In this document: positions 1 to 64,000 of the stretch, one piece after another
How the letters are laid out: each line of letters starts with the position of its first letter
How positions within the stretch are numbered: position 1 is the stretch's first letter
Source of the DNA: Candidatus Methanoperedentaceae archaeon GB37
GTDB taxonomy: Archaea > Halobacteriota > Methanosarcinia > Methanosarcinales > EX4572-44
Direction: 5' to 3'
DNA length: 64,000 bases
Assembly: GCA_905171695.1 (NCBI GenBank)
Contig: LR991653.1
Location: 462,258-526,257 of the forward strand
Notes under the pieces: generated by a model
What the model saw: only the letters and a program-made list of their open reading frames with translations
The model's database searches: none
Told to the model about the DNA's origin: nothing
Program-made: the position numbers and the translations under genes

Positions 1-60
1 AGGAAACCTCGGACAACCAAGCATAATAAGAGCATCCCTCGTCATAACTGGATAAACCAT
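1..60 (-). CDS. 5' end of an unidentified gene leaving the window
   Basis: On the minus strand an open frame begins with ATG at 60-58 and stays open for 20 codons to the window edge (MVYPVMTRDALIMLGCPRFP). A TATA-like TTATATAAG lies at about 72-80. That is too close to the first ATG for a normal leader, so a leaderless start at the second ATG (45-43), about 30 nt from the TATA box, is also possible. I do not recognise the family from 20 residues. It matters because the neighbouring repeat and IS debris stop immediately upstream of its promoter. Confidence 0.4.
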   Translation of the reverse strand, partial: MVYPVMTRDALIMLGCPRFP

Positions 61-96
61 AAGCAAAGAGACCTTATATAACCTTCTACACGGAGA

Positions 97-120
97 GGGC
101 CCGTCCACATAAAATTATAT
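97..120 (-). repeat. Short copy of the GTGGACGGG border repeat
   Basis: The 20-mer CCCGTCCACATAAAATTATA is identical here and, as its reverse complement, in the copy at 31904-31972; a related copy lies at 38036-38096. Read on the minus strand, GTGGACGGG sits about 19 nt upstream of the TATA box of the gene leaving the left edge, with IS630 debris on its other side. Its function is unknown; it could be an IS or MITE end, or an upstream promoter element. Confidence 0.6.
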
Positions 121-172
121 AGTTCAACCCTAAAATAACTTCACCTCCAGATATATATAGTCCCCTGCAAAA

Positions 173-1190
173 CTAAATCCACGATGGGATGAATTTTTCT
201 ATCCACGACTTAGCAAATGATAAACTCTCTGCAAGTCTGCTGAATGTTCTTTCGATTATCTTCCTCAGAACCTCTACGTTATCCACAAAAAGAGTCGAGA
301 TGGCTCTTTTGATGCTCTTCCATACAAACTCGATCGGGCCTGGGGTCGGGAGAGTATGGTGGGAGGTAAACGAGATATATCCCAAGCTGATCGGCCTCTT
401 TTTTCACCCTGTTCGACACGTGCGTGCTGAAATTATCGAGTACCATGATAATCGCTTTGCAATCATCATTAACCGATAGTATCTACCTAAAAAAGTCAAT
501 GAATCTCTCTATAATCCCATTGCATTCGATCTCATCCTTGTGGTGTTTTTTTATATGCGGCTTACCAAAACTCCAGACCCTGACCGTATTGGCAGTATAT
601 TTTGAGGAGAGCTCTCATCTACAAACCCGATTGCCATTTCTCTTCCCCTCTTGTATCCTTTCGTTTCAAACTCACTCAAAGTCGCTTCCACTCGATCTTT
701 CAAGATCCCTTCGGCGTTATCCGGTCTTCTATACTCACGTTGATATGGCTATGATAGTCTCATCCCCAGTTCATCCATCAAAATACGTCTAACCTGATCT
801 TCTGATAGTTTCTTCATAAAAACCTCTTTGATGAGCACTGCTACCTCTTTTCTCGTCCAGTAATCCTTAAATTCCAGAATACCACGCAGATTTTCGAGAT
901 CTTCGTCAGTGAGCCTGGGAGATCTACCTCTTTTATTTGGGCTTGGAAGAAGCCCTTCATATCCCAGATCATTCCACATCCATCCATTTATAGCCAGTTG
1001 TAATATCAATACCGATCGCATCAACAGCTCTTTCAAAATAGAGACAATATTCTCCTGCAAACAGGAGAAAAGAGAGTTTCTGCTTCACCACCGGACCCTT
1101 CTCGCCCTTCAACAGTGACCCAACCTCTTCAAACCTCCTGATCGATATCCGTTCTCCCCCTCATAGGAGGGAATAAGATGGAATAATAGA
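173..1190 (-). pseudogene. IS630-type transposase, multiply frameshifted
   Basis: This is a decayed DDE transposase read leftward. The N-terminal part (about 1150-1020) reads RISIRRFEEVGSLL..., shifts frame near 1005, then continues as WNDLGYEGLLPSP and a second helix-turn-helix (LTDEDLENLRGILEFKDYWT). The C-terminal end (385-173) holds PGPIEFVWKSIKRAI, the degenerate equivalent of the family's SPDLNPIE(F/N)xWxxxK block with the last catalytic Glu. The middle, which should carry the first two Asp residues, is scrambled by stops. No terminal inverted repeats could be recognised. A relative lies at 43870-44802. It is inactive as it stands. Confidence 0.75.
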
Positions 1191-1199
1191 CAAAGTTTT

Positions 1200-1960
1200 G
1201 CAAGAGACTATAATTGTAGAATTGTAGAATTGGTAGATGTCCAAGAACCGATTCGGTGCTCTATAAGATTTCACATCTCTGAATCTTCGGATTCGGTTTA
1301 AAGCTGTCCCGAAAAAGCCTTCCATTATGTTGTTTGTATGTATTTTATAGCACCGTGCTTATGCGTTGTTTCAGGGATGGGGCATCGAATAGCTACGGGA
1401 TAAGCATCCCATCTATCTGTTGTGATGGAGTCAGGTATGAAGCCTGCAATTATTTTTATTGCTTTCCTGAAGAACCGTTTTGCTGCATTACCATCTCGTT
1501 TTGATGATGCAACAGAAGCAACCAGATTCTTTCTCTCATCTCTAACCGCCCATATGTACAGTTTCTTCCCTTTACAATGATAATGCAACTCATCTGCGTA
1601 CCAATCTCTTGAGAAGTTGATGCGATTTAAGAACATCCATTCTCTACAGAACAGGCCAAACTTCTGTAACCATCTGTAAATGGAAGCATGGGTTCTCTTT
1701 CACCCTAATCTTTCTAACATAACCATAGCATTTCGTAATGATACTCCTCGAAGCACCAAGCTCCATTGCATATTTGACAGCAAACGGATGCGTTCTCATA
1801 CCTGAGAATGGAGTGCCTCTAATATCGCTAATACTTCTTTCCACATTTAGCACATTCATACACCTGTTTACCAGTACGATCCCTTACCATCCTTTCTCAT
1901 CCTGGTGGTTAATTTATGCACCTTGGACATCGTCTCTTCTGATCGTTGTTCTCTCTTCTC
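1200..1960 (-). pseudogene. IS6-like DDE transposase, broken
   Basis: Pieces of one leftward transposase lie in different frames. An N-terminal zinc ribbon (CPRC ... DRTGKQVYECAKCGKKY) reads from about 1945 to 1850. A helical segment follows (1859-1644). The catalytic core at 1636-1325 carries the first Asp in DWYADELHYHCKGKK and the second in ITTDRWDAY. The end, in another frame at 1330-1200, reads MEGFFGTALNRIRRFRDVKS, with the third acidic residue, then YRAPNRFLDIYQFYN. This domain order is that of archaeal IS6/IS240-like elements. At least three frame breaks make it non-functional. 1961-2097 holds no gene that I can see. Confidence 0.7.
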
Positions 1961-2097
1961 GAGGCTCTTCTATCAAGAAGAAAATACATTTTCCCATCCC
2001 TTTCCGACATTTGGAGAGGGGAAAACAGAGACAGGAATAAAATGTTTATGAGTCTCAGAAATCTTCCCCACACAAGTTTACAATACCAAAAATAATT

Positions 2098-3966
2098 CTA
2101 TTCTATCATCTTCTTCAGGTATTCTGTAATGTCGTATATTGGCTGTTTGCCTTCTTTCAGGTTCTCTTTGCAGAAGGGGCATGCACTCAGGATCGCCTGC
2201 GCTCCTGTCTCTTTTATTGCCTGCAGCCGTTCTTCTGCTATCGCTCTGCTTAGCAGGGGGTATGCGCTTCTGACGCCTCCGCCTGCGCCGCAGCACCCTT
2301 TTTCTATCTCTTTGTAGGTAATTCCTGGTATCTCTCTCAGGATCTTTTCAGGGGCGTCTGTTCTCAGGTGGCAGGGTTTATGATACGTCACGCTCGCTTC
2401 AGCCACTTCTTTTAGCTCTATCTTCCCGGCTTCTATCTCTCTTTTCAGGTACTCGCTGAGGTACTCGCTGATGTGGAGGAGGTTGTACCTCTTTGGGTAG
2501 TGGTCTTTGAAGGTCTCAAGGCACCCGGGGCATGTGAAGAGTATCGTCTCTGCCCCGGTCTCTTCGATCTGTGAGATGTTATGGTCTATCAGCTCTTCTA
2601 TTCCGGTGCCTGTCTTCAGAACGGGTGACCCGCAGCACCTCTCATCTATCAGGGTGTACTCCACCCCTGTTTTATTGAGAAGATCCTCTGCTGCCTCTGC
2701 GATCTCTCTCCTTCTGAATGTTGACATGCAGCCCCTGAAGTAGACGATACTTGCTCTCTTCACCTCACCCACCTCTGGGGGCTTCTCATTGAATATGCGC
2801 CCGGTCTCTCTTATATTCTGTATCAGCTTCTCATGACCCTCGATTAAGTTGTATCGCTTCACATACTCTCGTCTGCTCTTGAGGAGTGTCTCTCTTACTG
2901 GAATCTCGAGTGGGCAGTTCTCCCTGCAGAGGTCGCAGGTGGTGCAGTAGAATATTTCTTCCACCGGATCCATGATTGAGGCTTTTACAAGACCTATCCC
3001 GCCAAGCTGACTCTCTCTTCCGAATCGGTTTCCAACGGCGCGGTAGGTCGGGCAGATCGTGAGGCAGTTTCCGCAGCCGATGCAATGATAGAGTTCGGGT
3101 TCACTTGTAATACCGGGTGTCTCCAAGACTATCAGTATCACGTCTCTTGGCCCATGGATGCCTGGGACAAGTATGCCCTCCACGTCTGCCGTCTTGCTTG
3201 GACCGCTTATCACATCGATGTACGATGTTGTGATGTGCCCCGTGCCATAGAATGTGAGGACCTTCACCATGTTGATCGCTTCATCCAAGTTGGGGTAGAT
3301 CTTCTCCTGGCTGGTGATTATGATATGTTTCTCGGTGTGGGTTGCTACTTTCAGTATGTTCCCCTCGTTGTGTACGAGGACAAGCGACCCTTCACCAGCA
3401 CAGACAGCGTTTGCCCCTGTGATTCCGATCTTTGCGCATCGTATCTTCTCCCTGATCTCGTCACGCAGGAGACCTGTTATCGTCCCGGGATCGGGTGGCA
3501 CGGGTCGCTTCAGGTGGTGCTCGAGTATTCCTGCTATCTCATAGCGGTCAAGGTTTGCAGCAGGGCACGTCGGATGTGTGGGAGGCATCCTCGCAATCTG
3601 GATTATCCGATCCCCGATATCGGTCTCAACAACCTCGACACCCCTTGCTTCAAGACTCTCTGTGAGATGAATCTGTTTTGTAACATTTGATTTCGATTTT
3701 ACAACAAGCTTCTCATCACCCACCAGAGAGAGTACCACTTCGATCGCTTCCTCCCCACTCCTAACAAAAAAAACTCTTACTCCATTATCTTTAAGATTTT
3801 CTCTCGCTTTCCTCCAGAGAGCTTCGTTCTCTCTTATCGCATACTCCCGCGTCTCCTTCAACCGACTGGCTCGATCCTCGAGATCTGGGAGCCTCTCACG
3901 ATTCTCAGCCTGCGTTCGCCTGATATTCTCAAACGTGGCAAGAAGCGATGATAATGAAGAGTCCAC
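2098..3966 (-). CDS. LUD-domain / 4Fe-4S / double CCG-domain oxidoreductase
   Basis: This 622-residue protein fuses modules that are often separate. Residues about 60-290 are a LUD (LutB/LutC-type) domain. Two 4Fe-4S motifs follow (C295-x2-C-x2-C-x3-C305 and C341-x2-C-x2-C-x3-C351). Then come two cysteine-rich CCG domains (C413, CC444-445, C479/C482; C532, CC558-559, C596/C599) like those of LutA, GlpC and HdrD. Proteins of this make-up move electrons from 2-hydroxy acids or heterodisulphide-like couples to a carrier; the substrate cannot be read from sequence. No flavin-binding dehydrogenase subunit is adjacent. It is transcribed divergently from rpa with about 145 bp between them. The leading ATG is preferred because a coiled segment starts at once. 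Confidence 0.8.
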   Translation of the reverse strand: MDSSLSSLLATFENIRRTQAENRERLPDLEDRASRLKETREYAIRENEALWRKARENLKDNGVRVFFVRSGEEAIEVVLSLVGDEKLVVKSKSNVTKQIHLTESLEARGVEVVETDIGDRIIQIARMPPTHPTCPAANLDRYEIAGILEHHLKRPVPPDPGTITGLLRDEIREKIRCAKIGITGANAVCAGEGSLVLVHNEGNILKVATHTEKHIIITSQEKIYPNLDEAINMVKVLTFYGTGHITTSYIDVISGPSKTADVEGILVPGIHGPRDVILIVLETPGITSEPELYHCIGCGNCLTICPTYRAVGNRFGRESQLGGIGLVKASIMDPVEEIFYCTTCDLCRENCPLEIPVRETLLKSRREYVKRYNLIEGHEKLIQNIRETGRIFNEKPPEVGEVKRASIVYFRGCMSTFRRREIAEAAEDLLNKTGVEYTLIDERCCGSPVLKTGTGIEELIDHNISQIEETGAETILFTCPGCLETFKDHYPKRYNLLHISEYLSEYLKREIEAGKIELKEVAEASVTYHKPCHLRTDAPEKILREIPGITYKEIEKGCCGAGGGVRSAYPLLSRAIAEERLQAIKETGAQAILSACPFCKENLKEGKQPIYDITEYLKKMIE

Positions 3967-4111
3967 AATCCACGCATATAGATTCTTCCACCAGTTAAAC
4001 TCTGCGCCATTACGATCCCCACCCAGAACCCTTCTTCAGAAGGATTTATCTACCAATCGGTTCAACTGTGGGAACTATATCATATATGTGTACTATGATC
4101 TTTCAGGTGTG

Positions 4112-5053
4112 ATGGATTTGAGCGTTGCAGGTGATATAAGAGAGAGGTTCCTGAAGCTTGGCGTAGATCTCGACGAGGAAGATATAAACCAACGCTTACG
4201 GCGCCTAACTCTTGAGTTCAAGGTGCCGGAGGACGAAGCTCGGCGGAGCGTGATCAACTACTTCCTGAAGGAGAACGGGCTTGAGCGAGAGAAGTATTAT
4301 GCCGGTGCAAGCGATGACCTGATAGCGATAGGAGACATAAAAGAGGAGGGTCGGTGGGTGAACCTCAAGGCGAAGGTCGTCCAGTTATGGGAGCCAAGCC
4401 ATGAATCCATACATCAGACAGGGCTCCTGGGTGATGGAACCGGGACTATAAAATTCACTATGTTCGAGAGCTCTTCAGATCCAGAAGAGATGGTGCTCGA
4501 AGAGGGGAGATCATACCTGATACGGGGTGCTGTTACAGGTATCTGGCAGGGAAGATACCAGTTGAACTTCAACCGCGCGACCACGATCGAAGAGATCGAC
4601 GAAGAGATCATCGTGGAGAGTCCAACTCAGGAGTTTACAGGTGTCATCGTGGAGATCCAGTCAGGGTCTGGCCTCATAAAACGGTGTCCTGAATGCAATC
4701 GAGCACTTAGCAAGGGCAGTTGCAATGAGCATGGGAGAGTCGAAGGTGTCTATGATCTTCGAATAAAGGCGGTGATAGATGACGGCGAGAAGACCCAGGA
4801 CGTAATAATAAATCGGGAGCTCACCGAAGAGCTTTGCGGGATAACACTTGAAGAGGCGAGAGATATGGCGACAGAAGCACTCGACCATGGGATCGTTGCA
4901 GACGTCATCAGAAGAAAGATCCTTGCACGATACTACACCATCACAGGAAGAAGATTCGATAGATACCTCCTCGCAGAGACCATAAAACCAAAAAAATTTT
5001 CCAATGATGTTCTGGAGAGACTCTTATCACAGGTCTCACAGTCTTCAGAATAG
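4112..5053 (+). CDS. rpa: Replication protein A (single-strand DNA-binding), RPA 1
   Basis: Archaeal RPA of 313 residues that coats single-stranded DNA in replication and repair. After a helical N-terminal region (LEFKVPEDEARRSVINYFLK) come OB-fold strands (WVNLKAKVVQLW, GLLGDGTGTIKFTMF, GRYQLNFN). A zinc finger of the CPEC...C...H type follows at about residues 192-208 (CPECNRALSKGSCNEHG) and leads into a C-terminal OB fold (VYDLRIKAVIDDG). The frame is open for 59 codons further upstream, but ATG 4112 has a purine-rich AGGTGTG just before it and starts where family homology should begin. An RPA-associated protein gene follows after 21 nt. A second, longer RPA lies at 29829-31112. Confidence 0.85.
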   Translation: MDLSVAGDIRERFLKLGVDLDEEDINQRLRRLTLEFKVPEDEARRSVINYFLKENGLEREKYYAGASDDLIAIGDIKEEGRWVNLKAKVVQLWEPSHESIHQTGLLGDGTGTIKFTMFESSSDPEEMVLEEGRSYLIRGAVTGIWQGRYQLNFNRATTIEEIDEEIIVESPTQEFTGVIVEIQSGSGLIKRCPECNRALSKGSCNEHGRVEGVYDLRIKAVIDDGEKTQDVIINRELTEELCGITLEEARDMATEALDHGIVADVIRRKILARYYTITGRRFDRYLLAETIKPKKFSNDVLERLLSQVSQSSE

Positions 5054-5074
5054 ACCACGGGTGTGAATTGAAGT

Positions 5075-5638
5075 ATGGTTGAAGACGATAGAAGATATAT
5101 GCGAGAACCAGCAAAACGCGTATTTGCCCAAGAGTTCAGAGAGTCAGACCTGACCTACCGTGAGGGCGACGACATCTACTCGCCACAGTACCTGATAACA
5201 CCAACCGGTGCGAAGGTTAACAGGCTCTTTGTCACAGGCACGATGATAGAGAGAGATGACATCGGGGGCGAAGTGGAGTACTGGCGTGCACGGATAACCG
5301 ATCCAACAGGCGTCTTCCTCGTATACGCCGGGCAGTACCAGCAGGAAGCAGCCGAGGTGATCGCAACGACAGAGCCACCCGCCTTCGTGGCAGTGATCGG
5401 GAAACAGAACATCTACACCACGCCAGAAGAGACCACCATCACATCGATCAGACCAGAGAGGATCCAGGTGATCGAGGAGGAGACCGTGGATCAATGGATA
5501 ATCGACACGGCAGAACAGACGCTCAAACGGCTGCAAAACCGGAGCGAACTACTAGAAGAAGCAGTGAAACACTACCAGACAGACCCAGAGCGATATAGAG
5601 AGATGGTGGCAACAGCACTCGACGCACTGAAACACTGA
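5075..5638 (+). CDS. rpap: RPA-associated protein (RPAP, COG3390 type)
   Basis: This 187-residue OB-fold partner of archaeal RPA has the family core YLITPTGAKVNRLFVTGTMIE, then WRARITDPTGVFLVYAGQYQ and PAFVAVIGK. In haloarchaea the matching rpa-rpap pairs are co-transcribed and the two proteins interact; the 21-nt spacing here implies the same. It is plainly paralogous to the protein at 28973-29836 but lacks that protein's C-terminal extension of about 90 residues. The gene ends 40 bp before the convergent ftsY. Confidence 0.8.
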   Translation: MVEDDRRYMREPAKRVFAQEFRESDLTYREGDDIYSPQYLITPTGAKVNRLFVTGTMIERDDIGGEVEYWRARITDPTGVFLVYAGQYQQEAAEVIATTEPPAFVAVIGKQNIYTTPEETTITSIRPERIQVIEEETVDQWIIDTAEQTLKRLQNRSELLEEAVKHYQTDPERYREMVATALDALKH

Positions 5639-5677
5639 AGAACTGAAGACCGATCATTGGGATCGATCATTGGGATT

Positions 5678-6697
5678 CTATGTTGTGAGTAGTCGTCTGA
5701 CAAGCCAGTCTGGGTTGAACTTTTCGAGGTCACCGTATCCTTGTCCTGTTCCAAGGAAGAGTATCGGCTTTGAGGTTGCATGTGCGATCGATATGGCTGC
5801 TCCGCCTTTGGCGTCTGCATCGATCTTGGTGAGGATGCTTCCGTCGAACGGAACCGCTTCGTTGAAGAGTCTTGCGCGTTCTACGGCGTCGTTTCCGGCG
5901 ATCGCTTCATCAACGAATATTACGAGGTCTGGAGGTGTTACTCGGCATATCTTTTTGAGTTGGTCCATGAGGTTGATGTTTGTGTGCATTCTGCCGGCTG
6001 TGTCTGTGAGCACCACGTCTATGTGTCTTGCCTTTGCGTATTCTACGGCATCGTAGGCGACTGATGCTGGATCTGCGCCTTCTTGGTGCTTTATCATCTT
6101 TATCCCGAGTTTATCTGCGTGGTGTTCGAGCTGGTCTATGGCTCCTGCTCTGAATGTGTCGGCTGCTGCGATCACGACCGAGTGGTTCTCTCTTTTAAGT
6201 CTATATGCGATCTTTGCTATCGTTGTGGTCTTTCCTGTGCCGTTCACGCCGATGAATACGATGTGAAGAGGTTTCTCTCTTCTCTCTATCACCTCGTCAA
6301 AGTCGAGTGGGTTTAGAGAGACAACCCTTGTGAGTGCGTCAACGAGTGCATCTTCTACGATCTTTTCAGATCTTTCTTTGAGTCTTCGTTTCGTTCCGAT
6401 GAGATCTCTCCGTATCGTGTTGATGATCTCTTCTGCTACGTCCATTGCTACGTCGCTTTCGAGCAGTGCCATTTCTAGTTCCCATAGTGGTTCTTCAATG
6501 CTTTTTTCATCAATTATAACTTCTCGATCCACCACTATTGATTTTACTTTGTCTCTTAACCCGATGTTGATGTCCTTAACTCGTCCTTCGGTCGTGACTT
6601 CTTCTACTTCTTCTTTTTCTTCTTTTTCAGGGGTCTGTATTATCTCAGTTACTGATTCTTTAAACCTATCAATTTTTTTCTTCAGTTTTTCAAACAT
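5678..6697 (-). CDS. ftsY: Signal recognition particle receptor FtsY
   Basis: SRP receptor GTPase of 339 residues. It docks SRP-bound ribosomes at the membrane and hydrolyses GTP together with SRP54. An acidic N-terminal segment (about 1-45) comes first, then the NG domain: G1 GVNGTGKTTT at 150-159, DTFRAGA at about 180-186, DTAGR at 232-236, and the guanine-specificity motif TKIDADAKGG near 305-315. Length and order match archaeal FtsY. It stands 27 bp downstream of dnaG on the same strand and probably shares its transcript. In many archaea ftsY follows prefoldin alpha; that linkage is absent here. Confidence 0.93.
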   Translation of the reverse strand: MFEKLKKKIDRFKESVTEIIQTPEKEEKEEVEEVTTEGRVKDINIGLRDKVKSIVVDREVIIDEKSIEEPLWELEMALLESDVAMDVAEEIINTIRRDLIGTKRRLKERSEKIVEDALVDALTRVVSLNPLDFDEVIERREKPLHIVFIGVNGTGKTTTIAKIAYRLKRENHSVVIAAADTFRAGAIDQLEHHADKLGIKMIKHQEGADPASVAYDAVEYAKARHIDVVLTDTAGRMHTNINLMDQLKKICRVTPPDLVIFVDEAIAGNDAVERARLFNEAVPFDGSILTKIDADAKGGAAISIAHATSKPILFLGTGQGYGDLEKFNPDWLVRRLLTT

Positions 6698-6724
6698 CTT
6701 CCATCACGGTTTTACGAGCACTGG

Positions 6725-8077
6725 TCAGCACTGGTCTATTGTGTGTATATTTACTGAGACAGGGACTTTTGCAATGTTCCCTTTCTTGATTCCCATCAGG
6801 TGTTCAACACCGCGTTCGAAGGCGATGTCCACGAGGCGCTGAGTTATCACACCATCAAAGACAACGGTCTTCACACTCTTCTCAATCTCTTTCAGCTCGC
6901 TTGCAAGGTCTCTCACTGGCACCTCTTTGAGCACTCTATCCTCTGGGTCAATGAGGCGCGCGGTGAACGTACCTGCGATCTCGTCCATGTGTCGTTCTCC
7001 ATCTCGCTGGCATGCAGAAACTGGAGGTTCTATCTCTTTAGAGGGCTTTAATTTACTCGGAGTAGCAACCGTCTCTTTATCTACCTGGAGTGCATCTTCT
7101 GGTGTTTTGGTGGGTTCCTCTTTTGCACCCTCATCCGAGTCTCTCCTATCCGACCTGCGACTCTTGATCTGTGCACGCTTCACCTCGTGTCTTCTCTGCT
7201 TAAAGTTATTCGATCCAGCTTTACGATCGTCCATGCTGTAGTATTCCATTGCCTGTTCTATCGGAATTTTCTGGTGGAGTGCTTTCATCACCTCTTTCTG
7301 CGTGAGTTCTTCCACCATCTTTCCATCAGGCGCGCGTGCCACGAAATCGATATCTGTGACCTGCATAAGCTCTTTTATGATAAGCTCTCCACCCCTGTCG
7401 CCATCTGTGAAGGCTGTCACGATCTTCTTTTTACAGAGGTCGATGACTGCTTGTGGAATGTTTGTTCCACCAACTGCTATTGCATTCTTGATCCCGTATT
7501 TGAGGAGCGTCAGGACATCTGCTCGGCCTTCAACCACTATTATGGCGTCAGAGTCGTATATGTTTGGCCCTGCAGGTATACCATCCTTGCCATACTGGAT
7601 CATCTCCTCGACTCTCACACTCTGTTTCACTTCCTCGGTTATCTCCTGGCTCTGTGGCACGTTCTCATCGAAGAGACCCGTGAGTATGACTTTAGCGCGA
7701 TCAATGATATATCTCCGTTTTGATGATCTGACATCTTCCACACGTGTGACCGATATCGTTGAGACACACGGGCCTATCCGATCGATCGTTTCGAGTGATG
7801 CTGCAAGAATTGACGTCTCGACTTTGTCCAGGCTCGATGGCAGGTCTATAGTTCCGATCGATTTGCCTCCACTCGACTTGGTGTTAACATCAATCCGTCC
7901 TATGCGCCCGCTCTTCTGGAGCTCTCGGAGGTCTAAGTCGTCACCGAGCAATCCTTCGGTCTGACCGAATATCGCCCCAACGACATCTGGGCGCTCGATG
8001 ACACCATCCACCTTTATCTTTGCGTGAATTATATATTTCGTTGTTTCTGTGTTTTGCATATCAATTACACCTTCCAT
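6725..8077 (-). CDS. dnaG: Archaeal DnaG-type protein (primase/exosome-associated)
   Basis: Archaeal DnaG of 450 residues. The N-terminal archaeal domain contains [22 protein letters not shown], and the Toprim domain carries the catalytic Glu in VVEGRADVL and the metal-binding DGDRGG. A charged linker (about 280-350) rich in Lys, Arg and Glu leads to a C-terminal domain. Archaeal DnaG has primase activity in vitro and is a stable cap component of the exosome, whose genes lie at 24055-26367. Two starts are plausible: ATG 8077 with GAGGT nine nt upstream, or the ATG six codons later, preceded by GGTGT. The leader contains competing hairpins (8108-8155). Confidence 0.92.
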
Positions 8078-8107
8078 GATCGTCTTACCTCAGGAAAATA
8101 GTAAACT

Positions 8108-8155
8108 CCCAAAATCGCTCCTATCATCCTCTTGGGCATGATTTTGGTGAGCGAT
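8108..8155 (-). promoter_or_regulatory. dnaG 5' leader with mutually exclusive hairpins
   Basis: On the minus strand, between a TATA-like TTTTATAC near 8238-8245 and the dnaG start, two stems compete. ATCGCTC (8114-8120) pairs with GAGCGAT (8149-8155). CCAAAATC (8109-8116) pairs with GATTTTGG (8140-8147). They share 8114-8116 and cannot both form fully. The implied leader is about 130 nt, long for an archaeon. The rest of the 330-bp gap 8078-8407 is AT-rich, with no gene seen. Confidence 0.35.
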
Positions 8156-8407
8156 CTTCACTTCCCTCAGACAGTATTCCAGTCTTCGATCGGTTGAGTG
8201 ATAGATATTATGAGCATGTTCTAACTATCTCCTAAGTATAAAACCTACAAACCATAATCACCACATCATACATATATTGAATTATATTTTGGATAATGGT
8301 TTGATACAACACTTCTTTGTACACACCTATTTAATAAACTTGTGGTAGACGATCTTCGAGATCCCTATGTAGGAATGGGTATCATCCAATAAGAAGCGAT
8401 CTCCCAG

Positions 8408-9916
8408 TCATCTCAACTGGTCGTTCAAGGCCGAGCAGATCAAGGATTCGTCGGTGCGAACGTCTGCCAGAATTCCGTCACGTAAACGATACATCTTCTG
8501 AGAGATTATGCTGAATGGAACTGGATTGCTCGTATGCGCGGTGTGTAGTCTCTCACCACTCTCGCTGGTTTCATACATCTGCTCGGCATTCCCGTGATCT
8601 GCTGTGAGTATCATCACGCCACCAGTCTCCCTGACCACACCAGCCACGCGTCCAACAGAGAGATCGACCGCTTCTACAGCCCTCACAGTAGCGTCAAAGT
8701 TCCCGGTATGCCCGACCATATCGCAATTGGCATAGTTCAAAACGATCAGATCATATTGTTTCGATCGTATTGCCTCAACCACCTTCTCTGTGACCAGTGG
8801 AGCGCTCATCTCGGGTTTGAGGTCGTAGGTTGGGACTTTGGGTGATGGTACCAGCACTCGATCCTCGCCAGAGAACGGTGTCTCCACGCCGCCATTGAAG
8901 AAGAAGGTTACATGGGCATATTTCTCGGTCTCAGCGACTCGGAGCTGCTTCAGCCCATTTCTTGAGACCTACCTCGCCAAGTGTATTTGCAATCAGCTCT
9001 GGGGGAAACGCAACAGGTATCTTGAAGGACTCATCATACTCGGTCATGCTGACAAAGACGATAGGCACATAAGTCTCTCTCAAACTCGGAAAAATCACTA
9101 TCTATGAACGCTCTTGTTATTTGACGCGCTCTATCAGCACGAAAGTTGAAGAAGATCACAGAATCTCCCTCACTGAACCACACACACAGGCTTTCCATCC
9201 TTCACAATGACGGTTGGAAGAACGAACTCGTCACTCTCGCCCCGTGCGTAAGCAGCCCTGATCGCCTCTTCTGAGCTCTCCGCGTAGAGCCCAACACCGT
9301 TCACAATTGCACTAAACGCTTTATTTGTTCGTTCCCAACGATTATCCCGATCCATGGCATAATACCTGCCAGATATACTGCCAATTCTTCCAACAGATTG
9401 ATTGATCTCTCTTTCAAGCTCAGCCAGGTATCGATCAGCTGTTTTGGGGCCCACATCCCGCCCATCGAGAAACGCATGGATACAGACGTTGCTCACGCCG
9501 TTTCGCTCTGCAAGCTGTAGTAGCGCATAGAGGTGCGTGTTATGACTGTGCACGCCACCATCAGATAGAAGTCCCATCAGATGAAGGCACGTGCCACGAT
9601 CCTTAACATTCTCTATTGCAGAGAGGAGCGCTCTATTCTGATAGAAACTACCGTCCTCGATCGCTCTTCCGATCCGTGTCAACTCCTGATAGACCACCCG
9701 TCCCGCACCAAGATTGAGATGACCAACCTCAGAATTACCCATCTGCCCAGGTGGCAGACCCACCGCATCCCCCGCAGCCTCGAGCCTAACACACGGATAG
9801 TCCGAAAAGACCCGATCCAGATTCGGGGTACGAGCAGCCAGTATAGCATTCCCATGATGCTCATCAGAGAGACCAAAACCATCAAGGATCGTTAAAAGAA
9901 CCATCTCTCTACCCAT
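8408..9916 (-). pseudogene. gpmI: 2,3-bisphosphoglycerate-independent phosphoglycerate mutase, frameshifted
   Basis: The full span (about 503 codons) matches bacterial-type GpmI, which interconverts 3- and 2-phosphoglycerate using two Mn ions. The N-terminal 248 residues (9916-9170) are intact: LLTILDGFGLSDEHHGNAI with the metal-binding Asp, GQMGNSEVGHLNLGAG with the catalytic Ser, and AFLDGRDVGPKTA. The last 159 residues (8887-8408) carry [12 protein letters not shown] and [11 protein letters not shown]. Between 9172 and 8887 the reading jumps frame at least three times ([53 protein letters not shown]), and every expected family segment is recoverable. Either the gene died very recently or this 280-bp stretch contains sequencing errors. 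No intact mutase of this class lies elsewhere in the window. Confidence 0.8.
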
Positions 9917-9976
9917 AATACCACACCAGACACACTACAGGTAAAAGAAACTTACTCTACCTATTCAATCGCCCGC

Positions 9977-11257
9977 TTATCTGCTCGGATAGGTCTTCAC
10001 CTTTCCCTCGTTGCATCGTATCAGTGGCTTTGCAAGATGTCTGCGCGCGACTGGCGGTGTCTCGTAGACTCCCACTCTTATACCAGGGTCTACCTCAACG
10101 ATCTCTGGCAAGTCACTCCTCGTTCCACATCTCTTGCATCTGTAGCCCTGGTTCTTGCCTACTGATTTCATCCGTTTCCCGCACCCACAGAGCGGATTTC
10201 TCAGAACCCTGCGCGGTATCAATCGCTCTATCTGGATCTTCTCAAGGTTTATGGTCCGATTCTTGAGTGCTCCGTAGACCGTGACCGTGTCGCCCGGTGC
10301 AAGTCTTCTGACTACTTCGCGAAAGTTCTTGGTCGGTTCGTATGCAGCGCAATCAACCTCTCCACTCCCATCCTCGATCGTGAATATCACATGCCCTCCG
10401 TGAATCGTGCGGGGTGGTGCAGTCACCCTCCCTCTGATCTTGTAGGAGCGCCCCTCCCTTGCATCATCGATCCTTGCCTCTGTTATGTGCATGTCAGTGC
10501 CCTGGTTGGTGGTGTAGATTAGGTATCGGTCTATCGGCTCTGATCTGATGATCCTGAATGCATCCATGATCCTCTTCTGATCGCTCCCGCGAATTCCGAA
10601 GAGCACCGGGTCTGGGCCATGCGGTGAGAAGACGATCTTCTTGTTCTGGTGGTCTACCGTGTCCCAGGTGAAGGGGTATGACGCTCTATCGGCAGCCCAC
10701 ACCGTTTCTTCGTTGAGAGATCGTCTTCTCCCCCAGTTCTCAGGCTTTCGGTAGGCTACAAGTTCGTATGTCCAGTCGGAAAGCCCGTTGAGTGCAAAGC
10801 CGGCGGCTGCAAGAGCTCCGATCAGCCCACGACCATTCTTATAACCTCTATGCTTTATCTTGTGTCTTTTTAAGAAGTCTTTTGTTTCATCGATCGTGAT
10901 GAAGTCGCGCACGGCACGAAGCGAGAATCGTTCAAGCTCGCGATGCATCCCAGCCGCCTCTTCTTCGCTCAAAAAGACAATTCCAGGGTTTGTATTCTCG
11001 TCATCGAAGACTGCAAACTCTTCAAGAAGTTCACAGCATATCTTCCACAGATCATCCGTGTAATCTTCTCTCGGTGCAAGTTTGAGTGAGACGGCAGCGT
11101 TTCCACGGGTCTTGAACCTGACATTCGGGTTGAGACGGAGTAGATAAGGTGTGATCTCGTCGGGTGGGAGAGGGATCTCTTTGAGCATCAGGGCACCAAG
11201 GTACGTGGTGCACATCCCCATAGTCTTTGAATCGGTGTCGTCAAAGCCTATGATCAT
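9977..11257 (-). CDS. tiaS: tRNA(Ile2) 2-agmatinylcytidine synthetase TiaS
   Basis: TiaS joins agmatine to C34 of tRNA-Ile(CAU) so that it reads AUA; the modification is specific to archaea. The family N-terminus MIIGFDDTDSKTMGMCT is seen if translation starts at 11257, fifteen codons inside the longest frame; this start follows directly on the upstream gene. An OB fold lies in the second half (SYKIRGRVTAPP, HVIFTIEDGSGEVDCAAYEP), followed by a zinc ribbon near the C-terminus (CGCGKRMKSVGKNQGYRCKRCG). Length, about 426 residues, is normal for the family. It belongs to the leftward cluster with another tRNA-modifying enzyme (11494-12573). Confidence 0.9.
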   Translation of the reverse strand: MIIGFDDTDSKTMGMCTTYLGALMLKEIPLPPDEITPYLLRLNPNVRFKTRGNAAVSLKLAPREDYTDDLWKICCELLEEFAVFDDENTNPGIVFLSEEEAAGMHRELERFSLRAVRDFITIDETKDFLKRHKIKHRGYKNGRGLIGALAAAGFALNGLSDWTYELVAYRKPENWGRRRSLNEETVWAADRASYPFTWDTVDHQNKKIVFSPHGPDPVLFGIRGSDQKRIMDAFRIIRSEPIDRYLIYTTNQGTDMHITEARIDDAREGRSYKIRGRVTAPPRTIHGGHVIFTIEDGSGEVDCAAYEPTKNFREVVRRLAPGDTVTVYGALKNRTINLEKIQIERLIPRRVLRNPLCGCGKRMKSVGKNQGYRCKRCGTRSDLPEIVEVDPGIRVGVYETPPVARRHLAKPLIRCNEGKVKTYPSR

Positions 11258-11258
11258 C

Positions 11259-11462
11259 CTACAGTCTGTTCTTATCTGCAAACTCGACAAGTGCCTCGCC
11301 AAGAGCCCTTGCGTACTTTGGGTTCAGATTGAATCTGGCTCTCTTCTGCCCACTGCGCTCCTTTGCAATCTCGATATAATCGTTTCCGTAACGCTCGCTC
11401 GATGCAAGTGTTATCGTTATGTACCAGCCCGAAGCCATCGGGATCTCTACATACTCACTCAT
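11259..11462 (-). CDS. Small protein, possible PC4-like single-strand binder
   Basis: A 67-residue protein, MSEYVEIPMASGWYITITLA..., with alternating beta-type segments (WYITITLASSERYGNDYIEIAKE) and a C-terminal helix (YARALGEALVEFADK). The strand-strand-strand-helix layout with basic residues recalls PC4/YdbC-type nucleic-acid-binding proteins, but that is a fold guess, not a recognised family. It abuts the tiaS start at 11257, so the two are surely co-transcribed. It lies 31 bp after the archaeosine radical-SAM gene. Confidence 0.65.
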   Translation of the reverse strand: MSEYVEIPMASGWYITITLASSERYGNDYIEIAKERSGQKRARFNLNPKYARALGEALVEFADKNRL

Positions 11463-11493
11463 ATATAATCACTCATATCAACCAGTCTCAACT

Positions 11494-12573
11494 CTATTTT
11501 AAGGTTGTTCCTCTGTGATATGCTTGGGTCTTAAGTTGTGCGCCATAGGTATAGTCTTCAAGCAAGACCACCTTCTCCCATAGGTGCCTGCAGTCGCAGT
11601 GAAATCTCTCAAGCAGTTCTCTTTGCTGTGTGATTGAGAACTCTTCTATAACTCTTGCAGCTCTCGTGTTGCACTCTGGACAGTTAGAGGGTCCGCGTTC
11701 GCTTCCTGCTCCGACTGGATCGGATATGATCGTTCTCTCTGGGTTCTCCTCCTTCCCGATTCTGAGCGCTTCTATTATGCTCCATAGCCATGGCGGGCGA
11801 TAACCCCCACCATGGTAGAGTTCTTCGACCAGTGTACCTCTCTGGATGTTGCATGGATTGATCGAGATCGTTTCTGCATGAGGTGCCGCCCTTCTTATCG
11901 ACTCGATAACGTCTCGCAGTGCGTCGCCTTCACTGAGAAACGGTGGCTTTAAGAGTAGGTATGCTCTTACAGTGATCCCTTCGCCCTCTGCAATCGAGGA
12001 TGCTCTTCTGAACTGGTTGAAGGTGAACCTCTTGTTTATGCAGAGTCTGCGTATGGTATCGTTTGCGCTCTCAAGCCCCATTGCGATCTCAAATGGCTTG
12101 TGAAATACCTCTCTCACGCGCCCGAGGCTCTCACCATCCACGAACTCAGGGCGTGTCTCGACGATCACCTTCCGCACCCTTTCAATCTCTTCCAGGTACT
12201 CAAGTATCCGTTCCTGGGCAGAGAGCCCGACTTCCTCTATATCAAAAAAACTTCCTGACGTGAAGATCTTCACGATGAAGTCCGATTTAGGGGCTTTCTC
12301 GAGTCCTGATCTCACTTGGGAGACGAGTGCCTCTGCACCCTCTTCTTTTCTTGATGCATCATTGATGTAGCCACACATGGTACACCCACCCCTCCGTGCA
12401 AAACGACAGCCCACCGTCGAAAGTATGATCGTGAGAGATGGGATTGGCTTACAGTTGAGAGTATCCCTGCCAAGCCAAGAGGCAACGGGCTCTCCAGAGA
12501 CCCGATCCTTCCTCTCTCTTCTTCCAGCACGCCTTCGCAGAGAGAGCAGGATGGAATCCAATCGGTCAGACAT
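11494..12573 (-). CDS. Archaeosine-biosynthesis radical SAM protein (RaSEA / TIGR01210 type)
   Basis: This 359-residue radical SAM enzyme has its cluster cysteines in GCRFARRGGCTMCGY (C-x7-C-x2-C), near residues 56-67. Downstream blocks are FTSGSFFD, VIVETRPEFV and AMGLESANDTIRR, and a cysteine-rich tail has CPEC and CDC. The pattern and length are those of the TIGR01210 family, which contains the radical-SAM subunit that with ArcS converts a lysine-charged preQ0 base into archaeosine at tRNA position 15. No arcS is visible nearby. It shares the cluster with tiaS, so tRNA modification may be a common theme. Confidence 0.8.
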   Translation of the reverse strand: MSDRLDSILLSLRRRAGRRERKDRVSGEPVASWLGRDTLNCKPIPSLTIILSTVGCRFARRGGCTMCGYINDASRKEEGAEALVSQVRSGLEKAPKSDFIVKIFTSGSFFDIEEVGLSAQERILEYLEEIERVRKVIVETRPEFVDGESLGRVREVFHKPFEIAMGLESANDTIRRLCINKRFTFNQFRRASSIAEGEGITVRAYLLLKPPFLSEGDALRDVIESIRRAAPHAETISINPCNIQRGTLVEELYHGGGYRPPWLWSIIEALRIGKEENPERTIISDPVGAGSERGPSNCPECNTRAARVIEEFSITQQRELLERFHCDCRHLWEKVVLLEDYTYGAQLKTQAYHRGTTLK

Positions 12574-12607
12574 AACTGAGGTTAAAGTGATCGGTATTCC
12601 CAGGTCT

Positions 12608-14275
12608 CTACTCGATCACGCATCCACTGGATGCACTGGTAACCATCTTCTGGTACCTTGCAAGGTACCCTTTTACATCTTTCTCTGGTGGCTTCCAGTG
12701 ATCTTTCCGCTCTTCAAGAGTCTCAGGATCTATCTTCACGTCGAGTCTGCGCCTTGGGATGTCTATCTCGATCTTGTCGCCGTCTTCAACCAGTGCGATC
12801 GGTCCCAGGTCTGCTGCCTCTGGCGTTACATGCCCGATGCATAGTCCGCGCGTCCCGCCAGAGAACCTGCCGTCGGTGATGAGTGCCACCGACTCGATCA
12901 AGCCAGAGCCTGCGAGTGCTGCGGTTGGCGAGAGCATCTCGCGCATGCCTGGTCCGCCTCTCGGTCCCTCGTAGCGAATTATCACGACATCGCCAGGTGT
13001 TATCTCTCCTTTCATTATGGCTTTCATGGAGCTCTCTTCGCTCTCAAAGACGCGCGCCTCCCCCTTGTGCGTGAGCATCTTCTCGCTTACTGCAGACTGC
13101 TTCACAACAGAGCCCCCTGGTGCGAGACTTCCCTTCAGGACCGCGATTCCACCCTGGCTGTGGATGGGTTCTTCGAGTGTTGCGATGACCTCTCTATTCG
13201 TCTCTGGATTGATCACTCTAGACTCTCTCAGGTTCTCTCCAAGTGTCTTCCCGGTAACGGTCAGCGTCTCGGTGTGAAGCTTTGGTGATAATCGTTTCAT
13301 GAGAGCAGGGATCCCGCCTGCTCGCTCAAGATCCAAGAGGAAGTTTCTCCCACCTGGTCGAAGGTCGACGAGGTGTGGTGTTCTCCTGCTGAGTTCATCA
13401 AAGGTTGAGAGTGGAAGGCTCACCCCGAACTCTCTTGCGATCGCTGGGAGATGGAGCGTGGTGTTGGTGCTCCCCCCGATTGCCATATCAACCATCACAG
13501 CATTCTCAAACGATCTCTCATCAGCGATCCTTCGCGCAGTGATGCCGCGTTTGATGAGATTCATTATCTGCATCCCACTCAACTTGGCAAGCCGCATCTT
13601 CCTTGCATCGACTGCGTGAAGAGTGGCGCAGCCGGGAAGTGAGAGGCCGAGCGCTTCGGTCATGGCTGCCATCGTATTTGCAGTGAAGAGCCCTGCACAG
13701 GAGCCTGCGCCTGGACAGGCAACTTCTTCAAGCTCGTGTAACCCCTGATCCGAGATGAGACCGCTCTGATACGCACCAACGCCCTCAAAGACCGAGATCA
13801 GATCGCACTTCTCATCACCGAGAAGACCAGGGAGCATCGGACCGCCTGTGACAACGATCGTCGGGATGTTGACTCGTCCAGCCGCCATCAGATGCCCTGG
13901 CGTGATCTTGTCGCAGCTCGGGATCATCACCATCCCATCGAACCGGTGTGCCTCTACCATCACCTCGATGCTGTCAGCAATGATCTCGCGACTCACGAGA
14001 GAGTACTTCATACCCTCATGGCCCATGCTGATACCATCGCATATGCCGATCGTGTTGAACTCGAAGGGAACACCACCTGCCAGACGAATACCTGCTTTAA
14101 CCGCCTCTGCAACCTTGTCCAAGTGGATATGACCAGGTACAACCTCGTTCCACGAGTTCACAACCGCTACAAACGGACGAGAGATCTCCTCGTCCACGAT
14201 GCCTGCTGCCTTGAGGAGTGATCGATTGGGAGCACGCTCAAAGCCATCTGTAACACTCGAACTTCTAAACGACAT
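12608..14275 (-). CDS. ilvD: Dihydroxy-acid dehydratase
   Basis: IlvD removes water from 2,3-dihydroxy-isovalerate and 2,3-dihydroxy-3-methylvalerate, the third step of Val/Ile synthesis, using an Fe-S cluster. Family blocks in order are [56 protein letters not shown] with a cluster Cys, [18 protein letters not shown] with another, and [22 protein letters not shown] near the end. Translation could start seven codons earlier (14296), but MSFRSSS is the usual kind of start. About 555 residues is full length. It sits in the leftward cluster between cobA and the archaeosine enzyme, with no other branched-chain genes beside it. Confidence 0.95.
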
Positions 14276-14309
14276 AAGAAGGCAGAACGCACCCATGAAT
14301 CATAAAGGT

Positions 14310-15059
14310 TTACTCTCCGAGTGCTGCAACAGATCCGATCACTATCACTGCAGGTGCTCTCACACCCTCTTCTTCTGCGATTCTAGCGATCTCGTCGAGG
14401 GTGCCTCTTGTTGTGCGCTGGTCGGGCCGTGTGCCTCGTTCGATTATGGCTACCGGTGTCTTCGGATCCTTTCCATGCTTCAGGAGTTCCCTCGTGTTCT
14501 CCTTGAGCATCTTCACGCCCATGAGTATGATGAGTGTGCCCTCGAACTCTGCAAGGAGCTTCCAGTCAAGTGCGGTCTCTCTCTTGGCCGGGTCTTCGTG
14601 TCCTGTTATTATTGTGAGCATCGAGGCGTGATCTCTGTGCGTTACAGGTATTCCCGCGTAGGCTGGTGCAGCGATCGCCGAGGTGATACCTGGGACGACC
14701 TCGACCGGGATACCAGCCCTGCGGAGTTCTGCTGCCTCTTCTCCGCCTCGACCGAATAGATACGGGTCCCCTCCCTTCAAGCGAACAACACTCTTTCCCT
14801 CTCTTGCTTTTCTTATCAGCAGTTCATTTATCTGGTGCTGTGGTATTCTGTGGTCTCCTGCCCGTTTCCCGGCATCGATCTTCTCAGAGCCACCGGGCAT
14901 CATTCCAAGTATCTCTGGTCCTGGGAGGTGGTCGTAGACTATGACGTCTGCCGACTCTATCAGTCGCTTTGCTTTTATCGTGAGAAGCTCAGGATCGCCC
15001 GGTCCTGATCCCACAAGATACACCTTCCCAACTCTCTTATCTTCACTCAATCTATCCAT
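14310..15059 (-). CDS. cobA: Uroporphyrinogen-III C-methyltransferase
   Basis: This protein transfers two methyl groups from SAM to uroporphyrinogen III to give precorrin-2, the branch point to corrinoids, sirohaem and coenzyme F430, all needed by this metabolism (MtrA carries a corrinoid). Diagnostic blocks are VYLVGSGPGDPELLTIKA at the N-terminus, VVRLKGGDPYLFGRGGEEA, VVPGITSAIAAPAYAGIP and GTLIILMGVK. The ATG at 15059 overlaps the last codons of hemC, which fits translational coupling; a longer frame upstream lies inside hemC. Length about 249 residues is right for the single-domain enzyme. hemD is not adjacent. Confidence 0.93.
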   Translation of the reverse strand: MDRLSEDKRVGKVYLVGSGPGDPELLTIKAKRLIESADVIVYDHLPGPEILGMMPGGSEKIDAGKRAGDHRIPQHQINELLIRKAREGKSVVRLKGGDPYLFGRGGEEAAELRRAGIPVEVVPGITSAIAAPAYAGIPVTHRDHASMLTIITGHEDPAKRETALDWKLLAEFEGTLIILMGVKMLKENTRELLKHGKDPKTPVAIIERGTRPDQRTTRGTLDEIARIAEEEGVRAPAVIVIGSVAALGE

Positions 15060-15984
15060 CTCCTCTCCCTCCTCTCTCTTGAAAGTACTGGATGGCTTCG
15101 TCCACGAGTTCGCCACCACCCCCCCTCTTGAGCTCTTCCCCAAGCCTCATCGAATGAAGGGCGTAATCTGCCACGGGTATCTCTTCTCTGACTCTCACAC
15201 GCCGCGTGGCATCAATCGAGAGCACCTCTGCTGTTACATGGAGTCTCTCTCCCTCAAGCTCTGCATAGGCTGCGACAGGAGCACTGCAGCCGCCACCGAG
15301 AACACTTATTATGATCCGCTCAGCATCACACTCAAGCCTCGTTGGAGCGTGGTCGAGGATCTTCACAGCCGCCTCTGCCCTCGTATCCCTCCGGGTCACG
15401 ACCGCGATCGTGCCCTGATTTGCAGACGGGGGAAAGTCTTCAAGACCGAGTCGTTGATACCCTGCAGTCCAGTTCATGCGCTCAAGCCCTGCCTCGGCAA
15501 GCATTATCCCGTCATACTCTCCAGATCGCAGTTTACGAAGACGGGTATCGATGTTACCGCGAAGATCCCGCACAACGAGATCGCTTCGGTAACTGAGGAT
15601 CTGAGCGCGGCGGCGAAGGCTTGTTGTACCGATCACGGCACCAAGAGGAAGTTCGTCGATTCCAGCGCCGTCACGTGTGATGAGTGCATCGAAGGGTGAG
15701 TCGCGCTTCAGGACAGCGGCTGTGACAAGCCCTTCTGGCCTCTCTGTTGGCATATCCTTCATCGAGTGCACGGCAATATCGATCTTGCCTGCAAGCATCG
15801 CAGAATCGATCTCACGCACAAACGCGCCAAAGCCTGAGATTGTATGCAAGGGGCGATCTATAATCCTGTCGCCACTCGTCTTTATAATCTTGATCCTTGT
15901 CTCGATCCCCTCTGCTTCAAGTCTTTCCTGAACGATCGTTGCCTGTGCAAGAGCAAGCTTGCTGCCACGGGTGCCGATTATCAT
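15052..15984 (-). CDS. hemC: Hydroxymethylbilane synthase (porphobilinogen deaminase)
   Basis: HemC links four porphobilinogens into hydroxymethylbilane. Starting from ATG 15984 the protein has IIGTRGSKLALAQATIV, HSMKDMPTERPEGL, IGTTSLRRRAQIL and VVRDLRGNIDTRLRKL (substrate-binding arginines). The cofactor-attachment cysteine is in LGGGCSAPVAAYAEL near residue 230. Length 310 is normal. It overlaps cobA by 8 bp and follows the nucleotidyltransferase-cupin gene by 12 bp, so hemC and cobA form a compact tetrapyrrole pair inside a larger leftward unit. Confidence 0.95.
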   Translation of the reverse strand: MIIGTRGSKLALAQATIVQERLEAEGIETRIKIIKTSGDRIIDRPLHTISGFGAFVREIDSAMLAGKIDIAVHSMKDMPTERPEGLVTAAVLKRDSPFDALITRDGAGIDELPLGAVIGTTSLRRRAQILSYRSDLVVRDLRGNIDTRLRKLRSGEYDGIMLAEAGLERMNWTAGYQRLGLEDFPPSANQGTIAVVTRRDTRAEAAVKILDHAPTRLECDAERIIISVLGGGCSAPVAAYAELEGERLHVTAEVLSIDATRRVRVREEIPVADYALHSMRLGEELKRGGGGELVDEAIQYFQERGGRGDG

Positions 15985-15996
15985 CCTCTCTCCTTT

Positions 15997-17007
15997 TCAC
16001 TCGTCTTTTCTGTCTCTCTCGTAGGGGTCTCGTATGCGGATGGTGTCCTCTGGGTGTGGCGTGCTCACTTCGTGGATGGTGGTGTTCTCTGTTGCAACGA
16101 TTGTGTGTGGTGTCCCTGGTTCGATTCTGATGCTCTTCTTTCTCTCGAACGGTTCTCTTCGGTCGTCGAACTCGATGTAACCCTGTCCGCTTAAGATGTA
16201 CATAGTCTCGTCTTTCTCTCTGTGGTAGTGGTGTGATGTGCTCTCTCCCTGGTAGATGAAGAGTTCCTTTGCCAGGTATTTCTCGGTGTTTATCAGGATC
16301 TTCTCATAGCCCCATGGTTTGTCTGTTCGGTTGGCGTACTCCTTCTGTATCTCTTCAAGGTCTTTTGTGGTGTCGATGCTTGTCCAGAGCATATTCTCTT
16401 CTCTGTAGTAGCCGAGACGGTTTGATTCTGCCAGTAGTGGGAGGACTGTCTTCTCTATCTCACCTCTTTTGAAGTCGTGGAAGAGCTCTTTTACGCTCTC
16501 TCTGAAGCAGTATATGCCTCCGTTGATGTACTCGTCAAGTAGTGGTTTCTCGTGGAATCTCTTGATGCGGTCATCCGAGATCTCAACGATTCCGTAGGGG
16601 CTTCTCATTCTCGTGATGAAGATCGTTGCGAGGTAGTTTGACTCATGAAATCGCTGTATCATCTTCTTCAGGTTGAGGTCTGCGACCACATCCCCGTTTC
16701 GTATTACAACGTCTTCGTCGACGAGTTCAAGCCCCATTCGGATGGCGTTCAGGGTTCCGAGCGGCTCATCCTCTACTGAGTACTCGATTCTGACACCGTT
16801 CCACTTCTTCTGGTAGCGTTCCTCTATCTTCTCGCTGAGGTATCCTGTCAGGAGCACTACCTTCTTGATTCCTGCGAATTTGAAGCTCAGTATCTGGTGG
16901 TCGAGGATGGTGTAGTTCTCTTTGATCTCGATGAGCGGTTTTGGTATCTTGTCTGTCAAGGGTCGAAGCCGTTTCCCATGCCCTCCGCAGAGTATCATCC
17001 CGATCAA
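15997..17007 (-). CDS. Sugar nucleotidyltransferase fused to a cupin domain
   Basis: Residues about 1-225 are a GT-A nucleotidyltransferase of the RmlA/GlmU/ManC kind. They include [20 protein letters not shown] with the NTP-binding glycine loop and Lys, [11 protein letters not shown] with the metal-binding Asp, and [18 protein letters not shown]. Residues about 240-336 are a cupin: [22 protein letters not shown] and [12 protein letters not shown] with the metal-binding His/Glu set. The order resembles bifunctional mannose-1-phosphate guanylyltransferase/phosphomannose isomerase, but the first domain is closer to short RmlA-type enzymes, so the nucleotide and sugar are open. It overlaps the end of proC by 4 bp and has 12 bp before hemC; glycan genes are absent nearby. 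Confidence 0.75.
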
Positions 17008-17828
17008 TTTACCTTGCCTCCAAGTTCTGCTGATCGATTGGTGGCTGCTATAACAGCGTCCATGATGCCTGCCCTGAACCCGTCCTCTTCGAGTCTCTGG
17101 ATTCCTCTGATCGTGGTCCCTGCTGGTGATGTCACCATCTCCTTCAGCCTGTTCGGGTGTATTCCGAGATCGAGCACCATCTTTGCCGAGCCGAGGACCG
17201 TCTGTGCTGCAAGCATGAGAGCGGTTCCATTATCAAGCCCACAGTAGACGCCTGCGTCAGCCATTGCCTCGATGAAGATTGCGACAAACGCGGGACCACT
17301 TCCGGATAGTCCGGTCACTGCATCCATCAGTGATTCTGGGACCACAACCGTGCGCCCGACCGACTCGAATATGGTCTTTGCGATCTGTGCGTCTTCATAA
17401 GAGACGTTTGGCCCGAGGCTTATGGCTGATGGTGCTTCGTTTACGGTGGCGGTGATGTTTGGCATCACACGGATGATTCTTGCCTCAGCGTTCAGGTGTT
17501 CCTGTATGAATCTTATGGGTGTGCCTGCAGCGATGGATATCACGATATGGTCTTTACGTATCTGATCTTTTATTCCGTGAAGCACGCTCTCAAGTATCTG
17601 TGGCGTCACTGCGAGGACGATCACATCACTCTTATTCACGAGATCATCATTCTCAGAGCATGGGATGATGTGGTACTCCTGAACAGCGTTCTTCAGGACT
17701 GCTTCACTGATATCACTCGCATATATCTTCTTGGATTCAACTGCACCCGTCTCAACGAGTCCTTTTATCAGGGCAGTGCCCATTTTGCCGGTTCCTATAA
17801 AACCTATCTTTTTGTCTGTCAGTGTCAT
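17004..17828 (-). CDS. proC: Pyrroline-5-carboxylate reductase
   Basis: ProC makes proline from 1-pyrroline-5-carboxylate with NAD(P)H. The Rossmann motif [16 protein letters not shown] is at the N-terminus when MTLTDKK (17828) is taken as the start. VITPQIL-like and [16 protein letters not shown] blocks follow, and the C-terminal dimer/active-site block is [23 protein letters not shown], then [17 protein letters not shown]. Length about 274 residues is standard. It is the first gene of the long leftward cluster. The 200 bp to the divergent secretion ATPase holds the promoters for both, with an AT-rich stretch at 17965-18000. Confidence 0.93.
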
Positions 17829-18030
17829 GGTGAACCATTCTCTACAACGCTTCAAACAATATATATCTAATTCCTGTGGGTTTTATCTCTCTTCTCAAAG
17901 CAACTGCGAACGCTAGGTGAAGAGTCTCCTCTTATGGAGGATAGTTTTTATGTACCAAGAGAACAAATAATTGTAATAATTATAATTATGTATAGTTGGT
18001 TATGGTAGAAGAAAAACGAGGACATCATTC

Positions 18031-20220
18031 ATGAAGGTAGAACACGGAGAAGAGATCACGCAGTTCCTCCAGCGAAGACCTGAACCAGGAGACGAGGAGA
18101 TCGAGGAATTCATAGAGGAGTTGAAGTCCAGCGATCCAGAGATCAACCCTGAAGAGGTGAAAACGGCAATCAGGAAGCGCTCTCAGCAATTCACCATAGA
18201 CCATAAGAGGATAACGGAGTTGAAGGAGCGTTTCAGTAGGTATGAGGATCTCGAATACTCTGAGTTGCCAGAGTTCAAATCGATGCTGAAAGAGGCGGAG
18301 GCGAAGCATCTCAGAGTCGAGGACGCATCAGCAGAGATAATGGAAGCACGGCGATTGCTGGATCGAATAATCCTGAAACATAACACTTTGAAGAGAAATA
18401 CACCAGATCACAGATACGACACACCTCTGCCAAAAGTAGAGGCAATCCCAGAGAAGGAAGAATTCTATGCTCTGGAGAAGAAGTCAGAGGACTCTCAACC
18501 AGAGAGAGAAATAGAAGAAGTGAAGAGAGAAGAAGAAATAAAAATAGAAGAAGAGGTAAAAAATACACCATCAACTCAAAAAAAGATATTATCAGAGTTG
18601 AAAGGTAGAAAAACGAAAGAAATAATCGGAGAAAAGGGGGAAGAAGAAAAAGAGACCATCATAAGCAAGCTTAAAAAATTTTTAAAGAAAGATGATCTCG
18701 TCGAGACTCCCTATGACCCAGAGATACATGGGCCACTCATAGGCTCTCCACCAGATGGAAAGTACACAGAGGTCACAACCTACTGGGTGAACGAGCCTTA
18801 CGCCAAGGTGGCGATACTTCACAATGAAGAGACCAATACCAACGAGTACCATGTGATCGAGCCAGAGCTAACACCGATCGAAGAGACACTCCTCCTCGAG
18901 ATAAAAGATCGGCTCAGAGACGCACTCCTCGTAGAGGAGATAGAGAACGAAGAAGATAAGGGAGAGATACTGACAAGGAAAGTGAAACGTCTGATCAGGG
19001 ATTATGCCATAACGATAACACCACTCCAGCTCGAGAAGATCCTCTACTATGTGAAACGGGACTTCATAGACTATGACAAGATAGACCCATTGATGCACGA
19101 TAAGATGATTGAAGACATATCGGCAAACGGGCATGACATCCCGATATACCTCTTTCACAAACGATACCAGAACATCGCAACAAACATCGTCTTCTCTGAA
19201 GAAGATCTGAACGCATTCATAATCAGGCTCGCACAACGCAGCGGAAAACACATATCGATCGCAGAGCCCCTCGTCGACGCCACGATGCCAGACGGCTCAC
19301 GCATCCAGATGACGCTCGGAACAGAGGTTACAGCTCACGGCGGCACCTTCACCATACGAAAGTTCAGCGAGGTGCCCGTAACACCGATAGACCTCATAGG
19401 ATGGAACACGTTCTCGGAGGCATCGATGGCATACCTGTGGCTATGCATCGAGAACAACTGCAGCATAATCTTTGCAGGCGGAACAGCCTCTGGGAAGACA
19501 ACATCCCTGAACGCGGTCTCGCTCTTTGTGCCGCCAGAGGCAAAGATCATATCGATCGAGGATACCCGCGAGCTGAAACTCCCGCACCCGAACTGGATAC
19601 CAAGCGTCACCCGTGACTCGTTCACAGCAGACAAGCAAGGCGCAGTCGATATGTACGAGCTGCTGCGTGCAGCACTGAGACAGCGCCCAGAATACCTCCT
19701 CGTTGGCGAGGTCAGAGGAAAGGAGGCTCTCACACTCTTTCAGGCGATGAGCACAGGGCATACCACATTCTCCACGATGCACGCCGACTCTGTCGAGAAT
19801 GCGATACACAGGCTTGAGAATCCACCGATCAGCGTGCCCAGAACGATGCTACAGGCACTGAACATACTGAGCATCCAGGGACAGACGTACTTCAAGGGCA
19901 AGAGGGTGCGACGCAACCTGAAACTGGTCGAGATAATAGACATCGATCCCAACACCCGGAACATCCGCACCAATGATATATTCAACTGGGACTCGATGAG
20001 CGATAAGTTCGTGATGACAGGAGGGTCGAAGGCACTCGAAGATGTGAGGGTTAAGCGCGGATGGACAAAACAGGAACTGAACGATGAACTCGAGAGACGC
20101 ATAAAGATCCTTCACCACATGGTGGAACATAAGATAACAGAGTTTGGAGAGGTTGCAACCATATTCAGGGATTATTATACGATGCCAGAGAAAGTGCTTC
20201 GAGAGTTCGGGATAGAATAA
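18031..20220 (+). CDS. Type II/IV secretion or pilus assembly ATPase (TadA/VirB11 family)
   Basis: A 729-residue GspE/TadA-type hexameric ATPase that powers assembly of archaeal pili or related surface structures. The first 230 residues are a highly charged, probably coiled extension (Glu/Lys-rich around 150-210). The N-terminal ATPase subdomain begins near SPPDGKYTEVTTYWVNEPYA. The core has Walker A GGTASGKTTSLNAV at about 482-495, the Asp box IISIEDTRELKLP, Walker B YLLVGEVRG, and the His box MSTGHTTFSTMHADS. It is followed after 15 bp by a TadC-like membrane protein. No prepilin or peptidase gene is in the window, so what is assembled is unknown. Confidence 0.88.
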   Translation: MKVEHGEEITQFLQRRPEPGDEEIEEFIEELKSSDPEINPEEVKTAIRKRSQQFTIDHKRITELKERFSRYEDLEYSELPEFKSMLKEAEAKHLRVEDASAEIMEARRLLDRIILKHNTLKRNTPDHRYDTPLPKVEAIPEKEEFYALEKKSEDSQPEREIEEVKREEEIKIEEEVKNTPSTQKKILSELKGRKTKEIIGEKGEEEKETIISKLKKFLKKDDLVETPYDPEIHGPLIGSPPDGKYTEVTTYWVNEPYAKVAILHNEETNTNEYHVIEPELTPIEETLLLEIKDRLRDALLVEEIENEEDKGEILTRKVKRLIRDYAITITPLQLEKILYYVKRDFIDYDKIDPLMHDKMIEDISANGHDIPIYLFHKRYQNIATNIVFSEEDLNAFIIRLAQRSGKHISIAEPLVDATMPDGSRIQMTLGTEVTAHGGTFTIRKFSEVPVTPIDLIGWNTFSEASMAYLWLCIENNCSIIFAGGTASGKTTSLNAVSLFVPPEAKIISIEDTRELKLPHPNWIPSVTRDSFTADKQGAVDMYELLRAALRQRPEYLLVGEVRGKEALTLFQAMSTGHTTFSTMHADSVENAIHRLENPPISVPRTMLQALNILSIQGQTYFKGKRVRRNLKLVEIIDIDPNTRNIRTNDIFNWDSMSDKFVMTGGSKALEDVRVKRGWTKQELNDELERRIKILHHMVEHKITEFGEVATIFRDYYTMPEKVLREFGIE

Positions 20221-20235
20221 GGGATCGGGGGTGTT

Positions 20236-22350
20236 TTGGGTATATTGAGAGTCTCAGGCATTACGAAGAACCTCACGAAGAATCTCAACACCAGCAAGAA
20301 ACCCAACAAGAAACACAAGATTACTGAGAAATCTACAGATCGTCCAGATCAAAAGTCTGGAAGAACACGAGTGAAACTGGAAGATATCTCCGATGATATA
20401 AGCTATTGGATTGCCAAGTTCAAAGCACTCCCGTTCGTCCTGATCGGTGACTGGATAAAGACAAGAAAGGAGCATTTCGAGTCACTCCATACCAAGATGC
20501 GCCAGGCACGCATCCCGCTCTCCTATGAGCTCTACCTATCAAACACGATATTCTACTCGGTCATAAGTGCCATAATAGGCGTCATCATCGGCTTGATACT
20601 TGCCTATATCGTGATTCACATAGTGGGTCTTCCACCAACCCTCACACACCTGCGTATACGCCCCGAACTGGCGTGGCTTCTCAAGTATCGTGAGATCATA
20701 ATAGGCCTCTACATCACGGTATTCGCAACCATCGTCTTCGGAGGCATCACCTTCGCGCTCTTCTATATCTACCCCTCGTTCAAGGCTGGGGAGCGCAGGG
20801 GCGAGATCAACAAGAATCTGCCATACGCTGTCACGTTCATGTATGCGCTGAGCCGCGGCGGGATGAACATCATCGAGGTTCTGCGTGCACTTGCAAACTC
20901 GAAGGATACCTATGGTGCAGTCTCAGAGGAGGTGGATGTGATACTCCGTGACATGGACTACTTTGGAAACGATCTGCGCACAGCGCTCCACAACGCAACC
21001 AAGACCACACCGTCAGAAAAATTTCAGGACATGATCCATAATCTTCTTACAGTGATCGACAGTGGTGGTGACATTCCCACCTACTTCAAGGACAAATCCG
21101 AACAATTCCTACGCGAGGAGAAGATCGAGCAGAAAGGCTTCCTTGAGACCCTTGCCCTGATAGCAGAATCATACGTCACCGCCTTCGTGGCAGGACCGCT
21201 CTTCATAATAATTCTCTCTGTAATGATGAACGTGATGGGATCCGGAACCATGTCCTCACTTTACGCCATAGTCTACGCCATGATACCGATCGGCTCGGTG
21301 ATGTTCGTAGTTATGATCAGCATAATAACACCAGGTGTAACAGGAGAGGTTCCACTCCTACCAGAGAAGAAACTGCTCGGAAAAGAGATCATAATCCCAG
21401 AAAGGATCACAGAAGAAGAGAGAGCGCTCTTCAAAAAATTCATCGGATCACGAAAGAAGATAGAGATCAAAAGAGCACTCCGCGACCCACTGAAGCCAGT
21501 GAAAGAGAAACCGATCTACATACTCGCAGTAACGATGCCAATAGCACTGATCATCATCATAGCATCACTCATAGAGGCAAAGACATCACCAGAGAGACTC
21601 GATCTCATCACAAGCAGAATGATACTCGCCACATACATAATAATCACACCACTCGCACTACTCCACGAATACAAAGAACGAAGAGAGAAGAAACTACAAT
21701 CACAGATACCAGACTTCCTGAAAAAACTCGCAAGCACCAACGAGACCGGAATGACACTACGAGACTCCATCCGCATAATGACCCGCACAAAAACAGGACA
21801 CCTCTCAAAAGAGATAAGAAAGATGTGGAACGACATGCAATGGGGACTATCAACAAACGAAGCACTCACACGATTCGCAAACAGAATCAGAACACACGTA
21901 GTCGCAAGAACAATCACACTGATCACAAAAGCAAACGAATCAAGCGGAGACATCGGAGAAGTACTGCTCGTCGCAGCACGAGACGCATCAGCAGAACAAG
22001 AACTGAAGAAAGAACGCTCAATCAACATGCTGATCTACGTAGTAATAATCTACATCTCATTCATGGTCTTCGTCGGAATAATCTACATCATATCAACAAC
22101 CTTCCTGACAGAGATGGTGAAAGCAGGAAGCGGAGGAGCAGTAGGAGCAGGAAGCAGCATACCAATGTCACTGAACCAGAACACACTCATAACATACAAC
22201 AGAATCTTCTTCCACGCAGCAACAATCCAAGGAATCTGCTCAGGACTCATAGCAGGCGTCATGGGCGAAGGAAACGCCCTATCAGGACTCAAACACTCCC
22301 TAATAATGCTAACAATAGCATACCTCCTATTCACACTCTTCGTACTCTAA
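20236..22350 (+). CDS. Double-domain TadC/FlaJ-type membrane platform protein
   Basis: A 704-residue integral membrane partner of the ATPase. Two T2SS-F domains are seen: about 190-290 (LPYAVTFMYALSRGGMNIIEVLRAL ... FLREEKIEQKGFLETLALIAE) and about 490-600 (IPDFLKKLASTNETGMTLRDSI ... KERSINMLIY). They are bounded by hydrophobic segments near 115-140, 160-180, 310-360, 430-485 and 600-704. Tandem F domains in one chain are known in archaeal FlaJ/TadC relatives. The start is TTG 20236 after GGGATCGGGGGTG; no ATG suits. Base composition changes strongly along the gene, becoming A/C-rich in the last 600 nt. A T-run at 22465-22470 may terminate the unit. Confidence 0.82.
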   Translation: MGILRVSGITKNLTKNLNTSKKPNKKHKITEKSTDRPDQKSGRTRVKLEDISDDISYWIAKFKALPFVLIGDWIKTRKEHFESLHTKMRQARIPLSYELYLSNTIFYSVISAIIGVIIGLILAYIVIHIVGLPPTLTHLRIRPELAWLLKYREIIIGLYITVFATIVFGGITFALFYIYPSFKAGERRGEINKNLPYAVTFMYALSRGGMNIIEVLRALANSKDTYGAVSEEVDVILRDMDYFGNDLRTALHNATKTTPSEKFQDMIHNLLTVIDSGGDIPTYFKDKSEQFLREEKIEQKGFLETLALIAESYVTAFVAGPLFIIILSVMMNVMGSGTMSSLYAIVYAMIPIGSVMFVVMISIITPGVTGEVPLLPEKKLLGKEIIIPERITEEERALFKKFIGSRKKIEIKRALRDPLKPVKEKPIYILAVTMPIALIIIIASLIEAKTSPERLDLITSRMILATYIIITPLALLHEYKERREKKLQSQIPDFLKKLASTNETGMTLRDSIRIMTRTKTGHLSKEIRKMWNDMQWGLSTNEALTRFANRIRTHVVARTITLITKANESSGDIGEVLLVAARDASAEQELKKERSINMLIYVVIIYISFMVFVGIIYIISTTFLTEMVKAGSGGAVGAGSSIPMSLNQNTLITYNRIFFHAATIQGICSGLIAGVMGEGNALSGLKHSLIMLTIAYLLFTLFVL

Positions 22351-22559
22351 CCTGAGCTACAGAGCATAATGGAATTGGGATGAGTTTGTTTCGTCTTGGT
22401 CGTTGGCGGGTTGTGGGTTGTGTTTGGAGTGTCTGGTGGTGTAGGGAGTTGTTTCTTCTCTCTCTTTTTTGGGTCTCTTCTTCTTGGGTGCCATAAGCTT
22501 TATTAGTTGTGTTGTTGTCTTCTGTTTGTTTTGGTTTTTGTCTGGAGTTGTCTTTGGTT

Positions 22560-23300
22560 ATGCAGCAGTTTGGTCATCAGATGGGTTATGATCGTGCTAT
22601 TACTGTCTTCAGTCCTGATGGTCGTTTGTTTCAGGTTGAGTATGCTCGTGAGGCTGTGAAGCGTGGTACGACGGCGGTTGGGTTGAAGTCTCTCGATGGT
22701 GTTGTGTTGCTTGTTGATAAGAGGGTGTCGAGTCGGTTGTTGGAGGTTGAGTCGGTTGAGAAGATCTTTCAGGTTGATTCGCATATCGGTGCTGTCAGTT
22801 CTGGTCTGGTTGCGGATGCGCGTGCGCTCATCGATCGGGCAAGGGTGGAGGCTCAGATTAATAGGGTGACGTATGACGAGCCTATTGGTGTGGAGGTTTT
22901 GGCTAAGCGTGTCTGTGATCATAAGCAGTCGTATACGCAGTTTGGTGGTGTGCGTCCGTATGGTACTGCGCTCTTGATCGGTGGTCTGGATGATGGTGGT
23001 GTTGCGAGGCTCTTTGAGACCGATCCGAGTGGTGCGTTGTTGGAGTATAGGGCTACGGCTATTGGTGCTGGGCGTGGCGAAGTGATGGAGCTCTTTGAGG
23101 AGAAGTACTCTGACGGTCTTGATCTTGATGGTGCTATTCGCCTTGGCTTGGAGGGGTTGTTCGTCTCTTCTGAGGGTGGTTTTGATCGTGTCACGGTTGA
23201 GTGTGGTGTTATTGAGGTCTCTACCGGGCGGTTCAGGAAGCTCTCTGAGGAGGAGGTCTCTTCTCATGTTAAGGCTTTTCTGGAGTCGCTTCCAGAGTGA
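22560..23300 (+). CDS. psmA: Proteasome alpha subunit
   Basis: PsmA forms the outer rings and gate of the 20S proteasome. The start MQQFGHQMGYDRAITVFSPDG (22560) gives the typical archaeal gate N-terminus with the Tyr-Asp-Arg triad; a 17-codon upstream extension is open but unlikely. Then come LFQVEYAREAVKRGTTAVG and YTQFGGVRPYGTALLIGG. Length 246 is normal. The coding strand is extremely G+T-rich at this end (43 of 60 bases in 22621-22680). It overlaps SBDS by 4 bp. A TATA-like CTTTATTA lies near 22498-22505. No other gene is seen in 22351-22559. Confidence 0.96.
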   Translation: MQQFGHQMGYDRAITVFSPDGRLFQVEYAREAVKRGTTAVGLKSLDGVVLLVDKRVSSRLLEVESVEKIFQVDSHIGAVSSGLVADARALIDRARVEAQINRVTYDEPIGVEVLAKRVCDHKQSYTQFGGVRPYGTALLIGGLDDGGVARLFETDPSGALLEYRATAIGAGRGEVMELFEEKYSDGLDLDGAIRLGLEGLFVSSEGGFDRVTVECGVIEVSTGRFRKLSEEEVSSHVKAFLESLPE

Positions 23301-24031
23301 CTCTCCAAGTAGAGGGGGGTGTCAGTGGCTTGGTTCGTCTCGAGGATGCTGTTGTTGCGCGTCTTAGGCGTGGCGGGGTCTCTTTTGAGGTTCTTGTCGA
23401 TCCGAGTGGTGCTGAGTCTCTGAGGTCTGGCGAGAGTCTCGATCTGGAGGATCTCCTGGCGGTTGAGGATGTCTTTCTCGATGCCCGCACTGGTGAGAGG
23501 CCGAGTCAATCTGATCTTGTGAGGGTCTTTGGGACGAGTGATCGGTTGGAGGTTGCTCGTCGGATCGTCTCTGAGGGTGAGATTCATCTCACAGCCCTTC
23601 AAAGGAGGCGTCTTCAGGAGGAGAAGACGAGGCGGATCGTCAGTTTCATTGCGAGGAATGCTATCAATCCGCAGACTGGTGCGCCTCATCCGCCTGAGCG
23701 TGTTGAACGTGCCATAAGAGAGGCTGGTGTCCATGTTGATCCGTTGAAGAGTGTGGATGAAGAGGTGGGTAGGGTTATGAAGGCTATTCGCCCGATCATC
23801 CCGATCCGCTTCGAAGAGGTCGATCTCGCGGTCAAGGTCTCCTCCATCTTCAGTGGAAGGGTGCGCGGGGTTCTCTCTCGCTTCGGCAGGATCCTTGAGG
23901 AGGAGTGGCAGAGTGATGGCTCGTGGATCGGGGTTCTTCGACTCCCCGCGGGGTTGCAGGACGATCTCTATGAGGCGTTGAACCGCTTGACTCATGGCGA
24001 GGTCGAGACACGACTCGTTAAGAGAGGATGA
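23297..24031 (+). CDS. Ribosome maturation protein SDO1 homologue (SBDS)
   Basis: SBDS helps release the anti-association factor aIF6 from the large subunit. The GTG start at 23297 overlaps the psmA stop. Family features: LVRLEDAVVARLRRGGVSFEVLVDP (FYSH domain), DLLAVEDVFLDARTGERPSQSDL, and the middle and C-terminal domains beginning PQTGAPHPPERVERAIREAGV and PIIPIRFEEVDLAVKV. The length of 244 residues is somewhat longer than common archaeal SBDS. psmA-SBDS-rrp4 is the classic archaeal proteasome-exosome order, linking ribosome maturation to RNA and protein turnover. Confidence 0.92.
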   Translation: MTLQVEGGVSGLVRLEDAVVARLRRGGVSFEVLVDPSGAESLRSGESLDLEDLLAVEDVFLDARTGERPSQSDLVRVFGTSDRLEVARRIVSEGEIHLTALQRRRLQEEKTRRIVSFIARNAINPQTGAPHPPERVERAIREAGVHVDPLKSVDEEVGRVMKAIRPIIPIRFEEVDLAVKVSSIFSGRVRGVLSRFGRILEEEWQSDGSWIGVLRLPAGLQDDLYEALNRLTHGEVETRLVKRG

Positions 24032-24054
24032 TATTTTTGGGAGTTTGATCTGTC

Positions 24055-24774
24055 TTGAGTGAGAAGCAGCGTATCGTGATACCTGGCGATCTTCTATCCC
24101 ATGAGACGTCAAGGCGTGGTGATGGGACGTATGCCAGAGATGGGAGTCTCTACGCGAGTCTCTATGGTCTCTTGAGCGAGCGTGAGAGGACGATACGGGT
24201 CATCCCGCTCTCTGGAAGGTATATTCCCAGGAGACGCGATCTTATCATCGGGTTTGTGAAAGAGATCATCTTCTCTAACTGGGTTATCGATATCAGATCC
24301 CCGTATGAAGGACTTCTTCACGTCTCTGAGTACCCTGAGAGGATCGAGCTTGACGAGATGAGTACACATCTCAAGGTCGGCGAGGCAGTCCTTCTAATGG
24401 TTAAAGAGGTCGATCCCATGATGAATATCGAACTCACGATGCGGGACAGACGGCTCAAGGTCATCCGGAGCGGTAGAATCGTTGAGATCTCTCCATCAAA
24501 GGTCCCACGTCTCATCGGACACGGTGGCTCGATGATCTCACTCATAAAGAACGCAACCGGTTGTTCGATCATCGTCGGTCAGAACGGGCGTGTCTGGATC
24601 GATGGAGAAGCCTGCGAGAGTCTACGCGCAGCAGAAGCGATCGATAAGATCGAGCGAGAGTCTCACATCCCAGGGCTCACCGATCGCCTGACAAGGCTCC
24701 TTGGAGCTAGCGACTCTCCCACCAATGGCGAGAGCGAAGAAGAGAATAATATACTGAACGAACTATTAGAATAA
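24055..24774 (+). CDS. rrp4: Exosome cap subunit Rrp4
   Basis: Rrp4 is an RNA-binding cap protein of the archaeal exosome. The N-terminal domain starts from TTG 24055 (SEKQRIVIPGDLL). The S1 domain is about 65-140 (GFVKEIIFSNWVIDIRSPYEGLLHVSEY ... VDPMMNIELTMRD). The KH domain is about 145-205, with PRLIGHGGSMISLIKNATGC. The non-ATG start is well supported because the next ATG is deep inside the S1 region. Length 239 is usual. It follows SBDS by 23 bp and precedes rrp41 by 37 bp. Confidence 0.93.
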   Translation: MSEKQRIVIPGDLLSHETSRRGDGTYARDGSLYASLYGLLSERERTIRVIPLSGRYIPRRRDLIIGFVKEIIFSNWVIDIRSPYEGLLHVSEYPERIELDEMSTHLKVGEAVLLMVKEVDPMMNIELTMRDRRLKVIRSGRIVEISPSKVPRLIGHGGSMISLIKNATGCSIIVGQNGRVWIDGEACESLRAAEAIDKIERESHIPGLTDRLTRLLGASDSPTNGESEEENNILNELLE

Positions 24775-24811
24775 TACAAGAAGAAGTAACAGGTGGTGCT
24801 AGTTTATTACC

Positions 24812-25576
24812 ATGGCGACAAAGCCAGAGAGATTCATAACCGATGGAATCAGGATAGATGGAAGAAGACCAGAGGAGATACGACCGATAAAGATCGAGGT
24901 CGGAGTACTCGACCGAGCCGATGGATCATGCTACATAGAACACGGATTGAACAAGATCCTTGCAGCAGTCTATGGACCAAGAGAGGTTCACCCACGCCAC
25001 ATGCAGAGACCAACAACAGCCATAGTACGATTCAGATACAACATGGCATCCTTCTCAGTAGAAGAACGAAAACGACCAGGACCGGACAGACGAAGCACAG
25101 AAGTCTCCAAAGTCAGTCGCGAAGCCCTAGAACCAGTAATATTCAGAGAAAACTTCCCCAAAGCAAGTATTGACGTCTTCGTAGAAGTACTCCAAGCAGA
25201 CGCAGGAACAAGAACAGTCGGGATAAACGCAGCCTCGGTCGCACTCGCAGACGCAGGCATACCGATGCGCGGACTCGTCTCAGCCTGCGCAGTCGGCAAA
25301 GTCGATGGAGAACTCGTACTCGACCCAATGAAAGAAGAAGACAACTACGGAGAAGCAGACATGCCACTCGCAATGACACAGAAAGGAGAGATAACACTCC
25401 TCCAAATGGACGGAAACCTCACAGCAGAAGAGCTTGAAAGAGCAATCGAGATGGCACAAAAAGGATGCAGAACGATATACGAACTCCAAAGAGACGCACT
25501 GATCGAACGATACAAGAAAGAGATCGAAAAAGAAGAGAACAACAAAGAAGAAGAAGAGGAGGAGGAGAACAAGTGA
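24812..25576 (+). CDS. rrp41: Exosome catalytic subunit Rrp41 with acidic tail
   Basis: Rrp41 is the phosphorolytic RNase PH subunit of the exosome hexamer. Seen are [20 protein letters not shown], the phosphate/RNA-binding region [14 protein letters not shown], the [12 protein letters not shown] helix, and the catalytic acidic cluster [20 protein letters not shown]. The last 20 or so residues are a run of Glu, Lys and Asn ([15 protein letters not shown]), an acidic tail not needed by the fold. The GAG/GAA codons of this tail supply the GGAGGAG that serves as ribosome-binding site of rrp42, so the tail may owe its existence partly to that role. Confidence 0.95.
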
Positions 25577-26367
25577 ACAACGACACAATGAGCCAACTGA
25601 AAAAAGACCACATCTACAACCTCATGCTCGAAAACAAACGAGCAGACGGAAGAAAATTCGAAGAATACCGAGAAATAGAGATAAAAACAGACATAATCGA
25701 CAAAGCAGAAGGATCAGCAAGCGTAAAACTCGGCAACACCTACCTCACAGCAGGAATCAAAATACAACCAGGAGAACCATTCCCAGACACACCAGACGAA
25801 GGCGTGATAATCACAAACATAGAACTACCACCAATGGCATCACCAAACTTCGAAGCAGGACCACCCAGAGAAGACGCAATCGAACTCGCACGAGTAATAG
25901 ACCGAGGCATAAGAGAATCAAAAGCAATCGACCTAAAACAACTATGCATCACACCAGGAGAAAAAGTATGGATCATATTCATAGACATCCACGTCCTCAA
26001 CGACAGAGGAAACATCATGGACGCAGCAACACTCGCAACAACAGCAGCACTACTAAAGACCAAAATACCAACCCAGAGATACCAACTCAACACAGACGAA
26101 AACGAGAACGATAAACGACTACCAATAAGAAACCTCCCAATAGCAACAACAGCAATAACACTCGAAAACACAATCATACTAGACCCAACAGACGAAGAAG
26201 AAGAAGTAGCAGGAGCAAAACTCACAATCATCACAAACACCAACAACACCATATCAGCAATACAGAAAAGCGGGAGAGAACCACTCACCACAACCCAGAT
26301 CAAAGAGATAACCAGACTCGCAAGAGAACAATCACAGAAACTACGCGAAAAACTACTCGAGGTGTAA
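25573..26367 (+). CDS. rrp42: Exosome subunit Rrp42
   Basis: Rrp42 is the inactive RNase PH-like partner that alternates with Rrp41 in the hexamer. Family blocks: [80 protein letters not shown] take GTG 25573, which overlaps the rrp41 stop and has GGAGGAG six nt upstream; the ATG at 25588 is the alternative. The coding strand is strongly A+C-rich (43 of 60 in 26161-26220), giving many Asn, Thr and Lys codons such as the NTNNT run near residue 215. Confidence 0.93.
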
Positions 26368-26373
26368 AAAGAG

Positions 26374-26661
26374 ATGACACAACAGAAGAAGAAAGGAAAG
26401 AAAACCGGAACAAGCGGAAGATACGGAGCACGATACGGAAGAAAACTCAGAAGAATAACAGCAACAATAGAAGCAAGAACCAAACAAAAATACAAATGCC
26501 CACAATGCAAACACAACACACTACAACGCACCCACACAGGAATCTGGAAATGCACCAAATGCAACCACACAACAACAGGCGGAACACACACACCCACAAC
26601 ACCCCAAGCACAAATAACACAACGCACAATCACACAAACAACAACACAAAAGAAAAAATAA
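26374..26661 (+). CDS. rpl37ae: Large-subunit ribosomal protein L37Ae with Thr/Gln tail
   Basis: This zinc-ribbon ribosomal protein begins with the basic KKKGKKTGTSGRYGARYGRKL and has C-x2-C and C-x2-C pairs in YKCPQCKHNT and WKCTKCNHTTTGG. The core ends near residue 68; the last 27 or so residues are low-complexity Thr/Gln/Pro (THTPTTPQAQITQRTITQTT) plus KKK, unlike the short tail I would expect. This stretch sits in the most A+C-biased DNA of the unit (54 of 60 in 26581-26640). The gene ends the exosome cluster; the usual followers, rpoP and prefoldin beta, are missing. Confidence 0.9.
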   Translation: MTQQKKKGKKTGTSGRYGARYGRKLRRITATIEARTKQKYKCPQCKHNTLQRTHTGIWKCTKCNHTTTGGTHTPTTPQAQITQRTITQTTTQKKK

Positions 26662-26694
26662 CAAGAAAAAAAGAGAAGAGATACCGTGTAGAAT

Positions 26695-26769
26695 TGGTGC
26701 GCCGGTCGGGAATCGAACCCGAGTTTATGGCTTGGCAAGCCACAGTGATAACCGCTACACTACCGGCGC
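26695..26769 (-). tRNA. tRNA-Gly (GCC)
   Basis: Reverse complement folds as a cloverleaf: acceptor GCGCCGG/CCGGCGC, anticodon loop TTGCCAA with anticodon GCC closed by TGGC/GCCA, T arm CTCGGGTTCGATTCCCGA-like, discriminator A at 26698. The next three bases read CCA, so the 3' end appears encoded (mature body 26698-26769, 72 nt). It is opposite in direction to rpl37Ae and the ferredoxin gene. No intron. Confidence 0.95.
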
Positions 26770-26895
26770 AGAATAAGTACACTCTCCCTTGTTTTACTGA
26801 TATTTAACGATTGTGTACTGGTTGGCTTGTCTGGCAAGTTTTATATCCTGTCTCTGTGTTATTGTGTGACTGACGTATTGATAAGTGGTTATTAG

Positions 26896-27075
26896 ATGAC
26901 GGTTCGTGTTGATCGATACAGATGTGGTTACTGTGGTGCATGCGTTGGCGTCTGTCCGAATGTTGCGATTGAGCTTGTGGAGACATGGATTGCGGTGAAC
27001 GATGAGCTCTGTGAGAGCTGCAGTATATGTGTGAAGATCTGTCCGATTGGCGCTCTTGAGGTGGTGGGTGGGTGA
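26896..27075 (+). CDS. 2[4Fe-4S] ferredoxin, partner of the lipid reductase
   Basis: A 59-residue dicluster ferredoxin with CGYCGACVGVCP at residues 10-21 and CESCSICVKICP at 39-50. ATG 26896 is preceded by a purine-poor leader. Its stop overlaps the GTG start of the next gene by 4 nt, so expression is coupled. In Methanosarcina a small ferredoxin encoded beside geranylgeranyl reductase donates the electrons for lipid saturation; the arrangement here implies the same role. Confidence 0.9.
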   Translation: MTVRVDRYRCGYCGACVGVCPNVAIELVETWIAVNDELCESCSICVKICPIGALEVVGG

Positions 27076-28253
27076 TAATAAAGAAGAGATATGATCTTGT
27101 TGTGGTTGGGGCGGGCCCTGCGGGTTCTTCCGCTGCAAAAAGAGCTGCAGAGGCAGGGTTTGATGTGCTCTTGATTGAGAAGCGGCAGGAGATCGGGGAT
27201 CCAGTGCGATGTGCAGAAGGTGCTGGTAAGAGAGGGATAAAGAGACACATCAAGCCTGATCCAAGATGGATAGCTGCCGAGGTTAGGGGATCGCGGGTCT
27301 TTGCGCCTGATGGAACGAGGCTTGAGATATCTGAGGAGGGTTCGGGTGTCGAGGTCGGTTATGTGTTGGAGCGGAAGATCTTTGATAGAGTTCTCGCAGA
27401 AGAGGCTGCGGATGCGGGTGCTGATGTGATGGTCAAGACGCTTGCCACAGGTCTTATTAGAGAGGACGGGCGGGTTGCAGGTATTCTGGGGCGGAGTCTT
27501 GGCAGGGCTGTTGAGGTGAGGGCAGGTCTTGTGGTGGGCGCTGATGGTGTGGAGTCTATGGTTGGGCGGTGGGCTGGTATAGAGACTACGCTTGCTCCTG
27601 GAGATATTGAGACCTGTGCTCAGTTCCTCTTGAAGGGGGTCGAGGTCGATGATTACTGCGAGTTCTATCTCAGCAACAGACTTGCGCCGGGTGGGTATGT
27701 CTGGGTCTTTCCGAAGGGTGATGGGATGGCGAATGTTGGTATAGGTGTTCTGGGTTCGCGCTCAGAGAGTGGTATGCCGATCGAGCTCTTGACACGGTTT
27801 GTTAATAAGAACTTTCCTTCTGCGCGGGTTGTCGAGGTCGTTGTTGGAGGCGTGCCTGTCTGTGGTCCTATCAAGAGAACGATTGCGGACGGTCTTATGC
27901 TTGTTGGAGATGCTGCACGCCAGTCAGATCCAGTCACTGGCGGTGGCATCCTGAATGCGCTCGACGCCGGTGTGATCGCAGGTGATGTTGCAGCAGAATC
28001 TCTTGAGAAGGGAGACGTTTCGAGAGAGGCTCTCAAAGAGTATGAAGAACGATGGCGAGAGAAGATCGGGGCATCTCTTGCAAGGTCACTCGTTGTGAAG
28101 GAAAGGCTCGTTCAGCTCAGCGACAAGGATCTGAACACCCTTGCGCACTCCATCAAAGACAAGGATATTGCGAGGATGGGACTCTTTGACCTGCTTTCGC
28201 TCCTCTTCAAAACGAATCCAAGACTCCTCTGGAGCTTAAGAAAACTATTTTAG
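27072..28253 (+). CDS. Digeranylgeranylglycerophospholipid reductase (GGR)
   Basis: This flavoprotein reduces the isoprenoid chains of archaeal membrane lipids. The GTG start at 27072 overlaps the ferredoxin stop. FAD-binding motifs are YDLVVVGAGPAGSSAAKRA at the N-terminus, the family signature EKRQEIGDPVRCAEG, and GLMLVGDAARQSDPVTGGGI near residue 275. YVWVFPKGDGMANVGIG is the typical substrate-domain block. Length 393 is normal. Its last 9 bp overlap the convergent PHP gene. Confidence 0.92.
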   Translation: MIIKKRYDLVVVGAGPAGSSAAKRAAEAGFDVLLIEKRQEIGDPVRCAEGAGKRGIKRHIKPDPRWIAAEVRGSRVFAPDGTRLEISEEGSGVEVGYVLERKIFDRVLAEEAADAGADVMVKTLATGLIREDGRVAGILGRSLGRAVEVRAGLVVGADGVESMVGRWAGIETTLAPGDIETCAQFLLKGVEVDDYCEFYLSNRLAPGGYVWVFPKGDGMANVGIGVLGSRSESGMPIELLTRFVNKNFPSARVVEVVVGGVPVCGPIKRTIADGLMLVGDAARQSDPVTGGGILNALDAGVIAGDVAAESLEKGDVSREALKEYEERWREKIGASLARSLVVKERLVQLSDKDLNTLAHSIKDKDIARMGLFDLLSLLFKTNPRLLWSLRKLF

Positions 28254-28913
28254 ACGGTGTTGTGGCTTGAGGTTGCGGCGCACTCCTCGATAAGCCTGTT
28301 TGACCATTACCCTGATTGGTGCGAGTCGTCCTGCGGGTCGTGTTCTCCCCTCTCGTATCGCGTCAAGAATACTCTCCCCTCCTCTTGGTGTAATCTCGGT
28401 GTACGCTCTTCCGATCGTTTCGAGTTGGTGTGAGTCACTTCCAGCTACCTGTGGCTTCTGGAGTGCTTCTGCAGCTTCTCTGGCTCGCCGGTTGGAGCAG
28501 ATTAATCTGCATCGTGAGTTCATCGTCTCGATTGCATCAACATTCTGACTCCCTCTATACCCGATGCCTTTCTTTTTACCATACTTGAATGGGTGTGGTG
28601 CGATGGAGAGTCCATCGAGTCTCTCTGCTGCTCTGATCGTCTCTTTAACTGTTCTGCCTGGTGGGATGGACTCTGTTACTCCGAGTATGAGGAGGTGTCC
28701 TTCGCTCGTTGAGACCTCTATTCCGGGAATTATCTGCAGATCTGTATGTAGTTCTTCTGCAAGTCTCGCTGCTCTGAGACCTCCTTCGGTGGTGTTATGG
28801 TCGCAGATCGCAACACCGGAGAGCCCTGCTACCTCTGCCTGTTTTATGATCTCATGGATCGTTGTTACACTGTCTCCTGAGTAGGTGGAGTGGACGTGCA
28901 GGTCAAAGCGCAT
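28245..28913 (-). CDS. PHP-domain metal-dependent phosphoesterase
   Basis: A 222-residue PHP-domain hydrolase. Metal-binding motifs in order: FDLHVHSTYSGDS (HxH), AICDHNTTEG, IPGIEVSTSEGH, SIAPHPFK and AGSDSHQLETIGRAYT. The family includes nucleoside 3',5'-bisphosphate phosphatases and nucleases; the substrate cannot be assigned. It lies 59 bp downstream of the second rpap on the same strand. In haloarchaea an RPA-associated phosphoesterase of a different fold ends some rpa operons, so a functional link with ssDNA metabolism is possible but unproven. Confidence 0.8.
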   Translation of the reverse strand: MRFDLHVHSTYSGDSVTTIHEIIKQAEVAGLSGVAICDHNTTEGGLRAARLAEELHTDLQIIPGIEVSTSEGHLLILGVTESIPPGRTVKETIRAAERLDGLSIAPHPFKYGKKKGIGYRGSQNVDAIETMNSRCRLICSNRRAREAAEALQKPQVAGSDSHQLETIGRAYTEITPRGGESILDAIREGRTRPAGRLAPIRVMVKQAYRGVRRNLKPQHRLK

Positions 28914-28972
28914 ATACTGTCTATATTCAAGTGGATGATATAAATATACCTTGGCGGTGATCTCTACTCTCT

Positions 28973-29836
28973 TTAGACTATGCGCAGTACTCCGATCGTT
29001 GGCTCGTAGCAGCGCCCTTCGGACATGAGTTCTTTTATGATGGTCTCGAGCGTCTCTGGTGTGATCTTTGCCTGGCTCACTGCCTCTGTTAGGTCTGAGT
29101 AATGTACCCCGTTTCCGGTGTCAAGCATCTCCATCACGTTTGCAACGTATTCCTTGGGTTCGATTACTTCCTCGATCGCCTCGCCTCTCGAAGCGGTCAT
29201 CTCTTCTTCTGAGAGTATCGTTCTCACTGCACGGTAGACTTCTTCTTCGAGCCTCTTTAGATACTCTTCGATCTCACTGTAGTGTCTCAGTGCGCGGCTT
29301 ATCCCGTCGGAGAGTTCACGTGTTATCTTCTGCGATTGGAGATACTCTGCAAGCTTCTCTGATTCAATCCCTGCCTTGATGCCGATCCGCATCGAGTCTA
29401 TCCTCTCAAGGGTCTTTCGTGCCGTATCGAGTATCCAGAGGTCGCGCGTGTACTCGTCGACGGTGTTCAGCTCTTCTGGCCTGATCGATCTCTGGATCTC
29501 TCCGTCTCCCCTCTCATATGTTCTGGCTTTTCCGATCACTGCAACGAATGAAGGTATCTCGGCTTTTGAGATGAATATCCCGGCTTCTGACTGGTACTGT
29601 CCTGCATAGATCGTGAACGTTCCTGTTGGATCTGCCACACGTGCGCGCCAGAGATCGTTCTCGCGCCCGATATTCTCACTCTCGGTTATAACGCCCACAA
29701 CGAAGACGCGGTTGCATCGTGCCCCGGTCGGTGTGATGAGATAGTGTGGTGCTTGTTTCTCCTCTCCTCTCTCGATAAGATCTGATCTGTTGAACTCAGA
29801 GGCAAAGATGCGCCACGCTGTTTCACGATCAAGCAT
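28973..29836 (-). CDS. RPA-associated protein 2, with C-terminal extension
   Basis: A 287-residue paralogue of the RPAP at 5075-5638. The N-terminal 150 residues align closely (HYLITPTGARCNRVFVVGVI, WRARVADPTGTFTIYAGQYQ, SFVAVIGKARTY). The extra C-terminal part holds a helical region (EEYLKRLEEEVYRAVRTIL) and a winged-helix-like end (VHYSDLTEAVSQAKITPETL ... RCYEPTIGVLRIV). Its start overlaps the RPA 2 stop by 8 bp, so expression is coupled. It probably binds and helps load the neighbouring RPA. Confidence 0.8.
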   Translation of the reverse strand: MLDRETAWRIFASEFNRSDLIERGEEKQAPHYLITPTGARCNRVFVVGVITESENIGRENDLWRARVADPTGTFTIYAGQYQSEAGIFISKAEIPSFVAVIGKARTYERGDGEIQRSIRPEELNTVDEYTRDLWILDTARKTLERIDSMRIGIKAGIESEKLAEYLQSQKITRELSDGISRALRHYSEIEEYLKRLEEEVYRAVRTILSEEEMTASRGEAIEEVIEPKEYVANVMEMLDTGNGVHYSDLTEAVSQAKITPETLETIIKELMSEGRCYEPTIGVLRIV

Positions 29837-31112
29837 TCTCGTGCACTCCCCGTTCTTTTAGCAACTTGATCGCCTCTTCTTTAACGTCTCTTTTCACAAA
29901 CGAGACCGATTCTGCAACGAGCGACGCACCATACTCGCCATTATTCATGTTGCCACGTGCAGTTATCCTCTTTCCCGTAAGAGACTCTCGTATATCCCTC
30001 TCTACAGAGTCGGGTGCTCTTTTTGATGCCATCTCCTCTGCTTCTCTCAGTGTGTGTCCCCAGAGCGTCTCTGTCAGTTCAGAGCTGAGAACGAGCATGA
30101 TCGAACCGGTTCCATCATCGATGACTGACTTCACACGCATATCTGTGACCGGTGAAACCTCTCCATGAACCCTGCAGGTATTATTCTGAATGACACGACT
30201 GCAGTCTGGGCATCGTCTGATCAAACCTGAACCTGATCTCACCGATACCACGTTCCCTTCAACGATCACATCGAGTGCCCCGTCCCGTTTGAGAAGTTCA
30301 GAGATGCTGCAGTGAAGAGCCCCGTCTATAGGAGTGATCTCTTCTTCATGGAGGGATATTGATGCCTCTTCACTGATATTGATAGTTGGAACCCCGCGAA
30401 ACGGCTTGACATATACGTTCTCGATTCGCAGGGTCTTCCTAGGTGTGATCCTCTCATCCTCGATCCATGATGTGAACCTGAGCTTCCCGCTCTCATCAGC
30501 GAGCACGCCATCGATGATCGTACGCTCGCCATCGCCATCTTTCATGCTGACGACCTCTTTGCGAGCCTCCAGTACAACACCCACGACACAGAGATTGGAC
30601 ATGTGCGCCTTCACATCAGCAAGCCTTGTTGGAAGGATCTCTGCATCGATCTCAGGAATCTCCCCGACATCCTTTGTGATCTCACATCGCTCTCCGAGAT
30701 TTACCTGGAGCTGGCTCTGCCACAATCGAACATAAGCCCCTTTTATCCCAACCACATCGTTCTTCTTAAGATCGAACTCCTTCCACGCAATGAAGGGCAC
30801 CTGCCCGGTCCCGTCCCCGAGGATGCCGCTCAGTATCCTGCGCTTCACGCCTCGCACATCAACATCCCGCTTGGAGACGCTCAAGATCTTGACTGTGATC
30901 TCAAGCATCCGATCATTCGGGGTTAGCTCAGAGAGTGACTTTCTGACAGAACCAGTCCCACCGTGTTTCTTGATGATACTCCGCTTTGCCTCTTCTAACG
31001 GCACCCGGTACTTAACGAGCTTCTCCAGATCCTCAAGTATCACACTCTCGCCAACCTTATCTCCAAGCGCCATCCTTATCTCAGCAACATGCGGTGCGTA
31101 CCGATCGCCCAA
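29829..31112 (-). CDS. Replication protein A, RPA 2 (multi-OB-fold)
   Basis: About 427 residues with at least three OB folds: MLEITVKILSVSKRDV...ILSGILGDGTGQVPFIAW, LCVVGVVLEARKEV...VLADESGKLRFTSW, and DVIVEGNVVSVRSGSG. The last runs into a zinc finger CPDCSRVIQNNTCRVHG and the end domain MRVKSVIDDGTGS. I chose TTG 31112: it has GGAGGT eight nt upstream and keeps the N-terminal helix DRYAPHVAEIRMALGDKVGE, which ATG 31073 would cut. A frame open up to 31181 adds an unlikely Cys/Ser-rich leader. It is longer than RPA 1 (313 residues), resembling the haloarchaeal division into RPA1 and RPA3 types. Confidence 0.85.
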   Translation of the reverse strand: MGDRYAPHVAEIRMALGDKVGESVILEDLEKLVKYRVPLEEAKRSIIKKHGGTGSVRKSLSELTPNDRMLEITVKILSVSKRDVDVRGVKRRILSGILGDGTGQVPFIAWKEFDLKKNDVVGIKGAYVRLWQSQLQVNLGERCEITKDVGEIPEIDAEILPTRLADVKAHMSNLCVVGVVLEARKEVVSMKDGDGERTIIDGVLADESGKLRFTSWIEDERITPRKTLRIENVYVKPFRGVPTINISEEASISLHEEEITPIDGALHCSISELLKRDGALDVIVEGNVVSVRSGSGLIRRCPDCSRVIQNNTCRVHGEVSPVTDMRVKSVIDDGTGSIMLVLSSELTETLWGHTLREAEEMASKRAPDSVERDIRESLTGKRITARGNMNNGEYGASLVAESVSFVKRDVKEEAIKLLKERGVHENA

Positions 31113-31277
31113 CCCAAGAAACCTCCAGCCCGATTCACAATTACTTGAACCATAAGAACGCTTATAGTTTACTATGCACAAGGAAACTACTCACCAACAT
31201 TCAGAGTTGCCACAAAGACACAATATTATATTATCTATAAAAATAAAAAACCATCGGATAAACATAACGATTCAGAC

Positions 31278-31298
31278 CGGACGTGTCCACTTAACATA
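31278..31298 (+). repeat. Possible inverted partner of the border repeat
   Basis: GTGTCCACTTAACATAAT resembles CCGTCCACATAAAATTAT, the reverse complement of the right-hand copy at 31950-31972. The two face each other around the transposase relic at 31390-31860 and may be its degenerate terminal repeats. Only about two thirds of positions match. No gene is seen in 31182-31380. Confidence 0.35.
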
Positions 31299-31389
31299 AT
31301 CACCACCTCAACCGATTATAATAAAGCATAAAGAGATTACAGAACAAATTTCAGTTTTTAACAGGATTAAAAGAGCTAATTTAGCAGAA

Positions 31390-31860
31390 GAATTTCTTTA
31401 TTCTCTGTTTTAGTGTTGCATGAAATCTTTTGGGTGGATTTCATGCTCCGAAAGGACTGATCGCTCAAGCTCCAGATCCAGGCTTTTCAGCGCATCTATA
31501 AGCCAGGGAGCTTTATCAATGATGAATTTTGGTCTTCTTCTCACAGAACTATTAGCACTTCTCTGAAGGACCTTGTAACAAGATAATTCCTCTTTGTATA
31601 AACTCTCATCAGAATTAACTCATTTCTTTCCACATCTACCGAAGAATAGACATAATACGCCTTTTTATCTTGCTTTAACAACTGTTTCGTCTAACGCTAT
31701 CAAGTATTCTTCTCTGATGCAACAGGCAATCTCTCTTCAAACCAGAGGTCTATATGGACCGGATGAAGCTCAGAGAGAGAATTCTGGCAGTCCTCCTGAG
31801 CCGAGAGAAGACGTCTGAAATAGAGGTCGCAATACCGAGAATCTCAACATAGAAAAGGCA
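31390..31860 (-). pseudogene. IS6-like transposase relic
   Basis: On the minus strand, different frames give YLIALDETVVKA..KAYYVYSSVDVERN and then RRRPKFIIDKAPWLIDALKSLDLELE. Together these match the catalytic centre of archaeal IS6-like transposases, with the first Asp in LDET and the second in IIDKAPW. The expected third acidic block (RN..ER.F..LK.RT) is only faintly traceable. Several stops and shifts make it dead. It differs from the relic at 1200-1960. Confidence 0.6.
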
Positions 31861-31903
31861 CCTTACTCCTCTCAAATACCCTCAACTCTTCAACAATTTC
31901 CCT

Positions 31904-31972
31904 TACCATCAGCATAAATAAAAAATAGTCTCCCGTATCTCCCGTATTTATAATTTTATGTGGACGGGTCCG
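31904..31972 (+). repeat. GTGGACGGG border repeat, long copy A
   Basis: About 65 bp shared with 38036-38096: CTTACC(A/C)TCAGCATAAATAAAA, then ATAGTCTCCCGTAT, then TATGTGGACGGGTC. This copy duplicates CTCCCGTAT and has a longer AT spacer. The final 20 bases also match 100-119 on the other strand. It ends about 23 nt before a TATA-like GGTTATAAG that should serve hsp20. Confidence 0.75.
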
Positions 31973-32050
31973 CGATCCTGACCAGAATGGTTATAAGAGA
32001 TACAAATAATATATTATTTTGATCTTCGTCCAAGAATGGAGGTGTGATGA

Positions 32051-32614
32051 ATGGTAGATGAAGTGGAAGAGCTGGATGAAAAGAAGAAGGAATCTGGAAA
32101 GTTAGAAGTTCTTTCGGAGGGAAGAGGCTCTGTATTTGGATTGAAGAGCCCATATGAACTGTGGAATGAAGTGGACAGGTTGTTTGAAGATTTTATGGCA
32201 ACTTTTGACGAAGTTTTCTGGTCGCCATTCTCAACCCGCAGGAGGCAGACGTTTTCACCATGGAAGACGGGTGCAGTGGCTTATCGTGAGCCGTTCGTGG
32301 ATGTCGTGGATACTGGAAGCGAGTTGAAGCTGAGAGTCGAACTGCCAGGTGTGCCTAAGGAGAATATCGAGATAGCGGTAACGGGAAGCGAGGTAGAGCT
32401 TTCAGCCAGAGTGGCAAGAGAGGAAAAGGAAGAAAGAGAGGGTTATCTGCATCAGGAGCGTGGATCTGCAGAGTTCTACCGCAAATTGACTCTCCCTGAG
32501 GATATACTGCCAGAGAAAGCCGATGCAAAACTTGAACATGGCATACTTGAGATAACACTTCCAAAGAAGGAGCCGAGAATAGAATCAAAGAAGTACAGAA
32601 TCAACGTACGGTAA
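32051..32614 (+). CDS. Small heat-shock protein (Hsp20 / alpha-crystallin)
   Basis: A 187-residue holdase chaperone that keeps unfolding proteins soluble as large oligomers. A charged N-terminal arm is followed by LWNEVDRLFEDFMATFDEVF. The alpha-crystallin domain runs from about 85 to 175 (DVVDTGSELKLRVELPGVPK ... EFYRKLTLPEDI ... LEHGILEITLPKK). It ends with KKYRINVR, whose I-x-V fits the groove-binding motif. The promoter lies just after the border repeat: TATA-like TTATAAG near 31990, GGAGGTG before the ATG. It is an intact gene within an otherwise decayed zone. Confidence 0.9.
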   Translation: MVDEVEELDEKKKESGKLEVLSEGRGSVFGLKSPYELWNEVDRLFEDFMATFDEVFWSPFSTRRRQTFSPWKTGAVAYREPFVDVVDTGSELKLRVELPGVPKENIEIAVTGSEVELSARVAREEKEEREGYLHQERGSAEFYRKLTLPEDILPEKADAKLEHGILEITLPKKEPRIESKKYRINVR

Positions 32615-32679
32615 AGAGTGCGCTTCGATCTAACAGGATAATCGTTCTATATATACGTTCTATAATAAGCTCTTGATCG

Positions 32680-33099
32680 ATGATGGGTGTTAGTGTTGCA
32701 GTGATTGAGGGTGATGGTGTGGGACGTGAGATCGTCCCTGTGGCTGTGGATCTCCTGAAGCATCTGGAGCTTGGGGTTGAGTTTGTGCCGGTTGAAGTTG
32801 GGTATGGGAAGTGGAGACGTGTGGGTGTGGCATTGGATGATGATCTTGAGTTGATGAAGGGGTGTGACTGCGCACTCCTCGGTGCTGTCACCACTCCGCC
32901 TGATCCTCGTTATAGGAGTGTGTTAGTGAGGTTGCGAAGAGAGTTTGATCTCTATGCAAATATTAGACCTTACCGATACATGGGGGTGCATATTCCACAG
33001 TACAGGCCACTTAAGCCTTTCAGTTTCACGATAGTGCGGGAGAATACAGAGGGGCTCTACAGTGGTATAGAGGAGATAACGAAAGAGGGGGCGAGAACG
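32680..33099 (+). pseudogene. Truncated isopropylmalate/isocitrate dehydrogenase family gene
   Basis: Only the first 140 or so of about 330 residues remain. VAVIEGDGVGREIVPVAVDLL, the substrate-binding loop region with RYRSVLVRLRREFDLYANIRP, and FTIVRENTEGLYSGIEEI match LeuB/AksF/Icd-type beta-decarboxylating dehydrogenases. After ITKEGAR homology stops and the frame ends at 33132 in unrelated sequence. The catalytic Lys and Asp residues of the second half are missing, so it cannot be active. The junction near 33095-33102 runs directly into the coiled-coil gene that follows, implying a deletion fusion. A full-length paralogue would be needed elsewhere. Confidence 0.8.
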
Positions 33100-33101
33100 A
33101 T

Positions 33102-33431
33102 GAACGACTTGATACCGCAGCAGATCTCTTGAAAGAGTTGATCGATACCACAAAAGATGGTTTCAGCAGCATGAACACCAGAATGAGAGCAGGCTTTAAT
33201 AAATTGGCAGAGGGACAAGAGAAGATGCTTGAGAAACAGGACTCTTTGATAAGATTAACTGAAGAAGGATTCAGTGACGTGGAAAGCGAGATGAAAACAG
33301 GCTTTATGGAAGTAAAGGAAGAAGTTCATCTGCTGCGGGATGATTTCAGAGAACTCTTCATGGAGGAAGTGAAGGATCTTCGAGGCGAGATCGCCGAGAT
33401 CAAGGCAACACTGGCACGGATGCAGGGATAA
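33102..33431 (+). CDS. Coiled-coil protein fragment
   Basis: In the frame after the dehydrogenase break the sequence reads DERLDTAADLLKELIDTTKD, then heptad-like repeats (MRAGFNKLAEGQEKMLEKQD, GFSDVESEMKTGFMEVKEEV) to LRGEIAEIKATLARMQG. Roughly 100 residues, nearly all helical. The first possible start is TTG 33129. Such helical proteins are common in archaeal genomes and have no fixed function; this copy seems to have lost its own 5' end at the deletion junction. About 180 bp of AT-rich sequence without a visible gene follow. Confidence 0.45.
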   Translation, partial: ERLDTAADLLKELIDTTKDGFSSMNTRMRAGFNKLAEGQEKMLEKQDSLIRLTEEGFSDVESEMKTGFMEVKEEVHLLRDDFRELFMEEVKDLRGEIAEIKATLARMQG

Positions 33432-33613
33432 CAGATCCGTGATAAAATCTCACTATTTCATAATCTTTCACAGATAAGTATAATTGTCCTGCGTCAAATA
33501 ATTTCGAAAGATTTTTATTCCAACACGTTCACGTCTTAGATAGCACACTGCCATATTAATAGATAAAGGATAAAGGCAGTTCCACAAGAGCAGGAGAAGG
33601 GAGGAAAAAATAG

Positions 33614-34373
33614 ATGATTGTAGAGAGCAGAAGGTGTGTCTTTAGAATCGCAGTTGGAATGACCACGCTGGCAATACCATTGCTGCTCGCGTGCGCTGGC
33701 ACAGCGGCGCGGACTATACAGGCGGCTGTGGATGCTGCGATTGATGGGGATACGATTGAGGTGCGGGGCGGGACGTATGTCGAGAACGTGGATGTGGACA
33801 AGCAGGTTACGCTGATCGGTAAGGGCGCGGACGAGGTGACGGTGCGGGCGGCATCAACGAGTGATCATGTTTTCAACGTGACCGCGGACTGGGTGAACAT
33901 CAGTGGGTTTACGGTGAAGGTGCGACTGGAGATAGGAAGGCAGGGATTTATGTCGGCAGTGGTATAGCTCACTCTATGATCTCTATTAGTGCTGCATCGA
34001 ACAACTATTATGGCATCTATCTGAATCGTTCAAATAACAACATCCTTACAGAGAATACCCCCTCGAAAACTATATGCACGGCATTCGTCTGGCTTATTCG
34101 AGCGGCAACGTCCTCAGGAACAATATCGTTTCAAGCGATAACGGCTGCGCTATTCTTTTATACGCTTCTGTTGATAACAGGCTCATCAACAATGATGCTT
34201 CAAATAGCTTTCAAGGCATCCTTATGCACACTTCCAGCAACAATAACCTGGTCAGTGGCAATACCGCTTCAGACAATCGGAAGTGTGGCATATACATAAG
34301 GGGTAACAATATAGGGTCTCTTTTTTCCAGTTTCTCTGTAAAATTAAATAACCACTGGGACGGTTCATCATAG
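33614..34373 (+). pseudogene. Secreted NosD/CASH-type beta-helix protein, frameshifted
   Basis: An N-terminal signal-like segment (VGMTTLAIPLLLACAGTAA) precedes TIQAAVDAAIDGDTIEVRGGTY, the standard opening of right-handed beta-helix surface proteins. The first frame stops at 33967. Repeats continue in the next frame (NYYGIYLNRSNNNILTENT) and, after another shift near 34065, as HGIRLAYSSGNVLRNNIVSS ... LINNDASNSFQGILMHTSSNNNLVSGNTAS ... NNHWDGSS. Two frame breaks within 150 bp make it inactive. An IS element begins 9 bp after its last stop and may have removed further repeats. It was probably a cell-surface carbohydrate- or S-layer-associated protein. Confidence 0.75.
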
Positions 34374-34381
34374 AAATTAAA

Positions 34382-35614
34382 GAATTTCAGCAAAGTGTAA
34401 TCAGTATTAGAGTTTTTTCTCTTGATTCTTTCAATAAATCTTTCCATGTTTATTCTATTCTTCAAGTAGAACTGACAGAACATTTGTGTAGCATAGGAGA
34501 TCGTTTTTATTTCTGTAATCGCATGTTTGTGGTAATAGAGATGCGAGTCTTTCAAACTAAATATTGCCTTATGCTATTTTGAAGAAAGATTCTATTCTGC
34601 TTCTTGTTTCAGTGAATTCTTCGTATTTGTTAATCCCTTCCACTGTTTGTTTTATTGCGTAACTGAAATCTTTAAGTAAGCTTGATAGATTCTTGTTGTA
34701 TTTGCTGTCAAGCCAGAATAGGTTTGCTGGATGATTTTCAATTCTTTTTTTAAGCTTTTCTACATCTATGTTACTTTTCACTTTTATTAGAGCACCTTTA
34801 TTAGAGGAATTGTTCTGTAGTTAAGAGGTAACAGAATGTTATCGTAGGCGAAGAATCCAGTATCAGCCATAATAACATTTATTTTCTCATTTTGGGTTTC
34901 CAGATTTGATATTACTATCTCTTTCCAGATTTCCTTCTTTGGTTCGTTTTTCAACAACCGAGAAATTCGTGAGATTTATCAGAGTGTGCAGACAATATAG
35001 CCGACTTCAGAACCTCTAAGAGAATCATGGCAGAATTCTGCATCAAAAAATCCATCCTTTATCTTCTTTCCTTTCCTCAGCCTGTTTAAATCCACTCTGT
35101 TTAAATCCACTGTTACAACTGTGGTGTCCAGTCCATAGATCTCGTCTGCTTCTTCTTTAACATTCCTTTTTATTATATTGTCTATCCTTACTTTTGTCCT
35201 GTGTGATTTCTTCCTGAAATCTTCGTAATCTGAGAATGATTTAAGCACCTTTAAGGTTTAAAAAGTCTTTCAACTCCCTGTGGTCTCTCAGAAATACGTA
35301 AAAGAGAATCGAAGAGAACCCAAAGAAGAACCTCATAATCTCAACAATATAATATTCTATGATATAGTCGTCACACGTCTCTTTCGTCTTGAACATCCCT
35401 CTTGCTCTCTCCACAACAACCTCAGCAAACTCTAAAGCTACAAACCAAAATTCATCTTCTTCCATCTCTCCACTCTTGATCCTCTCCACCACACTTCTCA
35501 AAATCATGAAAACTAATTAAATAAATCTGTTTTTAAATTTTTCCATTTTTAACACTTAATTCTTGATTTGAATTGTTTCCCTTGTTATTTTTGAATCACA
35601 CTTTGCTGGAATTT
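34382..35614 (-). mobile_element. Insertion sequence with CAGCAAAGTGT inverted repeats, broken transposase
   Basis: The ends are inverted repeats: AATTTCAGCAAAGTGTAAT at 34383-34401, and at 35596-35614 the reverse complement of AAATTCCAGCAAAGTGTGAT, with about 18 of 21 bases matching. Inside, a leftward transposase lies in pieces: a helical N-terminal part (35507-35241), a core with YGLDTTVVTVDLNRVDLNR, an Asp-containing block (35248-34979), then WLDSKYNKNLSSLLKDFSYAI...RSRIESFFKIA (34781-34569) and LKDSHLYYHKHAITEIKT (about 34555-34380). Stops and shifts separate all of them. I cannot name the family with certainty; the layout is IS4/IS5-like DDE. No clear target duplication. Confidence 0.65.
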
Positions 35615-36011
35615 AGAGATAAAAATATGGAGATGTTTTAGTGCTTATCTAAACTTATTATGGATTCAGATGAAAGAGACCCTATTGACCTGCATCTGAT
35701 GGTACTGTGGTGAAGGCTAACGCCTCAAAGAGCTACGGTCTCGAAGGAGGGAGTGAAGGCAATAGATGAAGAGGAAAAGGAGTATGGAATGGAGCACCGT
35801 CTGCACAGCCCACAACTCCAAGACCATATGGAACAAAAGGGAGTATAAAACCGATTTACTAAGAAAAATCGATGGATTAAGGAAAAAAATTGCAAATTCC
35901 AGCATTCCAAACCAATTTATGGTGATTTCCCCCTATCTCACCTCCATTCAGGTCAATAGTTTAAAGTTGGATAAACGAAATAAAGGGACAGCCTCTGAGG
36001 AATAAACCATA
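35615..36011. other. AT-rich stretch without a recognised gene
   Basis: Nearly 400 bp between the IS end and the TPR pseudogene. A 79-codon open frame (35766-36005, plus strand) has no recognisable motif, and frequent stops in the neighbouring frames suggest decayed sequence. GGCTAACGCC at 35716-35725 is a small palindrome. I see no RNA gene or promoter of note. Confidence 0.4.
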
Positions 36012-36782
36012 TTAATAGTGTTGCTCAATAATTTTTAAACCTTCTTTTGCTTCGTAATCGTCAGGATCTAATTCCAAAGCTCTTCTAAAATCATTTTCGT
36101 CTAAATTAACTTTTTTCAATTTCAACAAAAAACCCACGCCCACAATATGCATCAACATTGCCTGGATCTAATAAAATTGCTCGCGTGCAATCAACTATTC
36201 TTTTGTTCAAATCATAAAATATAAAACCATAAATTCGACCTCTTCCACAGTATGCATCGGCAAAATAAGGATTGATAGCAATAGCTCTGGAATAATCCTC
36301 AATCGCTTTTTTATGATTGTTTTATGATTGCCATTTTTATCTAATGCCGCCGCCCTACAAAAATAAGCCCTATAGTTATCTGGCTTAAGTTCAATAGCTT
36401 TTGAAAAATTAACAATCGCTCTATTAAAGTCGCCCAACTCTGCAGAATAATCTCCAAAAAATTCACTTACACTTAGTTATTGCTTTGCTAAAGTCTTTAA
36501 ATGTTTCATCCACTCTTTAGCCGTGGTTAGATTTTTCATTTTAACTACTCGATCATCAGGCAGAGTGTTGAAAATTTTTTCATTTTTTTACTTTACTGCG
36601 ATTTTGATGTCTTGCATCCAAATAAACGAGTACTAGTACTTTATCTTCAGGATTTGGTATTGCTTTCCTTATTACACCGTCCCCCATTGTCTCTTTAGGG
36701 TACAAAAAATCACATAATCAACTTTAGCGAGGTGATTTAGAACTTCTTCATCACCACTACTCAAGATCGTCTTACTTTTCAT
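36012..36782 (-). pseudogene. TPR-repeat protein, frameshifted
   Basis: Leftward relic from ATG 36782 (MKSKTILSSGDEEVLNHLAKVDYVIF). After a shift it continues as FVPKETMGDGVIRKAIPNP and KVLVLVYLDARH, and after another as FNTLPDDRVVKMKNLTTAKEWMKHLKT. The C-terminal half is TPR repeats: LGDFNRAIVNFSKAIELKPD, AIEDYSRAIAINPYFADAYC, RIVDCTRAILLDPGNVDAYC, ending EGLKIIEQHY. The break inside the TPRs is an 11-bp tandem duplication (TTTTATGATTG twice, 36309-36330). The N-terminal domain is not recognised; TPR proteins of this layout act as scaffolds. Four or more lesions. Confidence 0.65.
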
Positions 36783-36823
36783 AGATGTTCCTAAAACTTA
36801 TATTTGTTCTCACTATAAAGGTT

Positions 36824-38030
36824 TTGGGACAAAATCTTTTAATCCTTGACAATGATCACATATGCTCTCCACCCAATATACCTCTTTGGTACATCAACTT
36901 TTGCTGAATTACCGAAAGGGTGTGGCTTTTTTCTCGAGAACAACTTCGACTTCTTCTTTCAGGACAAAATCATTTTTCTTCACTTCAATCTTTCTCATAT
37001 TTTTAGTATATCCATAGAAATACTTAAATACTTTTTGGTTAAAATCTGAATATGAACCTGGAATTTAGAGTAACAAAGAAGTTTGTTAATGAGTTACTGG
37101 ATATTTTAGACGAACTGGTCAAGGAGACAAGGAGAGAAAAGAAAAAGAAGTACCCCTATGCTGAATGGGAAAAGAAGAGAGAACTCGTTAAGAAAAGACT
37201 GAGAAAGCTTCCAGAATATGTTAGGGAAGCTGTTGCGATGATCAGAATTCAGAAAAAAGCTGGCAAACAAAAGGAAATTGATCTGGAGAAGAGGGTTATG
37301 CTATTCCTCTTTGCAAGACTTATGAACAGATCAAACAGGGATATAGAAGAATTATTGGAGTCGTTTGAGCCTTTGTTTGGTCTCAAAGTAAGCTACAAAA
37401 CGATAGAAAGACTGTATTGCAGATGAAGAACTCAAGCTTGCTCTGCACAACCTCTTCATTTTCCTGTTAAAAGAGGAAAGCATCTCAGGCGAGTTTGCAG
37501 GAGATGGAACTGGATACAGCCTAATTGTTACAAAGCACTACAGAACCAACCCTAAAAAGAAAGACAAGTACTTCAAATACGTTTTCAAGATAATAGACAT
37601 TGATACAGGAATGCACGTTGGTCTTGGCTATTCTAACAGATCAGAGAAAGATGCATTCAACAAAGCAATAAAGATGCTCAAAGACATAGGAGTAAAGATA
37701 AAATCTATCTCCCTGGACAAGTATTACAGCACAAGAAAGACTTTAAAGTTATCTTGGTAAGGAAACTGCTGTCTATGTGATTCCAAAGAAGAACCTGTCA
37801 AAGATTGGTTTTGACTGGTTGAGAGTTATAGAGAGATCGTCAAAGTCCCATACAAGTTTTTGAAGAGGTACTTCAAAAGGAATTTGAGTGAACCGGGCTT
37901 TTCTGTAGATAAGAGAAGGTTTGAGTGGTTGATTAGACAGAAGAGAGAAGATAGGAGAGAGAATGCTCTGCTTGCCGTGGAGCCGTGGCACAATTTATTT
38001 GCAATCAGGGTGAGGTAATTTTGTCCCAAT
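36824..38030 (+). mobile_element. Insertion sequence with TTGGGACAAAAT inverted repeats
   Basis: Perfect 12-bp ends: TTGGGACAAAAT at 36824-36835 and its reverse complement at 38019-38030, total 1207 bp. The transposase starts at 37052 (NLEFRVTKKFVNELLDILDEL), with a helix-turn-helix region (RSNRDIEELLESFEPLFGLKVSYKT), and shifts frame near 37420. It continues through the first catalytic block EFAGDGTGYSLIV and the second IKSISLDKYYSTRK, shifts again near 37758, and ends LIRQKREDRRENALLAVEPWHN. Two frameshifts probably inactivate it, but the intact ends mean it could be moved in trans. The right end lies only a few bp from a border repeat. 36836-37051 holds only the IS leader. Confidence 0.8.
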
Positions 38031-38035
38031 TCCCA

Positions 38036-38096
38036 CCTTACCCTCAGCATAAATAAAAGATAGTCTCCCGTATTTAATCCTATGTGGACGGGTCTT
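38036..38096 (+). repeat. GTGGACGGG border repeat, long copy B
   Basis: CTTACCCTCAGCATAAATAA, then AGATAGTCTCCCGTAT and CCTATGTGGACGGGTC, matching 31904-31972 over its length apart from one spacer gap. It begins a few bp after the IS end at 38030 and ends about 24 nt before the TATA-like CATAAATAC that should drive the aIF1A gene. Confidence 0.75.
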
Positions 38097-38165
38097 TGGA
38101 GGGGTTGCAATAAGCATAAATACCTTTGTCGGTAAGTATAGTATCTGTGTTTATGAGGTGTTATC

Positions 38166-38483
38166 CTGGCGGAAAAGCATGGTAGAGATGGTCAATCGGC
38201 TGACGAGGTTGTCAGGGTCCGGGTGCCTAATGCGAGTAAAGGCGAGATTCTTGGTTTTGTTGAGAGCATGCTCGGTGCCAATCGGATAAGGGTTCGGTGT
38301 GTGGACGGGGTTGTTCGGATTGGGCGGATACCTGGCAAGATGAAGAAGCGTATGTGGATTAGGGAGGGGGATGTGGTTATAGTTGTTCCTTGGGCGTTTC
38401 AGGACGAGAAGGCTGATGTGAAGTGGCGTTACTGGGGTCAGCATGTTGAGTGGCTCAGGGATCATGGTTATCTCAATGGATAG
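38166..38483 (+). CDS. eif1a: Translation initiation factor aIF1A, apparent CTG start
   Basis: This OB-fold factor binds the ribosomal A site at initiation. The core VVRVRVPNASKGEILGFVESML, NRIRVRCVDGVVRIGRIPGK and REGDVVIVVPWAFQDEKADV is complete. The frame is closed by TGA at 38154, and between it and the core there is no ATG, GTG or TTG. The best site is CTG 38166, five nt after a GAGGTG, giving LAEKHGRDGQSADE before the core. The next canonical start, GTG 38223, would remove the first strand residues VRVR. A sequencing error is the alternative. TATA-like CATAAATAC lies at 38115-38123. Followed 2 bp later by the RIO kinase. Confidence 0.85.
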   Translation: MAEKHGRDGQSADEVVRVRVPNASKGEILGFVESMLGANRIRVRCVDGVVRIGRIPGKMKKRMWIREGDVVIVVPWAFQDEKADVKWRYWGQHVEWLRDHGYLNG

Positions 38484-38485
38484 TT

Positions 38486-39304
38486 ATGCCGGATTCCATT
38501 GACAAGAGGATCTTGAAGGTTGAGTTTGGGCTTGAGGCACTTCGAGTCAAAGAGCGTGACTCTGATGAACGCAAGGTGACGGAGAACGTTTTTGACAATG
38601 CAACACTGAAGACTCTCTACCATCTCTCAAACAGCGGTTACATCGAAGCGCTTGGTGGCCCAATCAGCACGGGAAAGGAGGCGAACGTCTTCTATGCTAT
38701 AGGAAAGGGTGATCGCGAGCTTGCCGTTAAGATATACAGAATATCATCGAGTAACTTCAAAGCGATCTTGGGTTACATCGTTGGCGATCATCGTTTTGAG
38801 AACGTGAAGCGCACCAAGAGAGATCTGATCTTCGCGTGGGCGAGAAAAGAGTTCCAGAACTTATTGAGAGCACGGAATGTCGGTGTAAGAGTTCCAGAGC
38901 CGATCATAGTTGAGCGAAACGTACTTGTGATGGAGTTTATCGGAGAAGACGGTATTGCATCACCACATCTTCGAGATGTGAAGCTGGTGAGAGAGGATGG
39001 AGAGAAGATCTTTGAAGAGATGATCGAATTCATGAGAAGACTCTACCAGGATGCTGGAATGGTTCACGGTGATCTGAGCGAGTACAACATACTGATCGGT
39101 CCTGAGAACGAGCCTGTCATAATCGATATGGGTCAGGGCGTGCTCATCTCTCACTATCGGTCAAGAGAGTTCTTGGAACGAGACATTGAGAACGTCGTCG
39201 GATTCTTCAGGAGATATGGTGTGAAAGCCACGAAGAGAGAGGTCCTGAGAAGAATAACAGATAATAACCAATATAATAATAGATGGATGAGAAAGATAGG
39301 ATGA
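38486..39304 (+). CDS. rio1: RIO1-type serine protein kinase
   Basis: RIO1 is an atypical kinase/ATPase acting in late small-subunit maturation. ATG 38486 follows the aIF1A stop by two nt. Motifs: nucleotide-binding loop ISTGKEANVFYA, Lys in ELAVKIYRI, hinge NVLVMEFIGEDG, catalytic loop GMVHGDLSEYNIL, and metal Asp in VIIDMGQGV. About 272 residues, full length. The aIF1A-RIO1-KH order is conserved in many archaea and groups factors for the small ribosomal subunit. Confidence 0.93.
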   Translation: MPDSIDKRILKVEFGLEALRVKERDSDERKVTENVFDNATLKTLYHLSNSGYIEALGGPISTGKEANVFYAIGKGDRELAVKIYRISSSNFKAILGYIVGDHRFENVKRTKRDLIFAWARKEFQNLLRARNVGVRVPEPIIVERNVLVMEFIGEDGIASPHLRDVKLVREDGEKIFEEMIEFMRRLYQDAGMVHGDLSEYNILIGPENEPVIIDMGQGVLISHYRSREFLERDIENVVGFFRRYGVKATKREVLRRITDNNQYNNRWMRKIG

Positions 39305-39849
39305 CGCAACACATCGTAGTACCTAACGATAGAATAGGAGTTATAATCGGTCAGAAAGGGAGTACTAAGAGGCTCATAGAAGAAAAAGGCGGATGTGAAC
39401 TGAGAATAGATAGCAAAACTGGAAGGATAGAGATTTATAACGCTAAAGACCCGCTTGAAGAGCTGCGCATAAGAGATGTTATCACAGCGATTGGAAGGGG
39501 TTTCAGCCCAGAAAAAGCGCTGCGTCTCATGGACGAAGAGGAACTGACGCTCGATATAATAAACCTTTCAAGTGTAGCAGCGAACGAGAAAGAGATCAAA
39601 CGGATAAGCAGTCGTGTCATAGGAACAAACGGCAGGATGCGCGAGTACATCGAGAAGATGACAGGTTGTAACATCTCAGTTTACGGCAAGACCATAAGCA
39701 TCATCGGCAATCCAAGGGGGAGAGAGATAGCGCACACAGGTATCCAGATGCTGATCAACGGATCTCCGCACGGACCGGTCTACAGTTTCCTTGAAAAGAA
39801 ACACAGAGAGATGATAGAAAGAGATCTACTTGAGAAGGATGTGGTCTGA
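39283..39849 (+). CDS. KH-domain RNA-binding protein (Pno1/Dim2-like)
   Basis: A 188-residue protein with two KH domains: HIVVPNDRIGVIIGQKGSTK near the start, and RISSRVIGTNGRMREYIEKMTG with its GxxG loop near 105-125. Eukaryotic Dim2/Pno1 places the dimethylase and binds the 3' end of small-subunit rRNA; the archaeal form is thought to act likewise. It overlaps rio1 by 22 bp, and in eukaryotes Rio1 and Dim2 act at the same maturation stage. 39850-39978 contains the promoter of the next unit (CTTAAATAAAAAC). Confidence 0.9.
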   Translation: MDEKDRMTQHIVVPNDRIGVIIGQKGSTKRLIEEKGGCELRIDSKTGRIEIYNAKDPLEELRIRDVITAIGRGFSPEKALRLMDEEELTLDIINLSSVAANEKEIKRISSRVIGTNGRMREYIEKMTGCNISVYGKTISIIGNPRGREIAHTGIQMLINGSPHGPVYSFLEKKHREMIERDLLEKDVV

Positions 39850-39978
39850 TGTCAGTCGCAGCGTTTAGAAATAAAAAATGTCAGAAAGTTCGCGTTGTAG
39901 ATCTGCAGGTCTTGTTAATGCGAAAAGTATATCCTGTATCGCTTAAATAAAAACAGTCCTTTTGGGCTTGGTGTATCG

Positions 39979-41247
39979 ATGGATGTGATGGTTGCGCTGG
40001 TCGAGCTATTGTTGACCACTGAGTTGTATAATAAGGATCTGAACTTCACTGTGGATGATATGCCACATCATATCCGGGCGCATTACTGGAGTGCGGTGGA
40101 TAAGACAGTTCCGCGTCCTGTCTACGTCACCGAGAGTGATGTAAAGCAGATTTACGGAGTTGACGGTATTAGGGAGTCGTTAGCAACTCTTCCTTTCGTT
40201 GAGTTTGAAGAGTTCGGTTCGTTGATAACGTTGACGGTCTTCGATCTTGCATGGAGGTGGTTTGTGAAGCAACCCGGTGCTAGGGAGGTGGTAGGGAAAA
40301 ATCCAGTACTATCCTCCTATTTCGAGAAGAAAGGCTTGTTGAACGCGAGTTATGAGGCTGCAAAGAAGGCAGACCTGCCAAAGGAGGCCAGTCGTGCGTG
40401 GATCGATTCTCTGCTTGCGGACGTGACAGGTGAGAAGGATAGTGATGATATGTTGAAGCTTGTCTACATATCTGCACCTGACGAGATCGAGCAGAGTCTC
40501 AACGACCTCGTGTTGACCGAAGACCAACTTGAAGAGATCTCGAAGATCGGGCGTGCCATCGAGTATCGGGAGTATCTGAAAAGAATTGGACTCACCGATA
40601 TTGGAAAACTGCTCTTTGTAGGGCCTCCTGGCACTGGTAAGACCAGTATGGCACGAGCCATCTCGCGCGAGCTTCATCTCCCGCTCATAGAGGTACGGCT
40701 CTCCATGATCACAGACCAGTATCTTGGCGAGACCGCTAAGAATATCGATCGCACCTTTTATCTTTCAAAGAGATTGTCTCCGTGTATACTTTTCATTGAC
40801 GAGTTTGACTTCGTGGCTAAAAATCGCTCTTCTGACGAAAACGCGGCACTCAAACGGGCTGTAAACACACTTTTGAAGGCTATTGATAATATAAGTCTTG
40901 TGAGAGATGGTGTTCTCTTGATAGCAGCTACAAATCATCCGCAATTACTTGATCATGCAGTGTGGCGTAGATTTGATGAAATAGTGGAATTCAAACTTCC
41001 TGATTTAGATATGCGAAGAGAGATATTCGAGATTTTGTTAAGAAAGATCGAGGGAGAGATCGATACCGAAGAGCTTGCAGAGCTGACCGAAGATTATTCT
41101 GGATCAGATCTTCGCGTCGTCTTGAGAGACGCAGTTTTAAGCGCGCTCCTAAAAGAGAGAACAGTGCTCACGCAGGATGACATCCTGAAAGCTATACATT
41201 CGTTCGATAATCGAATGAACCTGAAGACAAGAGAAGCGGTCACATGA
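39979..41247 (+). CDS. AAA+ family ATPase, CDC48/katanin-like single module
   Basis: A 422-residue protein. The N-terminal 170 residues are unrecognised and contain an LTVFDLAWRWFVKQPGAREV helix. The AAA module has Walker A VGPPGTGKTS at 214-223, Walker B ILFIDEFD at 270-277, sensor 1 LLIAATNH, arginine finger RRFDEIVEF, and the lid domain YSGSDLRVVLRDAV. Proteins of this build remodel or unfold partners, but the target is unknown. The MBL gene starts within its stop (4-bp overlap). The 5' end is G+T-rich (43 of 60 in 39961-40020). Confidence 0.82.
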   Translation: MDVMVALVELLLTTELYNKDLNFTVDDMPHHIRAHYWSAVDKTVPRPVYVTESDVKQIYGVDGIRESLATLPFVEFEEFGSLITLTVFDLAWRWFVKQPGAREVVGKNPVLSSYFEKKGLLNASYEAAKKADLPKEASRAWIDSLLADVTGEKDSDDMLKLVYISAPDEIEQSLNDLVLTEDQLEEISKIGRAIEYREYLKRIGLTDIGKLLFVGPPGTGKTSMARAISRELHLPLIEVRLSMITDQYLGETAKNIDRTFYLSKRLSPCILFIDEFDFVAKNRSSDENAALKRAVNTLLKAIDNISLVRDGVLLIAATNHPQLLDHAVWRRFDEIVEFKLPDLDMRREIFEILLRKIEGEIDTEELAELTEDYSGSDLRVVLRDAVLSALLKERTVLTQDDILKAIHSFDNRMNLKTREAVT

Positions 41248-42056
41248 GGATCACATTGCTTGGCACAGGAGATGCAACAGGCACGCCCAAGATCGACTGC
41301 AGTTGCCCCACCTGCAAGGACGCGCTGAATGGCGGTCAGAGTGAGAGGCTCAGGTCAGCGATCCTCGTCGAGACTGAGAAAGGGAGAGTACTTATCGACA
41401 CAGGACCAGACCTCAGATACCAGTTGATCCGTGAAGGAATCACACACGTTGATGGGTGCATCTGGACACATAGCCACTACGATCATTACGCAGGGTTTGT
41501 GGAGTTTCACAGAATACAGAAACACGTCCCGGTCTACGGAGTCACAACAACACTCGACTACATCCTGAACTACCTCCACTTCTTACAGCCAAAACGGTAT
41601 GACGTCAGATTCCACGAGCCATTCGAGTTAATCGGCGCAACCTTCACACTATTCGAGGTCTCACACCCAAGGCTCAAAGACTGTGCAGGGATGGTGATAG
41701 AGGAGAATGGCAAGAAAGTGGCTATCACAGGCGACACACGACTCGAGATCCCGGTTGAGAGTATCGAAGCAATGATGGGCGCAGACCTCTTAATCGCAGA
41801 TGCGATCGCACCGCCAGAGATCAGACTCATAAAGCACATGAATGCAGAAGAAGCACTCGAGATGGCACGAAGAACCGATGCAAAGAGCGTGATCTTCACA
41901 CATATAAGCCATCTCTATCCACCGCACAACAAAGCGAGTCTGTACAACAGCACCCAGCCAAACGACGAATACACCCCAGAGAAGCTCCACTCACCCCAGA
42001 AGAGAGCCGATGAGAGATGGCCACTCGGATACGACAGAATGAAGATCAGACTCTGA
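41244..42056 (+). CDS. PhnP-like metallo-beta-lactamase-fold phosphodiesterase
   Basis: A 270-residue hydrolase. LLGTGDATGTPKIDCSCPTC carries the extra zinc-binding Cys pair of PhnP relatives; then RVLIDTGPDLRYQL, the metal motif TWTHSHYDHYAGF (HxHxDH form), AITGDTRLEIP and FTHISHLYPPH. PhnP acts on cyclic ribose phosphates in phosphonate breakdown, but archaeal relatives are common without phn genes, so the substrate is open. It overlaps the AAA gene and is followed by nmd3 after 28 bp. Confidence 0.85.
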   Translation: MRITLLGTGDATGTPKIDCSCPTCKDALNGGQSERLRSAILVETEKGRVLIDTGPDLRYQLIREGITHVDGCIWTHSHYDHYAGFVEFHRIQKHVPVYGVTTTLDYILNYLHFLQPKRYDVRFHEPFELIGATFTLFEVSHPRLKDCAGMVIEENGKKVAITGDTRLEIPVESIEAMMGADLLIADAIAPPEIRLIKHMNAEEALEMARRTDAKSVIFTHISHLYPPHNKASLYNSTQPNDEYTPEKLHSPQKRADERWPLGYDRMKIRL

Positions 42057-42084
42057 AGAGAGGAGCCGATACAGGCGAAGATCG

Positions 42085-43134
42085 ATGAACCACGAATTCT
42101 CCTGCCCCAGATGCGGAAGACCTGTTAAAGAACTCCATCACAAACTCTGCGAAAAATGCCACATCGAGAGACTCACACTCATAGAACACCCAGGAGTGAT
42201 AACAATAACTCTCTGCCCAAAATGCAGAGCGTACCGCAGAGGAAAGAACTGGACAAAACCTGATAAAGAGAAAGATCTAAACAGAATAATACTGAACATA
42301 ATAGAAGAGAATATCAAGATGCACGAAGACGCCGAAGACCCGAAAGTAAGACTCAAACTTGAAAGACGCAGCAACTCCACCTGCATCGTAAAGATCCACG
42401 CAGACGCAACCATATACAACAACCAGATCACCTACAGCGACAAGTTCACCCTACACATCCACCGCGAAACCTGCAACACCTGCAGCAGACTCGCAGGAGG
42501 ATACTACGAAGCAATAATACAACTCCGAGGAGAGAATCAAATCCCCACAGACAAAGAGATAAAAGAATACACCGAAAAGATCAACAGACTCATAGAGAAG
42601 ATCCACGAAAGAGGAGATCGCACAGCCTTCATCACCAAAACAATAAAACGGAAGGAAGGACCCGACTTCTACATAGGCTCAGACAAGGCAGCCAGACAGA
42701 TTGCCCAGAGAATAACAACAGAAGACGGAGCAACACTCACCAAATCGCCAAAACTCATCGGCAAAAGAGACGGACGAGAGATATACCGCGTAACCTACGC
42801 ACTCCGCCTGCCAAATCTTAAAAAAGGAGACATACTGAGAGAGCAGCATAACACCCTCCAGATCACAAGAACAGGGAAGAACATCACGACCATAAACCTG
42901 CAAAACGGCACAAAAAGAACAATCAACAGGAGAGAAATGAAAAACATAAGAAAAATAGCCGAGTCAAAAGACGCAGAGACCGCAATCGTCGTGAACATCG
43001 ATAAAAACAGCATCCAAATACTCGACCCAGAAAACTACAGAACACACACAATAAAAAAACCACCATTCATATCAAACAACAAAAAAGAAGTGAAAATACT
43101 GAGAATAGAGAACAAAATACTAATAATAAACTGA
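42085..43134 (+). CDS. NMD3-family ribosome factor
   Basis: A 349-residue archaeal NMD3. Zinc-binding pairs: FSCPRCGRPVKELHHKLCEKC and TLCPKCRAYRRGKNW. The signature is ETCNTCSRLAGGYYEAIIQLRG, and the C-terminal beta domains are Lys/Asn/Ile-rich. In eukaryotes NMD3 exports the 60S subunit; in archaea it presumably binds the large subunit during maturation. The last 150 bp are extremely A+C-rich (50 of 60 in 43021-43080), the end point of the ramp that begins at 39979. Confidence 0.9.
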   Translation: MNHEFSCPRCGRPVKELHHKLCEKCHIERLTLIEHPGVITITLCPKCRAYRRGKNWTKPDKEKDLNRIILNIIEENIKMHEDAEDPKVRLKLERRSNSTCIVKIHADATIYNNQITYSDKFTLHIHRETCNTCSRLAGGYYEAIIQLRGENQIPTDKEIKEYTEKINRLIEKIHERGDRTAFITKTIKRKEGPDFYIGSDKAARQIAQRITTEDGATLTKSPKLIGKRDGREIYRVTYALRLPNLKKGDILREQHNTLQITRTGKNITTINLQNGTKRTINRREMKNIRKIAESKDAETAIVVNIDKNSIQILDPENYRTHTIKKPPFISNNKKEVKILRIENKILIIN

Positions 43135-43188
43135 CAAACACCCCAACACAGAGTAAAACCCAAGAAAACCAGAGCACCGAAGGAAAAA

Positions 43189-43218
43189 GCCACATTTCCT
43201 CCTGTTAGGTGATGTGGC
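43189..43218. terminator. Hairpin between convergent genes
   Basis: GCCACAT (43189-43195) and ATGTGGC (43212-43218) form a perfect 7-bp stem with a 16-nt loop, placed between the convergent nmd3 and SpoIIM-like genes. It could end transcription in both directions. No long T-run follows. Confidence 0.4.
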
Positions 43219-43229
43219 CAATATCTCCA

Positions 43230-43829
43230 TCAGATATACCTCCATTCATTGAATGCTGCTACAACTAAAAGAATTAAACTCACTAATAGGAATATTAACT
43301 CATATTTCGACAATTTGACTTCCTTAAATCTCCGTATTTTCCTGAACTTTTCACCGCGCCATCTCTCAGCATGAAACATGGCTAAATTTACCGTGGCAAC
43401 ACACGCAAAAATATAAGCTAAAAACTCCAGAAATCCAATTTGCAGGAACAATAACCACCCTTCCAAGGTGTAAGCTGATATACCTCCACTAAAAGAGTTT
43501 GTTCCAGCAAAAAGCCCCATCATAACGGTATTAGCATAGAGCGGAAGATAACCAAGGGTGAATGATCGCACTCTGTAATGATTCACTCCCACTATGATAC
43601 CCAGCACAAATAGATTGTAAACTAAGGTCTTAGTGAAGGAAGAAAGGAAAGATCTTTTCTCTTCGAATACCATAAGCGAGGACAAGGGCAGCTCCTTCAT
43701 AATGCCTTCTGGCAGGAAAAGAAAGCCGAAAGCATAGGCAAGAGATAGGAAGGTAAAGAAAAACATAAAAGCATACCCTGTTCTTACCCAAAGACTCTCG
43801 TGACCTAAGTTTTTTATGAGATTCTTCAT
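43230..43829 (-). CDS. SpoIIM-like integral membrane protein
   Basis: A 199-residue protein with about five membrane segments: GYAFMFFFTFLSLAYAFGFL, LVYNLFVLGIIVGV, LPLYANTVMMGLFAG, LLFLQIGFLEFLAYIFACVA and a final YELIFLLVSLILLVVAA. The central NTVMMGLFAGTNSFSGG resembles the stage II sporulation M (DUF95) family, found widely in archaea, where function is unknown. It is monocistronic, flanked by nmd3 and an IS630 relic. Confidence 0.75.
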   Translation of the reverse strand: MKNLIKNLGHESLWVRTGYAFMFFFTFLSLAYAFGFLFLPEGIMKELPLSSLMVFEEKRSFLSSFTKTLVYNLFVLGIIVGVNHYRVRSFTLGYLPLYANTVMMGLFAGTNSFSGGISAYTLEGWLLFLQIGFLEFLAYIFACVATVNLAMFHAERWRGEKFRKIRRFKEVKLSKYELIFLLVSLILLVVAAFNEWRYI

Positions 43830-43869
43830 TTTTCAGTGCCTCATACTATTATAGTTAAGTGCATAGCAT

Positions 43870-44802
43870 ATTAAACTTATTATCTAGGAACTTTTCAATC
43901 CAGTTTTTTGCAGAGGATGTCGATTTTGTAAGTTTTTTGAAGGCTTTAGCAATTGTTTCCTTCAGTTCTTCCATGTTCAGTGGGGTTTTCTCTGAAACTG
44001 CTCTTTTAACGTTTTTCTAGATGTTTTCGATTGGATTCAGGTCGGGAGAGTGAGGTGGTAGATAAATCAGTGAAATGTTCAGTTTCTCATCCTTTTTCTT
44101 CACTTTCTTGGTATGATGTTGTGTTCTGGAATTATCCAGAACGAGTACAGTTCTTTTCTCAGGTTTTGCTTCCCTTATCCTTGAAATGCTGTAGAGTCTT
44201 TGGCTTTATTTTTCTCAGGAAATTCTATTAAGCTTTCTCCATTTATACAATGGAACCCTGCGACTTTGGCTTTAACGTGGGTAGCAACTCTTAAGAGGCT
44301 TATCGAAGCTCCAGAGTCTCGTTGTGTTTGCATTTGCTTCGACTGTCATCTCATCGACGAATCCTATTACGTCTGATTGACGAATTTCAACCTTATCTAA
44401 GTTTTTTAAAGTGTCTTCTGTATTATCTGCCCTTCTGTAATCCTTCTGGTACGGTTTGGCGTATCTCATTCCAAACGATTTCAGGATTCTTCTGGCTTGC
44501 TATGAGGAGTAAACAACTCCAAATTCTAATTCTGCTTCAATGACTTCCTGAACTTCCTTCGTCGTCCAGGAATCCTTCTCCTTGAGCATTTCTTTTAGCT
44601 CTTCCTTCTGCTCTTCTGTAAGTTTAGAAGGTCTTCCTCCCCCAAAATCCGGAATTAAACCTTCATAACCCCTGGAATTCCATCTCTTAAGCCATGCATA
44701 GCCCGTTGCTTCAGTGACCCCAACCAGTTCAGCAGCTTCCTCAACGCTCATTCCTCTGTTTCCATGAGTTTTTAAGTCCTTTGTTAAGTCGCCATTTGGC
44801 AT
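43870..44802 (-). pseudogene. IS630-type transposase with frameshifts and a nonsense codon
   Basis: Leftward. The N-terminal helix-turn-helix region is intact from 44802 (GMSVEEAAELVGVTEATGYAWL ... LTEEQKEELKEMLKEKDSWT) but stops at 44500. The core continues in other frames with VIGFVDEMTVEANANTTRLW. The C-terminus reads YLPPHSPDLNPIENI, a TAG where Trp is expected, then KNVKRAV and TSSAKNWIEKFL. All family landmarks remain, so decay is recent. It is similar to, but clearly not the same copy as, the relic at 173-1190. Confidence 0.78.
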
Positions 44803-44805
44803 GAT

Positions 44806-45099
44806 TTAGCGTCTTTTTTCTTTTAGTACTGCTCTTATCGTCTCGGGGTTAACTGGGTATACTTTGTCGTCGATTATAATGGCGGGTGGTTTGTTGATTC
44901 CGTCTTCTCTTAATCTTTTGATGTGGGTGCTTGCATCTGTCACTCTGAGTATTGCATCGTACTCGTCTGTGATCCTCTTCACCATCTCTGTCAGTTCTGG
45001 TGTTGGGTCGAGTGGGAGGACTGCTCTTCCGCATGTGCAGATCACCCGTTCGTAGGACATCTTCTTAACTAGGAGGACTATCAGTCTTCGATCCATCAC
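44806..45099 (-). CDS. Small thioredoxin-fold-like protein downstream of aroC
   Basis: A protein of up to 97 residues. [20 protein letters not shown], then [20 protein letters not shown] and [20 protein letters not shown] resemble small thioredoxin- or glutaredoxin-like archaeal proteins (cis-Pro in KPPAI), with CTC in place of CxxC. I cannot name it. Its ATG overlaps the aroC stop, so the two are co-expressed, and it ends against the IS630 relic. Confidence 0.6.
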
Positions 45100-46226
45100 T
45101 CCTTCCTCTCCTTCTCTGGTTTTCTGTCTAATCGTGTGGGGTGTATGAATCCGCTCTGGATCATGTGATCTGCAAGTACGAGTGCCACCATCGCTTCTGC
45201 GACTGGAACTATCCGTGGTGGTATCGCTGGATCGTGGCGTCCTTCTATTATGATGTCTGTTTCTTTCATTCTTTTGATGTTCACGGTTCTTTGAGGTTTT
45301 GCTATGGAGGGTGTTGGTTTCACTGCGATTCGGGTTATTATTGGTTCTCCTGTTGATATTCCTCCGAGTATTCCGCCTGCGTTGTTTGTCATCGTATGGA
45401 TCTCTCCGTTTCTGATCTCGAATGGGTCGTTCATCTCACTTCCGCGCATGGAGGCGGCCTTGAATCCTGTTCCGATCTCAACGCCTTTAACAGCGCCGAT
45501 GCTCATGAGTCCGGCTGCAAGTTCGGCGCTTAGCTTCTTGAAGACAGGTTCTCCAACTCCTGGGGGCACGCCAATGGCGATTATCTCGACGATTCCGCCG
45601 AGACTTTCACCGTCTTCCTTTGCCTCTATCACTGCATTGTGCATCAACTTTGCGGCGTCGGTGTCAGCGCAGCGGACAGGGTTTCTCTCTGTGTTGGATC
45701 GGATCTCTCCGATGGGTGTCTTCTCTGCTTTGATGCCACCAAGCTCTGCTACATGTCCGAGCACTTCGACAGATTGTGTTCTGAGCAGTTTCTTTGCTAT
45801 GGCTCCTGCTCCCACTCGCCCGATCGTTTCACGGGCGGAGGCGCGCCCACCGCCTCTGTAGTCTCTAACACCGTATCTTTCATGGTATGTGTAATCGGCG
45901 TGCCCTGGGCGCAGGAGGTCAGCGATGCGCTCGTACTTTGAGGAATCGGCATCCTGATTGAAGACGATCATAGATATTGGGGTTCCTGTTGTAACGCCTT
46001 GAAAGATGCCTGATAGTATCCTCACGCTGTCAGATTCCACTCGTGGTGTTGTGAGATCGCTCTGCCCTGGGCGACGGCGGTCAAGTTCTCTCTGAATATC
46101 AGTTTCAGAGAGTTCGAGACCGGCTGGGCATCCGTCAACGACAGAGCCGACGGCAACGCCATGGCTCTCACCCCATGTTGTGACTCTGAAGAGTGTTCCG
46201 AACGTGTTTCCAGTCATCTGATCCAA
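45096..46226 (-). CDS. aroC: Chorismate synthase
   Basis: AroC makes chorismate from EPSP with reduced flavin. Blocks: [89 protein letters not shown] and [17 protein letters not shown]. The likely start is MTGNTFG, three codons inside the longest frame. 376 residues, full length. No other shikimate genes are adjacent. Coding-strand A+C rises from 28 of 60 at the 5' end (46141-46200) to 44 of 60 near the 3' end (45301-45360). Confidence 0.96.
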
Positions 46227-46252
46227 GGATATCTTACATGAGTATTAAAGGT

Positions 46253-47683
46253 TCAGCATTGGTTCAGTCTCTGTTCTATCTTCTTACAGTATCTGTGATC
46301 AAGACTGGGGATCTTCTTGGCAAGTTCTGAGAACTCTTTCTTTAGGAGGATGCTCAGGCCGAGGGGGATCGTGTAGTTGTGGTTGCCAACGAGTCGCACT
46401 CTCTCGTCTTCGTTGAGGTCTTGCATGAATATCTCTGCGTTTCTGTAAGAGCGGGTGAATCTGTGCATCCAGAGATTGACGTAATCGCTTTTATACTTCC
46501 ATAGGAATGGATAGGTTGGTCTGTATGACTCCCAGTCGGATCGTTTGTCAGGTCGGATGTGGTCGTAGTATCGCTCTCTCACACTGGTTCCTGGGAACGG
46601 GATTAATACATCCCAGTTTATGAAACGGCGTCTCTCATCGTCTGCGTGAGAGATCTTGAGGAGTTCGAACATCTCTGTGAAATCACTTATCAATTCCCTC
46701 TTCTCGATTGTGGGGTGTGGTGTGATGTAGCTGAGTGTGAGGCTCCCTTCAAACTCTTTTATGGTTCTTTTTATCCCGTCTATCTCTCTCCTGTGAGAGT
46801 CTTCGTCTCTGATTCTTCCGTGATATCTTCTTCCGATCTTCTTGCGTCCTGAGTATGTGCTTGATTCAACTCCGATGAAGAGGTCTCTGTAGTTGTTTCG
46901 TTGAATAAAGTCAGATACTTCGTTGTAATTGGTTGATAGGAAGAATGGATCGAGTAAACATTCTTTTCTGATCTCTCTTGCATCACATGTCTCATAGACG
47001 TAGTCCAGCATCTTGATTGAGGATTTTGTTATGTGTGAGTCGTCACAGAAGACGAGGGACTCTGGGTTTAACTCGTTCATCTCTTCGATCAATGATTCTT
47101 TCTTTCGCAGGTGGTATCCGTCTTTTACGCATGCGCAGTAGTCACAGAAGTTTGAGCATCCAACAGAGGATAAGAGATAGACTCGATCCTTCTTTTTATA
47201 TGGGTCGATCTTACGGTATGGTGTTGTATCCTGAACGATGGGTTCTGTTCTCTCTGTTTTATTACGTCTGATCTCGCCATTTTTTCGGTATGTTATGTTC
47301 GGGATGTCATGGAGTTCTTCTTTCTCTTCTGCGATCGTTGCTATCTCTCTGCCGTATCCTTCGTTTACGAAATCGATGGATGGGGATTCGTTTAAACATG
47401 AGATTGGGTCTCCGCTTGCATGTGCTCCACCGAGTATGATCGGTACATCGCACGCTTCTTTGACTTTCTCTGCAAACTCTTTGACGTAGGGGATCTCTGG
47501 AGTGTAGGATGTGATGCCGATCAGATCATAGGAGTGCAGGTTCTCCGGGTCTTTCTTCCAGATACTTTCGATCTCAACCTCACAATCTACCTGATCCATC
47601 AGATAGGTTCCAAGGTAGACCAGTGCAAGTGAAGAATAGTTTTCATAGTACTCGGATGGATTCAACAGGAGGATCTTATTCAT
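46253..47683 (-). CDS. B12-binding radical SAM protein
   Basis: 476 residues. The N-terminal half resembles a cobalamin-binding Rossmann domain (LIGITSYTPEIPYVKEFAEK, VPIILGGAHASGDP). The radical SAM core starts near 165 with LLSSVGCSNFCDYCACVK (C-x3-C-x2-C) and continues with SLVFCDDSHITKSSIKMLDY and FIGVESSTYSGRKKIGRR. Such enzymes methylate unreactive carbons or phosphinates, among other reactions; the substrate here is unknown. Methylations of this kind occur on Mcr residues in methanogens, but nothing in this sequence assigns it to that. It is followed upstream by a small acidic protein gene (gap 6 bp). Confidence 0.82.
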   Translation of the reverse strand: MNKILLLNPSEYYENYSSLALVYLGTYLMDQVDCEVEIESIWKKDPENLHSYDLIGITSYTPEIPYVKEFAEKVKEACDVPIILGGAHASGDPISCLNESPSIDFVNEGYGREIATIAEEKEELHDIPNITYRKNGEIRRNKTERTEPIVQDTTPYRKIDPYKKKDRVYLLSSVGCSNFCDYCACVKDGYHLRKKESLIEEMNELNPESLVFCDDSHITKSSIKMLDYVYETCDAREIRKECLLDPFFLSTNYNEVSDFIQRNNYRDLFIGVESSTYSGRKKIGRRYHGRIRDEDSHRREIDGIKRTIKEFEGSLTLSYITPHPTIEKRELISDFTEMFELLKISHADDERRRFINWDVLIPFPGTSVRERYYDHIRPDKRSDWESYRPTYPFLWKYKSDYVNLWMHRFTRSYRNAEIFMQDLNEDERVRLVGNHNYTIPLGLSILLKKEFSELAKKIPSLDHRYCKKIEQRLNQC

Positions 47684-47689
47684 GGGGGC

Positions 47690-47962
47690 TTACTGTAGGG
47701 CTGCGAGCATATCTTTGAATAGGCTCTCGGGTGGAACATCTCTTCCTGCAGACCTGATCACGCTCTGGAGCTCTTCAGACTGCTTCGCATTCACCCCTAA
47801 CAACTTGTCGCGGAGCCAGAGATCGGTTTCGATCGTTCTACCTTCATAGGCGTTCTCTCTCACATACCAGATGATCTCCTCGAAGAGGGCGCACACGTCA
47901 TCTGCACCATCCAGTCCAAGTTCATCCACCTTATTCAATAAATCAAATACCTCGATCTCCAT
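47690..47962 (-). CDS. Small acidic helical protein
   Basis: About 90 residues from MEIEVFDLLNKVDELGLDGA (47962; a start four codons earlier is possible), rich in Asp/Glu and helical: DDVCALFEEIIWYVRENAYE, ETDLWLRDKLLGVNAKQSEE, PPESLFKDMLAAL. Not a family I recognise. It sits between the C1 cluster and the radical SAM gene, which follows after 6 bp, so it may be that enzyme's partner. An AT-rich promoter (TTATATAAAAT-like) lies at 47970-48030. Confidence 0.6.
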   Translation of the reverse strand: MEIEVFDLLNKVDELGLDGADDVCALFEEIIWYVRENAYEGRTIETDLWLRDKLLGVNAKQSEELQSVIRSAGRDVPPESLFKDMLAALQ

Positions 47963-48052
47963 CTCAACCACCACAATAATTATATAAAATACAAAAAATA
48001 TAGAAAAATAATATAAAATATCAGTTTCAAATAATAGAAGGTTGGGGTGGTC

Positions 48053-48337
48053 TTATCCACCCATCCCTCTCAACTTCTTACCCTCTGGCGACACCATGAC
48101 TGGTGGAGCAGGCCATATGACCGTTGCTTTCTTCCCGATCCTTCGCAGGTACTCGTGCACTGCTGCACACGAGATTCCCAGTATATATGAAACCTCGAGC
48201 GCATACATCGTTCCATTCGTGAGTTTCTCTACGTACTTATCCCTGTCCTCTGCAGTTTCAAACTTCTTCACCTGCTCGTCGAGTTTCTTCTTCGCTTCTT
48301 CCTGATCCTCTGCATAAATTTCTGCCATCTTGATCAC
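48053..48337 (-). CDS. Small protein of the AOR/DUF2193 unit
   Basis: About 91-94 residues. A charged helical first half (MAEIYAEDQEEAKKKLDEQV) leads to LEVSYILGISCAAVHEYLRRI, which looks like a helix-turn-helix or a packing helix pair, then KKATVIWPAPPVMVSPEGKK. Not recognised. Its start overlaps the stop of the DUF2193-like gene, implying a fixed ratio with that protein. Confidence 0.65.
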   Translation of the reverse strand: MIKMAEIYAEDQEEAKKKLDEQVKKFETAEDRDKYVEKLTNGTMYALEVSYILGISCAAVHEYLRRIGKKATVIWPAPPVMVSPEGKKLRGMGG

Positions 48338-49917
48338 TCTTCCCTCGGTTCAGGTTCAATTCTCGTGGTTGACGATACTGCAAGCTTCAGGTCGTTTGCA
48401 CGGCACCACCTGCATTTCGCTGGCAGCCATTCTGCTGTGGCACATCTCTTGCAGAGCTGTATCGGTGCCATTGCCTTATCTGGATTGAGCGCTGCCTGGT
48501 TGCAGAGCGCATTGATCGATGGCGCCTCAGGTGAGAGCATGCATGGCTGGTCTATAAATCTGAAGAGTGCAGCTGTTCGGGCTGTAATCGCACAGTACGG
48601 ATAGGCATACCACTGTGGATCGTTCAGGTATGTGTTGTTTCTGATGGGCCAGAGATCTACTGGAACACCCTGTACCTTTCCACCGTATCCATGTGGTGGA
48701 TCCCTGATGACTCTCTCGCCCTTTGCGACGAAGTCAAGCCAGTCGTTTATGTGCAGCTCGGCAACCATCGGTCTGTCGTATGGATGTGTTAAGACCCAGT
48801 TGTTGAATCGGTGTTCCATGAGATCAACGAACATGTCGGCAGTGAATCCATCCCAGTTCAGTATCTCTGCCATTGCTGCTCCCTGCGCACCAGTTACGAG
48901 ACCTGTTAGGGCAAATGGAACCTTTGGAACGCCCATTGCATATCCTCTTCTTGTTGTGCTCGCACCGACCTGTGAGACAGCGTCGAGTATGTTCATGCAC
49001 ATCTCGTCCTTACAGATCTCGTAGTAGGATGGACCCAGGTGGTGACCCATGTCTCCAACATGTGTTGGAAGCATCGGTATATTCGCTATGTGAACGCCTG
49101 CATCATAAGCGGCCTTCACAACTGGCGTCATTCGCTTCTCATAGAGCTCGTAATACCTGTGCCGATTGAATGATGAGAAACCGAATGTGCCCATGATCTT
49201 CTTCATGAACATCGATGGCTGCGCCCATATCCATTCCAGGTACCTCTGTTCCTGCTCGATTGCGGTCTGAACGTTCCTGCACCGCTGCACTATTCGTGTG
49301 AACCTGTCGCCAAAGACGTAGATCGTGTTGAGTCCCCAAGATTTTGCAGCCATTATCGCTTCCTTGTACTTCCTGTCAATAGGTGTTCTATCAAGTATCA
49401 GCACATCTATTGCAAAGTTGCTGCCTGGCAGTGCTGCAAAGTCCTTTGACGAGACGATTCCATAGAATCCACTGTGGAGCCTCATCGCCTCAATCCCGAT
49501 CAGGTCCTCGGACTCTCTTATCGTTCTGCAGAACTCGTCTATTGCATCCTTAAAGTCACGATCGAGCTTGTAGCATATATCAAGCACTATCGGTGTCTGC
49601 ATCCACTCGAGGAATGCTGTATCCAGTGCATTCACAGTCTTGGTGAGAGAATCGATGATCTCATAGTGGTTCAGATATGATTCTCTCCAGAGGTCCAGGC
49701 ATTCCTTGGATTGATCTGGGTGAAGCGTCACCTCTTTGATCCGCTGATAGAATGGCTCACAGTGCTTCCACAGGAATGGCTCGTATCTGTGTTCTCTTAC
49801 TATGTCAACACATGTTTGCTGTGCTGCAATTCCTTCGTTCATCGTCTTCTCGACGACGTCTGCGTACTGGCATTCGTCGTACGCGTGAGTTGTTCCTGAC
49901 ATTTGAACCGTTGACAT
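48334..49917 (-). CDS. DUF2193-like archaeal protein
   Basis: A soluble 527-residue protein. From memory it resembles the methanogen-associated DUF2193 family, function unknown; this needs a profile search. Visible features: a helical N-terminal half with WKHCEPFYQRIKEVTLHPDQ, conserved-looking HSGFYGIVSSKDFAALPGSN, HIANIPMLPTHVGDMGHHLG, GASTTRRGYAMGVPKVPFAL, and a zinc-ribbon-like C-terminus CKRCATAEWLPAKCRWC. It starts 5 bp after the AOR stop and overlaps the next small gene, so AOR, this protein and the small protein form one tight unit. A role with the AOR, as redox partner or maturation factor, is inferred from position only. Confidence 0.7.
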   Translation of the reverse strand: MSTVQMSGTTHAYDECQYADVVEKTMNEGIAAQQTCVDIVREHRYEPFLWKHCEPFYQRIKEVTLHPDQSKECLDLWRESYLNHYEIIDSLTKTVNALDTAFLEWMQTPIVLDICYKLDRDFKDAIDEFCRTIRESEDLIGIEAMRLHSGFYGIVSSKDFAALPGSNFAIDVLILDRTPIDRKYKEAIMAAKSWGLNTIYVFGDRFTRIVQRCRNVQTAIEQEQRYLEWIWAQPSMFMKKIMGTFGFSSFNRHRYYELYEKRMTPVVKAAYDAGVHIANIPMLPTHVGDMGHHLGPSYYEICKDEMCMNILDAVSQVGASTTRRGYAMGVPKVPFALTGLVTGAQGAAMAEILNWDGFTADMFVDLMEHRFNNWVLTHPYDRPMVAELHINDWLDFVAKGERVIRDPPHGYGGKVQGVPVDLWPIRNNTYLNDPQWYAYPYCAITARTAALFRFIDQPCMLSPEAPSINALCNQAALNPDKAMAPIQLCKRCATAEWLPAKCRWCRANDLKLAVSSTTRIEPEPREE

Positions 49918-49922
49918 TTATA

Positions 49923-51782
49923 TCACACTCCCAGTTTGGTTCTCATATCATCCAGATCCAGGTACTTTGTCAGCCATGGCTCTGGAACACCGTCTTTACT
50001 CCATCCGCGCTCCTCGTAGAACATCTTCTTCGCCTTGTTAAGCCTACTTATCGTTCCCTTGCTTCCACCATAAGGAGTCTGCTCTGTTGTGAATCTCTTT
50101 GGCAATGCGTCATCGTCTGCCGTGAATCCACTCGCCAGGTTCCAGAGTCGTTCAGCATTGAAGACTCTCTCCTCAGACTGGATGAGTTCACGTGTTTCCA
50201 TCTCTATTCCAGTTGCTGTCGAGAATAATTTAGCATTATCCTCAACTCCAACAGGTGTTAGCACTAGGAAGAGGCAGAGTACAGCAGAATCGTAGAATAC
50301 GCTCTCGTGCTGCATTCCGATTGTGAACGTGATCTTGTCACGGTTCAGTACGGTTCTCTCAAGGAGTTCCTTTGGTGATATCTGTGTTCCGAGTGTGTTG
50401 CACCCGACCATGTATGATTTCATGTGGTCAGCACCGCGTGGACTGGTTGCATAGCCGAGGTCCACACCTGCCATCGTTCGTGGGTCATAGGCTGGAAGTT
50501 CGGTTCCTTTGATATGCATTGCATAATCTGCCGTCTCTGGGTACTTCTCTGCGCATTTCTTAACGCCCATCATGAGGTCTGCGCCAACGCCCTCGCCTTT
50601 TCCCATCTCTTCCAATACTCTGAGGATTCCTTCTCCGTCTCCCCAGGTTATTCCAAAGTCATGTGCTCCTTTCACGGTTGATTCCATTGCATATCCAAGT
50701 ATGTTTCCACCCGATATCCCGTCCATTCCATATTTAGCACAGAGGTCTCCTGCCTTTGCGACAACGTACGGATCATAATTGCCAAGGTTAGCTCCAAATG
50801 ACCATGTTAACTCGTACTCTGCCTGTGGTAGGAATTCTCCGTTTATGTACAGTTTCCTGTGGCACCCGATCGGGCATGCATAACAGGATACTTTTCCCCA
50901 GTTGAACTCGTTCCAGAATCTCTCTCCACTGATCTTCTGACAGTCTTCGTAGGATAGGTTTCCAGTCTCTGAGAAGTTCTTTATTCCGAGTGTTCCGTGC
51001 ATATTCTCAACGTGCATCAGAACGATCGTTCCTCTTGTCTGCAGGTATTCGCCAGTTGTTGGTTTCTCCAGTACGAGGGAGGTTATCTTCCGATTGATCT
51101 CTTTGAACTCGTCCTTGTTGGCAATCCCTATCTTCTGCTTTCCATTCACCACAACCGCCTTCAGGTTCTTTGAACCCCAGACAGCGCCTGCCCCGGTTCT
51201 ACCGGCAAAGCTGTCCTTGGCATGAGTAATGACTGCTATCGGTGAACAGTTCTCGCCAGCAGGACCAATGCATCCGACACAGGCATTCTTTCCATGTTTT
51301 GCCATGAGGATATCATCAGTCTCGTATGTTGTCTTTCCCCAGAGGTCGCTTGCATCAAGTATCTCCTGAGTCTCGTCTGTTATGTGTAGGTAACATGGGC
51401 TATCTGCCTTGCCATCGATGATGATCGCATCGTACCCTGCTCTCTTCACAAGCATCCCAAATCGTGCTCCTGCAATGCACGCCGATGTCGTTCCAGAGAG
51501 TGGCGATATGAAGCAAACGGCGAATCTTCCTGACGTTGCAGCTGGTGTTCCTGTCAAGGGTCCTGGCATTATGACGAACCTGTTCTCTGGTGAGAGAGCA
51601 AACTCTCTTGCCTCCTCCGGGGTGCTATAGGGTGGCTTGCCTATGTGGTCCCAGATAAGCTTCTGTCCAAGCCCTCTGCCACCGATGTACTGCTTCCACA
51701 GTTTCTCATCAATTCCAGCTTCCTCGGTTATCTTTCCCTTCGTAAGGTCTACATGAAGGGTTTTTCCCATTATAGAACTCAT
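49923..51782 (-). CDS. Tungsten aldehyde:ferredoxin oxidoreductase family
   Basis: A 619-residue AOR that would interconvert aldehydes and carboxylic acids with ferredoxin at a tungsto-bispterin centre. GKTLHVDLTKGKITEEAG and YIGGRGLGQKLIWDHI open the pterin domain. The 4Fe-4S cysteines are in CYACPIGCHRKL (C-x2-C-x3-C, near residue 300), and the fourth is probably in DSAVLCLFLVLTP near 490. AGRTGAGAVWGSKNLKAVVV is the classic family block. A TATA-like GTATAAAAT at 51815-51824 (minus strand) in the 52-bp gap after mer could give it its own promoter. The mer neighbourhood suggests feeding two-carbon or longer aldehydes into, or out of, the C1 route. Confidence 0.9.
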   Translation of the reverse strand: MSSIMGKTLHVDLTKGKITEEAGIDEKLWKQYIGGRGLGQKLIWDHIGKPPYSTPEEAREFALSPENRFVIMPGPLTGTPAATSGRFAVCFISPLSGTTSACIAGARFGMLVKRAGYDAIIIDGKADSPCYLHITDETQEILDASDLWGKTTYETDDILMAKHGKNACVGCIGPAGENCSPIAVITHAKDSFAGRTGAGAVWGSKNLKAVVVNGKQKIGIANKDEFKEINRKITSLVLEKPTTGEYLQTRGTIVLMHVENMHGTLGIKNFSETGNLSYEDCQKISGERFWNEFNWGKVSCYACPIGCHRKLYINGEFLPQAEYELTWSFGANLGNYDPYVVAKAGDLCAKYGMDGISGGNILGYAMESTVKGAHDFGITWGDGEGILRVLEEMGKGEGVGADLMMGVKKCAEKYPETADYAMHIKGTELPAYDPRTMAGVDLGYATSPRGADHMKSYMVGCNTLGTQISPKELLERTVLNRDKITFTIGMQHESVFYDSAVLCLFLVLTPVGVEDNAKLFSTATGIEMETRELIQSEERVFNAERLWNLASGFTADDDALPKRFTTEQTPYGGSKGTISRLNKAKKMFYEERGWSKDGVPEPWLTKYLDLDDMRTKLGV

Positions 51783-51834
51783 CTATCTGTCTCCTCCATT
51801 TATGGTACCTATTGTATTTTATACTACTATTCAA

Positions 51835-52830
51835 CTACTTCACAAAGTGTGGTATCACTTCCTTGCCGATCAACTCGATCGACTTGGACTTCTCCGGCCC
51901 AAGTGGCGAGCCTGTTATCATCTGTGTCACTCCTGCTTTGAAGAGTGAATCGATCTGTTCTATGCACTCGTCTGGGGATCCGCATATCGAGAAGCAATCG
52001 AGCATCTCTGGTGTCACTGCTTTTATAGCTGCACCGAAGCTCTCTTTGAAGCCGTCTCGAACCTTGTTCACGTCCTCTATTGGTATGCCGTGTTTCTCAA
52101 AGACAGTGTCTGGTGAGCCTGCCACGATGAAAGCTGTGACCGGTTTTGCGGTCTTCTCTGCTTCTTCCTTTGTGTCTGCGATCGAGAAACTTGTGTACGC
52201 TGCAACATCGAAATCGTTGAAGTTCTTGCCAGCACCCTCACATCCTTCTTTCAGGAGTTTTACTGCTGTCTCAAAGTCTCGTGGGTGAGATCCATTAACA
52301 AGTGCACCTTCCGCAATCTCTCCTGCGAGTTTGAGCATCTTTGGTCCCTGTGCTCCTATGTATACTGGTATCTCTGCTCCCTTCTGGTAGTCCAGTTTTG
52401 CCGATTTTATCTTGCAAACCTTTCCATCGTAGCTGATCTTCTTGCCGGTCAATAGTTTTCGTACTATCTCAACCGTCTCTCTCACCATCGAGAGAGGTTT
52501 CACCCATTCGATTCCAAGTCCGTCAAAGGTAACCTTGTCGCCAGGACCTATCCCGAATATGGCACGACCGCCTGATACCTCGTTCACCGTTGCGATCGCT
52601 GATGCGAGCTGTGGTGGCGTGCGGGTATAGGGGTTGGTCACACCTGGTCCAATATTGATCTTGCTTGTGTTGGCGCCGATATGGGTCAGAACGGCATATG
52701 CGTCCCTGTTGTTGTAGTGGTCTGTTATCCATGCATACTTGAGGCCGTTCTCCTCTGAGAACTTTACGAGCTCTGCCAGTTTCTCTGCAGGTTCGTTTGC
52801 TAAAAACTCTATTCCAAAGCTTATCTCCAC
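51835..52830 (-). CDS. mer: F420-dependent methylene-H4MPT reductase
   Basis: Mer interconverts methylene- and methyl-tetrahydromethanopterin with F420H2. The start is GTG 52830 behind GGAGG. Luciferase-like TIM-barrel signatures: ISFGIEFLANEPAEKLAEL, YAWITDHYNNRDAYAVLTHI, INIGPGVTNPYTRTPPQLAS and AIFGIGPGDKVTFDGLGIEW. 331 residues, standard. Its presence argues against lineages reported to replace it with MetF, such as ANME-1. A TATA-like ACTATATATGG near 52897-52907 in the 83-bp gap after mtrH suggests its own promoter besides readthrough from mtr. Confidence 0.95.
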   Translation of the reverse strand: MEISFGIEFLANEPAEKLAELVKFSEENGLKYAWITDHYNNRDAYAVLTHIGANTSKINIGPGVTNPYTRTPPQLASAIATVNEVSGGRAIFGIGPGDKVTFDGLGIEWVKPLSMVRETVEIVRKLLTGKKISYDGKVCKIKSAKLDYQKGAEIPVYIGAQGPKMLKLAGEIAEGALVNGSHPRDFETAVKLLKEGCEGAGKNFNDFDVAAYTSFSIADTKEEAEKTAKPVTAFIVAGSPDTVFEKHGIPIEDVNKVRDGFKESFGAAIKAVTPEMLDCFSICGSPDECIEQIDSLFKAGVTQMITGSPLGPEKSKSIELIGKEVIPHFVK

Positions 52831-52913
52831 TTTATTTCCTCCATTTAAGACACCACTCTTTCAGTGCCTATCATGAAAAATAATGATACCCAGTCCATAT
52901 ATAGTTTTATCTT

Positions 52914-53840
52914 TTACGCGAGCTTATTTATCGGATGGTCTTCTGGAATCTCTATACCAAAGTCCTGTATCGAGTCTGCTGCAACCATATCTGCCTCTGC
53001 CGCAGAGGGCGCTGCAAGCTTTGCGTTCTCGATTGGTCCGATGAATAGAGAGTTTGCACCAGATAGTATGCCGATGGTGTTTGCAGATATATCACAGACG
53101 TGGCGTACCAGTGGGTCAGGGTGCTTCTTCAACCATGCCCATGACGAGGGCACGTTGTGAGCACCAACACCTGTTGCAAAACCGTACCTGGACTTCACAA
53201 CAGCCAGCAGCCTGAACGATGCTCCCGCGCCATTCCCGACAGGCTGAACACCAGGATCGTACAGGATCTTATCACCAAATCCGCACTTCTTGGCAATTGG
53301 GATCAATCCCTCATCTATGAAATCGCCACCGTCTTCAAGGAGTTGTATGCGTGCGTGAACCGATGGGTCCTGCATGTTGAAGCCGAGTATGACAACGCCC
53401 TCAATCTCTGCCTCTGTCAGGGCTCTGATCTCCTCTTCTTCGATCATCATGTTGATCGCATTGTACAACACACGATCACCGTAGCCTACCTCTGTTGTGT
53501 GCTTGAGCCCAACGTAGCGGGCTTTTATCTCTGCTGAGTCGATGATGAATGGTCTATCCGTGTGTTCTGATACGAAGTCAAGGCACTTTGGCATCAACTC
53601 TTCGGTCACACCTACCACCTGGAATATGCAGGGGTTGCCTGTCTCATCGCACACGGTCTCCACTTCGTTTATCAGCGCTTCTGCCTTTGCAGCATCGAAC
53701 GTGTTGTTCTTGTCATCAACGATCGCGTGTCCATCATAGAATATGGTGGGGATGATCACAGTAGGATTCTCACCTATATGACCGCCCACTTTCACATTCC
53801 CGATCTCCAATATCTTCTGCTCTCTTGCAAACTTATACAT
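52914..53840 (-). CDS. mtrH: Methyltransferase subunit MtrH
   Basis: MtrH moves the methyl group between H4MPT and the corrinoid on MtrA; it is the soluble methyl-H4MPT-binding subunit. KFAREQKILEIGNVKVGGHI, FYDGHAIVDDKNNTFDAAKA, DSAEIKARYVGLKHTTEVGY and the final SLFIGPIENAKLAAPSAAEA are recognisable. 308 residues. It is last in the mtr operon and is separated from mtrG by 12 bp with AGGAGG before the ATG. Confidence 0.95.
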   Translation of the reverse strand: MYKFAREQKILEIGNVKVGGHIGENPTVIIPTIFYDGHAIVDDKNNTFDAAKAEALINEVETVCDETGNPCIFQVVGVTEELMPKCLDFVSEHTDRPFIIDSAEIKARYVGLKHTTEVGYGDRVLYNAINMMIEEEEIRALTEAEIEGVVILGFNMQDPSVHARIQLLEDGGDFIDEGLIPIAKKCGFGDKILYDPGVQPVGNGAGASFRLLAVVKSRYGFATGVGAHNVPSSWAWLKKHPDPLVRHVCDISANTIGILSGANSLFIGPIENAKLAAPSAAEADMVAADSIQDFGIEIPEDHPINKLA

Positions 53841-53852
53841 AATTTTTCCTCC

Positions 53853-54020
53853 TCACAAGCCTAATACGAGTATTATAAGGAGCGCTACAACTATTCCATA
53901 GAGCACTCCAATCCATCTTCCAATCATAATCCCCCTCTGCTGAAAGATCTCAGCAGAGGCGAACTCTACCTGCTCCTCGACTCTGTCAAGCCGATGCATC
54001 ATATCTTCGTACATTCCCAT
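53853..54020 (-). CDS. mtrG: Methyltransferase subunit MtrG
   Basis: Translated by hand, 55 residues: MGMYEDMMHRLDRVEEQVEF at the start, then a C-terminal membrane helix IGVLYGIVVALLIILVLGL. A short amphipathic helix plus a single membrane segment is the MtrG pattern. The ATG at 54020 has GAGGTG upstream. Order (F before G, then H) is that of Methanosarcina. Confidence 0.9.
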   Translation of the reverse strand: MGMYEDMMHRLDRVEEQVEFASAEIFQQRGIMIGRWIGVLYGIVVALLIILVLGL

Positions 54021-54031
54021 ATCTTTTCACC

Positions 54032-54232
54032 TCACAGCAGACCGAGCATCACCAGCACAAAGGCTATCACAAACCCGAGAAGGAAGTACAATCGTGTTGT
54101 GAAGATGCCTGAAAACATTCGCTGGTCTTTTCCAATGATCGCCTCTCGTCGCTCAAGCTCAGTTATCATACGGTTGCACTCCTGCATACGTGGAGTGCCG
54201 AGCATCGGTATCATCCGACTTTGATCGCTCAT
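54032..54232 (-). CDS. mtrF: Methyltransferase subunit MtrF
   Basis: 66 residues. A soluble helical part (MIPMLGTPRMQECNRMITEL) precedes one C-terminal membrane helix (LYFLLGFVIAFVLVMLGLL). Identified by position between mtrA and mtrG and by size. Its ATG overlaps the mtrA stop by 4 bp. Confidence 0.88.
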   Translation of the reverse strand: MSDQSRMIPMLGTPRMQECNRMITELERREAIIGKDQRMFSGIFTTRLYFLLGFVIAFVLVMLGLL

Positions 54233-54969
54233 CCTAACAACCTCCTGAGCCCAAAGATAACTATCGTCAGGATCAAACCAAGGACAAAACCCTGATACAG
54301 TCCGCCGACAAGTCCGGCTGTCACCTTCTGAAGCTTGCCCAGGTCCTTGTACTCCTGTTCGATATGTCTTATTCTCGATTCGATGGACACTGAATCTCCT
54401 GTGTGCCCAAGGACGCCTGTCATCTCTTCTTCCATAGCGCCGCCGAGTTTGACTAACATCGGCTCTTCTTCGTAGGGACCTATTGGCTCCAGACGATCTA
54501 TAGCGCTCTCTATCTGACTCTCGTCTTCCACGTTTATCAGGTCTACGAGTTCAACGATCTGATTCCTGAACCGATCAATAGCCTCTCTCGGAAGATTGGT
54601 GACGTATGGGATCGCTCCAGGTGCATCTATGACGCGTCCTGTATCGTCTACACCATTCTCGTGAAATGCCTTCCAGCACTTCCCTGTTATGTGGCCATGC
54701 ACCTCTGCGCCGCAGACCACGAGGTATCGGATGTGGGAGTTTGATATGATGTTTGCAACCACCTTCTCGGTTCCGATGTTCTCGGTCTTGCAATCACCGC
54801 AGATCGCAGATCTTTTGAGGAGTCGTGCATTGTCAAGCTCGCTTGCGAGGGTGACTATTGCCACCGGTTTGGTGGGATCACCTGCAAGGTATGAGCCTGC
54901 AAGAGGGGGCCAACCCTCCACCACGTATGATTCGATCTCCTTTTTCTCTTTCTTCTCTTCGTCTCCCAT
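54229..54969 (-). CDS. mtrA: Corrinoid-binding methyltransferase subunit MtrA
   Basis: MtrA carries the corrinoid that accepts the methyl group. 246 residues: WPPLAGSYLAGDPTKPVAIV, AICGDCKTENIGTEKVVANI, and the cobamide-ligand region VCGAEVHGHITG with His91 as the probable axial ligand. A linker and a C-terminal membrane helix (YQGFVLGLILTIVIFGLRRL) anchor it, as in methanogens. mtrB lies 3 bp upstream. Confidence 0.96.
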   Translation of the reverse strand: MGDEEKKEKKEIESYVVEGWPPLAGSYLAGDPTKPVAIVTLASELDNARLLKRSAICGDCKTENIGTEKVVANIISNSHIRYLVVCGAEVHGHITGKCWKAFHENGVDDTGRVIDAPGAIPYVTNLPREAIDRFRNQIVELVDLINVEDESQIESAIDRLEPIGPYEEEPMLVKLGGAMEEEMTGVLGHTGDSVSIESRIRHIEQEYKDLGKLQKVTAGLVGGLYQGFVLGLILTIVIFGLRRLLG

Positions 54970-54972
54970 TCT

Positions 54973-55278
54973 TCACATCCCTCCTTTGAGTGCGAGCGCT
55001 ACAAGTGCTGCCAAGAGCATCCCAAAGATGAAGCCGTAGGCAAGATTTGCGATCCTCCCAGCATTTCGATATATGCCCTCGCGGTTCGGGTAGGAGACCA
55101 TCGGTATCGTCGTCGGGTCAAGTGAGTCGAAGAGATCTTTCCCTATCCTCGCAAGCCTCTCAACGCTCTCCATCATCAAGGCGAGATTGGTGGTGATGAG
55201 ATGTTCGTCCATCTCACCCAAAAGACCTGTTTCAGGGTTAAGTGCCACATTCTCTTCAAGGTCTATCAATACGTACAT
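54973..55278 (-). CDS. mtrB: Methyltransferase subunit MtrB
   Basis: 101 residues. Soluble N-terminal part MYVLIDLEENVALNPETGLL, then SVERLARIGKDLFDSLDP, and a membrane helix near the C-terminus (ANLAYGFIFGMLLAALVALA). Size and gene order identify it. It contributes to the membrane assembly of the Na+-pumping complex. Confidence 0.92.
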   Translation of the reverse strand: MYVLIDLEENVALNPETGLLGEMDEHLITTNLALMMESVERLARIGKDLFDSLDPTTIPMVSYPNREGIYRNAGRIANLAYGFIFGMLLAALVALALKGGM

Positions 55279-55299
55279 TCTTCGTCACCTCTTCTCTTC

Positions 55300-56115
55300 T
55301 CAGTGTGGTACCCCTGCAGGATACCCTGTCCAGACGATCTCATAGGTATCCTCCTTGACCTTCTTCCACCATATCTTGACAAAGACCGCAAATCCTATGA
55401 GGCTTATGATCAACATCCCGAGTGCTGGAATGAATGAGGTGGTATTTGGAAGCAGGACTCCTATAATCCCGAAGAGTGTTGTTATAAGCGATGCTTCGCA
55501 ACATGCGAGTCGGAGGGTTCTTGACTGGTTTTCACCTGCTCCAAGACTGCCATTGTATGGATGGAGTATCACAAGAGCTGTTCCTATGTATATCACAGGG
55601 AATGTATAGTAGAGTTTGGTTGTAGCAACTCCTCCTGATGAAAGGACTTCAAGAACGATGAGGATGAAGATCGCTGACGAGCCTGTGATGATGAAGCTCT
55701 GCTGAGCCTGCTCTGGTATCTTCATCTTTATGATCCGTTCAGCACAGAGCCCAACAACGTAGCCTATGATGGTTCCAGCGATTATCACTATGAACGGACT
55801 GTAGAGATTGAATATCTGTGAACTCATGAAGATCGTTGCAAAGACAACGGTTGCGCCCACGGCTGTGCCCCAGTATCCTATCGATGATGTGCCTGTGCCA
55901 AGCCCGTATCTGCAGAGGTGCTCAACGCCGCCTGCGCCTGCAACGATAGCGGGCCAGGCAAGGATTACGCTGATGAAGGCAAGATTTGGGTTGGCTAAGA
56001 GTATGTAATAGCCGATGATCCCTGTTATCACTGCGACGATGTACAGCTTGATATTCGGTATCTCTTTTGCTTCCACTTCTTCTGCTGCTGGTGGTTCAGG
56101 TGCTTGTGTCGTCAT
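55300..56115 (-). CDS. mtrC: Membrane subunit MtrC
   Basis: A 271-residue polytopic protein with about seven membrane spans (LYIVAVITGIIGYYILLANP, FISVILAWPAIVAGAGGVEH, YWGTAVGATVVFATIFM and others). GGVEHLCRYGLGTGTSSIGYWGTAVGA is typical MtrC. With MtrD and MtrE it forms the sodium channel part of the complex. In oxidative metabolism the complex would run in reverse and spend the Na+ gradient. Confidence 0.94.
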   Translation of the reverse strand: MTTQAPEPPAAEEVEAKEIPNIKLYIVAVITGIIGYYILLANPNLAFISVILAWPAIVAGAGGVEHLCRYGLGTGTSSIGYWGTAVGATVVFATIFMSSQIFNLYSPFIVIIAGTIIGYVVGLCAERIIKMKIPEQAQQSFIITGSSAIFILIVLEVLSSGGVATTKLYYTFPVIYIGTALVILHPYNGSLGAGENQSRTLRLACCEASLITTLFGIIGVLLPNTTSFIPALGMLIISLIGFAVFVKIWWKKVKEDTYEIVWTGYPAGVPH

Positions 56116-56116
56116 C

Positions 56117-56812
56117 TTATATCACCACCACTGCTGCGTAGATGAAGACCCCTGTGAATACGCTTGCCACGATACATGAGATGAGTGTTTTTGGCAGCTT
56201 CTTCATCTTCGGGTCGGTCATGCCCTCGGTCTTTCCAACGAGCACGTATGCCGGAAGCACGCAGTTTACGAGAAAGACACCTGCTGCAACCATGCCTGCA
56301 ATGGTTATCGCTGTAGCAGTGGCTATAGCCGTAACTTCGGTCAGCATTCCATAGGTCGATGCGAAGACGAGTGAGCCGCCAGCGCCACCGAGGAGTGCAC
56401 CTATTATACCGCTCAGTGCTGTTGTTGTGGGCATCGAGTGCCCGTCTGTCCCCGGGGACATGAACGGCTTCTGTCTCCACCCTGTGATCGGGTCCTTATC
56501 ATACGTGCCTGCCACAGGCGCAACACCTGTTCCAAAGGCGCATATAGCGTTTGCAAGAAGCATCGTGCAGATTATCATCAGCGCTGAGCCGAGTGCACCA
56601 GATGCCACTGTTATCGGGAGCCCCAGCTTTATACTGTAGCCTGCAGCGTAGAGTCCTGCAAGTCCACAGCCTGCTGATAGCATGGAGGGACCTGTTGCGA
56701 TCCCTGTCGATGCTGACATGGCACCAACTGCGCTTGCGGGTATGAAGTGAACACAGATTCCCACGATCACGCCGCCGATTATTATACCGATCATTGCTGC
56801 TATTGGGTCCAT
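56117..56812 (-). CDS. mtrD: Membrane subunit MtrD
   Basis: 231 residues, very Gly/Ala-rich, with about six membrane segments. AAMIGIIIGGVIVGICVHFI, MSASTGIATGPSMLSAGCGL and IMCTMLLANAICAFGTGVAP are family blocks. The gene is separated by single bases from mtrE and mtrC. Part of the ion-translocating core. Confidence 0.94.
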   Translation of the reverse strand: MDPIAAMIGIIIGGVIVGICVHFIPASAVGAMSASTGIATGPSMLSAGCGLAGLYAAGYSIKLGLPITVASGALGSALMIICTMLLANAICAFGTGVAPVAGTYDKDPITGWRQKPFMSPGTDGHSMPTTTALSGIIGALLGGAGGSLVFASTYGMLTEVTAIATATAITIAGMVAAGVFLVNCVLPAYVLVGKTEGMTDPKMKKLPKTLISCIVASVFTGVFIYAAVVVI

Positions 56813-56814
56813 AA

Positions 56815-57729
56815 TTACAGATCCTCCTGACCCGGATAGGGTCCATAACTATCCCGTGTGAACTTCTCAAGCCACACAAGGAAGATGAATAGTATTGCCA
56901 CAACTATTGCTTCAAGAATCACCGATGTCCACTCTCCTGCAAATGTGAAGAGCCGTGTCCAGCCATCGAGAAATATGATCAAACCGAAGGCGAAGGCTGT
57001 TATGGTACCGCCGAGCCTCATGCAGAAGTAGGGCGTGTCAACAGAGTTTCGAAAACCGTACTCGCCCTTGAGGTCAATATCTCCCATCTTCGATATGGGA
57101 ATGCCTGAGCCAAAGATGTGATGCTGGTAGAGGCGCTCTGCACCATACTGGATATCACCCGTGCCTGATGCAATGCTCCCGAGACTTATACCAAAGAGCA
57201 ACGCCAAGAGCGGCGGTGCAAATGGGTTTCCAAGAAGTCCTGATGTGACGAAGGCAAGGAGCGTTAAGAGAAGCGCTGTCAGGAATGCGAGTCCCATGCT
57301 GTAGGGAAGTGGTGTTAAGAGCGCATCCCAGTAGAGCGGCTGCTTAAACGGACTGAAGCTCGCAATTCTTGATAGATGAGCGAACACTCCGAAACAGCCC
57401 TGCACAAGGCATACGATAGCAGCTCCGACGACTGCTGCAAAGAATATGGCATAATACTGCCCTATCCCCATATCTGCAAATCGCCACGAGAGGAGGAGTG
57501 CTATCGTACACGCAGATGCTGCCCATAACCCATTCTGCGGTGGCTCTCCAGCTATTGCTTTGTCATAATACCTGATAATATGTCCTATCTGCGGTGCCAG
57601 CTGGACCTGCGAGTTTGGATTGCTTGCAGAACCCGCGTCCGATTCTGCGTCTTCAATAATACCTGCTATGAAAGCAATCGCACCCGCAAGTCCAACTCCA
57701 ATCATTAAAGTCAGTGTTACAGGTTCCAT
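56815..57729 (-). CDS. mtrE: Membrane subunit MtrE (first gene of mtr operon)
   Basis: 304 residues. MEPVTLTLMIGVGLAGAIAF opens a helix with conserved Gly residues; PNSQVQLAPQIGHIIRYYDK and QYGAERLYQHHIFGSGIPIS are diagnostic. It is the largest ion-translocating subunit and probably houses the Asp that handles Na+. TATATAAC at 57751-57760 (minus strand) lies about 27 nt from the ATG, so the mRNA may be leaderless or nearly so. Confidence 0.95.
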   Translation of the reverse strand: MEPVTLTLMIGVGLAGAIAFIAGIIEDAESDAGSASNPNSQVQLAPQIGHIIRYYDKAIAGEPPQNGLWAASACTIALLLSWRFADMGIGQYYAIFFAAVVGAAIVCLVQGCFGVFAHLSRIASFSPFKQPLYWDALLTPLPYSMGLAFLTALLLTLLAFVTSGLLGNPFAPPLLALLFGISLGSIASGTGDIQYGAERLYQHHIFGSGIPISKMGDIDLKGEYGFRNSVDTPYFCMRLGGTITAFAFGLIIFLDGWTRLFTFAGEWTSVILEAIVVAILFIFLVWLEKFTRDSYGPYPGQEDL

Positions 57730-57749
57730 AACGGTTTTGCATGTACAAT

Positions 57750-57803
57750 ACGTTATATAAGAGTTTCGAAATTGTGCTCAGATGATTTCAAAAGCCTTAT
57801 ATG
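57750..57803. promoter_or_regulatory. Divergent mtr / mch promoters
   Basis: The 111-bp gap between mtrE and mch holds two TATA boxes: TTATATAA at 57751-57760, read leftward for mtrEDCBAFGH, and CTTATATGC at 57794-57802, read rightward for mch. The mch leader contains GGTGAA before its ATG. The arrangement would allow joint control of methyl transfer and cyclohydrolase. Confidence 0.7.
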
Positions 57804-57840
57804 CAGATCCTGTTATCTCTTGTGATCTGGTGAATTATAA

Positions 57841-58791
57841 ATGTTGAGTGTTAACGAAAAGGCGATGGAGATCGCAGAGGAGATGCTGGACTGGGCAGAA
57901 GAGCTTAAGATAGAGAGTGTAAAACTCAAGAACGATGCAAGGGTCATCGACTGCGGTGTCAACACGACCGGGAGTTATGAAGCCGGGTTGATGTTCACAG
58001 ATATATGTATGGGTGGGCTCAACACGAGCAGTATCAGTGTCCATAAGATAGGTGACGTTCCACTCTCGTTCATCGACATAACGACCGATCACCCGTCGAT
58101 CGCCTGCCTTGGTGCTCAGAAGGCTGGATGGTCGATCAGCGTGGACAAGTACTTTGCAATGGGCTCAGGCCCTGCGCGTGCACTTGCACTGAAGCCCAAG
58201 AATACGTACGACCGCATTGGCTACACTGACAGCTCTGAATGCGCGGTGATCGCACTTGAATCTGCCCAGCTCCCAGACGAGAAGGTGATGGAGTTCATTG
58301 CAAAGGAGTGCGGGGTTGATGTTGAGAACACCGTTGCACTCGTTGCCCCAACCGCCTCGATCGTGGGATCTGTGCAGGTCTCGGGGAGGGTTGTTGAGAC
58401 CGGTGTGTACAAGTTGAACGAGCTTGGATACGATACAACTAGGATCATCTGCGGGAGTGGAACAGCTCCGATCGCACCTGTCGTGAAGGATGATACCAAG
58501 GCGATGGGCGCAACCAACGATAGTGTGATATATTACGGTTCTGTGAATCTGACAGTGAGAGGCTTTGATGAAGAGATCTTCAAGAAGGTTCCATCAACAA
58601 CATCAGCCGACTACGGCAAACCGTTCTTCAAGACGTTCAAGGCAGCAGGTTATGATTTCTACAAGATCGATGTGAACATCTTTGCGCCAGCCGAGATTAC
58701 AGTGAACGATCTTGAGACCGGCAAGACGTATCACAGTGGTTATTTGAATGGTGAAGTGATTCTCGAGTCTTACGAGATTACAAGCCTGTGA
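57841..58791 (+). CDS. mch: Methenyl-H4MPT cyclohydrolase
   Basis: Mch interconverts formyl- and methenyl-H4MPT. 316 residues: [60 protein letters not shown], and [20 protein letters not shown] with the active-site region. Standard length. It is divergent from mtr. A T-rich stretch with runs of 5 and 7-8 T at 58834-58862 is a good terminator. Confidence 0.96.
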
Positions 58792-58833
58792 GCATCTGAA
58801 TCCATGGATCGGTCATTAACTGATCTATAATAC

Positions 58834-58863
58834 TTCTTTTTCTACTCTTTGTACATTTTTTTC
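58834..58863 (+). terminator. Poly-T terminator after mch
   Basis: CTTCTTTTTCTACTC followed by CATTTTTTTCTT about 45-70 bp after the mch stop. U-rich tracts without a hairpin are the usual archaeal terminator. Confidence 0.55.
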
Positions 58864-58977
58864 TTATTCTGTGGCTTTGCTGCTGCGTCTTTTCTACAGA
58901 ACCCCCGATTACATCATTATGATGAAAATAATGGGTTAAGCTTAATAAGTATTAATGTAAATGTATAGTAAAAACGC

Positions 58978-59022
58978 ATGAAAACGGAAGAAAAGAAATA
59001 CCTGAGAAAGGTAATAAAATGA
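58978..59022 (+). CDS. Possible 14-codon leader peptide
   Basis: ATG 58978 starts MKTEEKKYLRKVIK and stops with a TGA overlapping the ATG of the next gene (ATGA). The junction is ideal for translational coupling. A TATA-like CTTAATAAG lies at about 58941-58949. It could be chance; five of its 14 residues are Lys. Confidence 0.3.
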   Translation: MKTEEKKYLRKVIK

Positions 59023-59912
59023 GAGCAAAACACCCAATCCACACAACGATAAGCACAGAAGCCATACGAGTACTCGAACGATACGAAAAAGAACTCGGCG
59101 CCAAGAACGCAGTACTCGAACGCGCCCTCCTCAACATGGACAAACTGCGCTTCAAAGCAAAACTCGACACCACCCGAATGGAGACACACATAAAACGCAT
59201 CTCAACAGGAATACCGGGACTTGACAACCTCCTTGAAGGAGGCATACCAAAAGGATTCCTCATAACACTCACAGGACCACCAGGAACAGGAAAAACCACC
59301 CTCGCCATGCAATTCCTCCTCGAAGGAACCGAACACCACGAAAAGTGCCTCCTCTTCTCCTACGAAGAAGACATAAAACAACTCGTCAAACACTGCACAC
59401 GCTTCGGATGGGACATCGGCAAATACCTGAACGACGGATACCTCGAAGTATTCGGAATAACAAGACTCACACCAGAAGAGATAATAGACGTGATCGAAGC
59501 ATTCAAACCAGAGAGAATAGTCTTCGACTCAATCAATGTCTTCGCAGACACACACAACCTCAGACACACACCCTCCTGGAGAAACGTCCTGAAAACCATC
59601 AAAACAAGAGAGATTACAACGATCATAGTAACAGAAAAGAGACACGGACTCGAAAAGAGAGAATACGACGACTACGACTTCATGAGCGACGGAATAATAT
59701 TCCTCGACAAGACCACACTGAGTGAGTTCGACACATACAAAACATACGTGCTCGCCATACAGAAGATGAGAGCCACCAAAACCGATGAAACACCAAAACC
59801 GATCAAATTCACAGAGAAAGGCATAGAATTCTACAAACAGCTACACCTACCAGGCGAAAAAGAGACACGCCAACGAACCACAAACCCACTGAATCCACGA
59901 ACACACCGGTGA
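59019..59912 (+). CDS. KaiC/RAD55-like RecA-fold ATPase
   Basis: A 297-residue single-module ATPase. The first 45 residues (HTTISTEAIRVLERYEKELG) look like a ribbon-helix-helix or dimerisation segment. Then come ISTGIPGLDNLLEGGIPKGF, Walker A TGPPGTGKTT at about 84-93, KCLLFSYEED, and Walker B RIVFDSINVF near 164. The KaiC-like FMSDGIIFLDK follows and the tail is Arg/Thr/Asn-rich. Archaeal proteins of this class act in signalling, recombination or motility; no partner is nearby. The gene is A+C-rich from its start. Confidence 0.8.
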   Translation: MRAKHPIHTTISTEAIRVLERYEKELGAKNAVLERALLNMDKLRFKAKLDTTRMETHIKRISTGIPGLDNLLEGGIPKGFLITLTGPPGTGKTTLAMQFLLEGTEHHEKCLLFSYEEDIKQLVKHCTRFGWDIGKYLNDGYLEVFGITRLTPEEIIDVIEAFKPERIVFDSINVFADTHNLRHTPSWRNVLKTIKTREITTIIVTEKRHGLEKREYDDYDFMSDGIIFLDKTTLSEFDTYKTYVLAIQKMRATKTDETPKPIKFTEKGIEFYKQLHLPGEKETRQRTTNPLNPRTHR

Positions 59913-59953
59913 AACACCACGAAAGTTAAATCTATACAAAATTTTAACTTTAA

Positions 59954-60063
59954 TGCCCAGGACGGGATCCGAACCCGTGACCTCCAGATTTCTCAGGAGG
60001 CATCAACGCCTTTTCTATTCTTCCCTATGAGTCTGGCGCCCTAACCAACTAGGCCACCTGGGC
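59954..60063 (-). tRNA. tRNA-Met (CAT, elongator) with 36-nt intron
   Basis: Acceptor GCCCAGG/CCTGGGC, D arm GCCTAGTTGGTTAGGGC, anticodon stem CCAGA/TCTGG with loop CTCATAA after splicing, T arm ACGGGTTCGGATCCCGT, discriminator A. The intron occupies 59990-60025, after position 37, and its ends can pair (CTCA with TGAG) as in a bulge-helix-bulge recognised by the archaeal splicing endonuclease. CCA is not encoded. The isotype could be checked against tRNA-Ile2(CAT), the TiaS substrate; the body resembles elongator Met. Confidence 0.9.
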
Positions 60064-60085
60064 GAGAAGAGAATAAGCATCCCAC

Positions 60086-60119
60086 GAACGCTTTAGACCA
60101 GGTCTAAAGATGAGCGTTC
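60086..60119. promoter_or_regulatory. Composite perfect hairpin upstream of tRNA-Met
   Basis: GAACGC ... GCGTTC encloses CTTTAGACCAGGTCTAAAG, itself a 9-bp stem around one base. It lies 23 bp from the tRNA 5' end, where tRNA promoters sit. It may be a protein-binding palindrome or a hairpin in an RNA from the ftsZ side. No gene is seen in 60064-60405. Confidence 0.4.
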
Positions 60120-60337
60120 ACTGGAACACCTAAATATCCTATTACTCCACCGTAACATATTAAAAAGGTTACTGTTAGATCATCGGCAGGAGACGAAGAC
60201 CATCAAATTTCAAAAGATGGTACCAGAAAAAGGGTATGCCAAAGAGACTGAAGTCTCGTGGGATGGGGAAAAGTATAAAACCTGAGACATATATAAGAAT
60301 GGCGGGAAATCCTCCTTTCGGCTGGATTTTCTGGGCG

Positions 60338-60363
60338 CACAGAAAAGTTTATACCTTTCTGTG
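60338..60363 (+). promoter_or_regulatory. ftsZ promoter with inverted repeat around the TATA box
   Basis: CACAGAAA (60338-60345), AGTTTATACC (60346-60355), TTTCTGTG (60356-60363). The arms are perfect 8-bp inverted repeats and the centre is a good TATA element about 45-70 nt before the ftsZ start. A dimeric repressor bound here would block TBP. Further TATA-like boxes lie near 60272 (GTATAAAAC) and 60285 (ATATATAAG). Confidence 0.5.
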
Positions 60364-60426
60364 TGCTGAAAAATAAAGAGATCAAAAACGTCTGCAATTA
60401 AGGATATGATAGTTGAGGATGGAAAG

Positions 60427-61533
60427 ATGGAATCAATCATAAAAGAGGCAATGCTTCGAGCAGATGATCCTCATAGAGGCAGGTCTGAAGATCACCACAT
60501 CAGAACGGGCGAAGATCAGGAATTAGAGAAGGTGCTTGAAGAACTCAGAACCAATATATGCGTGATCGGGTGTGGCGGTGCAGGCACGAACACGATCCAG
60601 CGCATGGAAGAAGAAGGTATAACTGGAGCAGATATCTATGCCATCAATACTGATGCACAGCACCTCCTTGATGCCAGAGTATCGAACAAGTTGTTGATAG
60701 GGCGGAATAAGACTCGTGGTCTTGGTGCGGGGAGTCTCCCGCAGGTTGGAGAGAACGCTGCTGAAGAGAGCAGAGAAGATATCAAGCAACTGGTGGATGG
60801 TGCCGATATGGTATTTATCACCTGTGGACTCGGTGGCGGCACAGGCACAGGATCATCACCGATAGTGGCAGAGCTTGCAAGGGATGCAGGAGCTCTCACC
60901 ATATCGATAGTTACCATGCCCTTCCAGGCAGAAGGGGTAATCCGCCGAAACAATGCAGAGGCAGGGCTTGAACGATTGCGAGACGTTTCAGACACCGTTA
61001 TAGTGGTACCGAACGATCGCTTGCTCGATATAGTCCCGCGCCTGCCCTTGCAGGCAGCATTCAAGGTGGCTGACGAGGTATTGATGCGTGCAGTTAAAGG
61101 CATCACCGAGCTGATAACAAAACCAGGGCTTGTGAACCTTGACTTTGCAGACGTCCGAACGATCATGCAGAAGGGTGGTGTGGCGATGATAGGGCTTGGT
61201 GAGTCGAGTGGAGATGAGAAGGCGGCAGAGTCGGTACAGCGAGCACTTCGGAGCCCATTGCTTGACATTGACATATCAGGTGCAACTTCAGCCCTTGTGA
61301 ACGTGGTTGGTGGGCCTGACATGTCTGTTGCTGAAGCAGAGCATGTGATAGAAGAGGTGTACGAGCGTATCGACTCGGATGCACGGCTCATCTGGGGTGC
61401 CACGGTCGATCCAACGCTTGAAAACACGCTGCGCACCATGCTCATAGTAACAGGAGTAAAATCGCCCCAGATATATGGAAGAGGAACGATCGGAAACATT
61501 GCATCAAAATATGGAATAGATTTCGTGAAATAA
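60427..61533 (+). CDS. ftsZ: Cell-division GTPase FtsZ
   Basis: FtsZ polymerises into the division ring. A variable charged N-terminus is followed by [20 protein letters not shown], the tubulin signature [38 protein letters not shown], and the T7 region [20 protein letters not shown]. The start is taken as [18 protein letters not shown]; an ATG seven codons earlier (60406) is possible. About 368 residues. The C-terminal end [10 protein letters not shown] is typical of archaeal FtsZ1. secE follows after 16 bp, a common euryarchaeal pairing. Confidence 0.95.
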
Positions 61534-61549
61534 TAAAACAGGTATAAAT

Positions 61550-61753
61550 ATGGAAAAAAGGTTGAAGATGGAGATGCCCGGAGAGATAAGCCTCAACCTG
61601 CAAGACTACTGGCACATCATAAAGCTCACACGCAAACCAACCTGGGAAGAGTTCAAAACGATCACAAAGATAGCAGGTGGAGGCATACTCTTGATAGGTT
61701 TCATAGGGTTCGTGATATACCTCTTACTGACAGAACTACCCCAAACCCTCTAA
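61550..61753 (+). CDS. secE: Protein translocase subunit SecE
   Basis: At most 67 residues. A basic amphipathic segment (YWHIIKLTRKPTWEEFKTIT) precedes one membrane helix (GGGILLIGFIGFVIYLLLTEL), the SecE/Sec61-gamma layout. It clamps the two halves of SecY. A second start, MEMPGEISL, is six codons in. The usual next gene, spt5/nusG, is missing; a convergent gene follows instead. Confidence 0.9.
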   Translation: MEKRLKMEMPGEISLNLQDYWHIIKLTRKPTWEEFKTITKIAGGGILLIGFIGFVIYLLLTELPQTL

Positions 61754-61784
61754 AATCATCGGTGGGTCTGGTCTCCTCCCATGA

Positions 61785-63227
61785 CTATCCAGTGGTCTGT
61801 TTTTTGGTCTGTTTTTTTATCTCTTCGTTCAGGTATTGTATAAATTCATCCTTTGTCTCCAGTGGGATGGTTGCACCTGCCGCAATGTCGTGCCCACCAC
61901 CTGTGCCGTTGACCTTCTCTGCTGCGATGTGGATGGCTGCTCCGAGGTTCAGTCCCTTATGGATAAGGTGTTGTGTTGCCCGTGCTGAAACTTTAAGCTC
62001 TTCTCTTTCGTGTGGCGTGCTGGCTCTCGCAAAGGCGACTATTGGAAGGTCACGGTCTCCTATGATGCTATGGCTCATGCCTGCGACGATCCCAACTATG
62101 GTGTCCCGGATTCGGTTGCCTGCGTCAAAGTATTTGAGATGCTCAAGCTCCACCACACCGTTCTCTTTGACGAATTTCATGCCGGAAACAAGGTTTCTTC
62201 GATGCTCTTTTAAGAGCCTCTCTGCTTCTTCGAGTGCACCCCCTCGGTCGCCCATGCAGACGTTAAACCCGATCTCGGCGCGGTCGTAGCGTGCCGTTGC
62301 GTTCAGGAGCGTTGAGTATTCCTGTGCGTCTCGAAGCTCTGTTCCCTCGGTCTCGTCCTCCAAGGTATAGACCTCCTGGACCACGCGCTCAAGTCTCTGT
62401 GGAGAGACTCCCTTCTTCATCTGGTGTTGTATCAGGCTTGAGACGATCCTCTGCTTCTCCTTCTTTTCAAGATCGATCCATCGTCTCCATCGCTCTCCCT
62501 GGAGCCGAATGCCAACTCCTTTCAGAAATGCGATGCATGCGTCTTCGTTTCCAGTGAGTCCTATAAGGTAGGGGTCTGTTGCGTACTCAAGGAGTTTGAA
62601 GATGGGGCGCGTCTGTTTTCCGAAGAATGCGATGTCGGGCGCGTAGGATAGTTCTCTATTCTCTGCTCCGATCTTGAGTATTGTGCGATTTGCTCCTGTG
62701 AGCCGTCCGTCTTTTAGGTGCTGGAGGTCTCCGACAGCTCCCACAACGGCAAGAGATGGAAGCCCTCTTTTCTTGTCGCCCCCTCTCTCTCGGCTGAGTG
62801 CCTGTGCGAGGAGGAATGTTGTTCCTGAGCCGCTGAGTTCACGTGAACCGTTCAATCCGAAGAGATGGGGGTTTAAGTGAGAGATGAGTTCATCACGTGC
62901 AGGCAGGGTATCTGTGGTCGATGGTTGATGGTGGTCTGATACTACCGCGGTGATGCCGAGCTCCTTTATCTCACTGAGAACTCCGCTTCCAAGGTCTGTG
63001 AAGATTGTAAGTGGCGGATTTGTATCGGCAATCTTTGAAAGCTCAGTTTCTCCGAGTTGTTTTACAAAGACGGTACTGTATTCGATTCCAGCGTCTTCAA
63101 GCGCTCTGCCGATGATCGCAGCAGATGTTAGTCCGTCAGCATCGATGTGGGATACGACGAGTGCTTCGCTTGTGAGCCTGACAATCTCTGCGCATCTCTC
63201 TGCATGTTTTGTCATTTCAGAGAGCAT
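61785..63227 (-). CDS. RecJ-like DHH/DHHA1 single-strand exonuclease (GAN-like)
   Basis: 480 residues. DHH motifs: VVSHIDADGLTSAAIIGRAL, TIFTDLGSGVLSEIKEL and AVVSDHHQPSTTD with the name-giving DHH, then HLNPHLFGLNGSRELSG. The C-terminal DHHA1 domain ends in NGTGGGHDIAAGATIP. Archaeal members bind GINS in the replisome as a 5'-3' nuclease or Cdc45 relative, or degrade RNA. 31 bp separate it from the convergent secE. In this window it joins RPA, DnaG and the PHP enzyme as a DNA-maintenance gene. Confidence 0.88.
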   Translation of the reverse strand: MLSEMTKHAERCAEIVRLTSEALVVSHIDADGLTSAAIIGRALEDAGIEYSTVFVKQLGETELSKIADTNPPLTIFTDLGSGVLSEIKELGITAVVSDHHQPSTTDTLPARDELISHLNPHLFGLNGSRELSGSGTTFLLAQALSRERGGDKKRGLPSLAVVGAVGDLQHLKDGRLTGANRTILKIGAENRELSYAPDIAFFGKQTRPIFKLLEYATDPYLIGLTGNEDACIAFLKGVGIRLQGERWRRWIDLEKKEKQRIVSSLIQHQMKKGVSPQRLERVVQEVYTLEDETEGTELRDAQEYSTLLNATARYDRAEIGFNVCMGDRGGALEEAERLLKEHRRNLVSGMKFVKENGVVELEHLKYFDAGNRIRDTIVGIVAGMSHSIIGDRDLPIVAFARASTPHEREELKVSARATQHLIHKGLNLGAAIHIAAEKVNGTGGGHDIAAGATIPLETKDEFIQYLNEEIKKQTKKQTTG

Positions 63228-63276
63228 TCAGACAACACCCATAGAAGTCCAACACATATTCTCTTTAGAGATCTCT

Positions 63277-63930
63277 TCAATTCAGGTCTATGCGTTCGCC
63301 TGTTACCATATACACGACGCTTTCACAGATGTTTGTGACGTGGTCACCGCATCGTTCAAGGTATCGTGCTACAAAGGTCAGGTGCGAAGCGTTCTTGATT
63401 GTCTTCGGGTCTTCGATCATGTAGGTGATGAGTTCACGGCGCACCTGATCGAAGAGTGCATCGACCTCATCATCTCTCTTAGCAGTCTCTCTTGCAAGCC
63501 CCTCATCAGCGTTCTTGAATGCCTCCATAGAAGATGCTATCATACCACTGCATATCTCTGCCATTCGTGGAATATCCACGAGCGGTTTTATATGATCCTC
63601 TTCAAGTGTTGCTATTGTGATCCTTGCTATTTCAAGGGCGATATCACCGATTCGTTCAAGATCGATTATTATCTTGAGGATTGCACCTATCGTGCGCAGG
63701 TCCCTTGCCATCGGCTGCTGGAGTGCGAGAAGAGCAAAACAGGTATCCTCGATCTGGGCATAGAGTTCATCGATCTCACTACCTGCATCGATCACTCTCT
63801 TTGCAAGCTCAGGATCGTGGTTCTTCAGAGATATGGTTGCCCACAGAACATTATCTTTTGCAAGGTTCCCCATCCTGATCGTGTCTTCTTTCAACTTCCT
63901 CAACTGGTTGTGATACTGCTCCCGTGCCAT
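63277..63930 (-). CDS. phoU: Phosphate-transport regulator PhoU
   Basis: A 217-residue all-helical protein with two PhoU repeats (MGNLAKDNVLWATISLKNHD ... AILKIIIDLERIGDIALEIA; ICSGMIASSMEAFKNADEGL ... LTFVARYLERCGDHVTNICE). The metal-binding E/D-x-x-x-D pairs are visible in each. It damps Pst transporter activity when phosphate is plentiful. It begins 3 bp after the pstB stop, so it is the last gene of a pst operon entering from the right. Confidence 0.93.
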   Translation of the reverse strand: MAREQYHNQLRKLKEDTIRMGNLAKDNVLWATISLKNHDPELAKRVIDAGSEIDELYAQIEDTCFALLALQQPMARDLRTIGAILKIIIDLERIGDIALEIARITIATLEEDHIKPLVDIPRMAEICSGMIASSMEAFKNADEGLARETAKRDDEVDALFDQVRRELITYMIEDPKTIKNASHLTFVARYLERCGDHVTNICESVVYMVTGERIDLN

Positions 63931-63933
63931 ACT

Positions 63934-64000
63934 TTATCCAAACCTCCCTGTTATATAGTCCTCGGTGCTCTTCTCACGTGGAGTCTTGAAGAGCTTGCGC
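63934..64000 (-). CDS. pstB: PstB, phosphate ABC transporter ATPase (3' end only)
   Basis: The last 22 codons, KLFKTPREKSTEDYITGRFG and stop, match the conserved C-terminus of PstB. The rest lies beyond the window. Confidence 0.8.
   Translation of the reverse strand, partial: RKLFKTPREKSTEDYITGRFG

Follow-up and report, generated by a model that had tools for sequence, protein, structure and literature searches.

The hub of the locus downstream of mer in the window (the whole 64,000-nucleotide stretch of DNA that was analyzed) is a DUF2193 protein and not the aldehyde:ferredoxin oxidoreductase (AOR) encoded beside it. We tentatively propose that this protein is an aldehyde-handling enzyme dependent on tetrahydromethanopterin (H4MPT), a non-homologous analogue of the formaldehyde-activating enzyme Fae. 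We infer the reaction itself, and likewise its direction and the choice between a C1 and a C2 substrate in GoM-Arc1. The proposal builds on the gene order, the co-inheritance of AOR and DUF2193, the linkage to H4MPT genes, the complementarity of Fae and DUF2193 in a small genome set, the intact AOR active site, and a fold with no known relative.

Organization of the locus

The genome that carries the window (G000) is 1.92 Mb in one contig, 94% complete, and belongs to the family GoM-Arc1. The genes follow the order mtrEDCBAFGH-mer-AOR-DUF2193-small protein on the minus strand, with mch divergent from mtrE.

48053–48328, minus strand: 91-aa protein, GoM-Arc1-specific, one cysteine, no known family (profile search; tblastn over the loci compared)
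48334–49917, minus strand: DUF2193 protein, 527 aa, clade II, C-terminal CxxC-x9-CxxC (PF09959, 516 bits; alignment; tree; AF2)
49923–51782, minus strand: predicted tungsten-type aldehyde:ferredoxin oxidoreductase, 619 aa (PF02730 and PF01314; PDB relatives AOR-type; residues; tree)
51835–52830, minus strand: Mer2, divergent F420-dependent methylene-H4MPT reductase, sole Mer of the genome (TIGR03555, 472 bits; Mer2 clade 100/100)
52914–53840, minus strand: MtrH of the Mtr2 complex (synteny, blast)
53853–54020, minus strand: MtrG, small membrane subunit (reading frame; position, hydrophobic C-terminus)
54032–54214, minus strand: MtrF, small membrane subunit (reading frame; position, hydrophobic C-terminus)
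54229–54969, minus strand: MtrA of Mtr2 (ORF, synteny)
54973–55278, minus strand: MtrB of Mtr2 (ORF, synteny)
55300–56115, minus strand: MtrC of Mtr2 (ORF, synteny)
56117–56812, minus strand: MtrD of Mtr2 (ORF, synteny)
56815–57729, minus strand: MtrE of Mtr2, sole MtrE of the genome (PF04206, 290 bits versus 393–466 for the Mtr1 type)
57841–58791, plus strand: mch, methenyl-H4MPT cyclohydrolase (about 41% identity to a Pfam-confirmed Mch)

The gaps measure 52 bp between mer and AOR and 5 bp between AOR and DUF2193. The last junction depends on the start chosen for the small ORF: the ATG gives 48053–48328 and a gap of about 5 bp, and an alternative GTG gives a short overlap with the DUF2193 stop. 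The preliminary description had called the three genes an overlapping unit; AOR and DUF2193 merely abut, and the overlap may apply to the small ORF through its GTG start. Each of the six GoM-Arc1 (Ethanoperedens/Argoarchaeum) genomes that were searched shows the order mer-AOR-DUF2193-small protein, with 75–95% protein identity for the three products downstream of mer, so that the arrangement is not due to chance, and a conserved unit beside mer and mtr in ethane oxidizers is borne out. A plasmid copy of the unit was looked for and none was found.

The 91-aa protein matched no family above the cut-off in the profile search, and among the loci compared by tblastn it was found only in these six genomes. 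An apparent truncation in G001 proved to be an assembly gap of Ns. With one cysteine and no Fe-S motif, the protein is unlikely to be an electron carrier, and the earlier suggestion that it serves as electron partner of the AOR loses ground accordingly.

DUF2193 has two clades and no fold relative

The 527-aa protein matches PF09959 only (516 bits, E 9.5e-155, profile positions 2–496 of 498; cut-off 25) and has no sequence match to Fae (PF08714). Its tail carries CxxC-x9-CxxC, the third ligand being C or H across the family, and this CxxC...(C/H)xxC arrangement would suit zinc. About 55 residues, many of them polar, are invariant in 46 sequences with 36–89% identity to the window protein, among them H84, E104, D159, K192, H292, H293, R370, H389, D392, and D395. 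The AF2 model (46 sequences) is almost entirely helical (pLDDT 89.6, pTM 0.89). A Foldseek search of the PDB with this model gave no relative (best E 0.13, TM about 0.12), and a sequence search of the PDB gave nothing significant. Deriving the reaction from fold likeness was rejected, as the top Foldseek matches are chance matches to helical membrane proteins. The invariant residues and the predicted fold would fit an enzyme, and they do not name its reaction.

The DUF2193 tree splits into clade I and clade II (100/100), and the window protein belongs to clade II. Wherever the contig reaches far enough, clade II genes lie in mtrH or mer clusters, in Methanosarcinales and Archaeoglobi; Geoglobus/Archaeoglobus MAGs without MCR still carry mtrH-DUF2193. 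About half of the same-order relatives have no DUF2193, and those tested have Mtr and Mer. The preliminary description would have been weakened by a wide occurrence of DUF2193 away from both AOR and mer/mtr: the family as a whole, through clade I, does occur in this way, and the mer/mtrH-linked clade II does not.

The mer and mtr genes are of the second kind

The profile TIGR03555 (472 bits) identifies the window Mer as a genuine F420-dependent Mer, and mtrEDCBA-F-G-H is complete, F and G being the small ORFs within 53853–54214. The neighborhood with mer and mtr thus stands as first described, with the correction that both belong to a divergent second type. In the Mer tree, the window protein falls in a clade of cluster-linked Mers (100/100), separate from those whose branching mirrors the species tree. 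Chadwick et al. 2022 described divergent Mtr2 and Mer2 in ANME-2 and Argoarchaeum, with an unnamed hypothetical protein beside Mer2, and reported weaker conservation and lower transcription for ANME paralogues, Mch2 excepted (PMC9012536). The divergent Mer clade, the low-scoring MtrE, and the Mtr-Mer synteny assign the window genes, at the level of sequence, to this Mer2/Mtr2, and by its position the unnamed hypothetical is very probably DUF2193.

Two Mers and two MtrEs are the rule in genomes that carry clade II DUF2193, and the five tested genomes without clade II have one of each. In G000 (94% complete), Mer2 and the MtrE of Mtr2 are sole copies and do not stand as second copies beside an Mtr1/Mer1. 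The incomplete genomes G002 and G003 also have the second kind only; G001 has an extra Mer1-type gene. Since G000 shows only the second kind, the methyl branch of the ethane oxidizer would run through Mer2, barring a first copy in the 6% of the genome that is missing.

The AOR travels with DUF2193

The AOR (49923–51782, minus strand) matches AFOR_N and AFOR_C with 227 and 333 bits, and its relatives in the PDB are AOR-type. Its 4Fe-4S cysteines (C300, C303, C307, and C503) together with E322, E324, and H453 are invariant across 40 AORs. Both AFOR domains, the CxxCxxxC with a later Cys, and the Glu/His residues place it in the AOR family, with predicted use of tungsten, ferredoxin, and aldehyde. 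AORs are common in ANME-2 relatives.

Every mer-locus AOR falls in a single clade (82/96) whose branching order is much like that of DUF2193, and this rough congruence suggests that the two were probably inherited together as a pair. The AOR is present in about half of the clade II loci, always directly upstream of DUF2193, even where mer lies elsewhere (L062) or downstream (L075). One branch of clade II without AOR comprises ANME-2c, ANME-2d, and one ANME-2a-family genus. Seven genomes that carry the AOR-DUF2193 pair have canonical MCR only (191–223 bits); divergent MCR among the sampled carriers is confined to GoM-Arc1 and JdFR-42. The pair is therefore not specific to multicarbon alkane oxidizers, and an alkanotroph-only distribution was rejected on the MCR type of its carriers.

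These data bear on the idea that DUF2193 is a partner of the AOR, acting in electron transfer, assembly, or substrate hand-over within a three-gene unit specific to alkane oxidation. The constant adjacency, the agreement of the trees, and a divergence of the pair in GoM-Arc1 as large as that in a different class all speak for such a partnership. However, the DUF2193 family lives mostly without an AOR nearby, the pair is found with canonical MCR as the sole MCR, and most other AORs of the order fall outside the DUF2193-linked AOR clade. We therefore regard this partnership as quite unlikely, and the dedicated electron or assembly role proposed at first for DUF2193 does not survive the comparison.

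DUF2193 joins H4MPT operons that lack Fae

In methanogens, clade I DUF2193 adjoins an aquaporin (MIP channel) and often DUF2180, with no H4MPT operon around it. Clade I carriers among the Bacillota include Moorella, Desulfosporosinus, Formimonas, Gracilibacter, Halanaerobium, and others, where the neighbors are a MIP channel, GHMP kinase, flavoprotein, DUF6513, DUF447, Mpt_N dehydrogenase, ATP-grasp, FhcB/A, FTR, GXGXG, and Mch; where the contig suffices, the whole pathway from methylene-H4MPT to formate lies beside DUF2193. A reading of these bacterial neighbors as methanol methyltransferases was rejected, since Pfam identifies them as H4MPT genes. Two Thermoproteota loci (L093 and L131) combine DUF2193 with dehydrogenase, FhcB/A-type, FTR, and Mch-type genes. 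No Mer was found in the bacterial DUF2193 loci.

Fae was absent from all the DUF2193 genomes tested in this setting (11/11 bacterial and 2/2 crenarchaeal, the latter fhc-linked). In a class of 83 genomes, DUF2193 occurs in five and FTR in six, with both in four (Fisher p 4e-5, kinship ignored). The two genes agree in copy number (2/2 in G060 and G068), and where they share a contig, about 10–12 kb separates each DUF2193 from an FTR. The two genomes of this class with FTR and without DUF2193 are G119, which has Fae, and G097, which has neither. FTR was detected in eight of the 11 DUF2193-containing bacterial genomes, the other three being MAGs, and in 5/5 non-euryarchaeal archaea tested. The Fae domain of G000 is separate from DUF2193, at 1799755–1800231 within a 418-codon open frame. 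Methanosarcina acetivorans likewise has both DUF2193 and Fae.

We know of no enzyme for formaldehyde capture or release in the Fae-less bacteria. Because Fae is missing and DUF2193 added in these H4MPT operons, the missing-gene/extra-gene pattern of a non-orthologous replacement, DUF2193 probably does the job of Fae, as judged from context.

It might instead be an H4MPT-biosynthesis or H4MPT-modifying enzyme, as its operon position beside the GHMP kinase, flavoprotein, DUF6513, and ATP-grasp genes in bacteria would allow. However, the same-order relatives that lack DUF2193 have Mtr and Mer where tested, and G119 has the pathway and Fae without DUF2193. This distribution makes a biosynthetic role very unlikely.

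A non-catalytic or accessory H4MPT protein is a rather improbable reading, though less so: DUF2193 would serve Mer2/Mtr2 and MtdB/Mch, for instance as carrier, chaperone, or channelling scaffold, with the AOR as an independent hitch-hiker. What the two clades have in common is H4MPT-linked genes and not a reaction, and half of clade II does without the AOR. Against this, the invariant, often polar residues resemble an active site, and DUF2193 is the sole addition to the standard operon at the very point where Fae is missing.

A proposed aldehyde route

As a Fae analogue, DUF2193 would interconvert free formaldehyde (perhaps acetaldehyde) plus H4MPT with methylene (alkylidene)-H4MPT. In anaerobic bacteria and Thermoproteota, it would load H4MPT with formaldehyde, to be oxidized by MtdB, Mch, and Ftr/Fhc. 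At the archaeal locus, Mtr2 would transfer the alkyl group between CoM and H4MPT, Mer2 would oxidize alkyl-H4MPT to alkylidene-H4MPT, and DUF2193 would then hydrolyze or form the alkylidene adduct, letting the aldehyde out or in. The adjacent AOR would use ferredoxin to oxidize the aldehyde to the acid; the whole route may instead run in reverse. The ANME-2 version would be a methyl-to-formaldehyde-to-formate branch; the GoM-Arc1 version could be either this same branch or the conversion of ethyl to acetaldehyde. A step around the aldehyde, as the preliminary description had surmised for this locus, is thus plausible.

Several observations count against an H4MPT-aldehyde role. Methanogen clade I loci have no H4MPT operon, formaldehyde and H4MPT condense without an enzyme, and no fold relative lends a mechanism. 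G097 has FTR with neither Fae nor DUF2193, FTR was not found in 3/11 DUF2193-containing bacteria, about half of clade II has no AOR, and acetate would be a dead end in GoM-Arc1.

The last point concerns the C2 variant, in which Mtr2/Mer2 would carry ethyl from ethyl-CoM through ethyl-H4MPT to ethylidene-H4MPT, DUF2193 would free acetaldehyde, and the AOR would oxidize it, closing the gap between ethyl-CoM and acetyl-CoA. It is attractive because Mtr2/Mer2 are sole copies in G000 and because JdFR-42, the other sampled carrier of divergent MCR, has the same AOR-DUF2193-Mer cluster as GoM-Arc1 and no MtrE, with MtrH and a UROD-family protein in its place. The GoM-Arc1 AOR (41–48% identity to others) and DUF2193 (51–60%) are also as diverged as those of the Archaeoglobi member, unlike the GoM-Arc1 Mer and MtrH, which are not unusually diverged; this pattern could reflect a functional shift or a lateral transfer into JdFR-42. 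However, the variant is weakened because archaea with canonical MCR have the same module and because no ACD (PF13607) was found in G000. In the cited sections of Hahn 2020, no CoA ligases are reported in ethane oxidizers and free acetate is argued against (PMC7175092), so that, with no ACD, free acetate would lead nowhere. C1 flux would burden Mer2 too. On balance, we consider the C2 variant unlikely.

The broadest form of the proposal is that DUF2193, with its new fold, replaces Fae in anaerobic bacteria and archaea and forms with Mtr2, Mer2, and AOR a route from alkyl-CoM through aldehyde to acid, the sole alkyl-H4MPT module of ethane oxidizers and possibly their ethyl-to-acetyl step. We hold it to be rather unlikely as a whole. 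To our knowledge, no enzymes are known for the conversion of ethyl-CoM to acetyl-CoA in ethane-oxidizing archaea, and we are aware of no explanation for the duplicated Mtr2-Mer2 set of ANME-2. A candidate function for DUF2193, testable with proteins from cultured bacteria (Moorella, Desulfosporosinus), would offer a handle on both. If our proposal is true, DUF2193 also provides the step by which formaldehyde enters the H4MPT pathway in anaerobes without Fae, a step otherwise missing there.

Comparison with known systems

As in the published Mtr2-Mer2 cluster (PMC9012536), the window has an Mtr operon followed downstream by Mer, both of divergent type, and the taxa are the same. The window differs in that the cluster includes the AOR and the genome has no copies besides Mtr2/Mer2; the main text of that study mentions neither aldehyde oxidoreductases nor the family of the hypothetical protein or its bacterial context. 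That AORs may link alkyl-CoM intermediates to the C1 pathway, which the preliminary description mentioned, was already published for ethane oxidizers: the cited sections of Hahn 2020 place three AORs near methanogenesis genes in Ethanoperedens/Argoarchaeum and propose them for ethyl-to-acetyl conversion (PMC7175092). The window AOR is one of these three. Those sections describe neither the DUF2193 pairing nor orthologues in canonical-MCR ANME-2 and Archaeoglobi.

In the open-access literature searched, DUF2193 turns up in a single paper, which deals with iron/sulfur proteomics (PMC9431491). The Methanococcus voltae protein treated there is of the same Pfam family, and the cited portions note its C-terminal Cys/His motif, propose iron/sulfur handling from its abundance on pyrite, and draw no link to H4MPT. 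With the Fae (PF08714) of bacterial H4MPT operons, DUF2193 would share, by context, a position where formaldehyde enters the MtdB-Mch-Fhc pathway; the two are unrelated, Fae being a small domain and DUF2193 an all-helical protein of 500 residues. Earlier work had already reported an AOR close to mer in ethane oxidizers (PMC7175092) and the Mtr2-Mer2 cluster (PMC9012536). As far as the open-access literature searched shows, what is new is the identity of the Mer2-linked hypothetical as DUF2193, its pairing and co-inheritance with the AOR, its connection with H4MPT formaldehyde operons of bacteria and crenarchaea, and the complementarity with Fae.

Neighbours of DUF2193 and Mer

Downstream of the mtr-mer-AOR-DUF2193-91 aa unit lies a gene whose product matched none of the equivalog profiles searched:

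46253-47683, minus strand: B12-binding radical SAM protein

In G001 (ex4572_44, another GoM-Arc1 genome), its counterpart shows 80% identity and is located directly behind the unit.

Several ANME-2 lineages carry ORFs of 64-210 aa downstream of clade II DUF2193, the mtrH/mer-linked clade:

Locus L061, 9511-9705: ORF
L065, 8030-8263: ORF
L071, 10505-11137: ORF
L072, 10528-10881: ORF
L076, 8454-8945: ORF

The motif 'DWGDFDQFDFKAPWM' is common to these ANME-2 ORFs, which resemble the C-terminal portion of B12-type radical SAM proteins. This resemblance across several lineages suggests that a radical SAM gene formerly stood behind clade II DUF2193 in ANME-2 and was lost several times over.

Mer also varies among the relatives:

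L260, 7466-7702 (Methanoperedens nitroreducens): shortened, 78-aa Mer2
G001, C54:1533-2498: Mer1-type gene, additional to Mer2

The first has an internal deletion that joins the N-terminal to the C-terminal end; the DUF2193 and Mtr2 genes are kept. The second forms a separate branch of its own in the Mer tree, and this candidate may be real or a binning error.

In MCR-less Geoglobus/Archaeoglobus MAGs, DUF2193 directly follows mtrH with no adjoining mer, a putative H4MPT methyltransferase pair:

L078, 2980-5269: mtrH-DUF2193
L079 and L084: mtrH-DUF2193

Many bacterial DUF2193 genes (L098, L119 and others) are preceded by a regulator, perhaps a sensor of C1 compounds:

L098, 6737-8686: sigma-54 activator with PAS domain

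Other AORs of the GB37 genome

Besides the unit's own AOR, the genome encodes:

L165, 6245-8164: fourth, very divergent AOR-like protein
L164, 6843-8561: third AOR, in divergent orientation to the mcr genes for the ethane-type MCR
L163, 6568-9401: second AOR locus, AOR coupled to an FrhB/FdhB-type F420 oxidoreductase

The fourth protein (76-bit profile match, long branch in the tree) has counterparts in other GoM-Arc1 genomes. At the second locus, the coupling of AOR to an F420 oxidoreductase bearing Fe-S motifs suggests F420-coupled aldehyde oxidation.
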